Assembly: GCA_022703625.1 (NCBI GenBank)
Contig: JAKLDH010000010.1
Location: 1 to 40,617, forward strand
Direction: 5' to 3'
DNA from: Cyanobacteriota bacterium
GTDB lineage: Bacteria > Cyanobacteriota > Vampirovibrionia > Gastranaerophilales > UBA9971
Length of the DNA stretch: 40,617 nt
The notes under the pieces were generated by a model. It saw only the letters and a list, made by a program, of their open reading frames with translations, was not told where the DNA came from and did no database searches. Position 1 is the stretch's first letter. Every line of letters starts with the position of its first letter. Below, piece by piece: positions 1 through 40,617 of the stretch. A program made the position numbers and the translations under genes.

Positions 1-454
1 TATAAAAAGTCGCCGGCTGACAGGGAGTATTTTTTAAAAGATAAATTTTATTTAATTTATTGTGTTTTCTAATTGTTGTCTTGCCTGTTTCGTGATTAAC
101 AAACAGTTGATCGCCATATAAAAGTTCGTTTTGATTGTTGTTAGCTTTTCTGAAGATATCTAAAAAAATATTTTCGTGTAAAAAGGTGTCATCAGAGTTT
201 AAAAAGAAAAGATAGTCGCCTGATGAACTGTTTATGCCCTTATTCATGGCATCATAAAGTCCATTATCAGGTTCACTTATGATTTTAGTAAGCTTATTTC
301 GATATTTCTCAACAATATCAAGGGTTTTATCAGTAGAAACTCCGTCAACAATTATGTATTCAAAATTTTTATATGACTGGTTCAAAACACTTAAAATAGT
401 ATTTTCAATAGTATTTTCAGAATTTTTACATACTGTGATTATAGAAAATTTCAT
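1..454 (-). CDS. Family 2 glycosyltransferase (3' end outside window)
   Basis: The reading frame opens at the ATG at 454 and runs off the left edge without a stop, giving 151 residues of the N-terminal catalytic half. It begins with the GT-A nucleotide-sugar fold (FSIITVCKNSENTI), then IIVDGVSTDKT, the motif SEPDNGLYDAMNKGI at residues 60-74 and FFLNSDDT at 84-90 holding the metal/nucleotide acidic residues. This pattern is typical of WfgS/WcaA-like GT2 enzymes that add sugars to O-antigen or exopolysaccharide at the cytoplasmic face of the membrane. An in-frame TGA lies just upstream (469-467), so the start is well fixed, although no Shine-Dalgarno sequence is visible. The acceptor and donor sugars cannot be inferred. 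Confidence 0.88.
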   Translation of the reverse strand, partial: MKFSIITVCKNSENTIENTILSVLNQSYKNFEYIIVDGVSTDKTLDIVEKYRNKLTKIISEPDNGLYDAMNKGINSSSGDYLFFLNSDDTFLHENIFLDIFRKANNNQNELLYGDQLFVNHETGKTTIRKHNKLNKIYLLKNTPCQPATFY

Positions 455-922
455 TTTTTTATAAGATCAATGGTTTTTTAAACATATTGTTTATCTTATA
501 ACAATAGATCCATTTAAAAAAGACGGTTTTTGTAAATACCAAGGTAAAATGAAAATATCTACCGTTTTAATTCTTTAATTTTCAAGGTCATCCTGAGCTT
601 AAAACTGTCATCCTGAGCGAAGCGAAGAATCTCATGGAATGAATACAACAGGATTCTTCGGGCTAAAGCCCTCAGAATGACGAAATTGCAGAGCCTCAGA
701 ATGACGACTCCTCATAATTAATGAATCACTGTAGTTACCTTCTTCTTATACAAATGTAAACAAATCTTAATACATATTGCCCGTTATTCTTAAGATTCCT
801 GCAAAATAGTCGAAATAATTATTATACAGGGCGAATAAAAACCACAAAGCTTTCTTTTTTACTGTCATTTCTTCGGGAGTTCAACTAACTAATACAAACT
901 GTATTAGGGAGAGGTATTTTTA
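455..922. other. Intergenic region with element A1
   Basis: There is no credible gene. It separates divergently transcribed genes (glycosyltransferase left, unknown protein right), so both promoters should be here. It contains repeat A1 (571-733). At 891-905 a short inverted repeat (AATAC-5 nt-GTATT) sits just ahead of the ribosome binding site of the 923 gene and could be an operator; this is weak evidence. Confidence 0.5.
571..733. repeat. Palindromic repeat A1 (MITE-like)
   Basis: Central inverted pair TCATCCTGAGCGAAGCGAAG and ATTCTTCGGGCTAAAGCCCT, repeated at 8859, 29000 and 34501. The right terminus AATTAATGAATCACTG is intact and matches the complete copy A4; the left terminus has decayed. 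A second partial CATCCTGAG unit precedes the main hairpin. Confidence 0.85.
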
Positions 923-1879
923 ATGATCACACTTGACGCAAACTTAGGTCTTCCTTCATCTTCTTCTTTCTTTTATCTTATTGCAAAATTAAGAAAACAA
1001 TACGGATGTTCAAATACAAATATTGATAACTCTACTGAAGCTTATGCGGCTAAAGGAACTCCTGACGCAAATAAAACTGAAAATACAGATAATGTAAATA
1101 ATATAAACGATCTTAATATTAAAGAAAACCTTGATTTTGAACAACTTGTGGAGGATTTAAAGCTTAATGTGTCTGAAAATAGATTCGCCCTTCTTTTAAT
1201 GATGCCTTCATCAGAATTATTCCAGCTTCTTGAGCTTCTCGGAAAGGAAAATCTCTTAAACGGACTTAAATTTTTTACAAAAGAAAAAATTATGGGCTTT
1301 ATTGCAAAACTTCCTAAAAAAGACCTTCTTAAAATGCTTTTTTACATGTTCACAGACAAAAAACAATTAATAGAAAACCTTCCACTAAAAGAACTTCATA
1401 ACTTTTTAAGCAGTGATAAAATTGAAAAAGGGCATTTTATGAAAATTTTTGAACTGCTCCCAAGACAGACTCTTGCTATTATAGCAGGACATTTAACAGG
1501 CAAAAAATGCGATAAAATGTCCCAAAAAGATTTATTAAAAGAAATTGAACCTTTTAAAAAATATCAAATGACAAATGGCGTTAAAAAACTTGATGAAAAG
1601 ACGTTACGCGGCTTTGTAACCACTTTGACAGAATCATTTCCTAATTTATACAATGAATTTTCTCATATTGCGCTTTTTAATGTCAGCGCAAAATTTGCAA
1701 AAACTGATCTTATTGATGCAATGACAGTTATTGATAACAGTAAAATAATGGATATGCTTTCAGAACTTCCTGATAAACTTTTAGCCCTGACCGTTTCGCA
1801 GATAGACCCTGAAATATTCGCTAATGTACTTTTAGCAGACCATAAAGACCTGCTTGCCAATCTGGTTATGTCCAATTAA
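923..1879 (+). CDS. Unknown all-helical protein, 318 aa
   Basis: I do not recognise a family with confidence. The start is supported by GGGAGAGG eight bases upstream. The protein has no signal peptide or membrane segment, so it is probably cytosolic. Residues 1-70 are low complexity and Asn/Asp-rich. From about residue 75 it is a string of amphipathic helices of 25-30 residues with recurring leucine patterns (LLLMMPSSELFQLLELLG, IMGFIAKLPKKDLLKMLFYM, FMKIFELLPRQTLAIIAGHL), reminiscent of a helical-repeat scaffold such as the MgtE N-domain, but not provably homologous. It is transcribed alone. A protein interaction or regulatory role is only a guess. Confidence 0.75.
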   Translation: MITLDANLGLPSSSSFFYLIAKLRKQYGCSNTNIDNSTEAYAAKGTPDANKTENTDNVNNINDLNIKENLDFEQLVEDLKLNVSENRFALLLMMPSSELFQLLELLGKENLLNGLKFFTKEKIMGFIAKLPKKDLLKMLFYMFTDKKQLIENLPLKELHNFLSSDKIEKGHFMKIFELLPRQTLAIIAGHLTGKKCDKMSQKDLLKEIEPFKKYQMTNGVKKLDEKTLRGFVTTLTESFPNLYNEFSHIALFNVSAKFAKTDLIDAMTVIDNSKIMDMLSELPDKLLALTVSQIDPEIFANVLLADHKDLLANLVMSN

Positions 1880-1907
1880 TTTTTTATATTAAATTGTAAG
1901 GAAAAAA

Positions 1908-2213
1908 TGAAAAAGTTGATTTTTGTAAGTCCTTAATTTGCGGGTGTTTTGCCGAAGGCAAAACACCCGCTATACCCTTACCCAGCTCGCGCCGCCCGCA
2001 GGGCGGCGCGAGCTGTACATATCAGCGTTTTAAGTAGGTAACAAAAAATTTTCAGGTTTTTATCTACCCAACCCCAACCCCTTCCCTTCAAAGGGAAGGG
2101 GTTGGGGTTGTTTGTTTGCCTCACTCGCTTCGCTCGTTCGGCAAAATTTAATAAGAGCTGAAAATTTTTTGTCTGTTACTTAACAAATCAACGAAAACTT
2201 ATTTTGATTGACA
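1908..2213. repeat. Repeat D1, interrupted by element C1
   Basis: D1 consists of two strong hairpins (around 1940-1969, stem CGGGTGTTTTGCC; around 1983-2014, stem CAGCTCGCGCCGCCC) and the D terminus CCAATCAAAATAAG read on the minus strand at its right end. Element C1 lies inside it at 2034-2179; removing C1 and one TTAA restores the uninterrupted D sequence seen at 31009-31166. The right end overlaps the last codons of carA. Confidence 0.8.
2034..2179. mobile_element. MITE-like element C1 (146 bp, TTAA target)
   Basis: The ends are imperfect inverted repeats (about 18 of 22 positions) beginning GTAGGTAAC and ending GTCTGTTAC, with inner arms AAAAAATTTTCAG / CTGAAAATTTTTT. TTAA occurs immediately outside both ends (2030-2033, 2180-2183), as expected for target duplication. 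The middle is a perfect hairpin of CAACCCCTTCCC-type sequence plus a TCGCTTCGCTCG stretch. There is no coding capacity. A second copy of identical length is at 14670-14815. Confidence 0.82.
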
Positions 2214-3290
2214 TAGAAGAGCATTAACCCAGTCTTTAAAGATATAATTTGCGTCCTGTGGTCCGGGACCGGCTTCCGGATGAAATTGGACTGTATTTAT
2301 ATTGAATTTAGGACTGCAAAACCCCTCTACCGTTTCATCATTAACATTTATATGCGTTATTTGCATATCCTGCGGCAATTTTTTGGAAGAAACAGCGTAA
2401 CCATGATTTTGAGCGGTCATCATAACCTTATTTGTTCTTAAATCTATGACAGGATGGTTGCTTCCCCTGTGTCCAAATTTTAATTTATAAGTATCAGCCC
2501 CGATAGCAAGAGCAAGAATTTGATGACCAAGACAAATTCCGTAAAGAGGAAGCTTTCCCATAAGATTTTTAGCTGTTTCTATTGCCCCTTTTGCTTCTTT
2601 TGGATCACCGGGTCCGTTAGAAAACAATACCGCTTCAAAATTTCCGTCAAGAATTGTCTGAGCAGATACATCATGAGGGAATATGCTGATTTCACAGCCA
2701 AGAAGCACAAAATGCCTGATTATTCCTCTTTTAATTCCAAGATCAATCAAAGCTATCTTCTTTCCATTGCCTTTTATAACGTCAACATCTTTTCTTGAAA
2801 CCTGTTTTACAACATCATAAGGGAATTTAAATTCCTGCAACTGTTTTTTCAAAGAATCTTTTAACTGTTTGCCCAATGCGCCTGTAATGTCCTGCGTGGT
2901 TATAACACAATTCATAACGCCTTTTGCCCTGATTTTTTTCGTTAACATTCTTGTGTCAACGCCGCTTATGCAGGGTATATTGTTTTCTTTTAAATATTCT
3001 GAAAGGCTTTTAACGCTTTTCCAGTTGGATTCAATGTCAGAAAGCTCTTTAATGACAAATCCTCTTAGGTGAATCCTTGCGGATTCGACGTCTTCTTCGT
3101 TAATTCCGTAATTTCCTATAAGCGGATAAGTCATAACAACAATTTGTCCGGCGTAGGAAGGGTCTGTCAAAATTTCCTGATAACCTGTCATTCCGGTATT
3201 AAATACAATCTCGCCAAAGGAAGTTGCGTCTGCCCCGCAGGAAACCCCCTGTAATTCTGTCCCGTCTTCAAGTATTATAGTTGCTTTCAT
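2199..3290 (-). CDS. carA: Carbamoyl-phosphate synthase small subunit
   Basis: Glutaminase subunit that feeds ammonia to CarB for carbamoyl phosphate, used for arginine and pyrimidines in the cytosol. At 363 aa it is of normal length. The N-terminal CPSase small-chain domain covers residues 1-150 (FNTGMTGYQEILTDPSY). The class I glutamine amidotransferase domain has the nucleophile Cys253 in GICLGHQ and His337/Glu339 in QFHPEAG, so the triad is complete. GGGAAAA precedes the ATG, and the gene starts 13 bp after the antitoxin stop, so it is last in the operon. carB is not in the window. The last residues (CQSK) and stop are encoded by the terminus of repeat D1. Identification is firm. Confidence 0.97.
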   Translation of the reverse strand: MKATIILEDGTELQGVSCGADATSFGEIVFNTGMTGYQEILTDPSYAGQIVVMTYPLIGNYGINEEDVESARIHLRGFVIKELSDIESNWKSVKSLSEYLKENNIPCISGVDTRMLTKKIRAKGVMNCVITTQDITGALGKQLKDSLKKQLQEFKFPYDVVKQVSRKDVDVIKGNGKKIALIDLGIKRGIIRHFVLLGCEISIFPHDVSAQTILDGNFEAVLFSNGPGDPKEAKGAIETAKNLMGKLPLYGICLGHQILALAIGADTYKLKFGHRGSNHPVIDLRTNKVMMTAQNHGYAVSSKKLPQDMQITHINVNDETVEGFCSPKFNINTVQFHPEAGPGPQDANYIFKDWVNALLCQSK

Positions 3291-3303
3291 TATTTTTCCC
3301 TTT

Positions 3304-3585
3304 TTACGCCAGATTCTTATGAATAATTTCTTTTAATAATGTTTGATAAGGCATGTTTTTCTCTTTTGCCAGTTTTTTAGCTATTTGAATATCTATAACA
3401 TTCAGCCTTATTGTTACAGGCTTTGTTTCAGGCTTTACAACCTTCCATTCAGCAGTTTCTATGTCAGATTCATCTTCAGGATTAAAATTCTTAATAAAGT
3501 CCTCCGCTTCACATTCAGGACAAAACCATTCTTTATTTTTATCCAAAAATAATTCGGATTGGCATTTTTTACACTTTTTAATCAT
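3304..3585 (-). CDS. CopG/BrnA-like antitoxin with zinc ribbon
   Basis: 93 residues. Residues 1-30 carry two CxxC pairs (KCKKC and FCPEC), a treble-clef or zinc-ribbon motif. The C-terminal half (VTIRLNVIDIQIAKKLAKEKNMPYQTLLKEIIHKNLA, given here only as motif spans 56-93) matches the ribbon-helix-helix CopG antitoxin pattern that follows BrnT-type toxins. It overlaps the toxin by 8 bp and has a consensus AGGAGGT nine bases before its ATG, whereas the toxin has no Shine-Dalgarno, which favours antitoxin excess. Such antitoxins usually bind the toxin and repress their own promoter. Zinc binding and DNA binding are inferred from motifs. Confidence 0.75.
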   Translation of the reverse strand: MIKKCKKCQSELFLDKNKEWFCPECEAEDFIKNFNPEDESDIETAEWKVVKPETKPVTIRLNVIDIQIAKKLAKEKNMPYQTLLKEIIHKNLA

Positions 3586-3865
3586 TTTTATTTACCTCCT
3601 GATTCCATTTTATTATATATTTTCTGCTTGCAGGATATACGGTAATAATTTTAACAGCATTACTTTTTTTATTTATTATACAAACAATAACTAAAAATCT
3701 TTTCTTTTGAGTATGCCCAATTACTTTTGTTATGCGTTCATTTAATTCAGTTTCAATATAAACATTTGAAAATACCTCCAGAATTTCGTCCTCTGAAATA
3801 TCAGAATGATTTACCTGATAATGTATTTTATTAAATTTTTTATCAAAACTAAATTCAATTTCCAT
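3578..3865 (-). CDS. BrnT-like toxin (type II TA)
   Basis: About 95 residues from the ATG at 3865: MEIEFSFDKKFNKIHYQVNH, then ISEDEILEVFSN and ERITKVIGHTQKKRFLVIVC, ending in a basic YPASRKYIIKW. This order (DxxK near the N-terminus, helix, then R...G.T...R.L.V.. strands and a terminal RxA/SR-K element) is that of the BrnT ribonuclease family, a RelE-like fold that cleaves RNA. A longer reading from a TTG at 3904 is rejected because that TTG is the -35 box of a good promoter. The gene lies between argB and the antitoxin. Family assignment is by pattern, not by search. Confidence 0.7.
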   Translation of the reverse strand: MEIEFSFDKKFNKIHYQVNHSDISEDEILEVFSNVYIETELNERITKVIGHTQKKRFLVIVCIINKKSNAVKIITVYPASRKYIIKWNQEVNKND

Positions 3866-3875
3866 ATTATTATTA

Positions 3876-3904
3876 ATCTTACACCAATAGTATGTACATG
3901 TCAA
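3876..3904 (-). promoter_or_regulatory. Sigma-70-type promoter of the TA module
   Basis: On the minus strand, a perfect TTGACA (3904-3899), a 17-base spacer, then TAAGAT (3881-3876). The expected transcription start is about 3868-3870, only a few bases before the toxin ATG at 3865, so the toxin mRNA would be nearly leaderless. The spacer contains the palindrome TGTACA, a possible operator for the antitoxin. Confidence 0.7.
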
Positions 3905-3913
3905 TACAGCATC

Positions 3914-4792
3914 TTAATTGTCATTGTATACAAGAGTTCCAAAGCCTTTATCTGTAAAGATATCTAGCAGAAGGCTGTGTTCAATTCTTCCGTCAAGAAT
4001 ATGCACGGCGCTTACGCCTTTTTTAACGGCTTCCATGCAACAGTCGATTTTAGGGATCATTCCGCCGGAAATCGTTTTATCATCAATTAATTTTTGAGCC
4101 TCTGAAACGCTTATTCTCGAAATTAAAGAAGATGGATCGTTCACATCTTTTAAAAGTCCTTCTATGTCTGTTAAAAAGATTAGTTTCTCGGCTTTTAAAG
4201 CTCCTGCAATAGCAGATGCCGCATAATCAGCGTTTATATTGTACGAATTGCCTTCCATCTCTCTTGCTACAGGCGAAATTACCGGAATAAAATCTTTTTC
4301 GATAAGAATTTCAATAAGTTCCGTATTTACTGTTTCAACTTCGCCTATAAAACCGACATCCTGACCGTTAATAAATTTTTTCTTCGCAATAAGCAAATTC
4401 CCGTCTTTACCGCTTATTCCAACGGCGTTTAACCCTTGATTTTGCAAATTTGCGGAAATTTCCTTGTTAATTTTGCCGGAAAGAGTCATTTCAACAACTT
4501 CCATTGTTTCTTCATCCGTAACCCTTAATCCTTCAACAAATTCGGATTTTTTTTGGATTTTATTTAAAAAATTATTTATTTCAGGTCCGCCTCCATGTAC
4601 AATGACAGGAAAGATTCCAGCCATTTTCATAAAAGATATGTCCTGAACAACCTGTTTTTTTAAGGTTTCATTAAGCATTGCGCTTCCGCCGTACTTAATT
4701 ACAACAATTTTATTTCTGAAAGACCTTAAATAAGGTAGAGTTTCTACTAATATTTTGGCTTTATCTATGTGTTTTTGCATATTTACACTCAT
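3914..4792 (-). CDS. argB: Acetylglutamate kinase
   Basis: Second step of arginine synthesis: ATP-dependent phosphorylation of N-acetylglutamate. 292 aa, normal length. It shows the amino acid kinase signatures: VIKYGGSAM for phosphate binding near residue 32, IVHGGGPEINNFL near 66, the substrate loop DEETMEVVEMTLSGKINKEI, NINADYAASAIAGAL, and GGMIPKI near the C-terminus. The ATG abuts the argJ stop (TAA then ATG), so translation is probably coupled. MQKHIDKA, four codons in, is an alternative start. N-terminal helix residues (HIDKAKILVETLPYLRSF) resemble the arginine-sensitive hexameric kinases, so feedback inhibition by arginine is plausible. Confidence 0.96.
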   Translation of the reverse strand: MSVNMQKHIDKAKILVETLPYLRSFRNKIVVIKYGGSAMLNETLKKQVVQDISFMKMAGIFPVIVHGGGPEINNFLNKIQKKSEFVEGLRVTDEETMEVVEMTLSGKINKEISANLQNQGLNAVGISGKDGNLLIAKKKFINGQDVGFIGEVETVNTELIEILIEKDFIPVISPVAREMEGNSYNINADYAASAIAGALKAEKLIFLTDIEGLLKDVNDPSSLISRISVSEAQKLIDDKTISGGMIPKIDCCMEAVKKGVSAVHILDGRIEHSLLLDIFTDKGFGTLVYNDN

Positions 4793-6031
4793 TTATGTTC
4801 TGTATTCACCGTTAATCTTGACATAATCATACGTTAAATCACATCCCCAAGCTGTAGCTTCTTCTTTTCCGTCTTTTAAAGCGAAAAGAATTTGTATTTC
4901 CCGTTCTTTTAACACATTTAAAGCCAGGTCTTCATCAAAAATAACCGGCTCTCCGCTTATCAACGGACTAATTGCGCCTGCTGCGCTTGAAAATTCAACG
5001 TCTGCTCTGGAATGATCAAAGTTAGCTCCTGAATATCCGGCGGCGCAAACTATTCTTCCCCAGTTGGCATCTGATCCGAACATTGCGGTTTTCACCAGGT
5101 TTGAATTAATTATAGACTTTGCAATCTTTCTCGCATCCTCTTTAGTTGATGCGCCTTGAACTTTAACTTCAAGAAATTTGGTTACGCCTTCTCCATCCAT
5201 AATTATCTGCTTTGCAAGATACAAAGTAACATATTCAAGAGCTTTTTTGAACTTGTTATAATCTCTATCTTCAGTTTCTATAGGGGAATTTCCCGCCTGA
5301 CCGTTAGCAAGCGCAATTACCATGTCGTTTGTGCTGGTGTCCCCATCGACAGAAATCATATTAAATGAATCATCAACACATTCTTTAAGACATTTTTGCA
5401 ATAATTTTCTGTTAATATCAGCGTCAGTTGTTACAAAAGCAAGCATTGTAGCCATATTCGGATGAATCATGCCAGAACCTTTTGCAATTGCTCCAAATCT
5501 TACTGTTTTTCCGTTTATTTCCGTTTCTATAGCTATTTCTTTTGGGAATTTGTCGGTTGTCATTATACCTTCAGCGGCTTTACGGGAAGATTTTTCGGCA
5601 TTATCCATTTTGGGAAAAAGATTTTTTATACCCTGAGAAATGACCTCCATAGGAAGCTGAACGCCTATAACTCCTGTTGAAGCCACTAAAATCGACTCTT
5701 TACTGACATTAAGGCATTCCGCATATATTTGCGCCATTAATTCAGTATTTTTCCTGCCGGTTTCACCGGTGCATGCGTTTGCGACACCGCTGTTTATTAC
5801 AATTCCGTTAATATTATTGATTATTTTTTGTTGATTCCACAGAACCGGAGGAGCTTTGACGCTGTTTAAGGTGAAAACTCCCGCTGCTGTTGCAGGAACA
5901 TCGCTTTTAATCAGCGTTAAATCTTTTCTTTTCTTTTTAATTCCAATATGATCGCCTGTTGCAGAGAACCCTTGCGGCACTGTTATACTTCCTGCGATTA
6001 CATTTATGTCTTTTATTTTGGTATTTTCCAT
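4793..6031 (-). CDS. argJ: Bifunctional ornithine acetyltransferase / N-acetylglutamate synthase
   Basis: It recycles the acetyl group from acetylornithine onto glutamate, so the pathway is of the cyclic type. The start is the ATG at 6031 with GGA six bases upstream, which gives 412 aa; an in-frame TTG at 6043 is less likely. The autocleavage motif is present (KGSGMIHPNMATMLAF); the Ala-Thr bond corresponds to Ala194-Thr195 in this numbering, the Thr becoming the nucleophile of the beta chain. VINSGVANACTG near residue 80, SVDGDTSTND and GDANWGR-type motifs (here GSDANWGRIVCAAGYSG) are also present. It lies directly between argC and argB. Confidence 0.96.
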   Translation of the reverse strand: MENTKIKDINVIAGSITVPQGFSATGDHIGIKKKRKDLTLIKSDVPATAAGVFTLNSVKAPPVLWNQQKIINNINGIVINSGVANACTGETGRKNTELMAQIYAECLNVSKESILVASTGVIGVQLPMEVISQGIKNLFPKMDNAEKSSRKAAEGIMTTDKFPKEIAIETEINGKTVRFGAIAKGSGMIHPNMATMLAFVTTDADINRKLLQKCLKECVDDSFNMISVDGDTSTNDMVIALANGQAGNSPIETEDRDYNKFKKALEYVTLYLAKQIIMDGEGVTKFLEVKVQGASTKEDARKIAKSIINSNLVKTAMFGSDANWGRIVCAAGYSGANFDHSRADVEFSSAAGAISPLISGEPVIFDEDLALNVLKEREIQILFALKDGKEEATAWGCDLTYDYVKINGEYRT

Positions 6032-6128
6032 TTTTTTCCACAATTTTTATTAAATATATGAAAATTTTAACATTATACATATATTTAGAAAGAATTATTT
6101 TATAAAATATTTCAAAAAATATACAAAA

Positions 6129-7172
6129 TTAAAGACAAAATGGCGCTGTCTGCAATCCTGTTTTCTCATCCAGCTTGAATAAAATGTTCATATTCTGTAC
6201 TGCCTGACCTGAAGCACCTTTAACAAGATTGTCGATCGCTCCTACAACGATTATATTACCGGTTCTGCGGTCAATTTTAAAGCCCACATCATAAAAATTG
6301 GAATTTCTGACCCATCTTGTTTCAGGATAAACCTCTTTTTCAGTAATTCTTATGAAATACTCTTTTTCGTAATATTTCATAAAAACCTGTTTAACATCAT
6401 CATAAGTCAGGGATTTATCAAGCAATTTAGCGTAGCAAGTCGATAAAATTCCACGTTGCATAGGCACAAGAGTCGGCGTAAAGGTTAATTTTATCTCTTT
6501 ACCGGCAAATTCACTTAATTCCTGCTCAATTTCCGGTGTATGTCTATGATCCGCTATTTTATAAGCTTTTGTTGTTTCATTACATTCAGCAAAATGAACT
6601 CCCTGGCTTAAAGACCGTCCAGCTCCTGTTACGCCTGATTTTGCATCCACAATTATTGTTTCTGTATCTATTAAACCTTCTTTTAAAAGGGGAAGCAGGC
6701 TTAAAATACTGCAAGTTGTGTAACATCCAGGATTTGCAATAAGCCTTGCGTTCTTAATCTGATCTCTTTTCCACTCACAAAGTCCATATACAGCTTCCTC
6801 AAGAAGTTCTGGAGATTCATGTTCTGTTTTATACCATTCTTCGTAAACTTCCCTGCTTCTTAACCTGAAATCAGCTCCAAGATCAATAACTTTAACTTTA
6901 TCAAGAATCTTTTTTGCGATTTTTTTGCATGCTATCCCGTGAGGGAGCGCAAAGAAAATCACATCAACCTTTTCAGCCAGTTCTTCGATGTTTTCTTCAA
7001 TGCATTCATGGGAAATAATATTTTTAAAATTGGGGTAAATGTCGGAATATTTCTGTCCAACGTTACTTTGAGAGGTTATATAAGAAATTTCAGCCTGCGG
7101 ATGGGCTGAAAGAATTCTTACGAGTTCTTCTCCCACATATCCTGTTGCTCCAATTATCGCTGTTTTTATCAT
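6129..7172 (-). CDS. argC: N-acetyl-gamma-glutamyl-phosphate reductase
   Basis: NADPH-dependent reduction in the third step of arginine synthesis. 347 aa, full length. The N-terminal Rossmann motif is IIGATGYVGEELVRIL, then FALPHGIA and IDLGADFRLR. The catalytic Cys150 lies in NPGCYTTC, and the substrate-binding region has KSGVTGAGRSL and the conserved HRHTPEIEQ. AAGG lies seven bases before the ATG, in the 12-base gap after the preceding 37-residue ORF. About 100 bp separate it from argJ, so argCJB is one transcription unit but with a looser first junction. Confidence 0.96.
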   Translation of the reverse strand: MIKTAIIGATGYVGEELVRILSAHPQAEISYITSQSNVGQKYSDIYPNFKNIISHECIEENIEELAEKVDVIFFALPHGIACKKIAKKILDKVKVIDLGADFRLRSREVYEEWYKTEHESPELLEEAVYGLCEWKRDQIKNARLIANPGCYTTCSILSLLPLLKEGLIDTETIIVDAKSGVTGAGRSLSQGVHFAECNETTKAYKIADHRHTPEIEQELSEFAGKEIKLTFTPTLVPMQRGILSTCYAKLLDKSLTYDDVKQVFMKYYEKEYFIRITEKEVYPETRWVRNSNFYDVGFKIDRRTGNIIVVGAIDNLVKGASGQAVQNMNILFKLDEKTGLQTAPFCL

Positions 7173-7184
7173 TTTATCGCCTTG

Positions 7185-7298
7185 TTAGTTTTTATGCTCT
7201 TTTTCAAAAGGGTTTTGCGACATTTTAATTGCGGCAATAAAGAAAAGAATAAAAACTACTCCTGCAACTGTACATTGTAAAACTTCTATGCCACTCAT
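7185..7298 (-). CDS. Small single-pass membrane protein, 37 aa
   Basis: Not recognised as a known family. The sequence starts MSGIEVLQCTVAG, has one hydrophobic helix (residues 11-24, VAGVVFILFFIAAI) and a polar basic tail ending EKEHKN. AGGA lies nine bases before the ATG. It ends 12 bp ahead of argC, so it is co-transcribed. It is third in a row of tiny membrane proteins. The architecture (short N-terminus, one helix, charged tail) suits a membrane-embedded regulator or complex accessory subunit, but no function can be assigned. Confidence 0.62.
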   Translation of the reverse strand: MSGIEVLQCTVAGVVFILFFIAAIKMSQNPFEKEHKN

Positions 7299-7315
7299 TA
7301 TCAATTTTCCTGATT

Positions 7316-7426
7316 TTATTCTTTATAATCCGAATAATTTGTATTATTCATTTTATCAACCGCTTTCCACATTATAAAAGCCAAAATTAATATAACAATC
7401 ATTCCAAATATATCATCAAATCCCAT
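7316..7426 (-). CDS. Small single-pass membrane protein, 36 aa
   Basis: Short peptide opening MGFDDIFGMIVILILAFIMW, with one transmembrane helix at residues 6-20, followed by a polar tail KAVDKMNNTNYSDYKE. Its AAAGGGGGA ribosome binding site lies within the last codons of the 79-residue gene upstream (stop at 7428), so translation is probably coupled. No known family was recognised. The tight spacing, the good binding site and the similar size of its neighbour make it likely to be translated. Confidence 0.6.
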   Translation of the reverse strand: MGFDDIFGMIVILILAFIMWKAVDKMNNTNYSDYKE

Positions 7427-7427
7427 A

Positions 7428-7667
7428 TTATTTTCCCCCTTTTAATTTATTTAAAAGTTTTTGAAGCATGTCTTTTTTATTAAAGTAGCCATTAAAAAAG
7501 ATTATTGCAAAAGAAATTCCCGCGAATATTAAAATATAGATTAAAAGAGTTTTTACGCTAAAAATTAAGGAAATAGTTCCTGCTACTGTTAAAATTAACG
7601 CATTCCAAAGGTGGTTTCTTTCGTTAATAAGTATGTCTATTTCTTTTTTTAATGCTTCTGTGTCCAT
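7428..7667 (-). CDS. Two-helix membrane protein, 79 aa
   Basis: An N-terminal charged helix (MDTEALKKEIDILINERNHLW) is followed by two hydrophobic segments, about residues 23-40 and 42-60, and a basic amphipathic tail (KKDMLQKLLNKLKGGK). This helical hairpin with a positive cytoplasmic tail resembles phage-holin-like or small envelope proteins, but no family is recognised. It is the first gene of the probable operon leading into argC. A TATAAT at 7696-7691 lies 24 bp upstream of the start. The Shine-Dalgarno is weak. Confidence 0.7.
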   Translation of the reverse strand: MDTEALKKEIDILINERNHLWNALILTVAGTISLIFSVKTLLIYILIFAGISFAIIFFNGYFNKKDMLQKLLNKLKGGK

Positions 7668-7690
7668 AATTTTATTTTACTCTTTTTCAA

Positions 7691-7696
7691 ATTATA
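7691..7696 (-). promoter_or_regulatory. Possible -10 box for the argC operon
   Basis: A TATAAT on the minus strand 24 bp before the 79-residue gene. No good -35 box is visible at 16-18 bp, so this is tentative. No ARG-box-like palindrome was found. Confidence 0.3.
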
Positions 7697-7722
7697 AGCC
7701 AGAGTATTAATAAAATTTTAAT

Positions 7723-8461
7723 TTAATAATTCATTGCGTTTTCATTAATAACCTTAAAAGCGCATGAAACCCCGGCTACTTTAGGAATAGAAATAAGTGA
7801 AGTAGTGCAGGGTTGGGCAATTTGAACTAAATTTCCTAAATCGTCATAACTATTTTGATTTCCACGAGGATAAATTCCTCTTTTTGTCAGATCAAAGGCA
7901 AATATATCTCTTCCATAAATATTTGGTCCGTTAAAACCATTTACATCGACATAAACGTCAGTACATTGTTCATATACACCATTTATTTGATACATAATAC
8001 TATTACATTGTGATTTATATGAATCATAAAAAGCAATGAGCATACCATTTGCTAAAACAGCTCTCGGAAGTTTGGTAAAGTTTATCCAACTATTCACATT
8101 ATTAAGCGTCTTAAAATAAGTATGAAAACATATTCCGGATTGAGTATTTTTGGGACACTTTTTAATGCATTTTAAAACGGTGCAATATTTTTCCATTAGT
8201 AAATCAACATTATTTGAAGGAACTATATTAACCATTCCGTCTGAACTATCAACCATTAACATTTTTGTGCCCTGAATTAATGTAGAATTAGCAATTTTTA
8301 ATCCTGATATCCAAGCTTTTTTTTCAATGGTTAATATAAGAGAAGGAAGCGTTTCTGCCGCAATCACTCCAAGTATAAAAACAACAAGTAGTGTTTCCGC
8401 CAGAGTAAAGCCCTTGCGGGATTTATTTTCTACCCCCCCCCGTAAAGTTTACTGTACGCAT
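7723..8461 (-). pseudogene. Pseudopilin-like protein, split by a G9 tract (possible phase-variable gene)
   Basis: With the ATG at 8461 (GGAG six bases upstream), the frame reads MRTVNFT then glycines and stops within a few codons, because nine G lie at 8441-8433. With eight (or eleven) G it continues as GVENKSRKGFTLAETLLVV, a textbook type IV prepilin signal: basic leader, Gly before the cleavage site, Phe+1, Glu+5, then a hydrophobic helix. The mature region of about 215 residues is cysteine-rich (VLKCIKKCP, GICFH) and ends with a GPNIYGRDIFAF motif seen in pseudopilin-like secreted proteins. It is therefore either switched off by slipped-strand change or carries a sequencing indel. An in-frame GTG at 8367 would yield only the leaderless part. 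It follows the 93-residue gene by 25 bp. Confidence 0.75.
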
Positions 8462-8486
8462 TTACATCTCCTTACAGTGTTTTTTA

Positions 8487-8768
8487 CTACGCAACATTTT
8501 TATAAACACTTACAATAAGCTGATATAAACTGTCTATCCGGTGGTTTAAAACCTTTATTTGCTGCCTGAAGTCTTTATCTGTATCATCTATACGCTGAGA
8601 TAAATATTTAATATCCTGTCGAACATCTTTTATGGCATTTTCCTGTTTTATATCAAATTTTTCTATTTTTTTATCCAGCCTCGCATAAAAATAAAATACG
8701 ATTAAGTTTATCAAAATCAACTGTACAGGATTTACAAGTTTGACTGCTTCTACAAAAAAATTTTCCAT
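8487..8768 (-). CDS. Coiled-coil membrane protein, 93 aa
   Basis: One N-terminal transmembrane helix (about residues 12-29, NPVQLILINLIVFYFYAR), then a long charged coiled coil (KKIEKFDIKQENAIKDVRQD, then HRIDSLYQLIVSV) to the end. AAAGGA lies six bases before the ATG, so the start is good. The layout resembles small membrane-anchored coiled-coil proteins such as the XhlA-like group, but the family is unproven. It is transcribed just ahead of the pseudopilin-like gene and may act with it at the envelope. Confidence 0.7.
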   Translation of the reverse strand: MENFFVEAVKLVNPVQLILINLIVFYFYARLDKKIEKFDIKQENAIKDVRQDIKYLSQRIDDTDKDFRQQIKVLNHRIDSLYQLIVSVYKNVA

Positions 8769-8858
8769 GTTTATTCCTTTAATTCAAATTTATATTTATT
8801 ATAACTTACTTAAAAAAATTTTTGCATTAAAATTTTCTTGTATAAAGATAGTGTATAT

Positions 8859-8933
8859 TGTCATCCTGAGCTAAGCGAAGGATCTTAAAAGTTGACTATT
8901 AATAAGATTCTTCGGTTGCGCCTCAGAATGACA
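8859..8933. repeat. Palindromic repeat A2 (core only)
   Basis: TGTCATCCTGAGCTAAGCGA pairs with the mirrored TTCTTCGGTTGCGCCTCAGA arm. Only the central hairpin remains; the terminal repeats seen in A4 are lost. It sits after trxB and may act as a transcription terminator for that minus-strand operon. Confidence 0.75.
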
Positions 8934-8970
8934 ATTTTGCTATTTTGGACTTTTTCCGCATTCTTTTTAC

Positions 8971-9924
8971 CTAATTCGCAATTTCGGCGAATTCTCGTTC
9001 TTTTAAGTACTCATTTGCTTTTGTAGCGGCAACAGCTCCGTCAGCAACGGCGGTAATAATTTGTCTTAGCGGCGTAACTCTTATATCGCCCGCCGCAAAC
9101 ACTCCTTCACAGCTGGTGGCAAGATTTGAATCGGTTTTGATAAATCCTCGTTCATCTAACTGTAATTGATCTTTAAAAAGCTCTGAATTCGGGGAATATC
9201 CGATAAACGGGAAAACCCCGTCTGTTGCAAGCTCAAAAGCCTCGCCGGTTTTAACATTTTTTAAAGATAACGATTCAACTTTATTCTCGCCATTTACTGA
9301 TGTAACAACCGTGTCCAGTATAAAATTGATTTTCGGATTTTCTTTTGCTCTGTCCTGATAAATTTTATCTGCTCTTAATGCGTCTCTTCTGTGAATAATA
9401 TTTACCTTTGAAGCAAATCTGGCAAGATAAAGCCCTTCTTCAACGGCAGAATTCCCTCCTCCCGCAACTGAAACCACTTTATCTCTGAAAAAAGCGGCGT
9501 CGCATACAGCGCAATAACTTACACCTCTGCCTATAAGTTCATCTTCTCCAGGAACTCCCAGTTTTTGCGGCTGCGCTCCTGTTGCTATGATTATAGAATT
9601 AGCTTTAAAAATGCCTTCTTCGGTTTCAATTCTCTTAACCGGAGAATAAAAATCAATGCCGGTTATTTTTTGCATTAAAAATTTCTCAATATTAAATTTA
9701 TCTGCGTGTTCTTCAAATTTTTCCGCAAGGTCAAACCCGCTTATCATAGGAAAAGCAGGATAATTTTCTATCTCAAGAATTTTGTTAAGCTGACCGCCTG
9801 TAACGCTTGTGTCAATTATAACAGTCTTAAGAGCGGATCTACAGGCATAAATTGCCGCTGAAAGTCCGGCAGGTCCTGCGCCTAGTATGATAAGATCATA
9901 ATTATATTCTTTTCGTTCGTTCAT
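8971..9924 (-). CDS. trxB: Thioredoxin reductase
   Basis: NADPH-dependent flavoenzyme reducing thioredoxin in the cytosol. 317 aa, normal length. FAD motif ILGAGPAGLSAAIYACR at residues 13-29, ENYPAFP loop, redox-active CAVC at Cys138 and Cys141, NADPH motif GGGNSAVEEG at 155-164 with HRRDALRADK beyond, and the C-terminal FAD motif GVFAAGDIR near 270. GAGG lies before the ATG, 15 bp after the stop of the secreted protein gene, so it is last in the acyP operon. No thioredoxin gene is in the window. Confidence 0.96.
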   Translation of the reverse strand: MNERKEYNYDLIILGAGPAGLSAAIYACRSALKTVIIDTSVTGGQLNKILEIENYPAFPMISGFDLAEKFEEHADKFNIEKFLMQKITGIDFYSPVKRIETEEGIFKANSIIIATGAQPQKLGVPGEDELIGRGVSYCAVCDAAFFRDKVVSVAGGGNSAVEEGLYLARFASKVNIIHRRDALRADKIYQDRAKENPKINFILDTVVTSVNGENKVESLSLKNVKTGEAFELATDGVFPFIGYSPNSELFKDQLQLDERGFIKTDSNLATSCEGVFAAGDIRVTPLRQIITAVADGAVAATKANEYLKEREFAEIAN

Positions 9925-9939
9925 TGTTCCTCATCCCTT

Positions 9940-10533
9940 TTATTTTGCAAATAATTTATTTATATTAGCATTATCGTTTAATAAATACCCTCTTATTTTA
10001 TATTTTACCCTATCAGATTTTATTTTTTTACCGTTTCTGTAATGTTCTATTATAATTACGTCTGTTCCCGAAAAAGCGCTCTCCTCTACGGTAATTTGAG
10101 GGGTTTCAGTTTCAACGGTGTTTTCATCTTCATCTTTTCTTGTGAATATTGCTGTTTTATCTATTACTTCGTTTATGGTTATTGACGCTGTTGCGCCGGA
10201 AACAGGATTTGACAGGGTTATAATGTCGCCCTTTCTTTCAAAAGTCCAGATATCAGAGCTTCTCATCCTGAATAAATCAGGGTTATTAGTTTCTTCAAGC
10301 ACGCTTAAAACGCTCCATGTCCCGTAAAATTCTTCGGGAAAGTCATCAACTACAGAAATATTCCCTTTAATAACCCCTTTTTCATGAGTAAATTCCTGTT
10401 TTTTCAGAGATTCATCAAGCATAATATCGGCATAAAGACCTTTAGCATAGGCATTATTAATGTTTACGCCAACAATAATTAAGGCTAAAAGCACTGTCCG
10501 TTTAATATTTAACGCTAAATTTATCAAATTCAC
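9940..10533 (-). CDS. Secreted protein of unknown function, about 197 aa
   Basis: The N-terminus has a basic region, a hydrophobic core (VLLALIIVGV) and a likely signal peptidase site after NNAYA, so the product is exported. The mature part looks beta-rich: FYGTWSVLSVLEETNNP, SSDIWTFERKGDIITLSNP, SATI/ASITINEV and ending GYLLNDNANINKLFAK, suggestive of a small lipocalin-like or calycin barrel, without a recognisable family. The start is uncertain: a GTG at 10533 with AAGAG upstream is used; a TTG at 10551 or at 10527 is possible. It overlaps the acylphosphatase gene in either case, so translation is coupled. Confidence 0.65.
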   Translation of the reverse strand: MNLINLALNIKRTVLLALIIVGVNINNAYAKGLYADIMLDESLKKQEFTHEKGVIKGNISVVDDFPEEFYGTWSVLSVLEETNNPDLFRMRSSDIWTFERKGDIITLSNPVSGATASITINEVIDKTAIFTRKDEDENTVETETPQITVEESAFSGTDVIIIEHYRNGKKIKSDRVKYKIRGYLLNDNANINKLFAK

Positions 10534-10780
10534 CTTTATACTCTTCTTCAATCATTTCTACAAGTGTAACACGGGCAGATGTGGGACCTTTTTTGCACCA
10601 TTCAATCATTTTGTCAACTGCCGCGACATCGCCTTCAATAACCGCTTCGACTCGTCCGTCAAGAAGATTTTTAACCCAGCCTTTAGTTCCAAGTTCTGCG
10701 GCAATTTTTAATGCGGTCTGTCTGTAATAAACGCCTTGCACTCTGCCGAAAATCCAAAGATGTACTCGTTTTTTTGTCAT
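10502..10780 (-). CDS. acyP: Acylphosphatase
   Basis: Small cytosolic enzyme that hydrolyses acyl phosphates, including carbamoyl phosphate. 92 aa, the usual length. The substrate loop GRVQGVYYR holds catalytic Arg20, and GWVKNLLDGRVEAVIEG holds catalytic Asn38. It is first in an operon with the secreted protein and trxB. Acyl phosphates are also intermediates of the nearby ArgB/ArgC steps and of CarA/CarB, but a link is conjecture. Confidence 0.93.
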   Translation of the reverse strand: MTKKRVHLWIFGRVQGVYYRQTALKIAAELGTKGWVKNLLDGRVEAVIEGDVAAVDKMIEWCKKGPTSARVTLVEMIEEEYKGEFDKFSVKY

Positions 10781-10858
10781 TTTAATTCACTATAAACAGT
10801 AATTAAATTACAGGATACTTCTTTTATTATAATGAACAAAAAAACTTTGGTATAGTAA

Positions 10859-11003
10859 TATCAAGTTACAATCAAAAGAGTATTATTTTTTGATAAGGTT
10901 TTTGCCGGCGTAGCCGGCAAAAACCTTATCAACTCTTCTTCCCCTCCCTTAGGGAGGGGGCAGGGGGAGGGAGATTTAATACTACATTGATTGTAACTTG
11001 GTA
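10859..11003. mobile_element. MITE-like element B1 (145 bp)
   Basis: Terminal inverted repeats TATCAAGTTACAATCAA and TTGATTGTAACTTGGTA, with TA at both outer ends, enclose a hairpin (AAGGTTTTTGCCGGC / GCCGGCAAAAACCTT) and a second stem of CCCCTCCC type. Its length equals that of B3 exactly. There is no ORF. Confidence 0.85.
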
Positions 11004-11066
11004 TGAGAAAGAATAGAAAGTTTTTAGAGGCGCCCTTATTTAAATTGATATAAAAATAAATATGTA

Positions 11067-11233
11067 ACTCGAATTGCTAATTAGTTGAAACGCTGAAATA
11101 GATTGAAATTTTATTTTAATTTTTTATGCGGCTCGCAGGCAAAGCCTGCGAGCCGCATGCCTTAAGAAGGCGTAGCGGCTGGCAAAGCCAGCCGCTACGC
11201 CAAATATAAAATTATTTATTTAGCAATTCAAGT
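11067..11233. mobile_element. MITE-like element E1 (167 bp)
   Basis: Ends ACTCGAATTGCTAA and TTAGCAATTCAAGT with TA directly outside (11065-11066, 11234-11235). Two strong hairpins in the middle: GCGGCTCGCAGGC with GCCTGCGAGCCGC, and GGCGTAGCGGCTGGC with its complement. Same length and order as E2 and E3. Confidence 0.88.
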
Positions 11234-11318
11234 TATGTAATTTCATTTTATTTTTTTTATGTATATAATCTTTGAAAGAATATTATATATTAATAATGGA
11301 GTTTTAAGAGAAATTTAA

Positions 11319-13184
11319 ATGCCTCATGTGTTAATTGTTGAAGATGATCGTCTAAATTATGAATTAGCCGCTGAATTGCTTGAATTTGCCGGTTATTCAA
11401 CCGCAAAAGCAGAAAATTTAGACGAATGTTTAAATGAAATAAATACTAAAAAACCGGATTTAATTCTTATGGATATGGAACTTCCGGAAATAAAAGGGCA
11501 TGAAATAACAAAACTTTTAAAAGATAATTCTAACTTTAAAGATATCCCGATTATCGCTTTAACAGCCAGGGTAATGGAAAAAGACGTAGAAAAAGCTTTT
11601 TCGGCAGGGTGTTCGGGATTTATTTCAAAACCGTTCAATGTATCAACTTTTGCTTCAATAATAAATAATTTTATAAACCCGGAAAAACAAGAGTATTTTT
11701 ATAATAAAAATATCAAATATTCAAAAAACGCTATAATCGCCGATCAAAAAGAATTTTACACTAAAAAATACAGGAAACATAATATTCTTGTGGTTGATGA
11801 CAACCAAATGAACGCTGAAATCCTTAAAGAAACGCTGGAACAACTTGGACAGAACGTAAAAATTTTATATCACGGCAGAAATGTTCTTGAAACAATTGAA
11901 AAAGAACAAATTGACCTTGTTTTGTTGGACATAATGATGCCTGAGATTAGCGGCTATGACATAATAAAACAAATAAAAGCAACTCCTGCAACTCAAGATT
12001 TGCCGGTAATTTTTGTAAGCGCTCTTGATAGCGCCAGAGATATCGTAAAAGGCTTTGATCTGGGTTCTTATGAGTACATAGTAAAACCTTATAAGCTTGA
12101 AGAAGTAAAAGCAAGGGTTTTGAGTATTTTAAAAATTAAAGACCTTCAGGATCAGCTTAAATCCGAAAAGAAAATTCTTGATTTAATTTTTGAATTTTCA
12201 GAAGACGGAATGATTTTATTAAATTTCAATTTTGAAATAATTTCCTGTAACAATAGATTTCTTAAATGGATTGAAAAAGACAAAGAGAGTGTTTTAAACA
12301 AAAATCTTTATGAGGTTTTATCTTTTGAAAATAATTTAAAAGATTTTTGCGATTTATATTCATATTTTGATTTTGAAATTCAAAATAATGAAAATAAGAA
12401 AAAAAGAAGATTTATAGAAGCAAATTGTTCCAGAATACCAACTTTGTCAGAAAAAGAAGAAGGCGGTTATGTAATGATTTTAAGGGATATAACCGCAAAA
12501 AAAGAAATTGAAGCGCAAAAAGAAACGTTTGTCGCTACTTTAACGCATGATTTAAAAACGCCTGTAAGGGCTCAAATCACAGCTTTAGAGCTGGTCTTAA
12601 AAGGAAAATTCGGTGAAATTAATAAAAATCAGAACGAAATATTGTCAGAAACCCTTAATTCAAATAAATACATGTTCAGTATGCTGGACAACCTGTTATC
12701 TACATATAAGTATGAGAATGGGAATATAATTATAAAAAAGCAGGATACAAATATTAACGAGCTGATAAAATCCTGTTACAGCGAGTTAAAACATCTTATC
12801 GAAGAAAAAAAACATGTTATAGATTTTAAATTTGAACATGAAACGCTTAATGCGTTTATAGACCCGCTTGAAATTAAAAGAGTAATTTTAAATTTAATAT
12901 CTAATGCGATAAATTATACTGATGAGCGGGGGAAAATAATTATATCCACCAAAAAAGAAAAAGGGAATACGGTTGTTTCTTTTATAGACAATGGAAAAGG
13001 CATGTCAGAAGCGGAACAGGCACTTTTATTCAGTAAATTTACAAGTTATTCCAAAAAATTCAGGCAAGTAGGGACGGGCTTAGGTTTATATCTTTCAAAA
13101 CAAATTATAGAAACGCACGGAGGAGAAATTTTCGTGAAAAGTGAAGAGGGGAAAGGAAGTTGCTTTACCTTTCATATTCCATAG
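11319..13184 (+). CDS. Histidine kinase with two N-terminal receiver domains and PAS
   Basis: 621 aa, no membrane segment, so a cytosolic sensor. Domain order: REC1 (1-120; acidic pair at 9-10, phospho-acceptor Asp52, Lys104), REC2 (155-272; Asp160/161, Asp204, Lys256), PAS-like (about 283-397, ending in IMLRDITAKKE-type linker), HisKA with His410 in THDLKTP, and HATPase with NLISNAINYT, DNGKGMS and GTGLGLYLSKQI. The receivers precede the kinase, so it may integrate phosphoryl input from other kinases; REC1 resembles the DivK type (MDMELPEIKG). AAGAGAAA lies ahead of the ATG. No dedicated output regulator is adjacent; the TPR gene follows after 114 bp. Confidence 0.9.
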   Translation: MPHVLIVEDDRLNYELAAELLEFAGYSTAKAENLDECLNEINTKKPDLILMDMELPEIKGHEITKLLKDNSNFKDIPIIALTARVMEKDVEKAFSAGCSGFISKPFNVSTFASIINNFINPEKQEYFYNKNIKYSKNAIIADQKEFYTKKYRKHNILVVDDNQMNAEILKETLEQLGQNVKILYHGRNVLETIEKEQIDLVLLDIMMPEISGYDIIKQIKATPATQDLPVIFVSALDSARDIVKGFDLGSYEYIVKPYKLEEVKARVLSILKIKDLQDQLKSEKKILDLIFEFSEDGMILLNFNFEIISCNNRFLKWIEKDKESVLNKNLYEVLSFENNLKDFCDLYSYFDFEIQNNENKKKRRFIEANCSRIPTLSEKEEGGYVMILRDITAKKEIEAQKETFVATLTHDLKTPVRAQITALELVLKGKFGEINKNQNEILSETLNSNKYMFSMLDNLLSTYKYENGNIIIKKQDTNINELIKSCYSELKHLIEEKKHVIDFKFEHETLNAFIDPLEIKRVILNLISNAINYTDERGKIIISTKKEKGNTVVSFIDNGKGMSEAEQALLFSKFTSYSKKFRQVGTGLGLYLSKQIIETHGGEIFVKSEEGKGSCFTFHIP

Positions 13185-13298
13185 AATAATATTGGCATAA
13201 CAGTTTCTTTTTTGGATTAGTATAGATTATGGATACTAAAAAAAATAACTGCGATTAAAATAAAATATGTCTACTCAAATAAAAAGAGGGATTTCTTA

Positions 13299-14612
13299 AT
13301 GTCAGAAAAAAAAAATCCTTTAGAAAAGATTACAAATTTTATTAATTTATATAAATTTTATTTGTTAATAGCCGCAATCATTGTAAGCGGTATATTTTTT
13401 ATGAATTTTCCCGCTAAAAACCCAACAACGATTAATGAAATGATTGAAAAAGCCGAAACGTATAAAGAACAAGGTAAAATGGCATTTGCGCTTGAAGAAT
13501 ATAATAACTTAGTTCGACTTTATCCCAATAATTATGATATTCATTTAAATCTTGCCGAGGTTTATTTGGAATTAAACGAGGTTGATAAAGCTAAAATTGA
13601 ATATATACGGGCAATAAAACTTGGAAATAAATACAGATTTGACGCTGAAATTGCTCTTGCAAAGATTTACGGCGAACAAAAACGTTATGATATAGTCAAA
13701 GACATTCTGAAAAATATTGATGACGTTAAAAAGAAAAAAGATTTGGAAGAGCTTGGAAATATTTGCCATAACTGGGGAATTTATTTAAAAGAAACCGATA
13801 GACTTGAAGCCATAAGAAAATTTAAAGAAGCTCATAATTATTACAAAAAAGCAAAAAGTAAATTAGCCAAAAATGCTCTTGAGCAAATTAAAGAACTCTA
13901 TGCGGGAATTTCAGACACACTTGTGGAATATAATGAAACTCAAAAAGCGATAGAAATTCTTAATCTGTCTATAGCTTATGAAGATAATGCTTTGGCGCAT
14001 TATAAACTGGCTAAAATTTATGAGAAAACTTCACATGCAGAAAAAGCTCTTGAGGAATACAGTAAATCTTTTGCGCTTGATGATAAAGCCGGAAATATAA
14101 ACGCATACATAAGCCTTTTAATGAAAAGAGCAAAAGAATTGCATGAAAACGGCGATATTACTAAATCGAAACTTTATTATTTAAGAGCAAAAAAACTTGA
14201 TTCAAAAATAAATATCCCTGAAAATGCGGAGAAACAGATTCTATTTAATTTGATCGCAACAAAAATAAATGAAGATATGGACAAAGATATTCTTATACCT
14301 GGAATAGTCTTTAAATTCAACAATATCACTAAAGATGCAATCAACAATTTAAAAGTAAAGATTGTTTTTACAGAAAATGATAAAGAGTTAAGCGCAAAAA
14401 TACTGACTATAGCAACTGAAAAAACCCCGATTAAAGCAGATGCTGAAGCGTCTAAAATCAGTGTATATTCTGATAAACCGGTAAAACATGTATTTGATGA
14501 TCATGATTTAACAGCGCAGATTTATATTTCTCAACAAACGCCGGATGAATGGAAATTATTGAGAAAAATAGAAATAATCAGGGAAAGAAAACCGGTACAG
14601 ATAAATGAATAA
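13299..14612 (+). CDS. Membrane-anchored TPR protein, 437 aa
   Basis: One N-terminal transmembrane helix (about residues 19-37, FYLLIAAIIVSGIFFMNF) without a clear cleavage site anchors the protein, with the rest probably periplasmic. From residue 45 to about 310 it contains TPR units (EQGKMAFALEEYNNLVRLYP, YDIHLNLAEVYLELNEVDKA, ALAHYKLAKIYEKTSHAEKA). The C-terminal 110 residues are beta-rich (IVFKFNNITKDAINNLKVKI), resembling an FxLYD-like domain. AGAGGG lies before the ATG. It is probably a scaffold for an envelope assembly; the partner is unknown. Confidence 0.85.
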   Translation: MSEKKNPLEKITNFINLYKFYLLIAAIIVSGIFFMNFPAKNPTTINEMIEKAETYKEQGKMAFALEEYNNLVRLYPNNYDIHLNLAEVYLELNEVDKAKIEYIRAIKLGNKYRFDAEIALAKIYGEQKRYDIVKDILKNIDDVKKKKDLEELGNICHNWGIYLKETDRLEAIRKFKEAHNYYKKAKSKLAKNALEQIKELYAGISDTLVEYNETQKAIEILNLSIAYEDNALAHYKLAKIYEKTSHAEKALEEYSKSFALDDKAGNINAYISLLMKRAKELHENGDITKSKLYYLRAKKLDSKINIPENAEKQILFNLIATKINEDMDKDILIPGIVFKFNNITKDAINNLKVKIVFTENDKELSAKILTIATEKTPIKADAEASKISVYSDKPVKHVFDDHDLTAQIYISQQTPDEWKLLRKIEIIRERKPVQINE

Positions 14613-14641
14613 TGTATATTCCGCTAACCAACCCAAGCTGC

Positions 14642-14930
14642 TATACCAATCCAAATAAGTTTTCGTTAAGTAGGTAACAAAAAGTTTTCATGTTTTTATC
14701 TACCCAACCCCAACCCCTTCCCTTCAAAGGGAAGGGGCTTTTGTTGTTTGTTTGCCTCACTCGCTTCGCTCGTTCGGCAAAATTTAATAAGAGCTGAAAA
14801 TTTTTTGTCTGTTACTTAATTGGTTAAAAAGCTAATATCTATAGCTGCACTACAAAACACCCGCTAATTAAGGCTTTGCAAAAATCATCTTTTTCATTTG
14901 CTGATTTCTTTTTATACCACTTGCGGTAAT
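14642..14930. repeat. Repeat D2, interrupted by element C2
   Basis: Starts TATACCAATCCAAATAAG and resumes after C2 as TTGGTTAAAAAGCTAATAT, then ends with the D-type segment GCTTTGCAAAAATCATCTTT. The first GC-rich hairpin found in D1, D3 and D4 is missing, so this copy has an internal deletion. Confidence 0.75.
14670..14815. mobile_element. MITE-like element C2 (146 bp, TTAA target)
   Basis: Same ends (GTAGGTAAC ... GTCTGTTAC), same length and same inner sequence as C1, with TTAA at 14666-14669 and 14816-14819. Excision of the element plus one TTAA gives CGTTAATTGGTTAAAA, close to the CGTTAAATGGTTAAAA of intact D4. The TTAA used differs from the one used by C1. Confidence 0.82.
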
Positions 14931-15050
14931 AATTTCGAATTTATACTATAAACGAATTGTGGTATTGCGAAGCGGGAGTGTTTTTTCTGGAAAATCCGGC
15001 TTTGCCGGTTTTTCGGAAAAATAAACTCATTCTAGTATAAGATCACTATA

Positions 15051-15911
15051 TTAATATAAATCCGCTGGATTTAGCTTTTCATAAAGCTTTGCTTCAAATT
15101 CTTTAGGCTTAAAATGCGCAAGCCCCGCCGCAGGAACAAACGTTAATTCCCCAAATCTTATTCCCTCATCGGCTATATATAAATCTACTCTGACAAAAGG
15201 AAACAACGACCCTACTTTTTCGGAAATTTCAAGCATTTCTTTTAAAGCAACAGGTTTTTCCACTATTTCATCAGAATTTGGATATACAAACTGTAAATCC
15301 AGTTTATTCCAATCTCTGTCATATAAATTTAATCTGGAATCGCCAAAACGATCTAAATTAACTTGTATTAACTCACATTTTCCGTTGATAACAAAAAATT
15401 TATAGTCATAAGGGACTTTTCCTTTATATGAAACAAAGTTTTCTATCAAAATTTTAGGGTTTAAATTCATATAGCAGCATTCTCTTGAAATCTTGCCGTA
15501 GTTTTCTTTTAGCCATTTTTCCGCAAGCTTCAGTTCTTCCTGATTTAAACTACCCCCGTCTTTTATTATAATTCTGCCTGCCATATGCGTAGGTTTTACA
15601 ACGTATTTGCCTGAATAGGAAAATACCTTTAATTTTTCAATATCATCAAATACGCCTAAAGTAGGTGTAACGTATTTATTTCCTAAAAATGCCTCTATAA
15701 ATCGTTTTACGGTGTCTTTATCAATAAAATAGCCGTATTTAGAGGATGCCGGCGAATTTTTTAAAAAAAACATATAGTCATTAAGATAACGCATGTTCTT
15801 TTTTGACGGGAAATATCCATGATTTGCGTAATATGAAAGGTAATTTCTTGCGGAAATAAAAAATTGAATTTTAGGCAATATATTAAAAAATAATTTTATT
15901 AACTTTTTCAT
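15051..15911 (-). CDS. TupA-like ATP-grasp protein
   Basis: 286 aa. ATP-grasp features: KYVVKPTHMAGRIIIKDGG (nucleotide-binding Lys and glycine-rich loop, about residues 103-121), ILIENFVSYKGKVPYDYKFF near 155, and the metal-binding end FVRVDLYIADEGIRFGELTF near 240-260. This matches the TupA-like group found in capsule and teichuronopeptide clusters, where such enzymes ligate amino acids to sugar acids or polymers using ATP. Consensus AGGAGGG lies before the ATG. It is last in a flippase - glycosyltransferase - ATP-grasp operon, consistent with decoration of a surface polysaccharide. The substrate is unknown. Confidence 0.85.
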   Translation of the reverse strand: MKKLIKLFFNILPKIQFFISARNYLSYYANHGYFPSKKNMRYLNDYMFFLKNSPASSKYGYFIDKDTVKRFIEAFLGNKYVTPTLGVFDDIEKLKVFSYSGKYVVKPTHMAGRIIIKDGGSLNQEELKLAEKWLKENYGKISRECCYMNLNPKILIENFVSYKGKVPYDYKFFVINGKCELIQVNLDRFGDSRLNLYDRDWNKLDLQFVYPNSDEIVEKPVALKEMLEISEKVGSLFPFVRVDLYIADEGIRFGELTFVPAAGLAHFKPKEFEAKLYEKLNPADLY

Positions 15912-15936
15912 TTTAATTATTCCCTCCTAAAGAGTA

Positions 15937-17103
15937 CTAATGCGTCATCACATAAACCAGGGTTTCGCATATCTGTTTAAAATTAACGTTTTTAATGATT
16001 TTAGCTGATCTGTTGCCAAATTCCTCAGCATTATCAAAGGTTTTAAGAATTTTTTGCGCCAACTCGTCATTATTGCTTAAATTGTAAACATAACCGTTAT
16101 AACCATCTCTAACAAGGCTGTTAGCGCAGCCAACCCTGTCAGAAACTATTATAGGCAAATTAAAGTTCATTGCCTCATTTACAACAAGCCCCCAGGGCTC
16201 AAAGCTGGAAGGCAATACAAATATATCGGCAATTGTATAAAGCATTGAAAGTCTGTTAAATTTCTGAAAAGGAATTAATTTAATATGATTGTTTAAATTC
16301 ATCTCTGAAATTCTTTCTGCAAGTTGTTTTTCCAGATCGCCTCCTCCTGCAAGCAGAAATTTAAAAGGAAAATTACACAATGTTTTTAATTTTTCCGCTG
16401 TTGTCAATAAACTGAACAGATTTTTTTCGTTGACAAATCTTCCAACATATAAAATTATTTTTTCTTCTTCTTTTAATCCAAGTTTTTTCTTTATAAAATT
16501 CCTTTTTTTCCTAAATTTTATATAATTATTTCTGTATTTTTCATTATTAATTGGCGATAAAGCAGTAAAAGTATTAGCTTTAGGATTAAAATTTAAAATA
16601 AGTTCCTTTACCTGAGTACCGTAAGCTATAAATTTATCAAAAATTTTATCGTTAATATAAATCTTTTTAAACAATTTTTTAACAAAAGTATTTGTAGTAT
16701 GGAAAGAATTTTGTTCCCACAAAACAGTTTCAACTTTTGAAAATTTAGCCGCAAAAGCAAGCGTCGGACCGACAAATCTTGTTCCTCCCTTAAAAATAAT
16801 AATGTCATATTTGTTTCTTAACGCTTCCAGAATAACGCTGAAACCGCCAATATAGATGAACCTGTTTTTGCCGGGCTGTTTTAACATGTGAACGTCTTTG
16901 ATTATTTCATAGTTGTAATTTGAAGTTTTTAAAAAATCCAAATCCCATTTTCTATCCGGTTCATTATAAGCGCAAGCTTTTACCGTAAAATCAATTTCGC
17001 CAAAAGTTGACAAATGATTAAACAAATCATTTATATATGGAGATATGATGTTTGTAAAAAACAATATTTTCTTCTTTTTATTCATAAGTTTAGTATTTAT
17101 CAT
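15937..17103 (-). CDS. GT4-type (GT-B fold) glycosyltransferase
   Basis: 388 aa. The C-terminal half has the glycosyltransferase family 1/4 pattern: ILYVGRFVNEKNLFSLL (about residue 215), LLAGGGDLEKQL, then PSSFEPWGLVVNEAMNFNLP with the EX7E-type glutamates and VSDRVGCANSLV. The N-terminal half carries the acceptor-binding domain (FFTNIISPYINDLFNHL). It would transfer a sugar from a nucleotide donor to a lipid-linked polysaccharide at the inner membrane face. A second Met six codons in (MNKKKKILFF) is an equally likely start, as neither has a good Shine-Dalgarno. It lies 68 bp after the flippase gene. Confidence 0.9.
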   Translation of the reverse strand: MINTKLMNKKKKILFFTNIISPYINDLFNHLSTFGEIDFTVKACAYNEPDRKWDLDFLKTSNYNYEIIKDVHMLKQPGKNRFIYIGGFSVILEALRNKYDIIIFKGGTRFVGPTLAFAAKFSKVETVLWEQNSFHTTNTFVKKLFKKIYINDKIFDKFIAYGTQVKELILNFNPKANTFTALSPINNEKYRNNYIKFRKKRNFIKKKLGLKEEEKIILYVGRFVNEKNLFSLLTTAEKLKTLCNFPFKFLLAGGGDLEKQLAERISEMNLNNHIKLIPFQKFNRLSMLYTIADIFVLPSSFEPWGLVVNEAMNFNLPIIVSDRVGCANSLVRDGYNGYVYNLSNNDELAQKILKTFDNAEEFGNRSAKIIKNVNFKQICETLVYVMTH

Positions 17104-17170
17104 TTTTGTAAAAAATTTCTATAGCCGCTTTAATACTTCTGTTTGGCAATAAATTATCGGCTCATTTCTT

Positions 17171-18514
17171 TTAATTTGAAGTTAAAATTTTAAACGAAAC
17201 AAAAGTGTTGATTAAAAATTCAATAAATATTTTTATAAGCATCGCAACAGCTGCGCCGGTTAAGCCCCAATAGTTCAATAAAATAATAAAAAGCGGAATA
17301 TAATAAATTAACTGGGCAAATTTGATTTTAGCCGTTAAATCTGATCTTCCGACAGATTGTATAACATTAACCGGAATTGGATTTAAACAATTTAACATTG
17401 TAAACAGCGCAAGTATTTGAGCGATTTTATAACTTTTTTGAGCAAAACTTTCATTTATCCACAACGCTAAAAGCGGTTCTGAAAATAAATATATAATTAT
17501 TACAGGTAAAATTATAATTGCTAAAACAACTAAAGTTACCCTTTTATAAAGAGCTAATGTTCTTTTTTTATTAGAAGCGGCTTCAAAGCTAAATGCGGGA
17601 AACATCACCTGCAAAAAGCTGAAACTTATTACATTCATTCTTTTAAGAACGTCAAAAGGGGTGTTAAAATATGCAATTACTGACGCTGTAAGCATAAAAG
17701 TCATTACAAAACGCTCAAGGAGATTTAAAAGAGGATTTATTACATTACTAAGCGTTAGCCAGCTCCCAAAAGTTAAGAGTGGAGTTAAAATTCTTTTTTT
17801 TAGCTGAATTTTTCCCCAAACTGAGCCTATTAGCTTTTTACAACTTATAAACATAGCTAATAAAGCTCCAAATCTAATTAAAGCCAACACTAAAATGACA
17901 TAAGCCAAATTTGTAGTGAATTGAAGAACAATTACAGGAGATAAATAGTTTAACAGAGCAAGAGGAACAGTAATTGAATTAATCAACGCAAATTTTTGAT
18001 ATGAGGCTAAAACGCCTTCTATTGCCGCTATTACAATAAAAGCAGGAAGGCATATACATAATATTTTCAATGCGACAACTGTTTCAGCGGAATAAACAGC
18101 TGAAACCTTTAATATATTGTTGGTAATAAACTCTGAACTAAAAAATAAGGCTAATGAGCCTATACAAGAAGGGATAAAAAGCGTAAAAAGCCCTGTCCAT
18201 ACGATATACGGAATTTCATCGGTTTCATTAAGTCCAAGTTTTTTAGAAACCAGTTGTGTAAGGGCATTACCGAGCCCCAGGTCTAAAATCCCTGCCTGAC
18301 TGATTATTATCCAGATAATCGATAAAATTCCAAATTTTTCGACTCCAAGCCCCGTTATTATATACGGAATTGTAATCACTGCAACAAATATCGGCAAAAT
18401 TTTAGATAAAAAATTTATAATTATATTTTTTTTTAAAATAGTTATGTCTGTTAGATTTTTAATTTTTTCAACGGTTATTTCCTTATCAGGATTTATTATA
18501 TTTTCATCAGTCAT
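17171..18514 (-). CDS. Polysaccharide flippase (Wzx/MATE-like)
   Basis: 447 aa of largely hydrophobic sequence with about 12-14 membrane helices from residue 31 on. The N-terminal part NIIINFLSKILPIFVAVITI followed by LGVEKFGILSIIWIIISQAG and LDLGLGNALTQLVSKKLG is characteristic of the polysaccharide transporter/MOP superfamily that flips undecaprenyl-linked repeat units to the periplasm. The first 30 residues are polar and cytosolic. It is first of the three-gene surface polysaccharide operon. No polymerase (Wzy) or chain-length gene is present, so the cluster is small. Confidence 0.9.
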   Translation of the reverse strand: MTDENIINPDKEITVEKIKNLTDITILKKNIIINFLSKILPIFVAVITIPYIITGLGVEKFGILSIIWIIISQAGILDLGLGNALTQLVSKKLGLNETDEIPYIVWTGLFTLFIPSCIGSLALFFSSEFITNNILKVSAVYSAETVVALKILCICLPAFIVIAAIEGVLASYQKFALINSITVPLALLNYLSPVIVLQFTTNLAYVILVLALIRFGALLAMFISCKKLIGSVWGKIQLKKRILTPLLTFGSWLTLSNVINPLLNLLERFVMTFMLTASVIAYFNTPFDVLKRMNVISFSFLQVMFPAFSFEAASNKKRTLALYKRVTLVVLAIIILPVIIIYLFSEPLLALWINESFAQKSYKIAQILALFTMLNCLNPIPVNVIQSVGRSDLTAKIKFAQLIYYIPLFIILLNYWGLTGAAVAMLIKIFIEFLINTFVSFKILTSN

Positions 18515-18598
18515 TTTTATAAATGCCCCATTTGCTATTTAATCTTGAAATTTTACTGTATTATAGTTGTTAATTTTTTTTTACTAACCAGTTGGCTA

Positions 18599-18740
18599 TA
18601 CCAAGTTGCAATCAAAAGAGCACTGTTTTTTGATAAGGTTTTTACCGGCTACGCCGGCAAAAACCTTATCAACTCTCCTTCCCCTCGATTGGGGAGGGGG
18701 CAGGGCTATAGATATTAGCTTTTTAACAAATTAACGATTA
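18599..18740. repeat. Composite of truncated B2 and a D fragment
   Basis: The left part has the B terminus TACCAAGTTGCAATCAA and hairpin AAGGTTTTTACCGGC / GCCGGCAAAAACCTT, stopping at about 18703 without the right B terminus. It then joins CTATAGATATTAGCTTTTTA, a D segment otherwise found at 31116-31135. A deletion or recombination between a B and a D copy would explain it. Confidence 0.75.
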
Positions 18741-18760
18741 TTTTCTCAAAACAGAAAAGT

Positions 18761-20137
18761 TTATATTTTAACCCCTATAACCTTTTCAAGCCTTGCCAGA
18801 GCTGTATTGTAATCATAAAGAGCGGTATAATAAGCAAGCTTGGCATTTCTATGCGTTAATTCTGCGTCTTTAAGCTCGATAGGGTTTCCTACTCCCACTT
18901 CATAACGTCCTCTTGCAAGATTATAACTTTCTTCCGCCTGTTTTAAAGCTATTTCTGTAGCTGGAATAGTATTTTTTGCTTCAATAAAATTGATATATGT
19001 CTGTTTAACTTGAAAATAAAGATCATTCTGTAAGGATTGAGCCTCAGAACATTCTTTTTCATACAATGCTCTAGCCTCATTAACCTTTTTCTTTGTATGA
19101 TATGCGTTTAATACCGGCAAATCCAGCGCTATTCCCGCATTCCATCCCTCGTCTATTTTTGAATCAGTACTTGTATCTAAATGTTTAAGATTAAATCCTG
19201 AAAAACCTTCCAGCGAAGGCAAATAATCTTTTTTTGCAAGTCTGATTTCTTTTTTCGACGCTTCTACTTTAAGAGCGGCGGATTTATAATCCGGTCTATT
19301 CTCATACGCTGTTTTTATCAACTCTTCAAGCTCAAAATCGTGCTCTGTATAAGTCAATTGGTCTTTTAAATTATAAAACGGGGACTTAGGTAGACCCATT
19401 ACATTATTTAAGCTCGCAAAAGCTATGCTTACATTATTTTTAGCCTTAATAAGTTCCAGCTCCGCATTGCTAAGATTGACTTCTGCGGTCATCATATCAA
19501 TTTTTGGCTTCGTTCCTATTTCATAAAAAGCTTTTGTCTGTTCCAAATGCTTTTTATACTTGTCTACAGCTTCTTTTATAACTTCTTGTTTATGAAAAGC
19601 AAGAAGCAGCTTAAAATATGACTGTTTTACATTAAATACAATATCATTTATAACAGTCCTAAGATCGGCTTCAGTAGCATTAAAATGGGTTTTTTGGATG
19701 TCTATATTAGTTGTGGTCTTTCCGAAGTCGTAAATCAGCTGGGTAATTCCAATATTGACAATGCTAAAAGTGTTTGTATTATTGTCAAGACTTGTTGTTA
19801 TAGTATTAGGATTGGTAACAGAGTAACCGTTTGAGATGTTAAATCTCGGGAAATAATCGGCTTTAGCCATTCCTATCCGGTTTTGAAAAGCTTCTGTATT
19901 ACTAATAGCGGCTTTGATCGTTGGATTGTTAGAAATAGCTATTTTTAAACAGTTATCCAGTGTTAAATACTGATTTTCTTCTATGCCACTTTCAATAACT
20001 CTTGTAATTTCGTCTTTATGCTCTTCTATTTGCTTTTCTGCTGATTTAATATCTTCTTTTTTAGCGTTTACCGGCATGGAATAAGCGATAAAAACAGTTA
20101 AAATCAGTAATAATAATGATTTATAATTCTTTATCAT
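18761..20137 (-). CDS. TolC-family outer membrane efflux channel
   Basis: 458 aa with an N-terminal signal peptide ([20 protein letters not shown], cleaved after NAK or VNA). The body shows the two internal repeats of the outer-membrane efflux protein family: [20 protein letters not shown] near residue 58 and [20 protein letters not shown] near 265, long coiled-coil helices, and [20 protein letters not shown] near the C-terminus. It forms the outer-membrane exit duct for the RND pump encoded upstream. Its start (GAGGAG seven bases upstream) overlaps the RND stop by 17 bp, so translation is coupled. A typical Gram-negative (diderm) envelope is implied. Confidence 0.93.
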
Positions 20138-23100
20138 GGATTAACTCCTCATTTTGACCCGAATTAGAGCTTGTAAGCAACTTGCGTTTTCTATGTTTTT
20201 CTTTAATATTTTCAATTATAGTGTAAAATGCAGGAACTAAAGCCGTACCTATTAATGTTGCGGCTATCATTCCTCCAAAAACAGTATTTCCTATTGAATG
20301 TCTGGCTCCTGCTCCAGCTCCTGTAGCTATTACAAGAGGTATTATGCTAAAAATAAACGTAAGAGATGTCATTACAATTGCCCTAAACCTAAGTTTTGCC
20401 GCTGACAATGCAGCATCTGCCGCACTAAAGCCATATTCTTCCCGCTGGGTTTTAGCAAATTCAATAATAAGGATGGCATTTTTTGTCGCCATACCAACAA
20501 GCATAATAAGTCCAACCTGACAATATAAATCAAGACTCATCCCTGCAATCATTTGCGCCACCAAGCCGCCTATAACAGCAATAGGAGCAATTAATATAAC
20601 CCCGAAAGGCAACGTCCAGCTTTCATATAAAGCTACAAGAAAAAGATAAACAAAAACCAGCGACAATAGCAATACATATATCGTTTGCCCGCTTGCTTCG
20701 ACCTCCTGCCTTGCTGTTCCAGACCATTCATAGGAAGTGTCAGAAGGAAGAACAATTTCAGCAAGGTTTTTCATTGATTCAAGAGCTTCTCCTGAACTTA
20801 CACCCATAGCGGAGCTGCCATTTATTGCTAATGATCTAAACATATTGAATCTGCTTAGTTTTTGAGGACCAACCGTAGATTCAACAGTAACTAAAGCGCT
20901 TAAAGGCACCATTTCGCCTCTGTTATTTCTAACATACAGGCTTGTAATATCTTCAATATTATCTCTATATTTTGTATCTGCCTGAATTTTTACCTGAAAA
21001 ACCCGTCCCAATTTATTAAAATCATTAGCATAAGCTGAACCAAACTGCGCGCTAAGAGCAGAGAAGATATCTTTAATGTTTACTCCCTGAGCAAGAGCTT
21101 TTTCTTGATCAACATTAATGTATAACTGCGGCATATTTGCCTGAAAAGTAGTAAATACACGTTCAAGCTTTGGATTTTGGCTTGCTGCGCCGATAAGTTT
21201 CCAGGCGGCATCGGCAAGATATTGCGGCGAATTATCGCCCCTGTCCTGAAGCTGGAACTCAAATCCGCCGAACATCCCTAGCCCTGGGATTGCAGGAGGA
21301 GTAAAAGCAAAAATTTGAGCTTCGTTAATCATAAAAAATTGTTTTTGAAGCCGTCCTATAACTGCTTGTGAAGAGTATTCCACGCCTGGTCTTTCTTCCC
21401 ATTTTTTCATATCTCCAATTACCAGGCAGGTATTAGACCCTCCCCAGCCTGGAACCACCACTATTTTATTGATTTCAGGAGTATTTTTAAATATTTCCTC
21501 CACTTTGCGAGCCACTTTATCAGTTCTCATCAGAGAAGCTCCTTCAGGCAACTGGATTTGCGCCATAATAAATCCCTGGTCTTCTTCCGGCAAAAAGCCT
21601 GTAGGCATAATTTTAAACATTAATAAAATTCCCGCAACCAGTCCAGCCAATATTATCAAGGTTAATGAGGATTTTTTTATAAGCGATGCAGATAATTTTA
21701 AATATTTTCCCTTAAAGTCTTCAAAAGCTTTATTAAAGATATTCCAGAAATTTAAAGTTACTTTATCTTTTGTTTGAGCTTTTAACAGGATTCCACAAAG
21801 AGCAGGAGATAATGTTAAAGCGACTAATGCGGAAATTGAAACTGAAATCGAAATAGTAACGGCAAATTGTTTATACATTTTTCCTACAATCCCTGGCACC
21901 ATTGCAACAGGAACAAAAACTGCCAGAAGAACAAGAGTTGTGGCGATAATCGCCCCGCTTACTTCTTTCATCGTTTTAAAAGCGGCTTCTTTGGGGGGCA
22001 AACCGTTTGATAAATGCCTTTGCGCATTCTCAATAACAATAATAGCGTCGTCTACAACGATACCAATAGCAAGAACTAGTCCAAACAAGGTAAAAGTGTT
22101 TATCGAATAATCAAAAAGCTTTAAAAATGCGAATGTTCCAACAATTGAAACTGGAATTGCAAGTACAGGTATTAATGTAGCTCTTGCGTTCTGCAAAAAG
22201 ACATAAATTATTAGCGTAACCAGAAGTAATGCTGCAAAAAAGGTTATAAACACTTCTTCAACAGCAGCTTCAACATAACCGGCGGCGTCATAAACAATGC
22301 CTGTGGTCATTCCTTCCGGCAGGCGTTTATTTATTTCTGCCAATTCTGATTTTATAGATTTTACAACCTGCAAAAGGTTAGCGTCTGCAAGCTGATTGAC
22401 CGCTATCGCAACTGTATTGTCCCCATTTACTCGTGAAAACACTCCATAATTTGAAGAACCCAGCTCTACTCTTGCAATATCTTTTATTTTAACATAAGAA
22501 CCAGTGCTATTAGCTCTTATAATAATATTTTCAAACTCAACAGGCTCTTTAAACCTGCCTTTAGTCCTGATAATAAACTCAAATTGCTGATCGGAAGGCG
22601 AAGGATAAGAACCTACAGTTCCCGCAGGGACTTCTATATTTTGTGATCTGATTGCCTCCATAACATCACTTGCAGTGATTCCCAGATTCGCCATTTTAAG
22701 AGGATTCAACCATATCCTCATTCCATAATCTCTATCTCCGAAAATGCTTACTTCCCCAACGCCTGTAACTCTTGAAAGGACATCTTTTATATAAATTGAG
22801 GCATAATTGCTCATGTAAATTTCGTCATAGGAGTTATCAGGCGAACTTAAGGTAAATACTATAACACCAACCCCTCCTGTTCTTTCTTTTACAGCCAATC
22901 CCTGATCTCTAACCTCCTGTGGAAGTCTTGGAACGGCAAGATTTAATCTGTTTTGAACCCTAATCATTGCCATATCAGTATCTGTTCCAACTTTAAAATA
23001 GACATTTAAGCTATATCCACCGTTTGAACAACTAGATTCCATATAAATCATATCTTCTACGCCGTTAATTTCAGCTTCAATCGGCGCAGCAATAGTTTTT

Positions 23101-23276
23101 TCCACAACTTCAGCATTTGCCCCAGGATATGAAGCCCTAACGATAACCTGAGGAGGTGTTATTACAGGATATCTTTCTATCGGCAGAAAATAAAATCCTA
23201 TGATCCCAATTAAAACAATAACAAGCGATAATACAACTGAAAATCTGGGGCGTTTTATGAAAAAGTTACTGAACAT
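20121..23276 (-). CDS. RND multidrug efflux transporter (HAE1/AcrB family)
   Basis: 1051 aa from the ATG at 23276, which has GGAGG at ideal spacing; an earlier in-frame Met at 23321 lies inside the adaptor gene and is rejected. It opens [20 protein letters not shown] as in AcrB, with 12 helices and two large periplasmic loops. The proton-relay acidic pair is in [18 protein letters not shown] (helix 4, near residue 400) and the matching Lys is in [14 protein letters not shown] (helix 10). [10 protein letters not shown] and [12 protein letters not shown] are family motifs. It exports hydrophobic compounds by proton antiport with the adaptor and TolC-like channel of the same operon. Hydrophobic drug type is suggested; substrates are unknown. 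Confidence 0.96.
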
Positions 23277-24426
23277 TTTTCGCCTCCGATTTAGCCGGTT
23301 GAAGTCCTTGCGGCGGAGCAAGCATTACTTCAACTCCTGGTCTTAAGCTTTGAAGTCCTTTCATAATAACTTTTTCTCCTTCAGTCAAACCTTCTTCCAC
23401 TATCCAGTCCTCTTTTATCTGTTTTCCCACTTTAATTCTACGAATTTCTGCCTTGTTTTCCTTATCCAATGTGTAAATATACTTGCCTTCAGTATCTTCC
23501 AGAACTGCCGATTGTGGAATAACAGTTTTTTTAACTTCTTTATCTTCTGACATAACTACATTTGCCATAGTTCCGGGTAATAATATCCCTTCCGGATTGC
23601 TGAATAAGGTTGTTATTTCTATTGTTCCTGTTGTTTCATCTACTTTATTATCATAAGAGTAGTATTTACCTTCAATTGGGTAAGCTGTTCCGTCTGAAAA
23701 TTCCAGCTTTATTTTATAATTATCAAGGCTTTTACCCTCCTTAGACAGCTTTAACCTAAGTTGCGTAAATTCATCAGCCGAAATATGATATTTTACATAT
23801 ATTGGATCAAGCTTTGAAATTGTAGTAAGAGCTCCTGTAGAAGGACCCACAAGGTTTCCTTCCGTAACAACTCCCCCAATTTTACCGCTTATAGGAGCAT
23901 AAATTCTTGTATGCTCCAGGCTATGACTGACTCTCTTTAAATTTGCATTCGCATATTCAAGAGCGGCTTTGCTTCTATCTCTTATTGCAAGTTTATTGTC
24001 ATATTCCGATTTGCTTATATAGTCTTTATCAACAAGCTCTTTTGCTCTTTCAAGGTTCTTTTGGCTTTCCCACAAAGTTGCTTTCATGTTTACAATGTCT
24101 GCTTTTGCCTGATACACTGTCGCCTCGTATTCATCAGGCTCTATTAAATATAACAGATCGCCCTTATTGACAATTGCGCCACGGGCAACATACTTTTTAA
24201 TAATATACCCGTCAACATGCGGGACTATTTGAACTTCTTCTTTAGCATCCACTCGTCCAATATATTCTTTTGATTCAGTAATATTTTTTCGCTCAACAGT
24301 TGCCAGAGTAACCATTGGAGAAGGCATTTTCATTCCTTGCCTTGCTTTGCCGCTAAAAAATAGCTGTTTTATCACAAAAAATGCTACTATTATTATAATT
24401 ATTGAAATAAAAATCTTTTTTTTCAT
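23266..24426 (-). CDS. RND efflux periplasmic adaptor (MFP, AcrA-like)
   Basis: 386 aa. The N-terminal helix ([20 protein letters not shown]) anchors it in the inner membrane; no lipobox Cys is seen. Then the barrel-sandwich/lipoyl domain ([40 protein letters not shown]) around an alpha-hairpin, and beta-barrel motifs ([40 protein letters not shown]). The ATG overlaps the regulator stop by 4 bp (ATGA) and the pump start overlaps this gene by 11 bp. It links pump and outer-membrane channel. Confidence 0.95.
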
Positions 24427-25070
24427 AATATATCCCCTTTTTCCTTTTTAATATGCTCTACGCCGGCAATTACAAAGCTTTTAGCTTGCTGTATAAATTT
24501 TTCCAGATATTCGTCATCCGGATTTTTTGTATTAAATAAAAGTAATTTCGCTTTTTCATGTATCCCAAATGAAGATATATGAGAGATTAAAAGATGTGTA
24601 CAGTAATTTAGCTCGAATTCATCGAGCTTATTGCCTGATAATTCCTTAAAAATATCTTTAATAAAGTCTAAATACTTTATTAAAGTGGTACTCATAGACT
24701 CCATAAGGAAATTATAATTATGTGAAACTTCTTTAGCTACAATTTTAAAGAACTTTCCTTGTTTTTCATCGCTAAAAACCGATCTGATGCGAGTTCTTAT
24801 CACTTCTTCAAGCTGTTGTTCCGGCGGCAGTAATTTAATTTTAGCCATTAAAAGGATTTCTTCAGTATCTTCATAGGTTTTTAGAATTACTTCCCTGAAA
24901 AGATTTTCCTTGCCTCCAAAATGGTAATTTATGGAAAGCTGGTATGTATCTGCTTTTTGACAGATTTCCCTGACAGTAGTGTTTTGATAACCTTTTGCCG
25001 CAAAGATTTCGCTTGCTACATCAATAATTTTTTCTTTTATACTTGCTTTTTCGTCTGAATTTTCAGTCAT
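24423..25070 (-). CDS. TetR/AcrR-family regulator, CecR-like
   Basis: 215 aa from the ATG at 25070; an upstream extension to 25202 is unlikely because it is not coding-like. Residues 9-60 form the TetR helix-turn-helix (KEKIIDVASEIFAAKGYQNT, TVREICQKADTYQLSINYHF, GGKENLFREVI). The C-terminal domain (KIVAKEVSHNYNFLMESM, DEFELNYCTHLLISHISSFG) resembles the CecR/YbiH type. It is first in the efflux operon and overlaps the adaptor gene, so it probably represses the whole operon and is relieved by a ligand. Confidence 0.92.
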   Translation of the reverse strand: MTENSDEKASIKEKIIDVASEIFAAKGYQNTTVREICQKADTYQLSINYHFGGKENLFREVILKTYEDTEEILLMAKIKLLPPEQQLEEVIRTRIRSVFSDEKQGKFFKIVAKEVSHNYNFLMESMSTTLIKYLDFIKDIFKELSGNKLDEFELNYCTHLLISHISSFGIHEKAKLLLFNTKNPDDEYLEKFIQQAKSFVIAGVEHIKKEKGDIL

Positions 25071-25077
25071 TATTTTA

Positions 25078-25089
25078 TATACTCGTATA
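25078..25089 (-). promoter_or_regulatory. Possible operator of the efflux operon
   Basis: The inverted repeat TATAC-TC-GTATA lies eight bases ahead of the TetR start, within an AT-rich promoter region. It is short and the surroundings are AT-rich, so the call is tentative. Confidence 0.35.
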
Positions 25090-25252
25090 ATATATAAATA
25101 TAAAACAAGTGTATTATTTTTTTTAAAAATTTGCAAGCGGTTTATATATCGATTCGCCATTAATGCCAATATCGGGCGGCGCAAGCTGATACTAAGTTGC
25201 AACCAATGTATATGTAAATAAAAATTTATTCCCCGCCAAAATTTTTAGGTTA

Positions 25253-25582
25253 TTAATCAAGTATAATCAAATCAGCATCGGGATTTGTTGAAGCGCTGGC
25301 ATTAGGCTGGGCAGTTACTGTAGAGCTTGCGCCGGATACAGTATTCTGTTGCTCGGCATTAGTGTTATTCTGAATTTGCTGAGCGTCTTTTGTTTTTAAA
25401 TATTTATCTAAAAGGTGTTTACCCACAACATTTACAGTTTCTTTTACAAGTTCTTTCATCAGTTCTTCCGAAAGACACAGTTTTTCAGCATTATTATGAA
25501 AATTATTTTCAGTTACAGCAAAAACAGCGTTGTTTAAAGTTAAAACTAATGCAAAAAATACAACTTTAACTTTCTTTTTCAT
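25253..25582 (-). CDS. Small secreted protein, 109 aa
   Basis: Signal peptide MKKKVKVVFFALVLTLNNAV ending with a probable cleavage site FA|V or FAV|T. The mature part has an amphipathic helical region (KLCLSEELMKELVKETVNVV GKH, residues 34-58) and a low-complexity Gln/Asn/Ala/Ser tail (TAQPNASASTNPDADLIILD). GGGAG lies upstream of the ATG. No family was recognised. It lies upstream of the efflux operon in the same direction but 180 bp away, with its own leader. Confidence 0.65.
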   Translation of the reverse strand: MKKKVKVVFFALVLTLNNAVFAVTENNFHNNAEKLCLSEELMKELVKETVNVVGKHLLDKYLKTKDAQQIQNNTNAEQQNTVSGASSTVTAQPNASASTNPDADLIILD

Positions 25583-25715
25583 TACAAACTCCCAATTATT
25601 TTTGTTTTTATCATGTTAGGTATTATTGTATTATTTTGTTTTTATAAAAACAAGAAAAATTTTTTTTTAATACTGTTTTTATAGTAGAAATTGAAAATTA
25701 TAGATATCTAAAGAT

Positions 25716-25893
25716 TATACCAATCTCAATAAGTTTTCGTTAAATGGTTAAAAAGCTGATACCTACAGCCCGCGCGCCCTGCGGGCGGCGCGGGCTGAGT
25801 AAGGATGTAGCGGGAGTTTCGGCGAAGCCGAAACTCCCGCTAATTAAGACTTTACAAAAACAGACTTTTTTATTTAACGATTTCTTTTCTTAC
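25716..25893. repeat. Repeat D4, uninterrupted
   Basis: Starts TATACCAATCTCAATAAG, with TTAA at the site that C2 occupies in D2. Two hairpins follow: CAGCCCGCGCGCCC type (25766-25796) and GCGGGAGTTTCGG / CCGAAACTCCCGC (25808-25841). It ends TTTACAAAAACAGACTTTTT then CGATTTCTTTT. Confidence 0.8.
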
Positions 25894-25927
25894 TGCATAA
25901 CCCCAGCAAGGCATTAGCTCAAGAATA

Positions 25928-26010
25928 TAAGCGGGCGTTTCGGCAAAACCGAAACGCCCGCTATTTAAGATTTTACAGAAATTAGCTTTTTCTTTTCCGA
26001 TTTCTTTCGA
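25928..26010. repeat. Repeat D5, right half only
   Basis: A single hairpin GCGGGCGTTTCGG / CCGAAACGCCCGC followed by the D right arm (TTTACAGAAATTAGC, CCGATTTCTTT). The left half and first hairpin are missing. It stops four bases before the hydrolase stop codon. Confidence 0.72.
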
Positions 26011-26013
26011 TGA

Positions 26014-27831
26014 TTAGTTTATTACAACAGGAACAGTCATTAAACTGGTTGATTCGCCTGATGCGTTGAAAGATTTAACCTGATAGAAAAAAGAACCTTT
26101 CTGTTCAACCCAGTGAACAACATTTACCGCATTTTTATCTGCGGTTCCCACCTTTTCATAAGGTCCTGCAAGCGCAGTTGAAAAATAAATGTTAAATCCA
26201 TCTTCATTGAGAGATTTATCCATCCATTTTAAAAGCACTACAGGTTTTTGAGAGGTGCTTTTTGTTACAAAAGAGGTTAAATTAGACGGCGCATTCGGAG
26301 AAATACTTTTAACTTCTAATGATTTTATATTTGAAGCATTAATTGAGCCGTCAGCGTATTTAGCCACAACTTTATAGTAATAAGTTCCGGCTACAGGCGC
26401 AGTACCCATGTTTACCATAAGTTTAACCTGTCTTACTCCGCATAAAGCATCCATGCTGTTTACCACTTTAAAATTGTCTGTATTATTAATTGACTGGTAA
26501 ATATCAAATCCCGTTTCTGTTGTTGATCTATCCTGCCATTGAAGCGTTGCATATTTAACGCCGGTCGCCTGTTTAACGGCTAATCTTGCGCTATCAAGCA
26601 CAGGCGCTGTTGTACAGTCAACAGGAGGAATTACAGGCGGGTCTGTGGGTGGAACTACAGGTGGATCAACAGGAGCTGTTGTCCCGTCTGGCACATAAAC
26701 CGGCATTTTGCTTAAACTTATGGATTTACCGTAAATTGTAACATTATGCGCAGTACCTGTTGTCCAGGCGGCAGCTTTTTTTGAAGTTCCTTTTAAGTAT
26801 TCAAAAATATACTCATTTGCGGCTGAAGGTAATTTTTTTGAATAAGTCCAGCCGTTTAACTCGGTTCTAAGAGTTTTAATGGCATTGTAAGCAGGTTTTA
26901 TAGAATAATCGTTTCTTACAGTGCCAAAATTATGTTCCACGTTGTTTGGATCAGTCCCGTCATTTCTGAAATCATACACAATTGAAACAGGGATGTTTCT
27001 GTAATCATGCCAGACAAGCTGACGAACAAGGAATTCTGCCTGAGTTTGCTCATTACTTACGTTAGACCAGGCTGTACTAAACCCAAATTCTCCGCCTACT
27101 ATCGGAAGATCAGGCTTGCCGTACTGTTTAAGAATATCTCTAAGCGCGCTGTATAAATAATCAACGCTTCCATTTTCAGGAGCATCATTTTTATACGGGT
27201 GTACGCTTACGCCGTCAACGTAATTAAATAATCCCTGCGCCGCGCATTGTTTGAGATAGTCAAAAGTATTTGCTACAAAAGCAACTCCGGGAGCAACGAT
27301 AATTGCGTTAGGATCAGCCGTTCTCATTGCGGGAACTGCTGCTTTTACAAGATTCATGTAATTAGTGGCATTAGGTGTAGGTCTCCAGAAAATATCAAGG
27401 TTAGGTTCATTCCAAATTTCCCAAATTATTTTTTTGCCTTTGTAATGAGCTACAGTTGCTTTAGCAAAATTTGTGTAACCCTGAATTCCTGCTGTGGAGC
27501 TAATTCCATCCATAACTCCAGCCCCATAAAGACCATTGTTATAATCAAGAATCATGTAAGGCACAATTCCTCTTGAAATAAGCCCGTCAATAAGCTGGTC
27601 ATAAGCTGTCCAGTTGTACTGACCTTTTACGCGTTCAACAGCATCCCATTTAAGGTCAGTTCGCGCCATATTAAACCCTGCATTCTTTATCATGTCAAGG
27701 TCTTTAGCCGGCGCTCCGGTAAAATGAAAATTAACGCCTATTCCCTTTGGAATAGGATTAAGAGCATAGCTGGCATTCATTCCCAGCAATCCTACCGCAA
27801 TGATGCCCATTGCGAGTATAAACTTTTTCAT
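26014..27831 (-). CDS. Secreted glycoside hydrolase with Fn3-like domains
   Basis: 605 aa. Signal peptide MKKFILAMGIIAVGLLGMNA with cleavage after SYA. The catalytic (beta/alpha)8 domain, residues 25-375, is of the GH39/GH5 clan A type: ARTDLKWDAVER, acid/base Glu142 in IWEIWNEPN, HPY at 211-213 and nucleophile Glu248 in IVGGEFGFST. A Pro/Thr/Val linker (about 385-405, repeated PP units) leads to two fibronectin-III-like domains (ATLQWQDRSTTETGFDIYQS and VLLKWMDKSLNEDGFNIYFS). AGGAG precedes the ATG. It acts on an extracellular or surface polysaccharide; the nearest functional analogues include PslG-like and xylosidase-like enzymes, but the substrate cannot be told. Confidence 0.9.
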   Translation of the reverse strand: MKKFILAMGIIAVGLLGMNASYALNPIPKGIGVNFHFTGAPAKDLDMIKNAGFNMARTDLKWDAVERVKGQYNWTAYDQLIDGLISRGIVPYMILDYNNGLYGAGVMDGISSTAGIQGYTNFAKATVAHYKGKKIIWEIWNEPNLDIFWRPTPNATNYMNLVKAAVPAMRTADPNAIIVAPGVAFVANTFDYLKQCAAQGLFNYVDGVSVHPYKNDAPENGSVDYLYSALRDILKQYGKPDLPIVGGEFGFSTAWSNVSNEQTQAEFLVRQLVWHDYRNIPVSIVYDFRNDGTDPNNVEHNFGTVRNDYSIKPAYNAIKTLRTELNGWTYSKKLPSAANEYIFEYLKGTSKKAAAWTTGTAHNVTIYGKSISLSKMPVYVPDGTTAPVDPPVVPPTDPPVIPPVDCTTAPVLDSARLAVKQATGVKYATLQWQDRSTTETGFDIYQSINNTDNFKVVNSMDALCGVRQVKLMVNMGTAPVAGTYYYKVVAKYADGSINASNIKSLEVKSISPNAPSNLTSFVTKSTSQKPVVLLKWMDKSLNEDGFNIYFSTALAGPYEKVGTADKNAVNVVHWVEQKGSFFYQVKSFNASGESTSLMTVPVVIN

Positions 27832-28132
27832 ACTTCTCCTCTTCTTTCCAGTTACTTTTAAACATAAATAACTACTTTTAATTAGTACCCGAGTAAACTA
27901 ATCTTTGGTAGATTATGTTTATTTTGCATAATACAAACCAAAAAATCAAATCTTTAAAAAAACAATCACATGCCCTTGATTAAATGCATTGCTCTTAATT
28001 TTATTTGCAATCAAAATATATATTTAATAAATTAACCGGTATAAGGGAAAAAATGTTTGTGCATAAGGGATAACAGAAAAGATAAAGATTTATAAATTAT
28101 TTTTGGGCGCGCTAAAAATTCGAAATAAAAAC
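27832..28132. other. Intergenic region upstream of the hydrolase
   Basis: AT-rich leader and promoter region of the glycoside hydrolase. Nothing else was recognised. Confidence 0.4.
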
Positions 28133-28158
28133 CAAAAAAAAATCCCCTTACGGGGGAT
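28133..28158 (-). terminator. Rho-independent terminator (minus strand)
   Basis: On the minus strand the stem ATCCCC and GGGGAT is followed directly by eight or more T. It ends a transcript from the right: the 58-residue ORF or a separate small RNA. Confidence 0.8.
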
Positions 28159-28226
28159 ACACAACATACTAATGCAGCTTATGAGAGTTAGGAGGAAATT
28201 TATCAGATATATTTTTGCGAGTATAA
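28159..28226 (-). ncRNA. Possible small RNA with anti-Shine-Dalgarno segment
   Basis: Between the 58-residue ORF and the terminator lies a non-coding stretch that reads TTTCCTCCTAACTCTCAT on the minus strand; CCTCCT can pair with ribosome binding sites. A TATTATACT box lies upstream at about 28236-28228. An unpaired CU-rich element plus a terminator is a common small-RNA layout (compare cyanobacterial Yfr1), but it could equally be a 3' untranslated region. Confidence 0.3.
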
Positions 28227-28268
28227 TATTTTTGCTAGATTTTTTATTATTTTAAACACAGCTTATTT

Positions 28269-28445
28269 TTAGGAAACTTTTTTTGTAAAATTTATATGCG
28301 CTTTGTTTTCGTTTGAGAGCATTGTTATTTTTGCCCACATTTCGTCAGGATTTACCTTGACGTCATCGAAGTTTGTAGTTTGTATCTTGGAGTATTGCCT
28401 TACCAGTGCCTTATCTACCTTGTCTTTCGCTCCTATAAGATACAT
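28269..28445 (-). CDS. Small protein, 58 aa
   Basis: Starts MYLIGAKDKVDKALVRQYSK and continues through FDDVKVNPDEMWAKI to HINFTKKVS. AAGG lies eight bases before the ATG, preceded by a run of A-rich codons, and the terminator follows at 28133-28158. The composition is protein-like (balanced charged and hydrophobic residues) and there is no membrane segment. No family was recognised. It stands alone between the hydrolase and a block of repeats. Confidence 0.55.
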   Translation of the reverse strand: MYLIGAKDKVDKALVRQYSKIQTTNFDDVKVNPDEMWAKITMLSNENKAHINFTKKVS

Positions 28446-28863
28446 TGTTATTACCTTTTTACCTTTTCTTTTTTTGTTTCACCTTACTCTTATATAAAAA
28501 CAATTTATTTTGTATATATTCAAGGGCACATAAAAATTTAACATAAATTAACAATTGCCCAAAATGCTCTTAGAAAAGGCTTTGCGGACAAAGTTCTCAT
28601 CAAATCTTCTTCCCCTGTAAATCACAATATAAATAACTTGAATTGCTAATTAGTCGAAACGCTGAAATAGCTTAAGATTTTATTTTAATTTTTATGCAGC
28701 TCGCAGGCAAAGCCTGCGAGCTGCATGTCCTTAAACTGGCGTAGCGGCTGGCTTAGCCAGCCGCTACGCCAAATATAAAATTATTTATTTAGCAACTCAA
28801 GTTAAATAATGACAGATCATCACAATCTATCTTGAGCATAAATACATCTTCGGGTGGATTAAA
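28446..28863. other. Intergenic region with a B remnant and E2
   Basis: Contains a decayed piece of element B (about 28570-28618, with TCATCAAATCTTCTTCCCCT) and the complete element E2. No other gene was seen. Confidence 0.5.
28636..28802. mobile_element. MITE-like element E2 (167 bp)
   Basis: Ends ACTTGAATTGCTAA and TTAGCAACTCAAGT with TA outside both (28634-28635, 28803-28804). The hairpins are GCAGCTCGCAGGC / GCCTGCGAGCTGC, a compensatory change relative to E1 that keeps the stem, and GGCGTAGCGGCTGGC with its complement. Confidence 0.88.
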
Positions 28864-29001
28864 TTAATATATACATTTGCAATAATATTTATATAACGCT
28901 TCATTATCTTCTTCAATAGCTCTTGTCTCATAAGCGCCTGATCCTTTTAATAAAAAAAGGGTCTTTTTTTTATTCTTTATAGGGTTAGCGCTTTGACGCA
29001 T
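28864..29001 (-). CDS. Possible small ORF or gene remnant, 45 aa
   Basis: An open frame beginning MRQSANPIKNKKKTLFLLKG and ending EALYKYYCKCIY. The composition looks protein-like, but no Shine-Dalgarno is present and the first codons fall at the edge of repeat A3, so it may be the 3' remainder of a gene cut by the repeat. A hairpin with T-run on the plus strand at 28940-28970 lies in the same bases. Confidence 0.3.
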   Translation of the reverse strand: MRQSANPIKNKKKTLFLLKGSGAYETRAIEEDNEALYKYYCKCIY

Positions 29002-29112
29002 TAATTTTCAAGGTCATCCTGAGCGAAGCGAAACATCCCATGGCATAAATACAACAAGATTCTTCGGGCAAAGCCCTCAGAACGACGAAATTGCGCAATA
29101 TCAGAACGACAA
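29000..29112. repeat. Palindromic repeat A3
   Basis: TCATCCTGAGCGAAGCGAAA and GATTCTTCGGGCAAAGCCCT arms with the second CAGAACGAC unit to the right, as in A1 and A4. Terminal repeats are decayed. It ends five bases before the GGDEF protein stop codon and may terminate that gene. Confidence 0.8.
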
Positions 29113-29116
29113 ACCC

Positions 29117-30739
29117 TTAATCTTCTTCTTTTTGTAAAAGAAGGCACCCGTTTATATTATATTCAGCCACGCAATTTTTGCCCATTTTTTTAGCAAAATA
29201 CAACGCATCATCCGCGCTTTTAATAAGATTTTCTTTATTATCACCGTCGGTTGGAAACTCTGAAAGACCAATGCTTATTGTTGGCGTAACTTCTATATTA
29301 TCTTTTGTTTTAACAACAATTTCAGAAATCCTTTTTCTTAAACGCTCTGAAATTTTCTTTGCATGTTTCTTAAAAGTTTCCGGCAGAATAAGAGCAAATT
29401 CCTCGCCTCCATAACGGCAAGGCATATCAATTTTTCTTATGGTCGCTTTTATAACATCAGAAATTCTCTTAAGCATTTCATCGCCTATTTGATGCCCGTA
29501 TGTGTCATTTATCATTTTAAAATTGTCTATATCCATCATTAAAAGAGAAATTGAATGTTTATATCTTGCAGACCGTTTTATTTCCGAGTCAATTAAAAAG
29601 TCAAAATGTCTTCTTATATATAATTTAGTTAAACTGTCAGTAATCGCAAGCTCATAAAGCTGGGCATTGCTGATTGCAATTGCCGCCTGATTAGCCAAAG
29701 CTCCCATAAAATCAAGATCATCGTGATTAAAAAATTTACCTTCTTTTTTATTGGAAATATTTATTACTCCAATAGGCTCATCTTTGACTATTAAAGGCAA
29801 ACAAATCAAAGATTGCACTCTTGAAACTTCAGAAGGAATAAATCTTGGATCATTTTCTCCCAGATTTGTAATTATAGCCTTTCTGCTTGCAAAAGCTTCT
29901 CCGGCAATACCTTCTCCACTTTTAATTTTTGTGCATTCAACCTGACCGTCGTTAATTTTCTTTTCAAACTCTTTATCAGGCAATCCATGCACAACTTTTA
30001 CCACAAGCTCTTCTGTTGAAGGATCATAAAGCATTAGTGATCCTCTTTCCGCTCCCAGAGTTTGTATTGCTTTTGCCAAAATAATTTGAATCAGTTTTTT
30101 CAAGTCATCTATAAAATTCATTGCCTGACCAATATTATAAAGAATTGAAATATTATGAAGGGTTTTTTGTAAAAATATTAAATTTGTTTCTTTTTCTTTT
30201 AATTTTTTAAATTTATTTATAACAGGAGCAAAGAATTTTATTAAATTTTTTAAATAATTAAAATCCTCATTAGTAAAAGGTTCTCCGGATATTTTTTCTC
30301 CAAGAGAAATAATTGCAAGAACTTTATCTTTAAATATAAACGGTAAAAAGACGCAAGCCTCAAGTTCAAACAAATCATACGTTTCAATGAAAGACAAAAA
30401 CATTCTTTTTTTATTTTCATTGAAAAGACTTAGCGGAATACCTTCATTAAGCACATGCCAGATACCTTCATTTTCATTTTTAAATTCAAAAGAAAACGGG
30501 CATTCAATATTTTCATGAGCGATTATTCTGTAAAAACCTTCATTTTCGCAGAAAAAAGCAATATTTTTTAAATTCAAATTTTCCACAATAAACGAATTAA
30601 GCTGAATAGCTAGTGATTCAAGGTCAGACACAGCATTGGTTATACTTGTAAACTCAAAAAGTTTATTTATTCGCGCTAATTCGCTTTGAAGCTGCGCAAC
30701 CTGTGTTATTAGCTGATTATCGTGATTTACGCCTGACAT
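29117..30739 (-). CDS. GAF-GAF-GGDEF diguanylate cyclase
   Basis: 540 aa from the ATG at 30739; a TTG at 30754 is an alternative. N-terminal coiled region (QLITQVAQLQSELARINKLF), a divergent GAF domain (about 30-180), a classic GAF (about 205-370; ERGSLMLYDPSTEELVVKVV, GIAGEAFASRKAII, LICLPLIVKDEPIGVINISN), and a GGDEF domain with DSLTKLYIRRHFD, MDIDNFKMINDTYGH and active motif RYGGEEFALILPE. RKID five residues before GGEEF is the inhibitory c-di-GMP site, so product inhibition is expected. It makes c-di-GMP in response to a small ligand or redox signal. No EAL domain is present. A single-gene unit. Confidence 0.93.
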   Translation of the reverse strand: MSGVNHDNQLITQVAQLQSELARINKLFEFTSITNAVSDLESLAIQLNSFIVENLNLKNIAFFCENEGFYRIIAHENIECPFSFEFKNENEGIWHVLNEGIPLSLFNENKKRMFLSFIETYDLFELEACVFLPFIFKDKVLAIISLGEKISGEPFTNEDFNYLKNLIKFFAPVINKFKKLKEKETNLIFLQKTLHNISILYNIGQAMNFIDDLKKLIQIILAKAIQTLGAERGSLMLYDPSTEELVVKVVHGLPDKEFEKKINDGQVECTKIKSGEGIAGEAFASRKAIITNLGENDPRFIPSEVSRVQSLICLPLIVKDEPIGVINISNKKEGKFFNHDDLDFMGALANQAAIAISNAQLYELAITDSLTKLYIRRHFDFLIDSEIKRSARYKHSISLLMMDIDNFKMINDTYGHQIGDEMLKRISDVIKATIRKIDMPCRYGGEEFALILPETFKKHAKKISERLRKRISEIVVKTKDNIEVTPTISIGLSEFPTDGDNKENLIKSADDALYFAKKMGKNCVAEYNINGCLLLQKEED

Positions 30740-30863
30740 ATAATATTCTTTCAAAAAAATAATTTTTTACTAAATCAAAAGCTCTTTTAAGGATTTTATG
30801 AACTGATTTTATACTGATTATAATAAGTTTAATTTATAAAAAAGTCAAAATATAACAATTTAA

Positions 30864-31008
30864 TACCAAGTTGCAATCAATGTAGCATTAAATCTCCCTC
30901 CCCCTGCCCCCTCCCCAAGGGAGGGGAAGAAGAGTTGATAAGGGTTTTGCCGGCGTAGCCGGCAAAACCCTTATCAAAAAATAATACTCTTTTGATTGCA
31001 ACTTGGTA
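30864..31008. mobile_element. MITE-like element B3 (145 bp, inverted relative to B1)
   Basis: Ends TACCAAGTTGCAATCAA and TTGATTGCAACTTGGTA, perfect 17-bp inverted repeats with TA as the outer bases. Interior as in B1 but in reverse orientation. Best-preserved B copy. Confidence 0.88.
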
Positions 31009-31166
31009 TAAGAAAGGCTGTTTTTGTAAAGCCTTAATTAGCGGGCGTTTTGCCTTGGGCAAAACGCCCGCTATACCCTTACCCAGCCCGTGTCGCCCGC
31101 AGGGCGGCACGGGCTGTAGATATCAGCTTTTTAACAAATTAACTAAAACTTATTTTGATTGGTATA
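31009..31166. repeat. Repeat D3, intact
   Basis: Contains the right arm (GTTTTTGTAAAGCCTTAATT), hairpin GCGGGCGTTTTGCC / GGCAAAACGCCCGC, hairpin CAGCCCGTGTCGCCC / GGGCGGCACGGGCTG, and the left terminus TTATTTTGATTGGTATA. It is used as reference for the uninterrupted D sequence. Confidence 0.82.
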
Positions 31167-31170
31167 TAAT
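31160..31170 (+). promoter_or_regulatory. Extended -10 box for coaE inside the D3 end
   Basis: TGGTATATAAT, an extended -10, ends seven bases before the coaE ATG at 31177. There is no Shine-Dalgarno in between, so a leaderless mRNA is likely. The TGGTATA part is the terminus of repeat D3. Confidence 0.5.
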
Positions 31171-31176
31171 CATACA

Positions 31177-31767
31177 ATGATAAAAATTGCGATTACAGGT
31201 AATATAGCTTCAGGAAAATCTCTTGTTGAGGAATTTTTCCGACAGGAAGGCGCAGCTACTCTTGATGCAGATAAAATTGTACACGATCTTTTAAAAAATA
31301 ATCAGAATATAATTAAAAGCGTTTACGAGCTTTTTAACTCTTATGGCTTTGAGGTTAAAAATAAAAAAGGCTCAATTGACAGGCAAAAAGTCGGGCAAAT
31401 AGCGTTTTCTGACACAAAAAAACTTAAAGCCTTAGAAAAAATTATTCATCCCGAAGTTAAAAAAGTTATAGAAGAGTTTTTTCAGCTAAACAAGGAAAAA
31501 AAATTGGTTGTTATTTCTGTTCCATTGTTGTTTGAATCAGACATGGAAAATATGTTTGATTATGTTATTGCAGTTGTTGCCGATGAAAAAATAAGGCTTG
31601 AAAGATTAATTAATACAAGGAATCTTACACAAGAACAGGCTTTAAAAAGAATCCGGGCTCAAAATTTTGGAGAAGAACAACTTAAAAAAGCAGATTTTAT
31701 TATAGAAAACAATATTTCGACTCATGAACTAAAATTAGAAGTTAAAAAGATTATAAAAGCGTTATAA
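31177..31767 (+). CDS. coaE: Dephospho-CoA kinase
   Basis: Last step of coenzyme A synthesis: phosphorylates the 3'-hydroxyl of dephospho-CoA. 196 aa from the ATG at 31177 (a TTG at 31159 is part of the repeat end and is rejected). Walker A GNIASGKS at residues 8-15, DADKIVHDLL with the catalytic Asp near residue 32, IIHPEVKKVIEEF, VISVPLLFESDME (CoA-binding lid) and RNLTQEQALKRIRAQ. Length is normal. It is flanked by 28-bp direct copies of the D end (31139-31166 and 31769-31796). Confidence 0.95.
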   Translation: MIKIAITGNIASGKSLVEEFFRQEGAATLDADKIVHDLLKNNQNIIKSVYELFNSYGFEVKNKKGSIDRQKVGQIAFSDTKKLKALEKIIHPEVKKVIEEFFQLNKEKKLVVISVPLLFESDMENMFDYVIAVVADEKIRLERLINTRNLTQEQALKRIRAQNFGEEQLKKADFIIENNISTHELKLEVKKIIKAL

Positions 31768-31768
31768 A

Positions 31769-31796
31769 TTAACGAAAACTTATTTTGATTGCTATA
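31769..31796. repeat. Solo D terminus after coaE
   Basis: TTAACGAAAACTTATTTTGA then TTGCTATA: matches 31139-31166 at 26 of 28 positions in the same orientation. It begins directly after the coaE stop codon. Confidence 0.75.
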
Positions 31797-31926
31797 ACAA
31801 AAAAGATTAAACACTTGGGTTATATAAAAAATTTGTATATTAAACAAAAATAAAGCTTATTAAACATGAGATTGATTTTGTTTTGTAGATTAGACTTCAA
31901 ATTTTTTTTTAGATTGTGAGGAGAAT

Positions 31927-32052
31927 ATGAAGAGAAAAATATTAGCTGCATTTAAAACTGTTTTAAACAGTCATATTTATTTATCGTTGCCTATTTTTTT
32001 TATTTCTATTTTTAATGCTTTTTTTCTAATTTATATTTTTAAAACATTTTAA
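31927..32052 (+). CDS. Small single-pass membrane protein, 41 aa
   Basis: Starts MKRKILAAFKTVLNSHIYLS, followed by one strongly hydrophobic helix (LPIFFISIFNAFFLIYIF) and KTF. GAGGAGA lies five bases before the ATG, an excellent ribosome binding site. The basic N-terminus and hydrophobic C-terminus place it in the membrane with the N-terminus inside. Unknown function; similar in style to toxic or regulatory membrane peptides, but no antisense RNA could be shown. Confidence 0.6.
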   Translation: MKRKILAAFKTVLNSHIYLSLPIFFISIFNAFFLIYIFKTF

Positions 32053-32072
32053 AAACCTATAGGGCAACTTTA

Positions 32073-32165
32073 TATAGTGATCTGAAAAAGAAATCGGTAA
32101 TTTGCTAAAAAGCTTAAGGATTTACAAAAACTATCTTTTTTATTTGCCGGTGTTTTTAAAGGCGT
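32073..32165. repeat. D-type right-end inverted repeat
   Basis: Begins TATAGTGATCTGAAAAAGAA then ATCGG and ends with TACAAAAACTATCTTTTTTA. It contains the D outer terminus AGATCACTATA in inverse orientation and the D right arm, so it is a collapsed copy. Confidence 0.55.
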
Positions 32166-32166
32166 C

Positions 32167-33246
32167 CTATATTTTGTCTATACTTTTATTTAAGCCTCTG
32201 GATGCGCTAAGACCGGCGAATGACCCGATTCCCATTCCCAATAATGAAACTATAGCCGCAGAACCAGGCAGCATAATTGCGCCGGCAGCTCCGCCAAGAG
32301 CAATTCCCGCAGTTGAAAGAATTATGTATCCGCTTGATTTTAAAAATTGTTTAAATGTCGATTTTGATTTTTCTTTAAAATCATCTTCTTTTTGGATTGA
32401 TTTTACCATTGCAGGCATTTCAATAAGCGTTGTTGCCGCTAAACCAAAGACTGAAGTTCTCATACAAGAAGTGTTTATTAATCTCGCAAGCATATTTCCT
32501 TCAAATAATCTGGCGTTTATGATAACATCCGCCGGCATTCCCAATTCTTTAGACACATTTTTAACTTTTTCAGCGCCGGTTTTAAAAGTCTTTCTTATAA
32601 ATTCTCCGAATTTTGTATCATATAAAGTAACATCACTTTTTAATAAAAATTGATGTTTTCTGACAAATTTATCAAGCATAGTCCCTCTGAAAAAAGCAAA
32701 CGGGTATTGATAACCTTTTAATTTGCCTGATGCATTCTCAAACAAACCTTTAATTCCTCCAGCTTCTTTTAGGTTCATATTATTAGCTTTAAATTTTGAA
32801 TATATATTACAAAATTCTCTGCCTGCGCTTTTTATTTCTCTTAAATCGCCGGGGAAATTAAGTAAAGCAAGCGTTACCAGTCCGCTTGCTCTTTGTATAT
32901 TGTCGGTTTCCAATGAATCAGGCAGAGAATTTATTCTTCTTATCGGCGGAAGGGCTCCTAAAGCTCCTAATACGAGCTTTGAATTGTCATATTGTTTTTG
33001 AGTAATCTTACCAAAACGATTTACTCCTTGTTTTATTTTATGCAGATTGTTTAAAGTTTTTTTTGCTCTGTAAAAATCTTCTCTTACATCAAAATTCCAA
33101 TTTAACTGGCTTAGATTAACATTATTCACAGGTTTTCCAGTTTCTCCAAAAGCTGGCTTAATTGCATTAGTTTGATTTCCTGTATTTTTTTTATACAGAA
33201 AATCATCATCATAAATAGAATAATTATTTGTTAAATTTAAAGCCAT
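32167..33246 (-). CDS. Unknown protein with C-terminal glycine-zipper membrane hairpin, 359 aa
   Basis: Not recognised. Residues 1-60 are polar and Asn-rich. The middle is helical and basic (KKTLNNLHKIKQGVNRFGKI, IYSKFKANNMNLKEAGGIKG). The C-terminus (about 308-352) has two hydrophobic helices rich in small residues (GYIILSTAGIALGGAAGAIM and AAIVSLLGMGIGSFAGLSAS), a glycine-zipper hairpin typical of proteins that insert into membranes. No signal peptide. The Shine-Dalgarno AGGAAGG is 12 bases from the ATG. It is convergent with coaE and the 41-residue gene, and divergent from map. Likely lineage-specific. Confidence 0.75.
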   Translation of the reverse strand: MALNLTNNYSIYDDDFLYKKNTGNQTNAIKPAFGETGKPVNNVNLSQLNWNFDVREDFYRAKKTLNNLHKIKQGVNRFGKITQKQYDNSKLVLGALGALPPIRRINSLPDSLETDNIQRASGLVTLALLNFPGDLREIKSAGREFCNIYSKFKANNMNLKEAGGIKGLFENASGKLKGYQYPFAFFRGTMLDKFVRKHQFLLKSDVTLYDTKFGEFIRKTFKTGAEKVKNVSKELGMPADVIINARLFEGNMLARLINTSCMRTSVFGLAATTLIEMPAMVKSIQKEDDFKEKSKSTFKQFLKSSGYIILSTAGIALGGAAGAIMLPGSAAIVSLLGMGIGSFAGLSASRGLNKSIDKI

Positions 33247-33399
33247 TCAAAAAAAACCTTCCTTTGATATAAAAACAAATCAAAATTGAATTTTGCATTA
33301 AACGTTTGTTTTTTTACAAAAGGTTAATAATATAATAAAAGTCATTAATATGTTTACATTTAACGAGTTTTCCTCATTACCCGCAAGAAATTCATGTTA

Positions 33400-33423
33400 A
33401 TTAGTTTTGTCGTTTAGTATATT
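33400..33423. repeat. Left arm of 24-bp inverted repeat around map
   Basis: ATTAGTTTTGTCGTTTAGTA then TATT. It is the perfect reverse complement of 34476-34499. Element E3 starts six bases inside it. Confidence 0.85.
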
Positions 33424-33428
33424 ATTTA

Positions 33429-33596
33429 ACTCGAATTGCTAATTAGTCGAAACGCTGAAATAGCTTGAAATTTTATTTTAATTTTTTATACGGCTCGCAG
33501 GCAAAGCCTGCGAGCCGTATGCCCTTAAAAAGGCGTAGCGGCTGGCTTTGCCAGCCGCTACGCCAAATATAAAATTATTTATTTAGCAATTCAAGT
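33429..33596. mobile_element. MITE-like element E3 (168 bp)
   Basis: Ends ACTCGAATTGCTAA and TTAGCAATTCAAGT, TA outside both ends (33427-33428, 33597-33598). Hairpins ACGGCTCGCAGGC / GCCTGCGAGCCGT and GGCGTAGCGGCTGGC with its complement. Confidence 0.88.
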
Positions 33597-33678
33597 TATT
33601 TATACTTAAATGAATTTAGGTTATAGTATAGTCATATTTATTTTTTTTAAATAACTTCTGGAAATAGTAAGGCAAAAA

Positions 33679-34431
33679 ATGATAACAATAAAGTCAAGAC
33701 ACGAAATTAAACTTATGAAAACAGCTGGAAGTATTGTGGCTGAAGTGCATGAAGTGATGAAGGAAATGGTAAAGCCTGGAATTTCAACGCTTGAACTGGA
33801 TGAAAAAGCTGAAAAGATAATAAAAAACAATATGGCGATCCCTGCCTTTAAAGGATATCATGGCTTCCCCGGAACAATTTGCGCCTCTGTAAATCAGCAG
33901 GTTGTGCATGGAATCCCTGCTAAAGACATAATTCTTAAAGAAGGCGATATTATAAGCATAGACGTAGGAGCTGTTTATAAAGGATTAATGGGAGATTCTG
34001 CCGTTACCCTTGCTGTAGGCAAAATAAGCGATGAGTTAAAAAAGCTTCTTGAGATTACAGAGGAGGCTTTATATGCGGGCATAAAAGAGATTATCGCAGG
34101 AAATAAGCTATATGATACAGTTTCTGCCGCAGTAGAAGACAAAGCTAACGAATATGGTTACGGCATTGTTAAAAATTACGGCGGGCATGGGATAGGAAGA
34201 AGTTTGCATGAAGACCCGTTTGTATATAATTTCAGACCAGGAACACCCGGACCGGAATTAAAGCCTGGCATGGCAATATGTATTGAACCTATGTTTAATC
34301 TTGGAACCGGAAATGTGCATACTGAAGAGGATAAATGGACTGTTGTAACAGACGACGGCAAGCCTTCAGCTCATTTTGAACATACAGCGCTTGTTACTGA
34401 CGATGGTCCTTTAATTCTTACACAAATTTAA
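33679..34431 (+). CDS. map: Methionine aminopeptidase, type I
   Basis: Removes the initiator methionine from new proteins in the cytosol. 250 aa, the type I length without an insert. Metal ligands Asp95 (SIDVGA), Asp106 (MGDSA), His170 (GGHGIG), Glu203 (CIEPMF) and Glu234 (FEHT), and the substrate His77 in VVHGIP, are all present. AAGG precedes the ATG. It stands alone instead of in the usual secY-adk-map ribosomal cluster, and is bracketed by 24-bp inverted repeats. Confidence 0.96.
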   Translation: MITIKSRHEIKLMKTAGSIVAEVHEVMKEMVKPGISTLELDEKAEKIIKNNMAIPAFKGYHGFPGTICASVNQQVVHGIPAKDIILKEGDIISIDVGAVYKGLMGDSAVTLAVGKISDELKKLLEITEEALYAGIKEIIAGNKLYDTVSAAVEDKANEYGYGIVKNYGGHGIGRSLHEDPFVYNFRPGTPGPELKPGMAICIEPMFNLGTGNVHTEEDKWTVVTDDGKPSAHFEHTALVTDDGPLILTQI

Positions 34432-34475
34432 AGGTTATGGCATAAGTATAGCGCCAATGATATGTATTTTTTTTA

Positions 34476-34499
34476 AATATACTAAACGACAAAACTAAT
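34476..34499. repeat. Right arm of 24-bp inverted repeat around map
   Basis: AATATACTAAACGACAAAAC then TAAT. Perfect inverse of 33400-33423. Element A4 begins right after it. Confidence 0.85.
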
Positions 34500-34500
34500 A

Positions 34501-34647
34501 CAGTGATTCATTAATTATGAGGGTTCGTCATTCTAAGGTTCTGCAATTTTGTCATTCTGAGGGCTTTAGCCCGAAGAATCTTGTTGTATTCATTCCATGG
34601 GATCCTTCGCTTCGCTCAGGATGACTTTGAAAATTAATGAATCACTG
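34501..34647. mobile_element. MITE-like element A4, complete (147 bp)
   Basis: Ends CAGTGATTCATTAATT and AATTAATGAATCACTG, perfect 16-bp inverted repeats with TA outside both (34499-34500, 34648-34649). Interior as in A1 but reversed (GGGCTTTAGCCCGAAGAATC / GATCCTTCGCTTCGCTCAGG). It defines the full extent of family A. Confidence 0.88.
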
Positions 34648-34659
34648 TACTAATGCTTT

Positions 34660-34791
34660 GTTAAATTAATTCATTGGGTTGAGCGAGCGTAGCGAGCGAA
34701 ACCCAAAAAGAAACAAAAACCCCTTCCCTTTGAAGGGAAGGGGTTGGGGATGGGTAGATAAAAAAATAAAATCCTTTAAAATTAACTTAAC
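34660..34791. repeat. Diverged C-like element
   Basis: Inverted copy of the C core (CCCCTTCCCTTTGAAGGGAA, TGGGTAGATAAAAAAATAAA, GAGCGAGCGTAGCGAGCG) with different ends (TTAAATTAATTCATT and its near inverse AATTTTAAAATTAACTTAA type). TTAA is present at both borders. Confidence 0.65.
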
Positions 34792-35336
34792 AATGCGCTA
34801 AGAAGAATTGAATTCCTTAGAGATGTCCATTTGCCTTTTTATTTTTTTATGAATACAAGAATTTTTTCTAATTTGCTATAATTAAATTAAGACCATTTTA
34901 CAATTCTTTTTTTCAAATTTTAGTTAAAATGAATTTAAAAATGTTAATTCAAATATTTCCAAGGAGAAACTTAACAAAAATCGATTTTTAAAATATGCTA
35001 AAACACTAAAACGCATATATGCCTAATAAAACAATTATTAACAAGTATTAATTTTTGTAAACAAAACGGAAAAATATATTGAAAATATGATATTATTAAT
35101 ACAGAAACAAGTGTTAAATATACCCTTAATTAATATTTGTTAACAAAAAGAACATCTTTATGATTAATTATTTATAGTGAGAATAATGTTTTACAAAGTT
35201 TTTTTATAAATCTTAATAAATAAATGCCTTACGATTTAGCAATTTTATCAAACACAAAGTTTTTTATTAAATGGAAGTAGTTTTCAGAAGTTATATTTTT
35301 AAAGTTGTGTTTTAAATAAAAAGAAGAAGCCGAATC

Positions 35337-35355
35337 GGAGGTGGTTCTTATGTAA
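35337..35355 (+). promoter_or_regulatory. Strong ribosome site followed by ATG-TAA start-stop
   Basis: GGAGGTGG is followed eight bases later by ATG directly joined to TAA (35350-35355), 33 bp before the HEAT gene start, which has its own GGAGGA. Such minimal upstream ORFs can hold ribosomes and tune downstream translation. Confidence 0.45.
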
Positions 35356-35388
35356 CGTGATTATAATGAATGCCGGAGGAAGTAAATA

Positions 35389-36243
35389 ATGCCAGTTAAA
35401 TCCGTCAATAATAGAAAAAAGAAAAATGACAAATCATTCGAGGAATTAGTCCACGATCTTAAAAAAAGCAATTCTGAAAAAGTTCGCTATAATGCGGCAA
35501 GGCTTCTCGGGGAAATGGGAAGATCGGAAGCTGTTGAACCTTTGATAGAAGCATTGAAAGATGACAAAAACGGTTCAGTAAGATTATATGCGGCAAGAGC
35601 TCTTGGTGAGCTTAACGATTCCGAGTCAGTACAGCCTTTAATCAGTTCTTTAAGAGAAGACAGAAATGTAGACGTAAGAGTACGCGCAGCAAGAGCTTTA
35701 GGTAAACTTGGCGGCGAAGAAGTTGTAATCCCGCTTGTTGAATCTCTCAACGATGAAAACAGTCAGGTTTGTATTACAGCTACAGATGCTCTTATTGAAA
35801 TTGGCGACATTGCAGTAAATGCTTTAATTGAATCATTAACGCATGAAAAAGTTAACGTCCGCTGTGATGCGACAAGAGCTCTCGGTGAACTAGCCGATCA
35901 AAGAGCTGTAGAACATATCATTAAAATGCTTAAAGACGAGTGGGTAAACGTAAGAATTTATGCGGTTACTTCTCTTGGAAAACTTGGTGATGCAAAAGCA
36001 GTGCCGGCTCTTATTGAAGTTATGCAAAATTATTCAGAAAACGAACTTGTAAGAGCAGGAGCAGCAGCGGCGCTTGGAGTATTACGCGATCAAAGAGCTT
36101 TATTACCGCTTAGAGAATTAATTATGAAAGCGGAAGAATTAGGCGAACTGGAAGATACAGCTTTAAAAGCCTTTAAGAAAATAATGGCAGCTAATTGGCA
36201 AAATATCCCAGGATCAGTTAACAAAAAAGCTTTAAGCAAATAG
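35389..36243 (+). CDS. HEAT-repeat protein (PBS lyase type)
   Basis: 284 aa made of about eight HEAT units of roughly 31 residues: VRYNAARLLGEMGRSEAVEP, VRLYAARALGELNDSESVQP, VRVRAARALGKLGGEEVVIP, VRCDATRALGELADQRAVEH, VRIYAVTSLGKLGDAKAVPA, then AGAAAALGVLRDQRALLPL. It is an alpha-solenoid scaffold. The N-terminus is short, basic and without a signal peptide, so the protein is cytosolic. GGAGGA lies nine bases before the ATG. Relatives are the CpcE-like lyases, but no enzyme residues are evident and no phycobilisome genes are near; a protein-protein interaction role is more likely. Confidence 0.92.
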   Translation: MPVKSVNNRKKKNDKSFEELVHDLKKSNSEKVRYNAARLLGEMGRSEAVEPLIEALKDDKNGSVRLYAARALGELNDSESVQPLISSLREDRNVDVRVRAARALGKLGGEEVVIPLVESLNDENSQVCITATDALIEIGDIAVNALIESLTHEKVNVRCDATRALGELADQRAVEHIIKMLKDEWVNVRIYAVTSLGKLGDAKAVPALIEVMQNYSENELVRAGAAAALGVLRDQRALLPLRELIMKAEELGELEDTALKAFKKIMAANWQNIPGSVNKKALSK

Positions 36244-36264
36244 ATCAATTTAATAATTTAGACT

Positions 36265-36298
36265 AAAAAGATTCCCCAAAAGGGGAATCTTTTTTTTG
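36265..36298 (+). terminator. Rho-independent terminator
   Basis: Stem AGATTCCCC with GGGGAATCT, loop AAAA, then eight T. It follows the HEAT gene by about 20 bp. Confidence 0.92.
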
Positions 36299-36412
36299 TT
36301 TGGAACATATAAATTTTTTTTGCGTCAATTTAAAAACATAAAAAAATACAAATTACTATTATATTGCAATTAACTAATAACTTTAAAATAATTGCAAAAG
36401 AGCTTAAAAATA

Positions 36413-36431
36413 GAAGAGGAAGAGGAAGAGG
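36413..36431 (+). promoter_or_regulatory. Tandem GAAGAG hexamers forming the ribosome binding site
   Basis: Three copies of GAAGAG lie directly ahead of the transglycosylase ATG, so several overlapping GAGGA sites are available. Short tandem repeats of this kind can change in copy number. Confidence 0.55.
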
Positions 36432-36947
36432 ATGAATGGGAAAAAGCTATTAACTTGTTTTATTGCAAGTTTTTTCATGATTTGTTTATCAGGTTTTTTT
36501 AATTCTTCATTATCTGTAATGGGCAAAAATGTTTATTCAGAAGAAGCAATTAAAAAAAGAATTGTCCAGGAAGCCAAAGAACAAGGGTTTTGTCCTTATC
36601 TGGCTTTAAGCGTAGCAAAACAGGAATCAAATTTTGACAGGAATGCCGTAAGTCCTGCCGGCGCAATCGGATTATTCCAGTTAATGCCGACAACCGCAAA
36701 AGAACTTAATGTAAACCCTTACCATGTGGAGCAGAATATTTGCGGCGGAATAAAATATTTAAAAGGGCTTAAAAATCAGTTTGGGTCGACAAAACTTGCC
36801 GTAGCCGCATATAATGCAGGTCCGGGAGCTGTGCAGAGATATAAGGGAATCCCTCCATACAGAGAAACTCAGCAATATGTAACTTATGTCATGAGATTTT
36901 ACGATCAGTACAAAAAGAATCCTGATTCTGCGCTTGTAAAAAAATAA
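36432..36947 (+). CDS. Lytic transglycosylase (SLT domain)
   Basis: 171 aa. N-terminal membrane helix or signal peptide (KLLTCFIASFFMICLSGFF) exports it to the periplasm. The SLT domain spans about residues 40-160: catalytic Glu65 in VAKQESNFD, SPAGAIGLFQLMP, NICGGIKYLKGL and LAVAAYNAGPGAVQRYKGIP, ending with ETQQYVTYVMRFYDQY. It cleaves peptidoglycan glycan strands to anhydromuramic products. It is short, without a LysM or other domain, so close to the minimal enzyme. A single-gene unit after the HEAT terminator. Confidence 0.95.
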   Translation: MNGKKLLTCFIASFFMICLSGFFNSSLSVMGKNVYSEEAIKKRIVQEAKEQGFCPYLALSVAKQESNFDRNAVSPAGAIGLFQLMPTTAKELNVNPYHVEQNICGGIKYLKGLKNQFGSTKLAVAAYNAGPGAVQRYKGIPPYRETQQYVTYVMRFYDQYKKNPDSALVKK

Positions 36948-36979
36948 AAGTCTGTTTTAAGGAAAGAAGAAAAGTTTTT

Positions 36980-37080
36980 AAAAAAATAATACTCTTTTTT
37001 TAAAAGGGTTTTGCCGGCTACGTCGGCAAAACCCTTATCAACTCTTCTTCCACTCACTTGAGGAGGGAGAGGGGAGGGGT
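36980..37080. repeat. Element B4, decayed
   Basis: Hairpin AGGGTTTTGCCGGC / GCCGACGT-type partner GTCGGCAAAACCCT, then AACTCTTCTTCCACTC and GGAGGGAGAGGGG. Both terminal repeats are lost. Confidence 0.65.
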
Positions 37081-37089
37081 GAATAACGA

Positions 37090-37197
37090 TATAGCGGGAG
37101 TTTTAACTTATTCATGCGGCTTCGCCGAAACGCCCGCTAATTAAGAATTTACAAAAATCATCTTTTTTATTTACCGATTTCTTTTTAAGATCACTAT
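37090..37197. repeat. Repeat D6, partial
   Basis: GCGGGAGTTTTAAC, GGCTTCGCCGAAACGCCCGC, the right arm TTTACAAAAATCATCTTTTT and the outer terminus AGATCACTATA. The left half is missing. Confidence 0.68.
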
Positions 37198-37276
37198 AGC
37201 AACTCAGGTTAAATAAATTAATGACTTTTATTATATTATTATAAAAAAGGCGCCTCTAAAAAATTTGGAGCATGTG

Positions 37277-38236
37277 ATGAAGGAATTTAATCCGAAAAAA
37301 TCGGAAGACTTTAATTTTAAAGAAATTTTATATTCAAAATCAAATTGGGTTGCGACTATAACAATAAATAGACCGCAAGTTTATAATGCATACAGCATTA
37401 TAACTCTTCAGGAAATGATCAGCGCTCTACAAGACGCGGCATGGGATGACGGAATCGCTGTAATCGTCCTGACAGGAGCCGGAGATAAAGCCTTCTGCGC
37501 CGGAGGTGACGTTAAAGAATACGCTTCAGAATTTATTGGCAAACCAAGAGATTTCTGGAAGTGGATGGGCGTTTTTACGCAATTTCATGACCTTTTAAGA
37601 AATGTCGGCAAGCCTACCATAGCAAGGCTAAACGGAATTGTTGCAGGCGGGGGAAATGAAATTAACATGTCCTGTGATCTTGCAATAGCGGCTGATCATG
37701 TGGTTATAAAACATGTTGGAACAAGCGTTGGAAGTGTTGCCGCAGGCGGCGCAACCCAGTTCCTGCCGATTTTAACAGGAGATCGAAGAGCAAGAGAAAT
37801 TCTTTTCTTAAATGAGCCGATCTCTGCTCAAAAAGCTCTTGAGTGGGGACTTGTAAATTATGTTGTTCCAATGAAAGAACTTGATCTAAAAGTTCTTGAA
37901 ATTACTGATAAATTAATAAATAAATTTCCTGAATGTACAAGATATACAAAACAACAGCTTAATTTCTGGAAAGATTTTGCATGGAACATGACAATAGGGC
38001 ATGCAAAAGATTGGTTAAGCATTCACTTTTCTTCTTATGAAACGCATGAAGGCATGCAAGGTTTTGTGGAAAAAAGACCTCCTGATTATTTGAAAATTAG
38101 AGAAAAAGCAAAAGAAGGCATGTCCTCTGAAACAATGTGGGGGGCTAATTTAAAGGAATGTGAGAATTGCGGGACAAAATATCTTCCGGCGGAATTTAAC
38201 TTTTGCGGAAAATGCGGCGCTGAAATAAAAAAATGA
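37277..38236 (+). CDS. Enoyl-CoA hydratase/isomerase (crotonase) with C-terminal zinc ribbon
   Basis: 319 aa from the ATG at 37277, with GGAG six bases upstream; a TTG at 37265 is less likely. Crotonase fold: ITINRPQVYNAYSIITLQEM, oxyanion-hole segments AFCAGGDVKEY and GIVAGGGNEINMSCDLAIAA, then SVGSVAAGGATQFLPILTGD and EWGLVNYVV. The helical C-terminus (RYTKQQLNFWKDFAWNM, GMQGFVEKRPPDY) resembles ring-opening hydrolases such as BadI and MenB. The last 30 residues hold CENC and CGKC, a zinc ribbon not typical of the superfamily. The glutamate of the usual second catalytic site is not at its place (GTSVGSVAAGG), so simple hydratase activity is doubtful. The substrate is an acyl-CoA of unknown type. 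Confidence 0.88.
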   Translation: MKEFNPKKSEDFNFKEILYSKSNWVATITINRPQVYNAYSIITLQEMISALQDAAWDDGIAVIVLTGAGDKAFCAGGDVKEYASEFIGKPRDFWKWMGVFTQFHDLLRNVGKPTIARLNGIVAGGGNEINMSCDLAIAADHVVIKHVGTSVGSVAAGGATQFLPILTGDRRAREILFLNEPISAQKALEWGLVNYVVPMKELDLKVLEITDKLINKFPECTRYTKQQLNFWKDFAWNMTIGHAKDWLSIHFSSYETHEGMQGFVEKRPPDYLKIREKAKEGMSSETMWGANLKECENCGTKYLPAEFNFCGKCGAEIKK

Positions 38237-38417
38237 AAAAAGGGCTAAACAAGATAGAATCTGGTTTTATGTAAAGTTCTTGAAACTTTTTAAATTACAA
38301 TACTTAAAATAATGGATTTTTATTTTTGTTTGTAGAAAAATAATACTAAATAGAGTATCTTATTAAAAGACTCTAGAGAGAAAGTTAGATAAAAGAGTAA
38401 AAAGAGAAAGAAGATTA

Positions 38418-38723
38418 ATGTACAATCAAGAATCACAAGACCAACAAGTTCAATGCGCAGAGTGTTCACAAACATTTGTTTTTAGCGCGGAAGACCAAGA
38501 TTTTTATCGCCAAAAAGGTTATTCAACACCAAAAAGATGTCCTGTTTGCAGAGCTAACAGAAAAGCAAACGGCTCAAGAAATGACGGAAGATCAAGAAGC
38601 GGCGGCGGCAATAAACCGCAATATAGAATAAATTGCAGCGCGTGTGGACGTGAAGCAACCGTTCCATTTGAGCCAAGAGGCGATAGACCTGTTTACTGCT
38701 CAGACTGTTATAGAAACGGGTAG
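38418..38723 (+). CDS. Zinc-ribbon protein, 101 aa
   Basis: Two zinc ribbons: residues 13-45 (CAECSQTFVFSAEDQDFYRQ, then KRCPVCRANRK) of the type often called probable zinc-ribbon domain, and residues 73-98 (CSACGREATVPFEPRGDRPV, YCSDC). A Gly/Ser/Arg linker (GSRNDGRSRSGGGN) joins them. No signal peptide. It is probably a nucleic-acid or protein binding factor of the CxxC-CxxC kind. AGAAAGAAG precedes the ATG. The frame ends in TAG, but a coding-like basic stretch continues in the +1 frame to 38847. Confidence 0.85.
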   Translation: MYNQESQDQQVQCAECSQTFVFSAEDQDFYRQKGYSTPKRCPVCRANRKANGSRNDGRSRSGGGNKPQYRINCSACGREATVPFEPRGDRPVYCSDCYRNG

Positions 38724-38847
38724 GTATACAAATTTGGCAAAAAACAATCAAAAAAAGGAAAAAGCTGAACGAAACAAGGCATACGCTAAAAAATACAGAA
38801 AAAGAACCAATGATAAATTTGGAAGAAGACCAAGTAATAATAGTTAG

Positions 38848-39083
38848 TTTGTCAAAAGTTTATTCAGTTAAATAAATTAATATAAATTATAATTCAATTG
38901 AATTGAAGAATTTTGTATATTTTTAAAAAAACGATTTGAATTGTTACTTATATCAAATTGCCATCTGTATACAATTTTATAATTTAACCTTAACCTAAAC
39001 CTCTTCTCCTTCTGGACAGGGGGTTTAGGGGTAAGTGGGCAAAATGATTTTAGAATGTATTTAATTTTTATGAGTATTGAAAA
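38848..39083. other. Intergenic region with a hairpin
   Basis: AT-rich, with an inverted repeat CTTAACCTAAACC / GGTTTAGGGGTAAG at about 38989-39034 whose loop is a CT-rich segment. It resembles the stem type of element C in base composition, but it is not a copy. No thiamine riboswitch motif (CTGAGA) was found ahead of thiG. Confidence 0.4.
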
Positions 39084-39854
39084 ATGTCAGTAATAATTGC
39101 AGGAAAAACGTTTAATTCCCGTTTAATGGTGGGGACAGGAAAATTTAAAGACTTTGAAACAATGCGGCAGGCGCATATTGCCAGCGGAGCTGATATTATA
39201 ACTGTTGCAATAAGACGGGTTGATACAGGAGCTCCAGGGCATGTCGGTTTAATGGATTATATAGACACGAACAGATTTTGGATTTTACCTAACACAGCGG
39301 GTTGTCAGACGGTAGAAGAAGCCGTAAGAGTTGCAAGACTAAGTAAAGCTATGGGAATAAATAACTGGGTCAAGCTGGAAGTTATACCAGATTCCAAATA
39401 TCTATTGCCTGATCCTATTGCTACTCTGGAAGCGGCAAAAAGACTTATTGAGGAAGATTTCGTTGTTTTACCGTATATAAACGCTGATCCTTTGCTTGCA
39501 AAAGCTCTTGAAGAAGCAGGATGCGCCACTGTAATGCCTCTAGCCTCGCCTATAGGCTCAGGAAAAGGCATTAAAAACGAAGATAATATAAAAATTATAA
39601 TTGAACAATCAAACGCGCCTGTTGTAATTGACGCAGGACTTGGTGTTCCTTCAGAGGCTTCTCAGGCAATGGAAATGGGAGCTGATTGCGTTCTTGTCAA
39701 CACTGCGATTGCCATGGCAGAAAATCCCGTTAAAATGGCTGAAGCGTTTAAACTTGGAGTTCAAGCAGGAAGAATGGCGTACGAAGCCGGAAGAATTCCT
39801 GTAAAAGCTTATGCGAGCGCATCTTCGCCGATTGCCGGCATTGTCGGAAAATAG
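39084..39854 (+). CDS. thiG: Thiazole synthase
   Basis: Forms the thiazole phosphate of thiamine from deoxyxylulose phosphate, dehydroglycine and ThiS thiocarboxylate, in the cytosol. 256 aa, normal length. Schiff-base Lys97 in NNWVKLEVI, with GTGKFKDF near residue 17, [23 protein letters not shown], and the phosphate loops PIGSGKGI and [10 protein letters not shown]. No ThiS, ThiF or ThiE gene is adjacent, so the pathway is scattered. The Shine-Dalgarno is weak. The PHP gene starts 1 bp after its stop. Confidence 0.97.
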
Positions 39855-39855
39855 C

Positions 39856-40503
39856 ATGGATGAATTAAAAAATTTAATCGCAAATTTTGAAAAAGAAGAT
39901 TATTTTGAAAAAGTTAATTTGCATATCCACAGCAATTGCTCTGACGGCGTTTTAAGCAGCCATGAAATTATTAAAAAGGCTCAAAAAATAAATCTTGAAC
40001 ATATTTCCATCACGGATCACAATTCTTTGGAAGCATACGATTCTATCGATTTAGACAAAATAGAGGATATAAATGTAATCGCCGGAATTGAATTTGATTG
40101 CTGGCATAAGACGGATTTTATGCATATTTTGGGCTATGGCTTTGATCTTAACGATAAAAACCTCCGTAAGTTATGCGCAAAAGATAAAAGAGAAACTCGA
40201 CTTGATATTGTAAGAATTTTTTCTCAAAAAAAATCTCCCGAAGTAATAAAAACCATCAGAGATGCTGGCGGTATTTCGGTTTTAGCTCATCCGGCATGCT
40301 GTTGGAGCTTGAATCTGGAAAAAATGGTTGAAGAGCTTATTTCTTATGGGCTGGACGGGATAGAGCTATATTATCCTTATGTAAGACATAGAAAAATTGT
40401 AAAATTTCATTCAATAAAGAAAATTGCAGAAATTGCAGAAAAAAACAATCTTCTTATAACCGGCGGAACTGACTGCCATAGCGAAAAATTGGACGCTATA
40501 TAA
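39856..40503 (+). CDS. PHP-domain phosphoesterase, 3' end set by element E4
   Basis: 215 aa from the ATG at 39856, one base after the thiG stop. Motifs of the TrpH-like polymerase and histidinol phosphatase fold: NLHIHSNCSDG (His23, His25, Asp30), ITDHNS (His55), GIEFD (Glu79), LAHPACCW (His145) and GGTDCH (Asp206, His208), so nine-ligand metal chemistry is largely intact. Relatives hydrolyse phosphate from nucleotides such as 3',5'-bisphosphates. Family members are usually longer; here the frame ends just after the last metal motif, in a TAA formed by the TA target and the first base of element E4. It may have been shortened by that insertion. Confidence 0.88.
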   Translation: MDELKNLIANFEKEDYFEKVNLHIHSNCSDGVLSSHEIIKKAQKINLEHISITDHNSLEAYDSIDLDKIEDINVIAGIEFDCWHKTDFMHILGYGFDLNDKNLRKLCAKDKRETRLDIVRIFSQKKSPEVIKTIRDAGGISVLAHPACCWSLNLEKMVEELISYGLDGIELYYPYVRHRKIVKFHSIKKIAEIAEKNNLLITGGTDCHSEKLDAI

Positions 40504-40617
40504 CTCGAATTGCTAATTAGTCGAAACGCTGAAATAGATTGAAATTTTATTTTAATTTTTTATGCGGCTCGCAGGCAAAGCCTGCGAGCCGCATGCCTTA
40601 AGAAGGCGTAGCGGCTG
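40503..40617. mobile_element. MITE-like element E4 (cut by window end)
   Basis: ACTCGAATTGCTAA terminus, hairpin GCGGCTCGCAGGC / GCCTGCGAGCCGC and the start of the second hairpin GGCGTAGCGGCTG. TA at 40501-40502 lies outside. It matches E1 closely over the visible 115 bp. Confidence 0.85.

Follow-up and report, generated by a model that had tools for sequence, protein, structure and literature searches.

We found that a gene for a prepilin-type surface protein in the window (the whole stretch of DNA that was analysed, 40,617 nt) is probably under slipped-strand phase variation. The type of tract, its position, the mixed on and off states and a one-base difference between paralogues make phase variation the best reading of these sequences, and the recurrence of the arrangement in related genomes suggests that Gastranaerophilales have a large set of putatively switchable surface proteins that are normally off.

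The G9 tract and the start site

Direct reading of the minus strand gave the exact extent of the tract as 8433–8441 (C9 on the plus strand), and the order on the minus strand was AAGGAG, six bases, ATGCGTACAGTAAACTTTAC-GGGGGGGGG-TAGAAAATAAATCCCGCAAG-GGCTTTACTCTGGCGGAA, so the tract does stand between ATG 8461 with its Shine-Dalgarno sequence and the prepilin signal, as the initial annotation had placed it. No other run of G or C longer than 6 occurred in the window, in which about 0.03 runs of at least 9 would be expected. The features were as follows.

8487–8768, minus strand: upstream ORF of 93 aa without a Pfam match, a neighbour only (ORF list, Pfam search)
8468–8473, minus strand: Shine-Dalgarno AAGGAG (six-base match)
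8459–8461, minus strand: ATG start codon of the leader (best Shine-Dalgarno match; open to the tract)
8442–8461, minus strand: 20-nt leader, MRTVNF plus AC (frame analysis)
8433–8441, minus strand: G9 homopolymer tract, proposed switch (direct reading; sole G/C run above 6 in the window and one of the eight G≥8 tracts of the genome)
8423–8461, minus strand: short off-frame product at G9, MRTVNFTGGGRK then TAA (frame analysis)
8413–8432, minus strand: 20-nt linker from the tract to the prepilin motif (frame analysis)
8395–8412, minus strand: class III prepilin motif GFTLAE, with K before it (PF07963 and TIGR02532 above cut-off)
7723–8412, minus strand: intact pilin body, 229 aa plus stop (alignment A1; AlphaFold2 model)

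With G9, the frame from ATG 8461 read MRTVNFTGGGRK-stop, which was only 12 codons and confirmed that translation would halt early, and frame analysis also confirmed that a tract length of 8 or 11 makes ATG 8461 continuous with the pilin frame. The pilin frame itself contained two full codons (ACT TTA) 5′ of the tract and then TAA, with no ATG, GTG or TTG, so it has no alternative start. The remainder of the gene was intact as described before, but the earlier figure of 214 residues starts at an internal GTG; the open frame after the tract was 236 aa, or 229 aa counted from the GFTLAE motif on.

Inspected by eye, the 93-aa ORF directly upstream of the pilin gene has a membrane segment and, after it, a coiled coil. 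The flanks of the region were ordinary, with arginine/carbamoyl-phosphate biosynthesis genes at 2199–7172 and an RND efflux operon at 18761–24426.

The pilin-like protein

The window protein scored above the cut-off for Pfam N_methyl (PF07963) and the NCBIfam prepilin family TIGR02532. In alignment A1 (the window protein and 19 homologues), all 13 invariant columns were kept in the window protein, including two conserved cysteines and the DVNG..PN..G.D motif. The AlphaFold2 model (pLDDT 87.6, pTM 0.82) consisted of a long N-terminal helix (11–61) and a beta domain; a Foldseek search of this model against the PDB returned no significant fold match, and the family profile matched solved type IV pilins and geopilin, mainly over the N-terminal helix. 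The class III signal G-F-T-L-x-E together with the N-terminal helix is what marks a type IV pilin-like protein, and judged by sequence and predicted structure the product of the window gene is a prepilin-type protein.

Long G tracts in the genome of the window

The 2.5-Mb genome contained eight distinct tracts of G≥8, and three of them sat between a Shine-Dalgarno-ATG start and a prepilin motif, in the states off, off and on. The genome has 10–11 prepilin-like genes, three with a leader tract, and by our own arithmetic the chance of three tracts falling in prepilin leaders is of the order of 10−9. We did not count the other five tracts as switches; they lie outside prepilin leaders and most are beside C-runs in inverted repeats. 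Long G tracts outside leaders include those at C47:3672, C112:46639, C122:3464 and C156:34536.

Two of the three leader tracts belong to neighbouring prepilin-like genes on contig C145, which both carry the tract and share a linker and a nearly identical leader (MN[LP]KIIKTN). One tract was G9 (off) and the other was G10 (in frame), with the N-terminal codons common to both. The similarity of the pair extended over about 235 bp around the leader, and within it the copies differed by substitutions and by two 1-nt indels, one in the tract and the other 5′ of the start codon. This difference of one G is what slipped-strand phase variation predicts for such copies. The offsets needed to restore the frame were −1 (or +2) for the window gene, +1 for the C145 G9 gene and 0 for the C145 G10 gene, so no single offset serves the three loci.

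Distribution across Gastranaerophilales

Genomes were searched for G7+ followed by GFTLA(E) codons within 30 nt, with the reversed pattern as control. Matches to the pattern came from 2 of 10 family genomes, 52 of 382 in the class sample and 59 of 383 in the order sample, and the reversed pattern gave zero matches in the family, class and order samples. A second genus of the family (G002) had the same architecture at G8, off. When 84,980 species were scanned, 119 among the 120 matches listed fit Gastranaerophilales/Melainabacteria, an assignment made by record title or by the same architecture in uncultured or misnamed MAGs; the one listed match that did not fit came from Rhodobacterales and had a frame of 30 aa. 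These counts show that the leader-tract architecture is strongly enriched in the order, and strict exclusivity does not follow from them. Records titled Fusobacterium sp. CAG:439 (L122, L135 and L183) had the Gastranaerophilales arrangement with up to 99.4% identity to genome G093, and the name is probably wrong. Our literature search found no report linking Gastranaerophilales with phase variation, and the papers found on Gastranaerophilales and type IV pili dealt with other subjects, judging by title and abstract.

Frame states, selection and tract-length differences

The best Shine-Dalgarno-ATG was in frame at 18 of 131 loci in 56 genomes (14%; per-genome mean 11%), with a binomial p of 6 × 10−7 that overstates independence because loci within one genome are related. 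When both gene senses and further loci were included there were 234 tract-bearing pilins, of which 153 needed +1, 58 needed −1 and 23 (10%) were on, which means that 211 of the 234 were one base out of frame. Some of the starts, assigned by Shine-Dalgarno match within 95 nt, may be mistaken, and a few genomes were possibly counted under two names. Most of the assemblies are metagenome bins, and a consensus length gives the majority state of a single sample. Homologues without a tract all had an in-frame ATG or TTG upstream.

Frames downstream of the tract were intact in nearly all matches. Matched locus pairs of the gut family that were off in both genomes had dN/dS of 0.09–0.12 at dS of 0.5–2.0, which indicates that those genes are used and have not decayed. 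Tract lengths differed between close copies: a 2.9-kb locus pair in G137 and G156 with 97.7% identity was G13 (off) in one and G12 (on) in the other, with one base change each in leader and linker too; two syntenic pairs at 80–83% identity were G10 (off) versus G11 (on); and tandem paralogues elsewhere in the order had identical leader and linker with G12 versus G10.

The window gene has marks of a contingency gene, namely a polyG of at least 8 in the 5′ part of the coding region, directly behind the 20 nt that start with the ATG, whose length sets the frame, and an intact gene beyond the tract; lengths that differ between close copies were seen in the C145 pair and elsewhere in the order. The phase variation that the initial annotation had raised as a possibility was favoured by the G9/G10 paralogues of the same genome, the other pairs of unequal length and the intact, selected gene bodies, and the comparison with relatives that it had called for revealed neither gene decay nor one uniform in-frame length.

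Proposed mechanism

In the mechanism that we propose, the G tract would gain or lose one base during DNA replication, and the window gene would be on only at tract lengths of 2 mod 3, at which the ATG leader runs into the prepilin signal. At other lengths translation would end within a few codons, so the window copy would be off in this assembly (G9). The leader is predicted to be removed by prepilin peptidase, and if it is cleaved, the tract would be of no cost to the mature protein. We infer that the tract varies in length among living cells of the population and that a pilus or pseudopilus subunit is made in the on-state.

MutS1 and MutL were both present, so loss of mismatch repair was rejected as the cause and switching rates may be moderate, as they are in Neisseria.

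The strict pattern in gut relatives and alternative explanations

Tract length and offset in gut relatives were far more uniform than at a textbook contingency locus. In G093 (CALUVV), the 795 kb read contained 85 G/C runs of at least 8, and 80 of them were exactly 10 long; genome-wide there were about 176 tracts of G≥9. Nearly all tracts in the part read (contigs C1, C2 and C3; loci L215–L284) were C-G10-C, with C on both flanks, and they kept one orientation over long stretches (397 kb) irrespective of gene direction. This orientation in G093 was approximately in step with GC skew, and in gut relatives the G tracts follow the replication strand and not the gene, which fits a process of DNA replication. 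A loose 3′ consensus (..TTAAAGCT..) followed the G093 tracts in both gene orientations and at non-pilin sites, so conserved off-frame stops after the tract were rejected as selected termination. Length 10 was kept between matched tracts of G093 and close relatives at 80–99% flank identity, with one exception (11/10).

At least 150 prepilin-motif genes were found in the 2.2 Mb of G093, and 51 of them had a leader tract in the 0.8 Mb examined; G093, G413, G042, G115 and G322 had from 81 to at least 150 such genes per genome of about 2 Mb, and other families of the order had 11–22 (the window genome 11). Non-pilin genes of G093 carried length 10 in frame, with G10/C10 inside long ORFs at C1:76066, C3:10923, C1:262382, C3:101185 and other sites. 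By eye these non-pilin tract genes were glycosyltransferase-like and DPM-like, possibly default-on switches.

Two observations count against phase variation: the consensus in gut relatives is off far beyond 2/3 (23 of 234 on), the offset being uniform within each genome, and the length of matched tracts stays at 10, with one exception, while the flanks diverge by up to 20%. The main alternative is programmed recoding, in which the tract keeps its length in the DNA and RNA-polymerase slippage or ribosomal frameshifting on the homopolymer allows pilin to be made from an out-of-frame template. This would agree with the use of one offset per gut genome, since 49 of 51 pilin-leader tracts needed +1 in G093 (35/37 sense-G, 14/14 sense-C), 17 of 19 needed −1 in Scatousia excrementigallinarum (modal length 11), and loci of G115 (modal length 9) mostly needed +1 at both G9 and G10. 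It would also agree with the purifying selection on pairs off in both genomes, and homopolymers of 9–11 are slip-prone in general. But about 10% of loci are in frame, length 10 is in frame in other genes that carry the tract, nothing in an RNA or ribosome model accounts for the fixed replication-strand orientation, and the constant offset expected under recoding is absent from the window genome (−1, +1 and 0). We consider recoding unlikely on balance, and the strict uniform pattern keeps programmed slippage or frameshifting a candidate in the gut species.

Assembly or sequencing error, with the true tract in frame, is very unlikely. Homopolymers are prone to errors and frequently interrupt Illumina contigs, as did 22 of 31 meningococcal tracts (PMC4235727), and contig C13 of G115 ends inside a tract; but the off state was found in about 50 genomes from many assemblies with an offset sign that varies by lineage, and the window genome has a comparable G10 tract in frame. 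The in-frame length 10 in non-pilin genes of G093 means that this assembly has no systematic one-base loss, and a general shortening by one base was rejected for the same reason. Contig edges within a G/C tract, known for hypervariable tracts, occurred at the end of G115:C13 and at the starts of G322:C42 and G066:C11.

It is most improbable that the window gene recently became a pseudogene and is locked in the off state. The gene is out of frame without another start, but it has 229 open codons, keeps every invariant residue of the family and gives a confident model, and dN/dS was about 0.1 in the gut-family pairs off in both genomes, although the window gene itself has no close orthologue. 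Just as little weight falls on the tract being mainly a DNA site, a polar C-Gn-C element of fixed length that serves recombination or replication and is tolerated in pilin leaders, with secondary frame effects. The C-G10-C form at unrelated genes, the loose 3′ consensus and the single orientation over 397 kb in G093 would suit such a site, but the window genome lacks such flanks, and a passive site would be expected to keep the frame in pilins just as in the other genes, yet pilins are seldom in frame.

For the window gene, slipped-strand phase variation is thus our preferred reading, and in the gut family two readings were considered. Length-dependent slippage bias may set a modal length at which the gene is off and from which a one-base step turns it on, a reading favoured by the minority of copies in frame and by the way tracts follow the replication strand; or slippage or frameshifting may be programmed, as favoured by the uniform offset. 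Since nearly all genes are out of frame by the same single step, the repertoire seems to be off by default and not a set of random switches. We tentatively propose, as a view with somewhat less than even chances, that gut Gastranaerophilales hold dozens of pilin genes per genome one base off through a near length-invariant, replication-oriented C-Gn-C element, either for programmed slippage or as a default-off stochastic repertoire with the frame tuned to the modal length. Either form would be a genome-wide expression device, of which we found no description for pilins, and the window gene would be a simpler member.

Comparison with known systems

With the proposed switch, phase variation by homopolymers would reach the non-photosynthetic lineage that is sister to cyanobacteria and occurs in guts and groundwater. 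The scale is unusual, as the prepilin-motif genes and leader tracts of G093 show, and about two hundred related genes have the arrangement, most of them out of frame. The arrangement is like the contingency loci of Campylobacter jejuni, in which polyG/polyC tracts of about 8–12 lie in surface-gene frames and set them on or off by frame, with tens per genome and a narrow length range (PMC4965091; PMC4235727). Switching in C. jejuni was measured at about 10−3 per division and mismatch repair is absent, whereas here MutS1/MutL are present and we infer the switching. The genes here are also pilin-like, unlike those of C. jejuni, and gut relatives have nearly all one length and one offset. A passage in PMC4085013 cites an insertion bias at G8–G9 and a deletion bias at G10–G11 for C. 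jejuni polyG, and this length-dependent bias is a precedent for narrow modal lengths.

Programmed transcriptional realignment or frameshifting is similar in that genes are conserved although out of frame and a homopolymer marks the junction (GeneTack survey PMC3711429; IS elements PMC1088944). Known bacterial cases are mostly at A/T runs, whereas here the runs are of G or C, the offsets are mixed in the window genome and some copies are in frame.

Phase-variable pilus and surface genes of Neisseria (such as pilC and opa) resemble the proposed switch in having repeat tracts in the 5′ part of a surface or pilus gene, translational switching and multigene repertoires. Such genes are the subject of two surveys (PMC5084427, PMC5953494). 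The major pilin of Neisseria varies mainly by gene conversion, whereas here the tract lies inside the leader, predicted to be cleaved, of many separate pilin-like genes.
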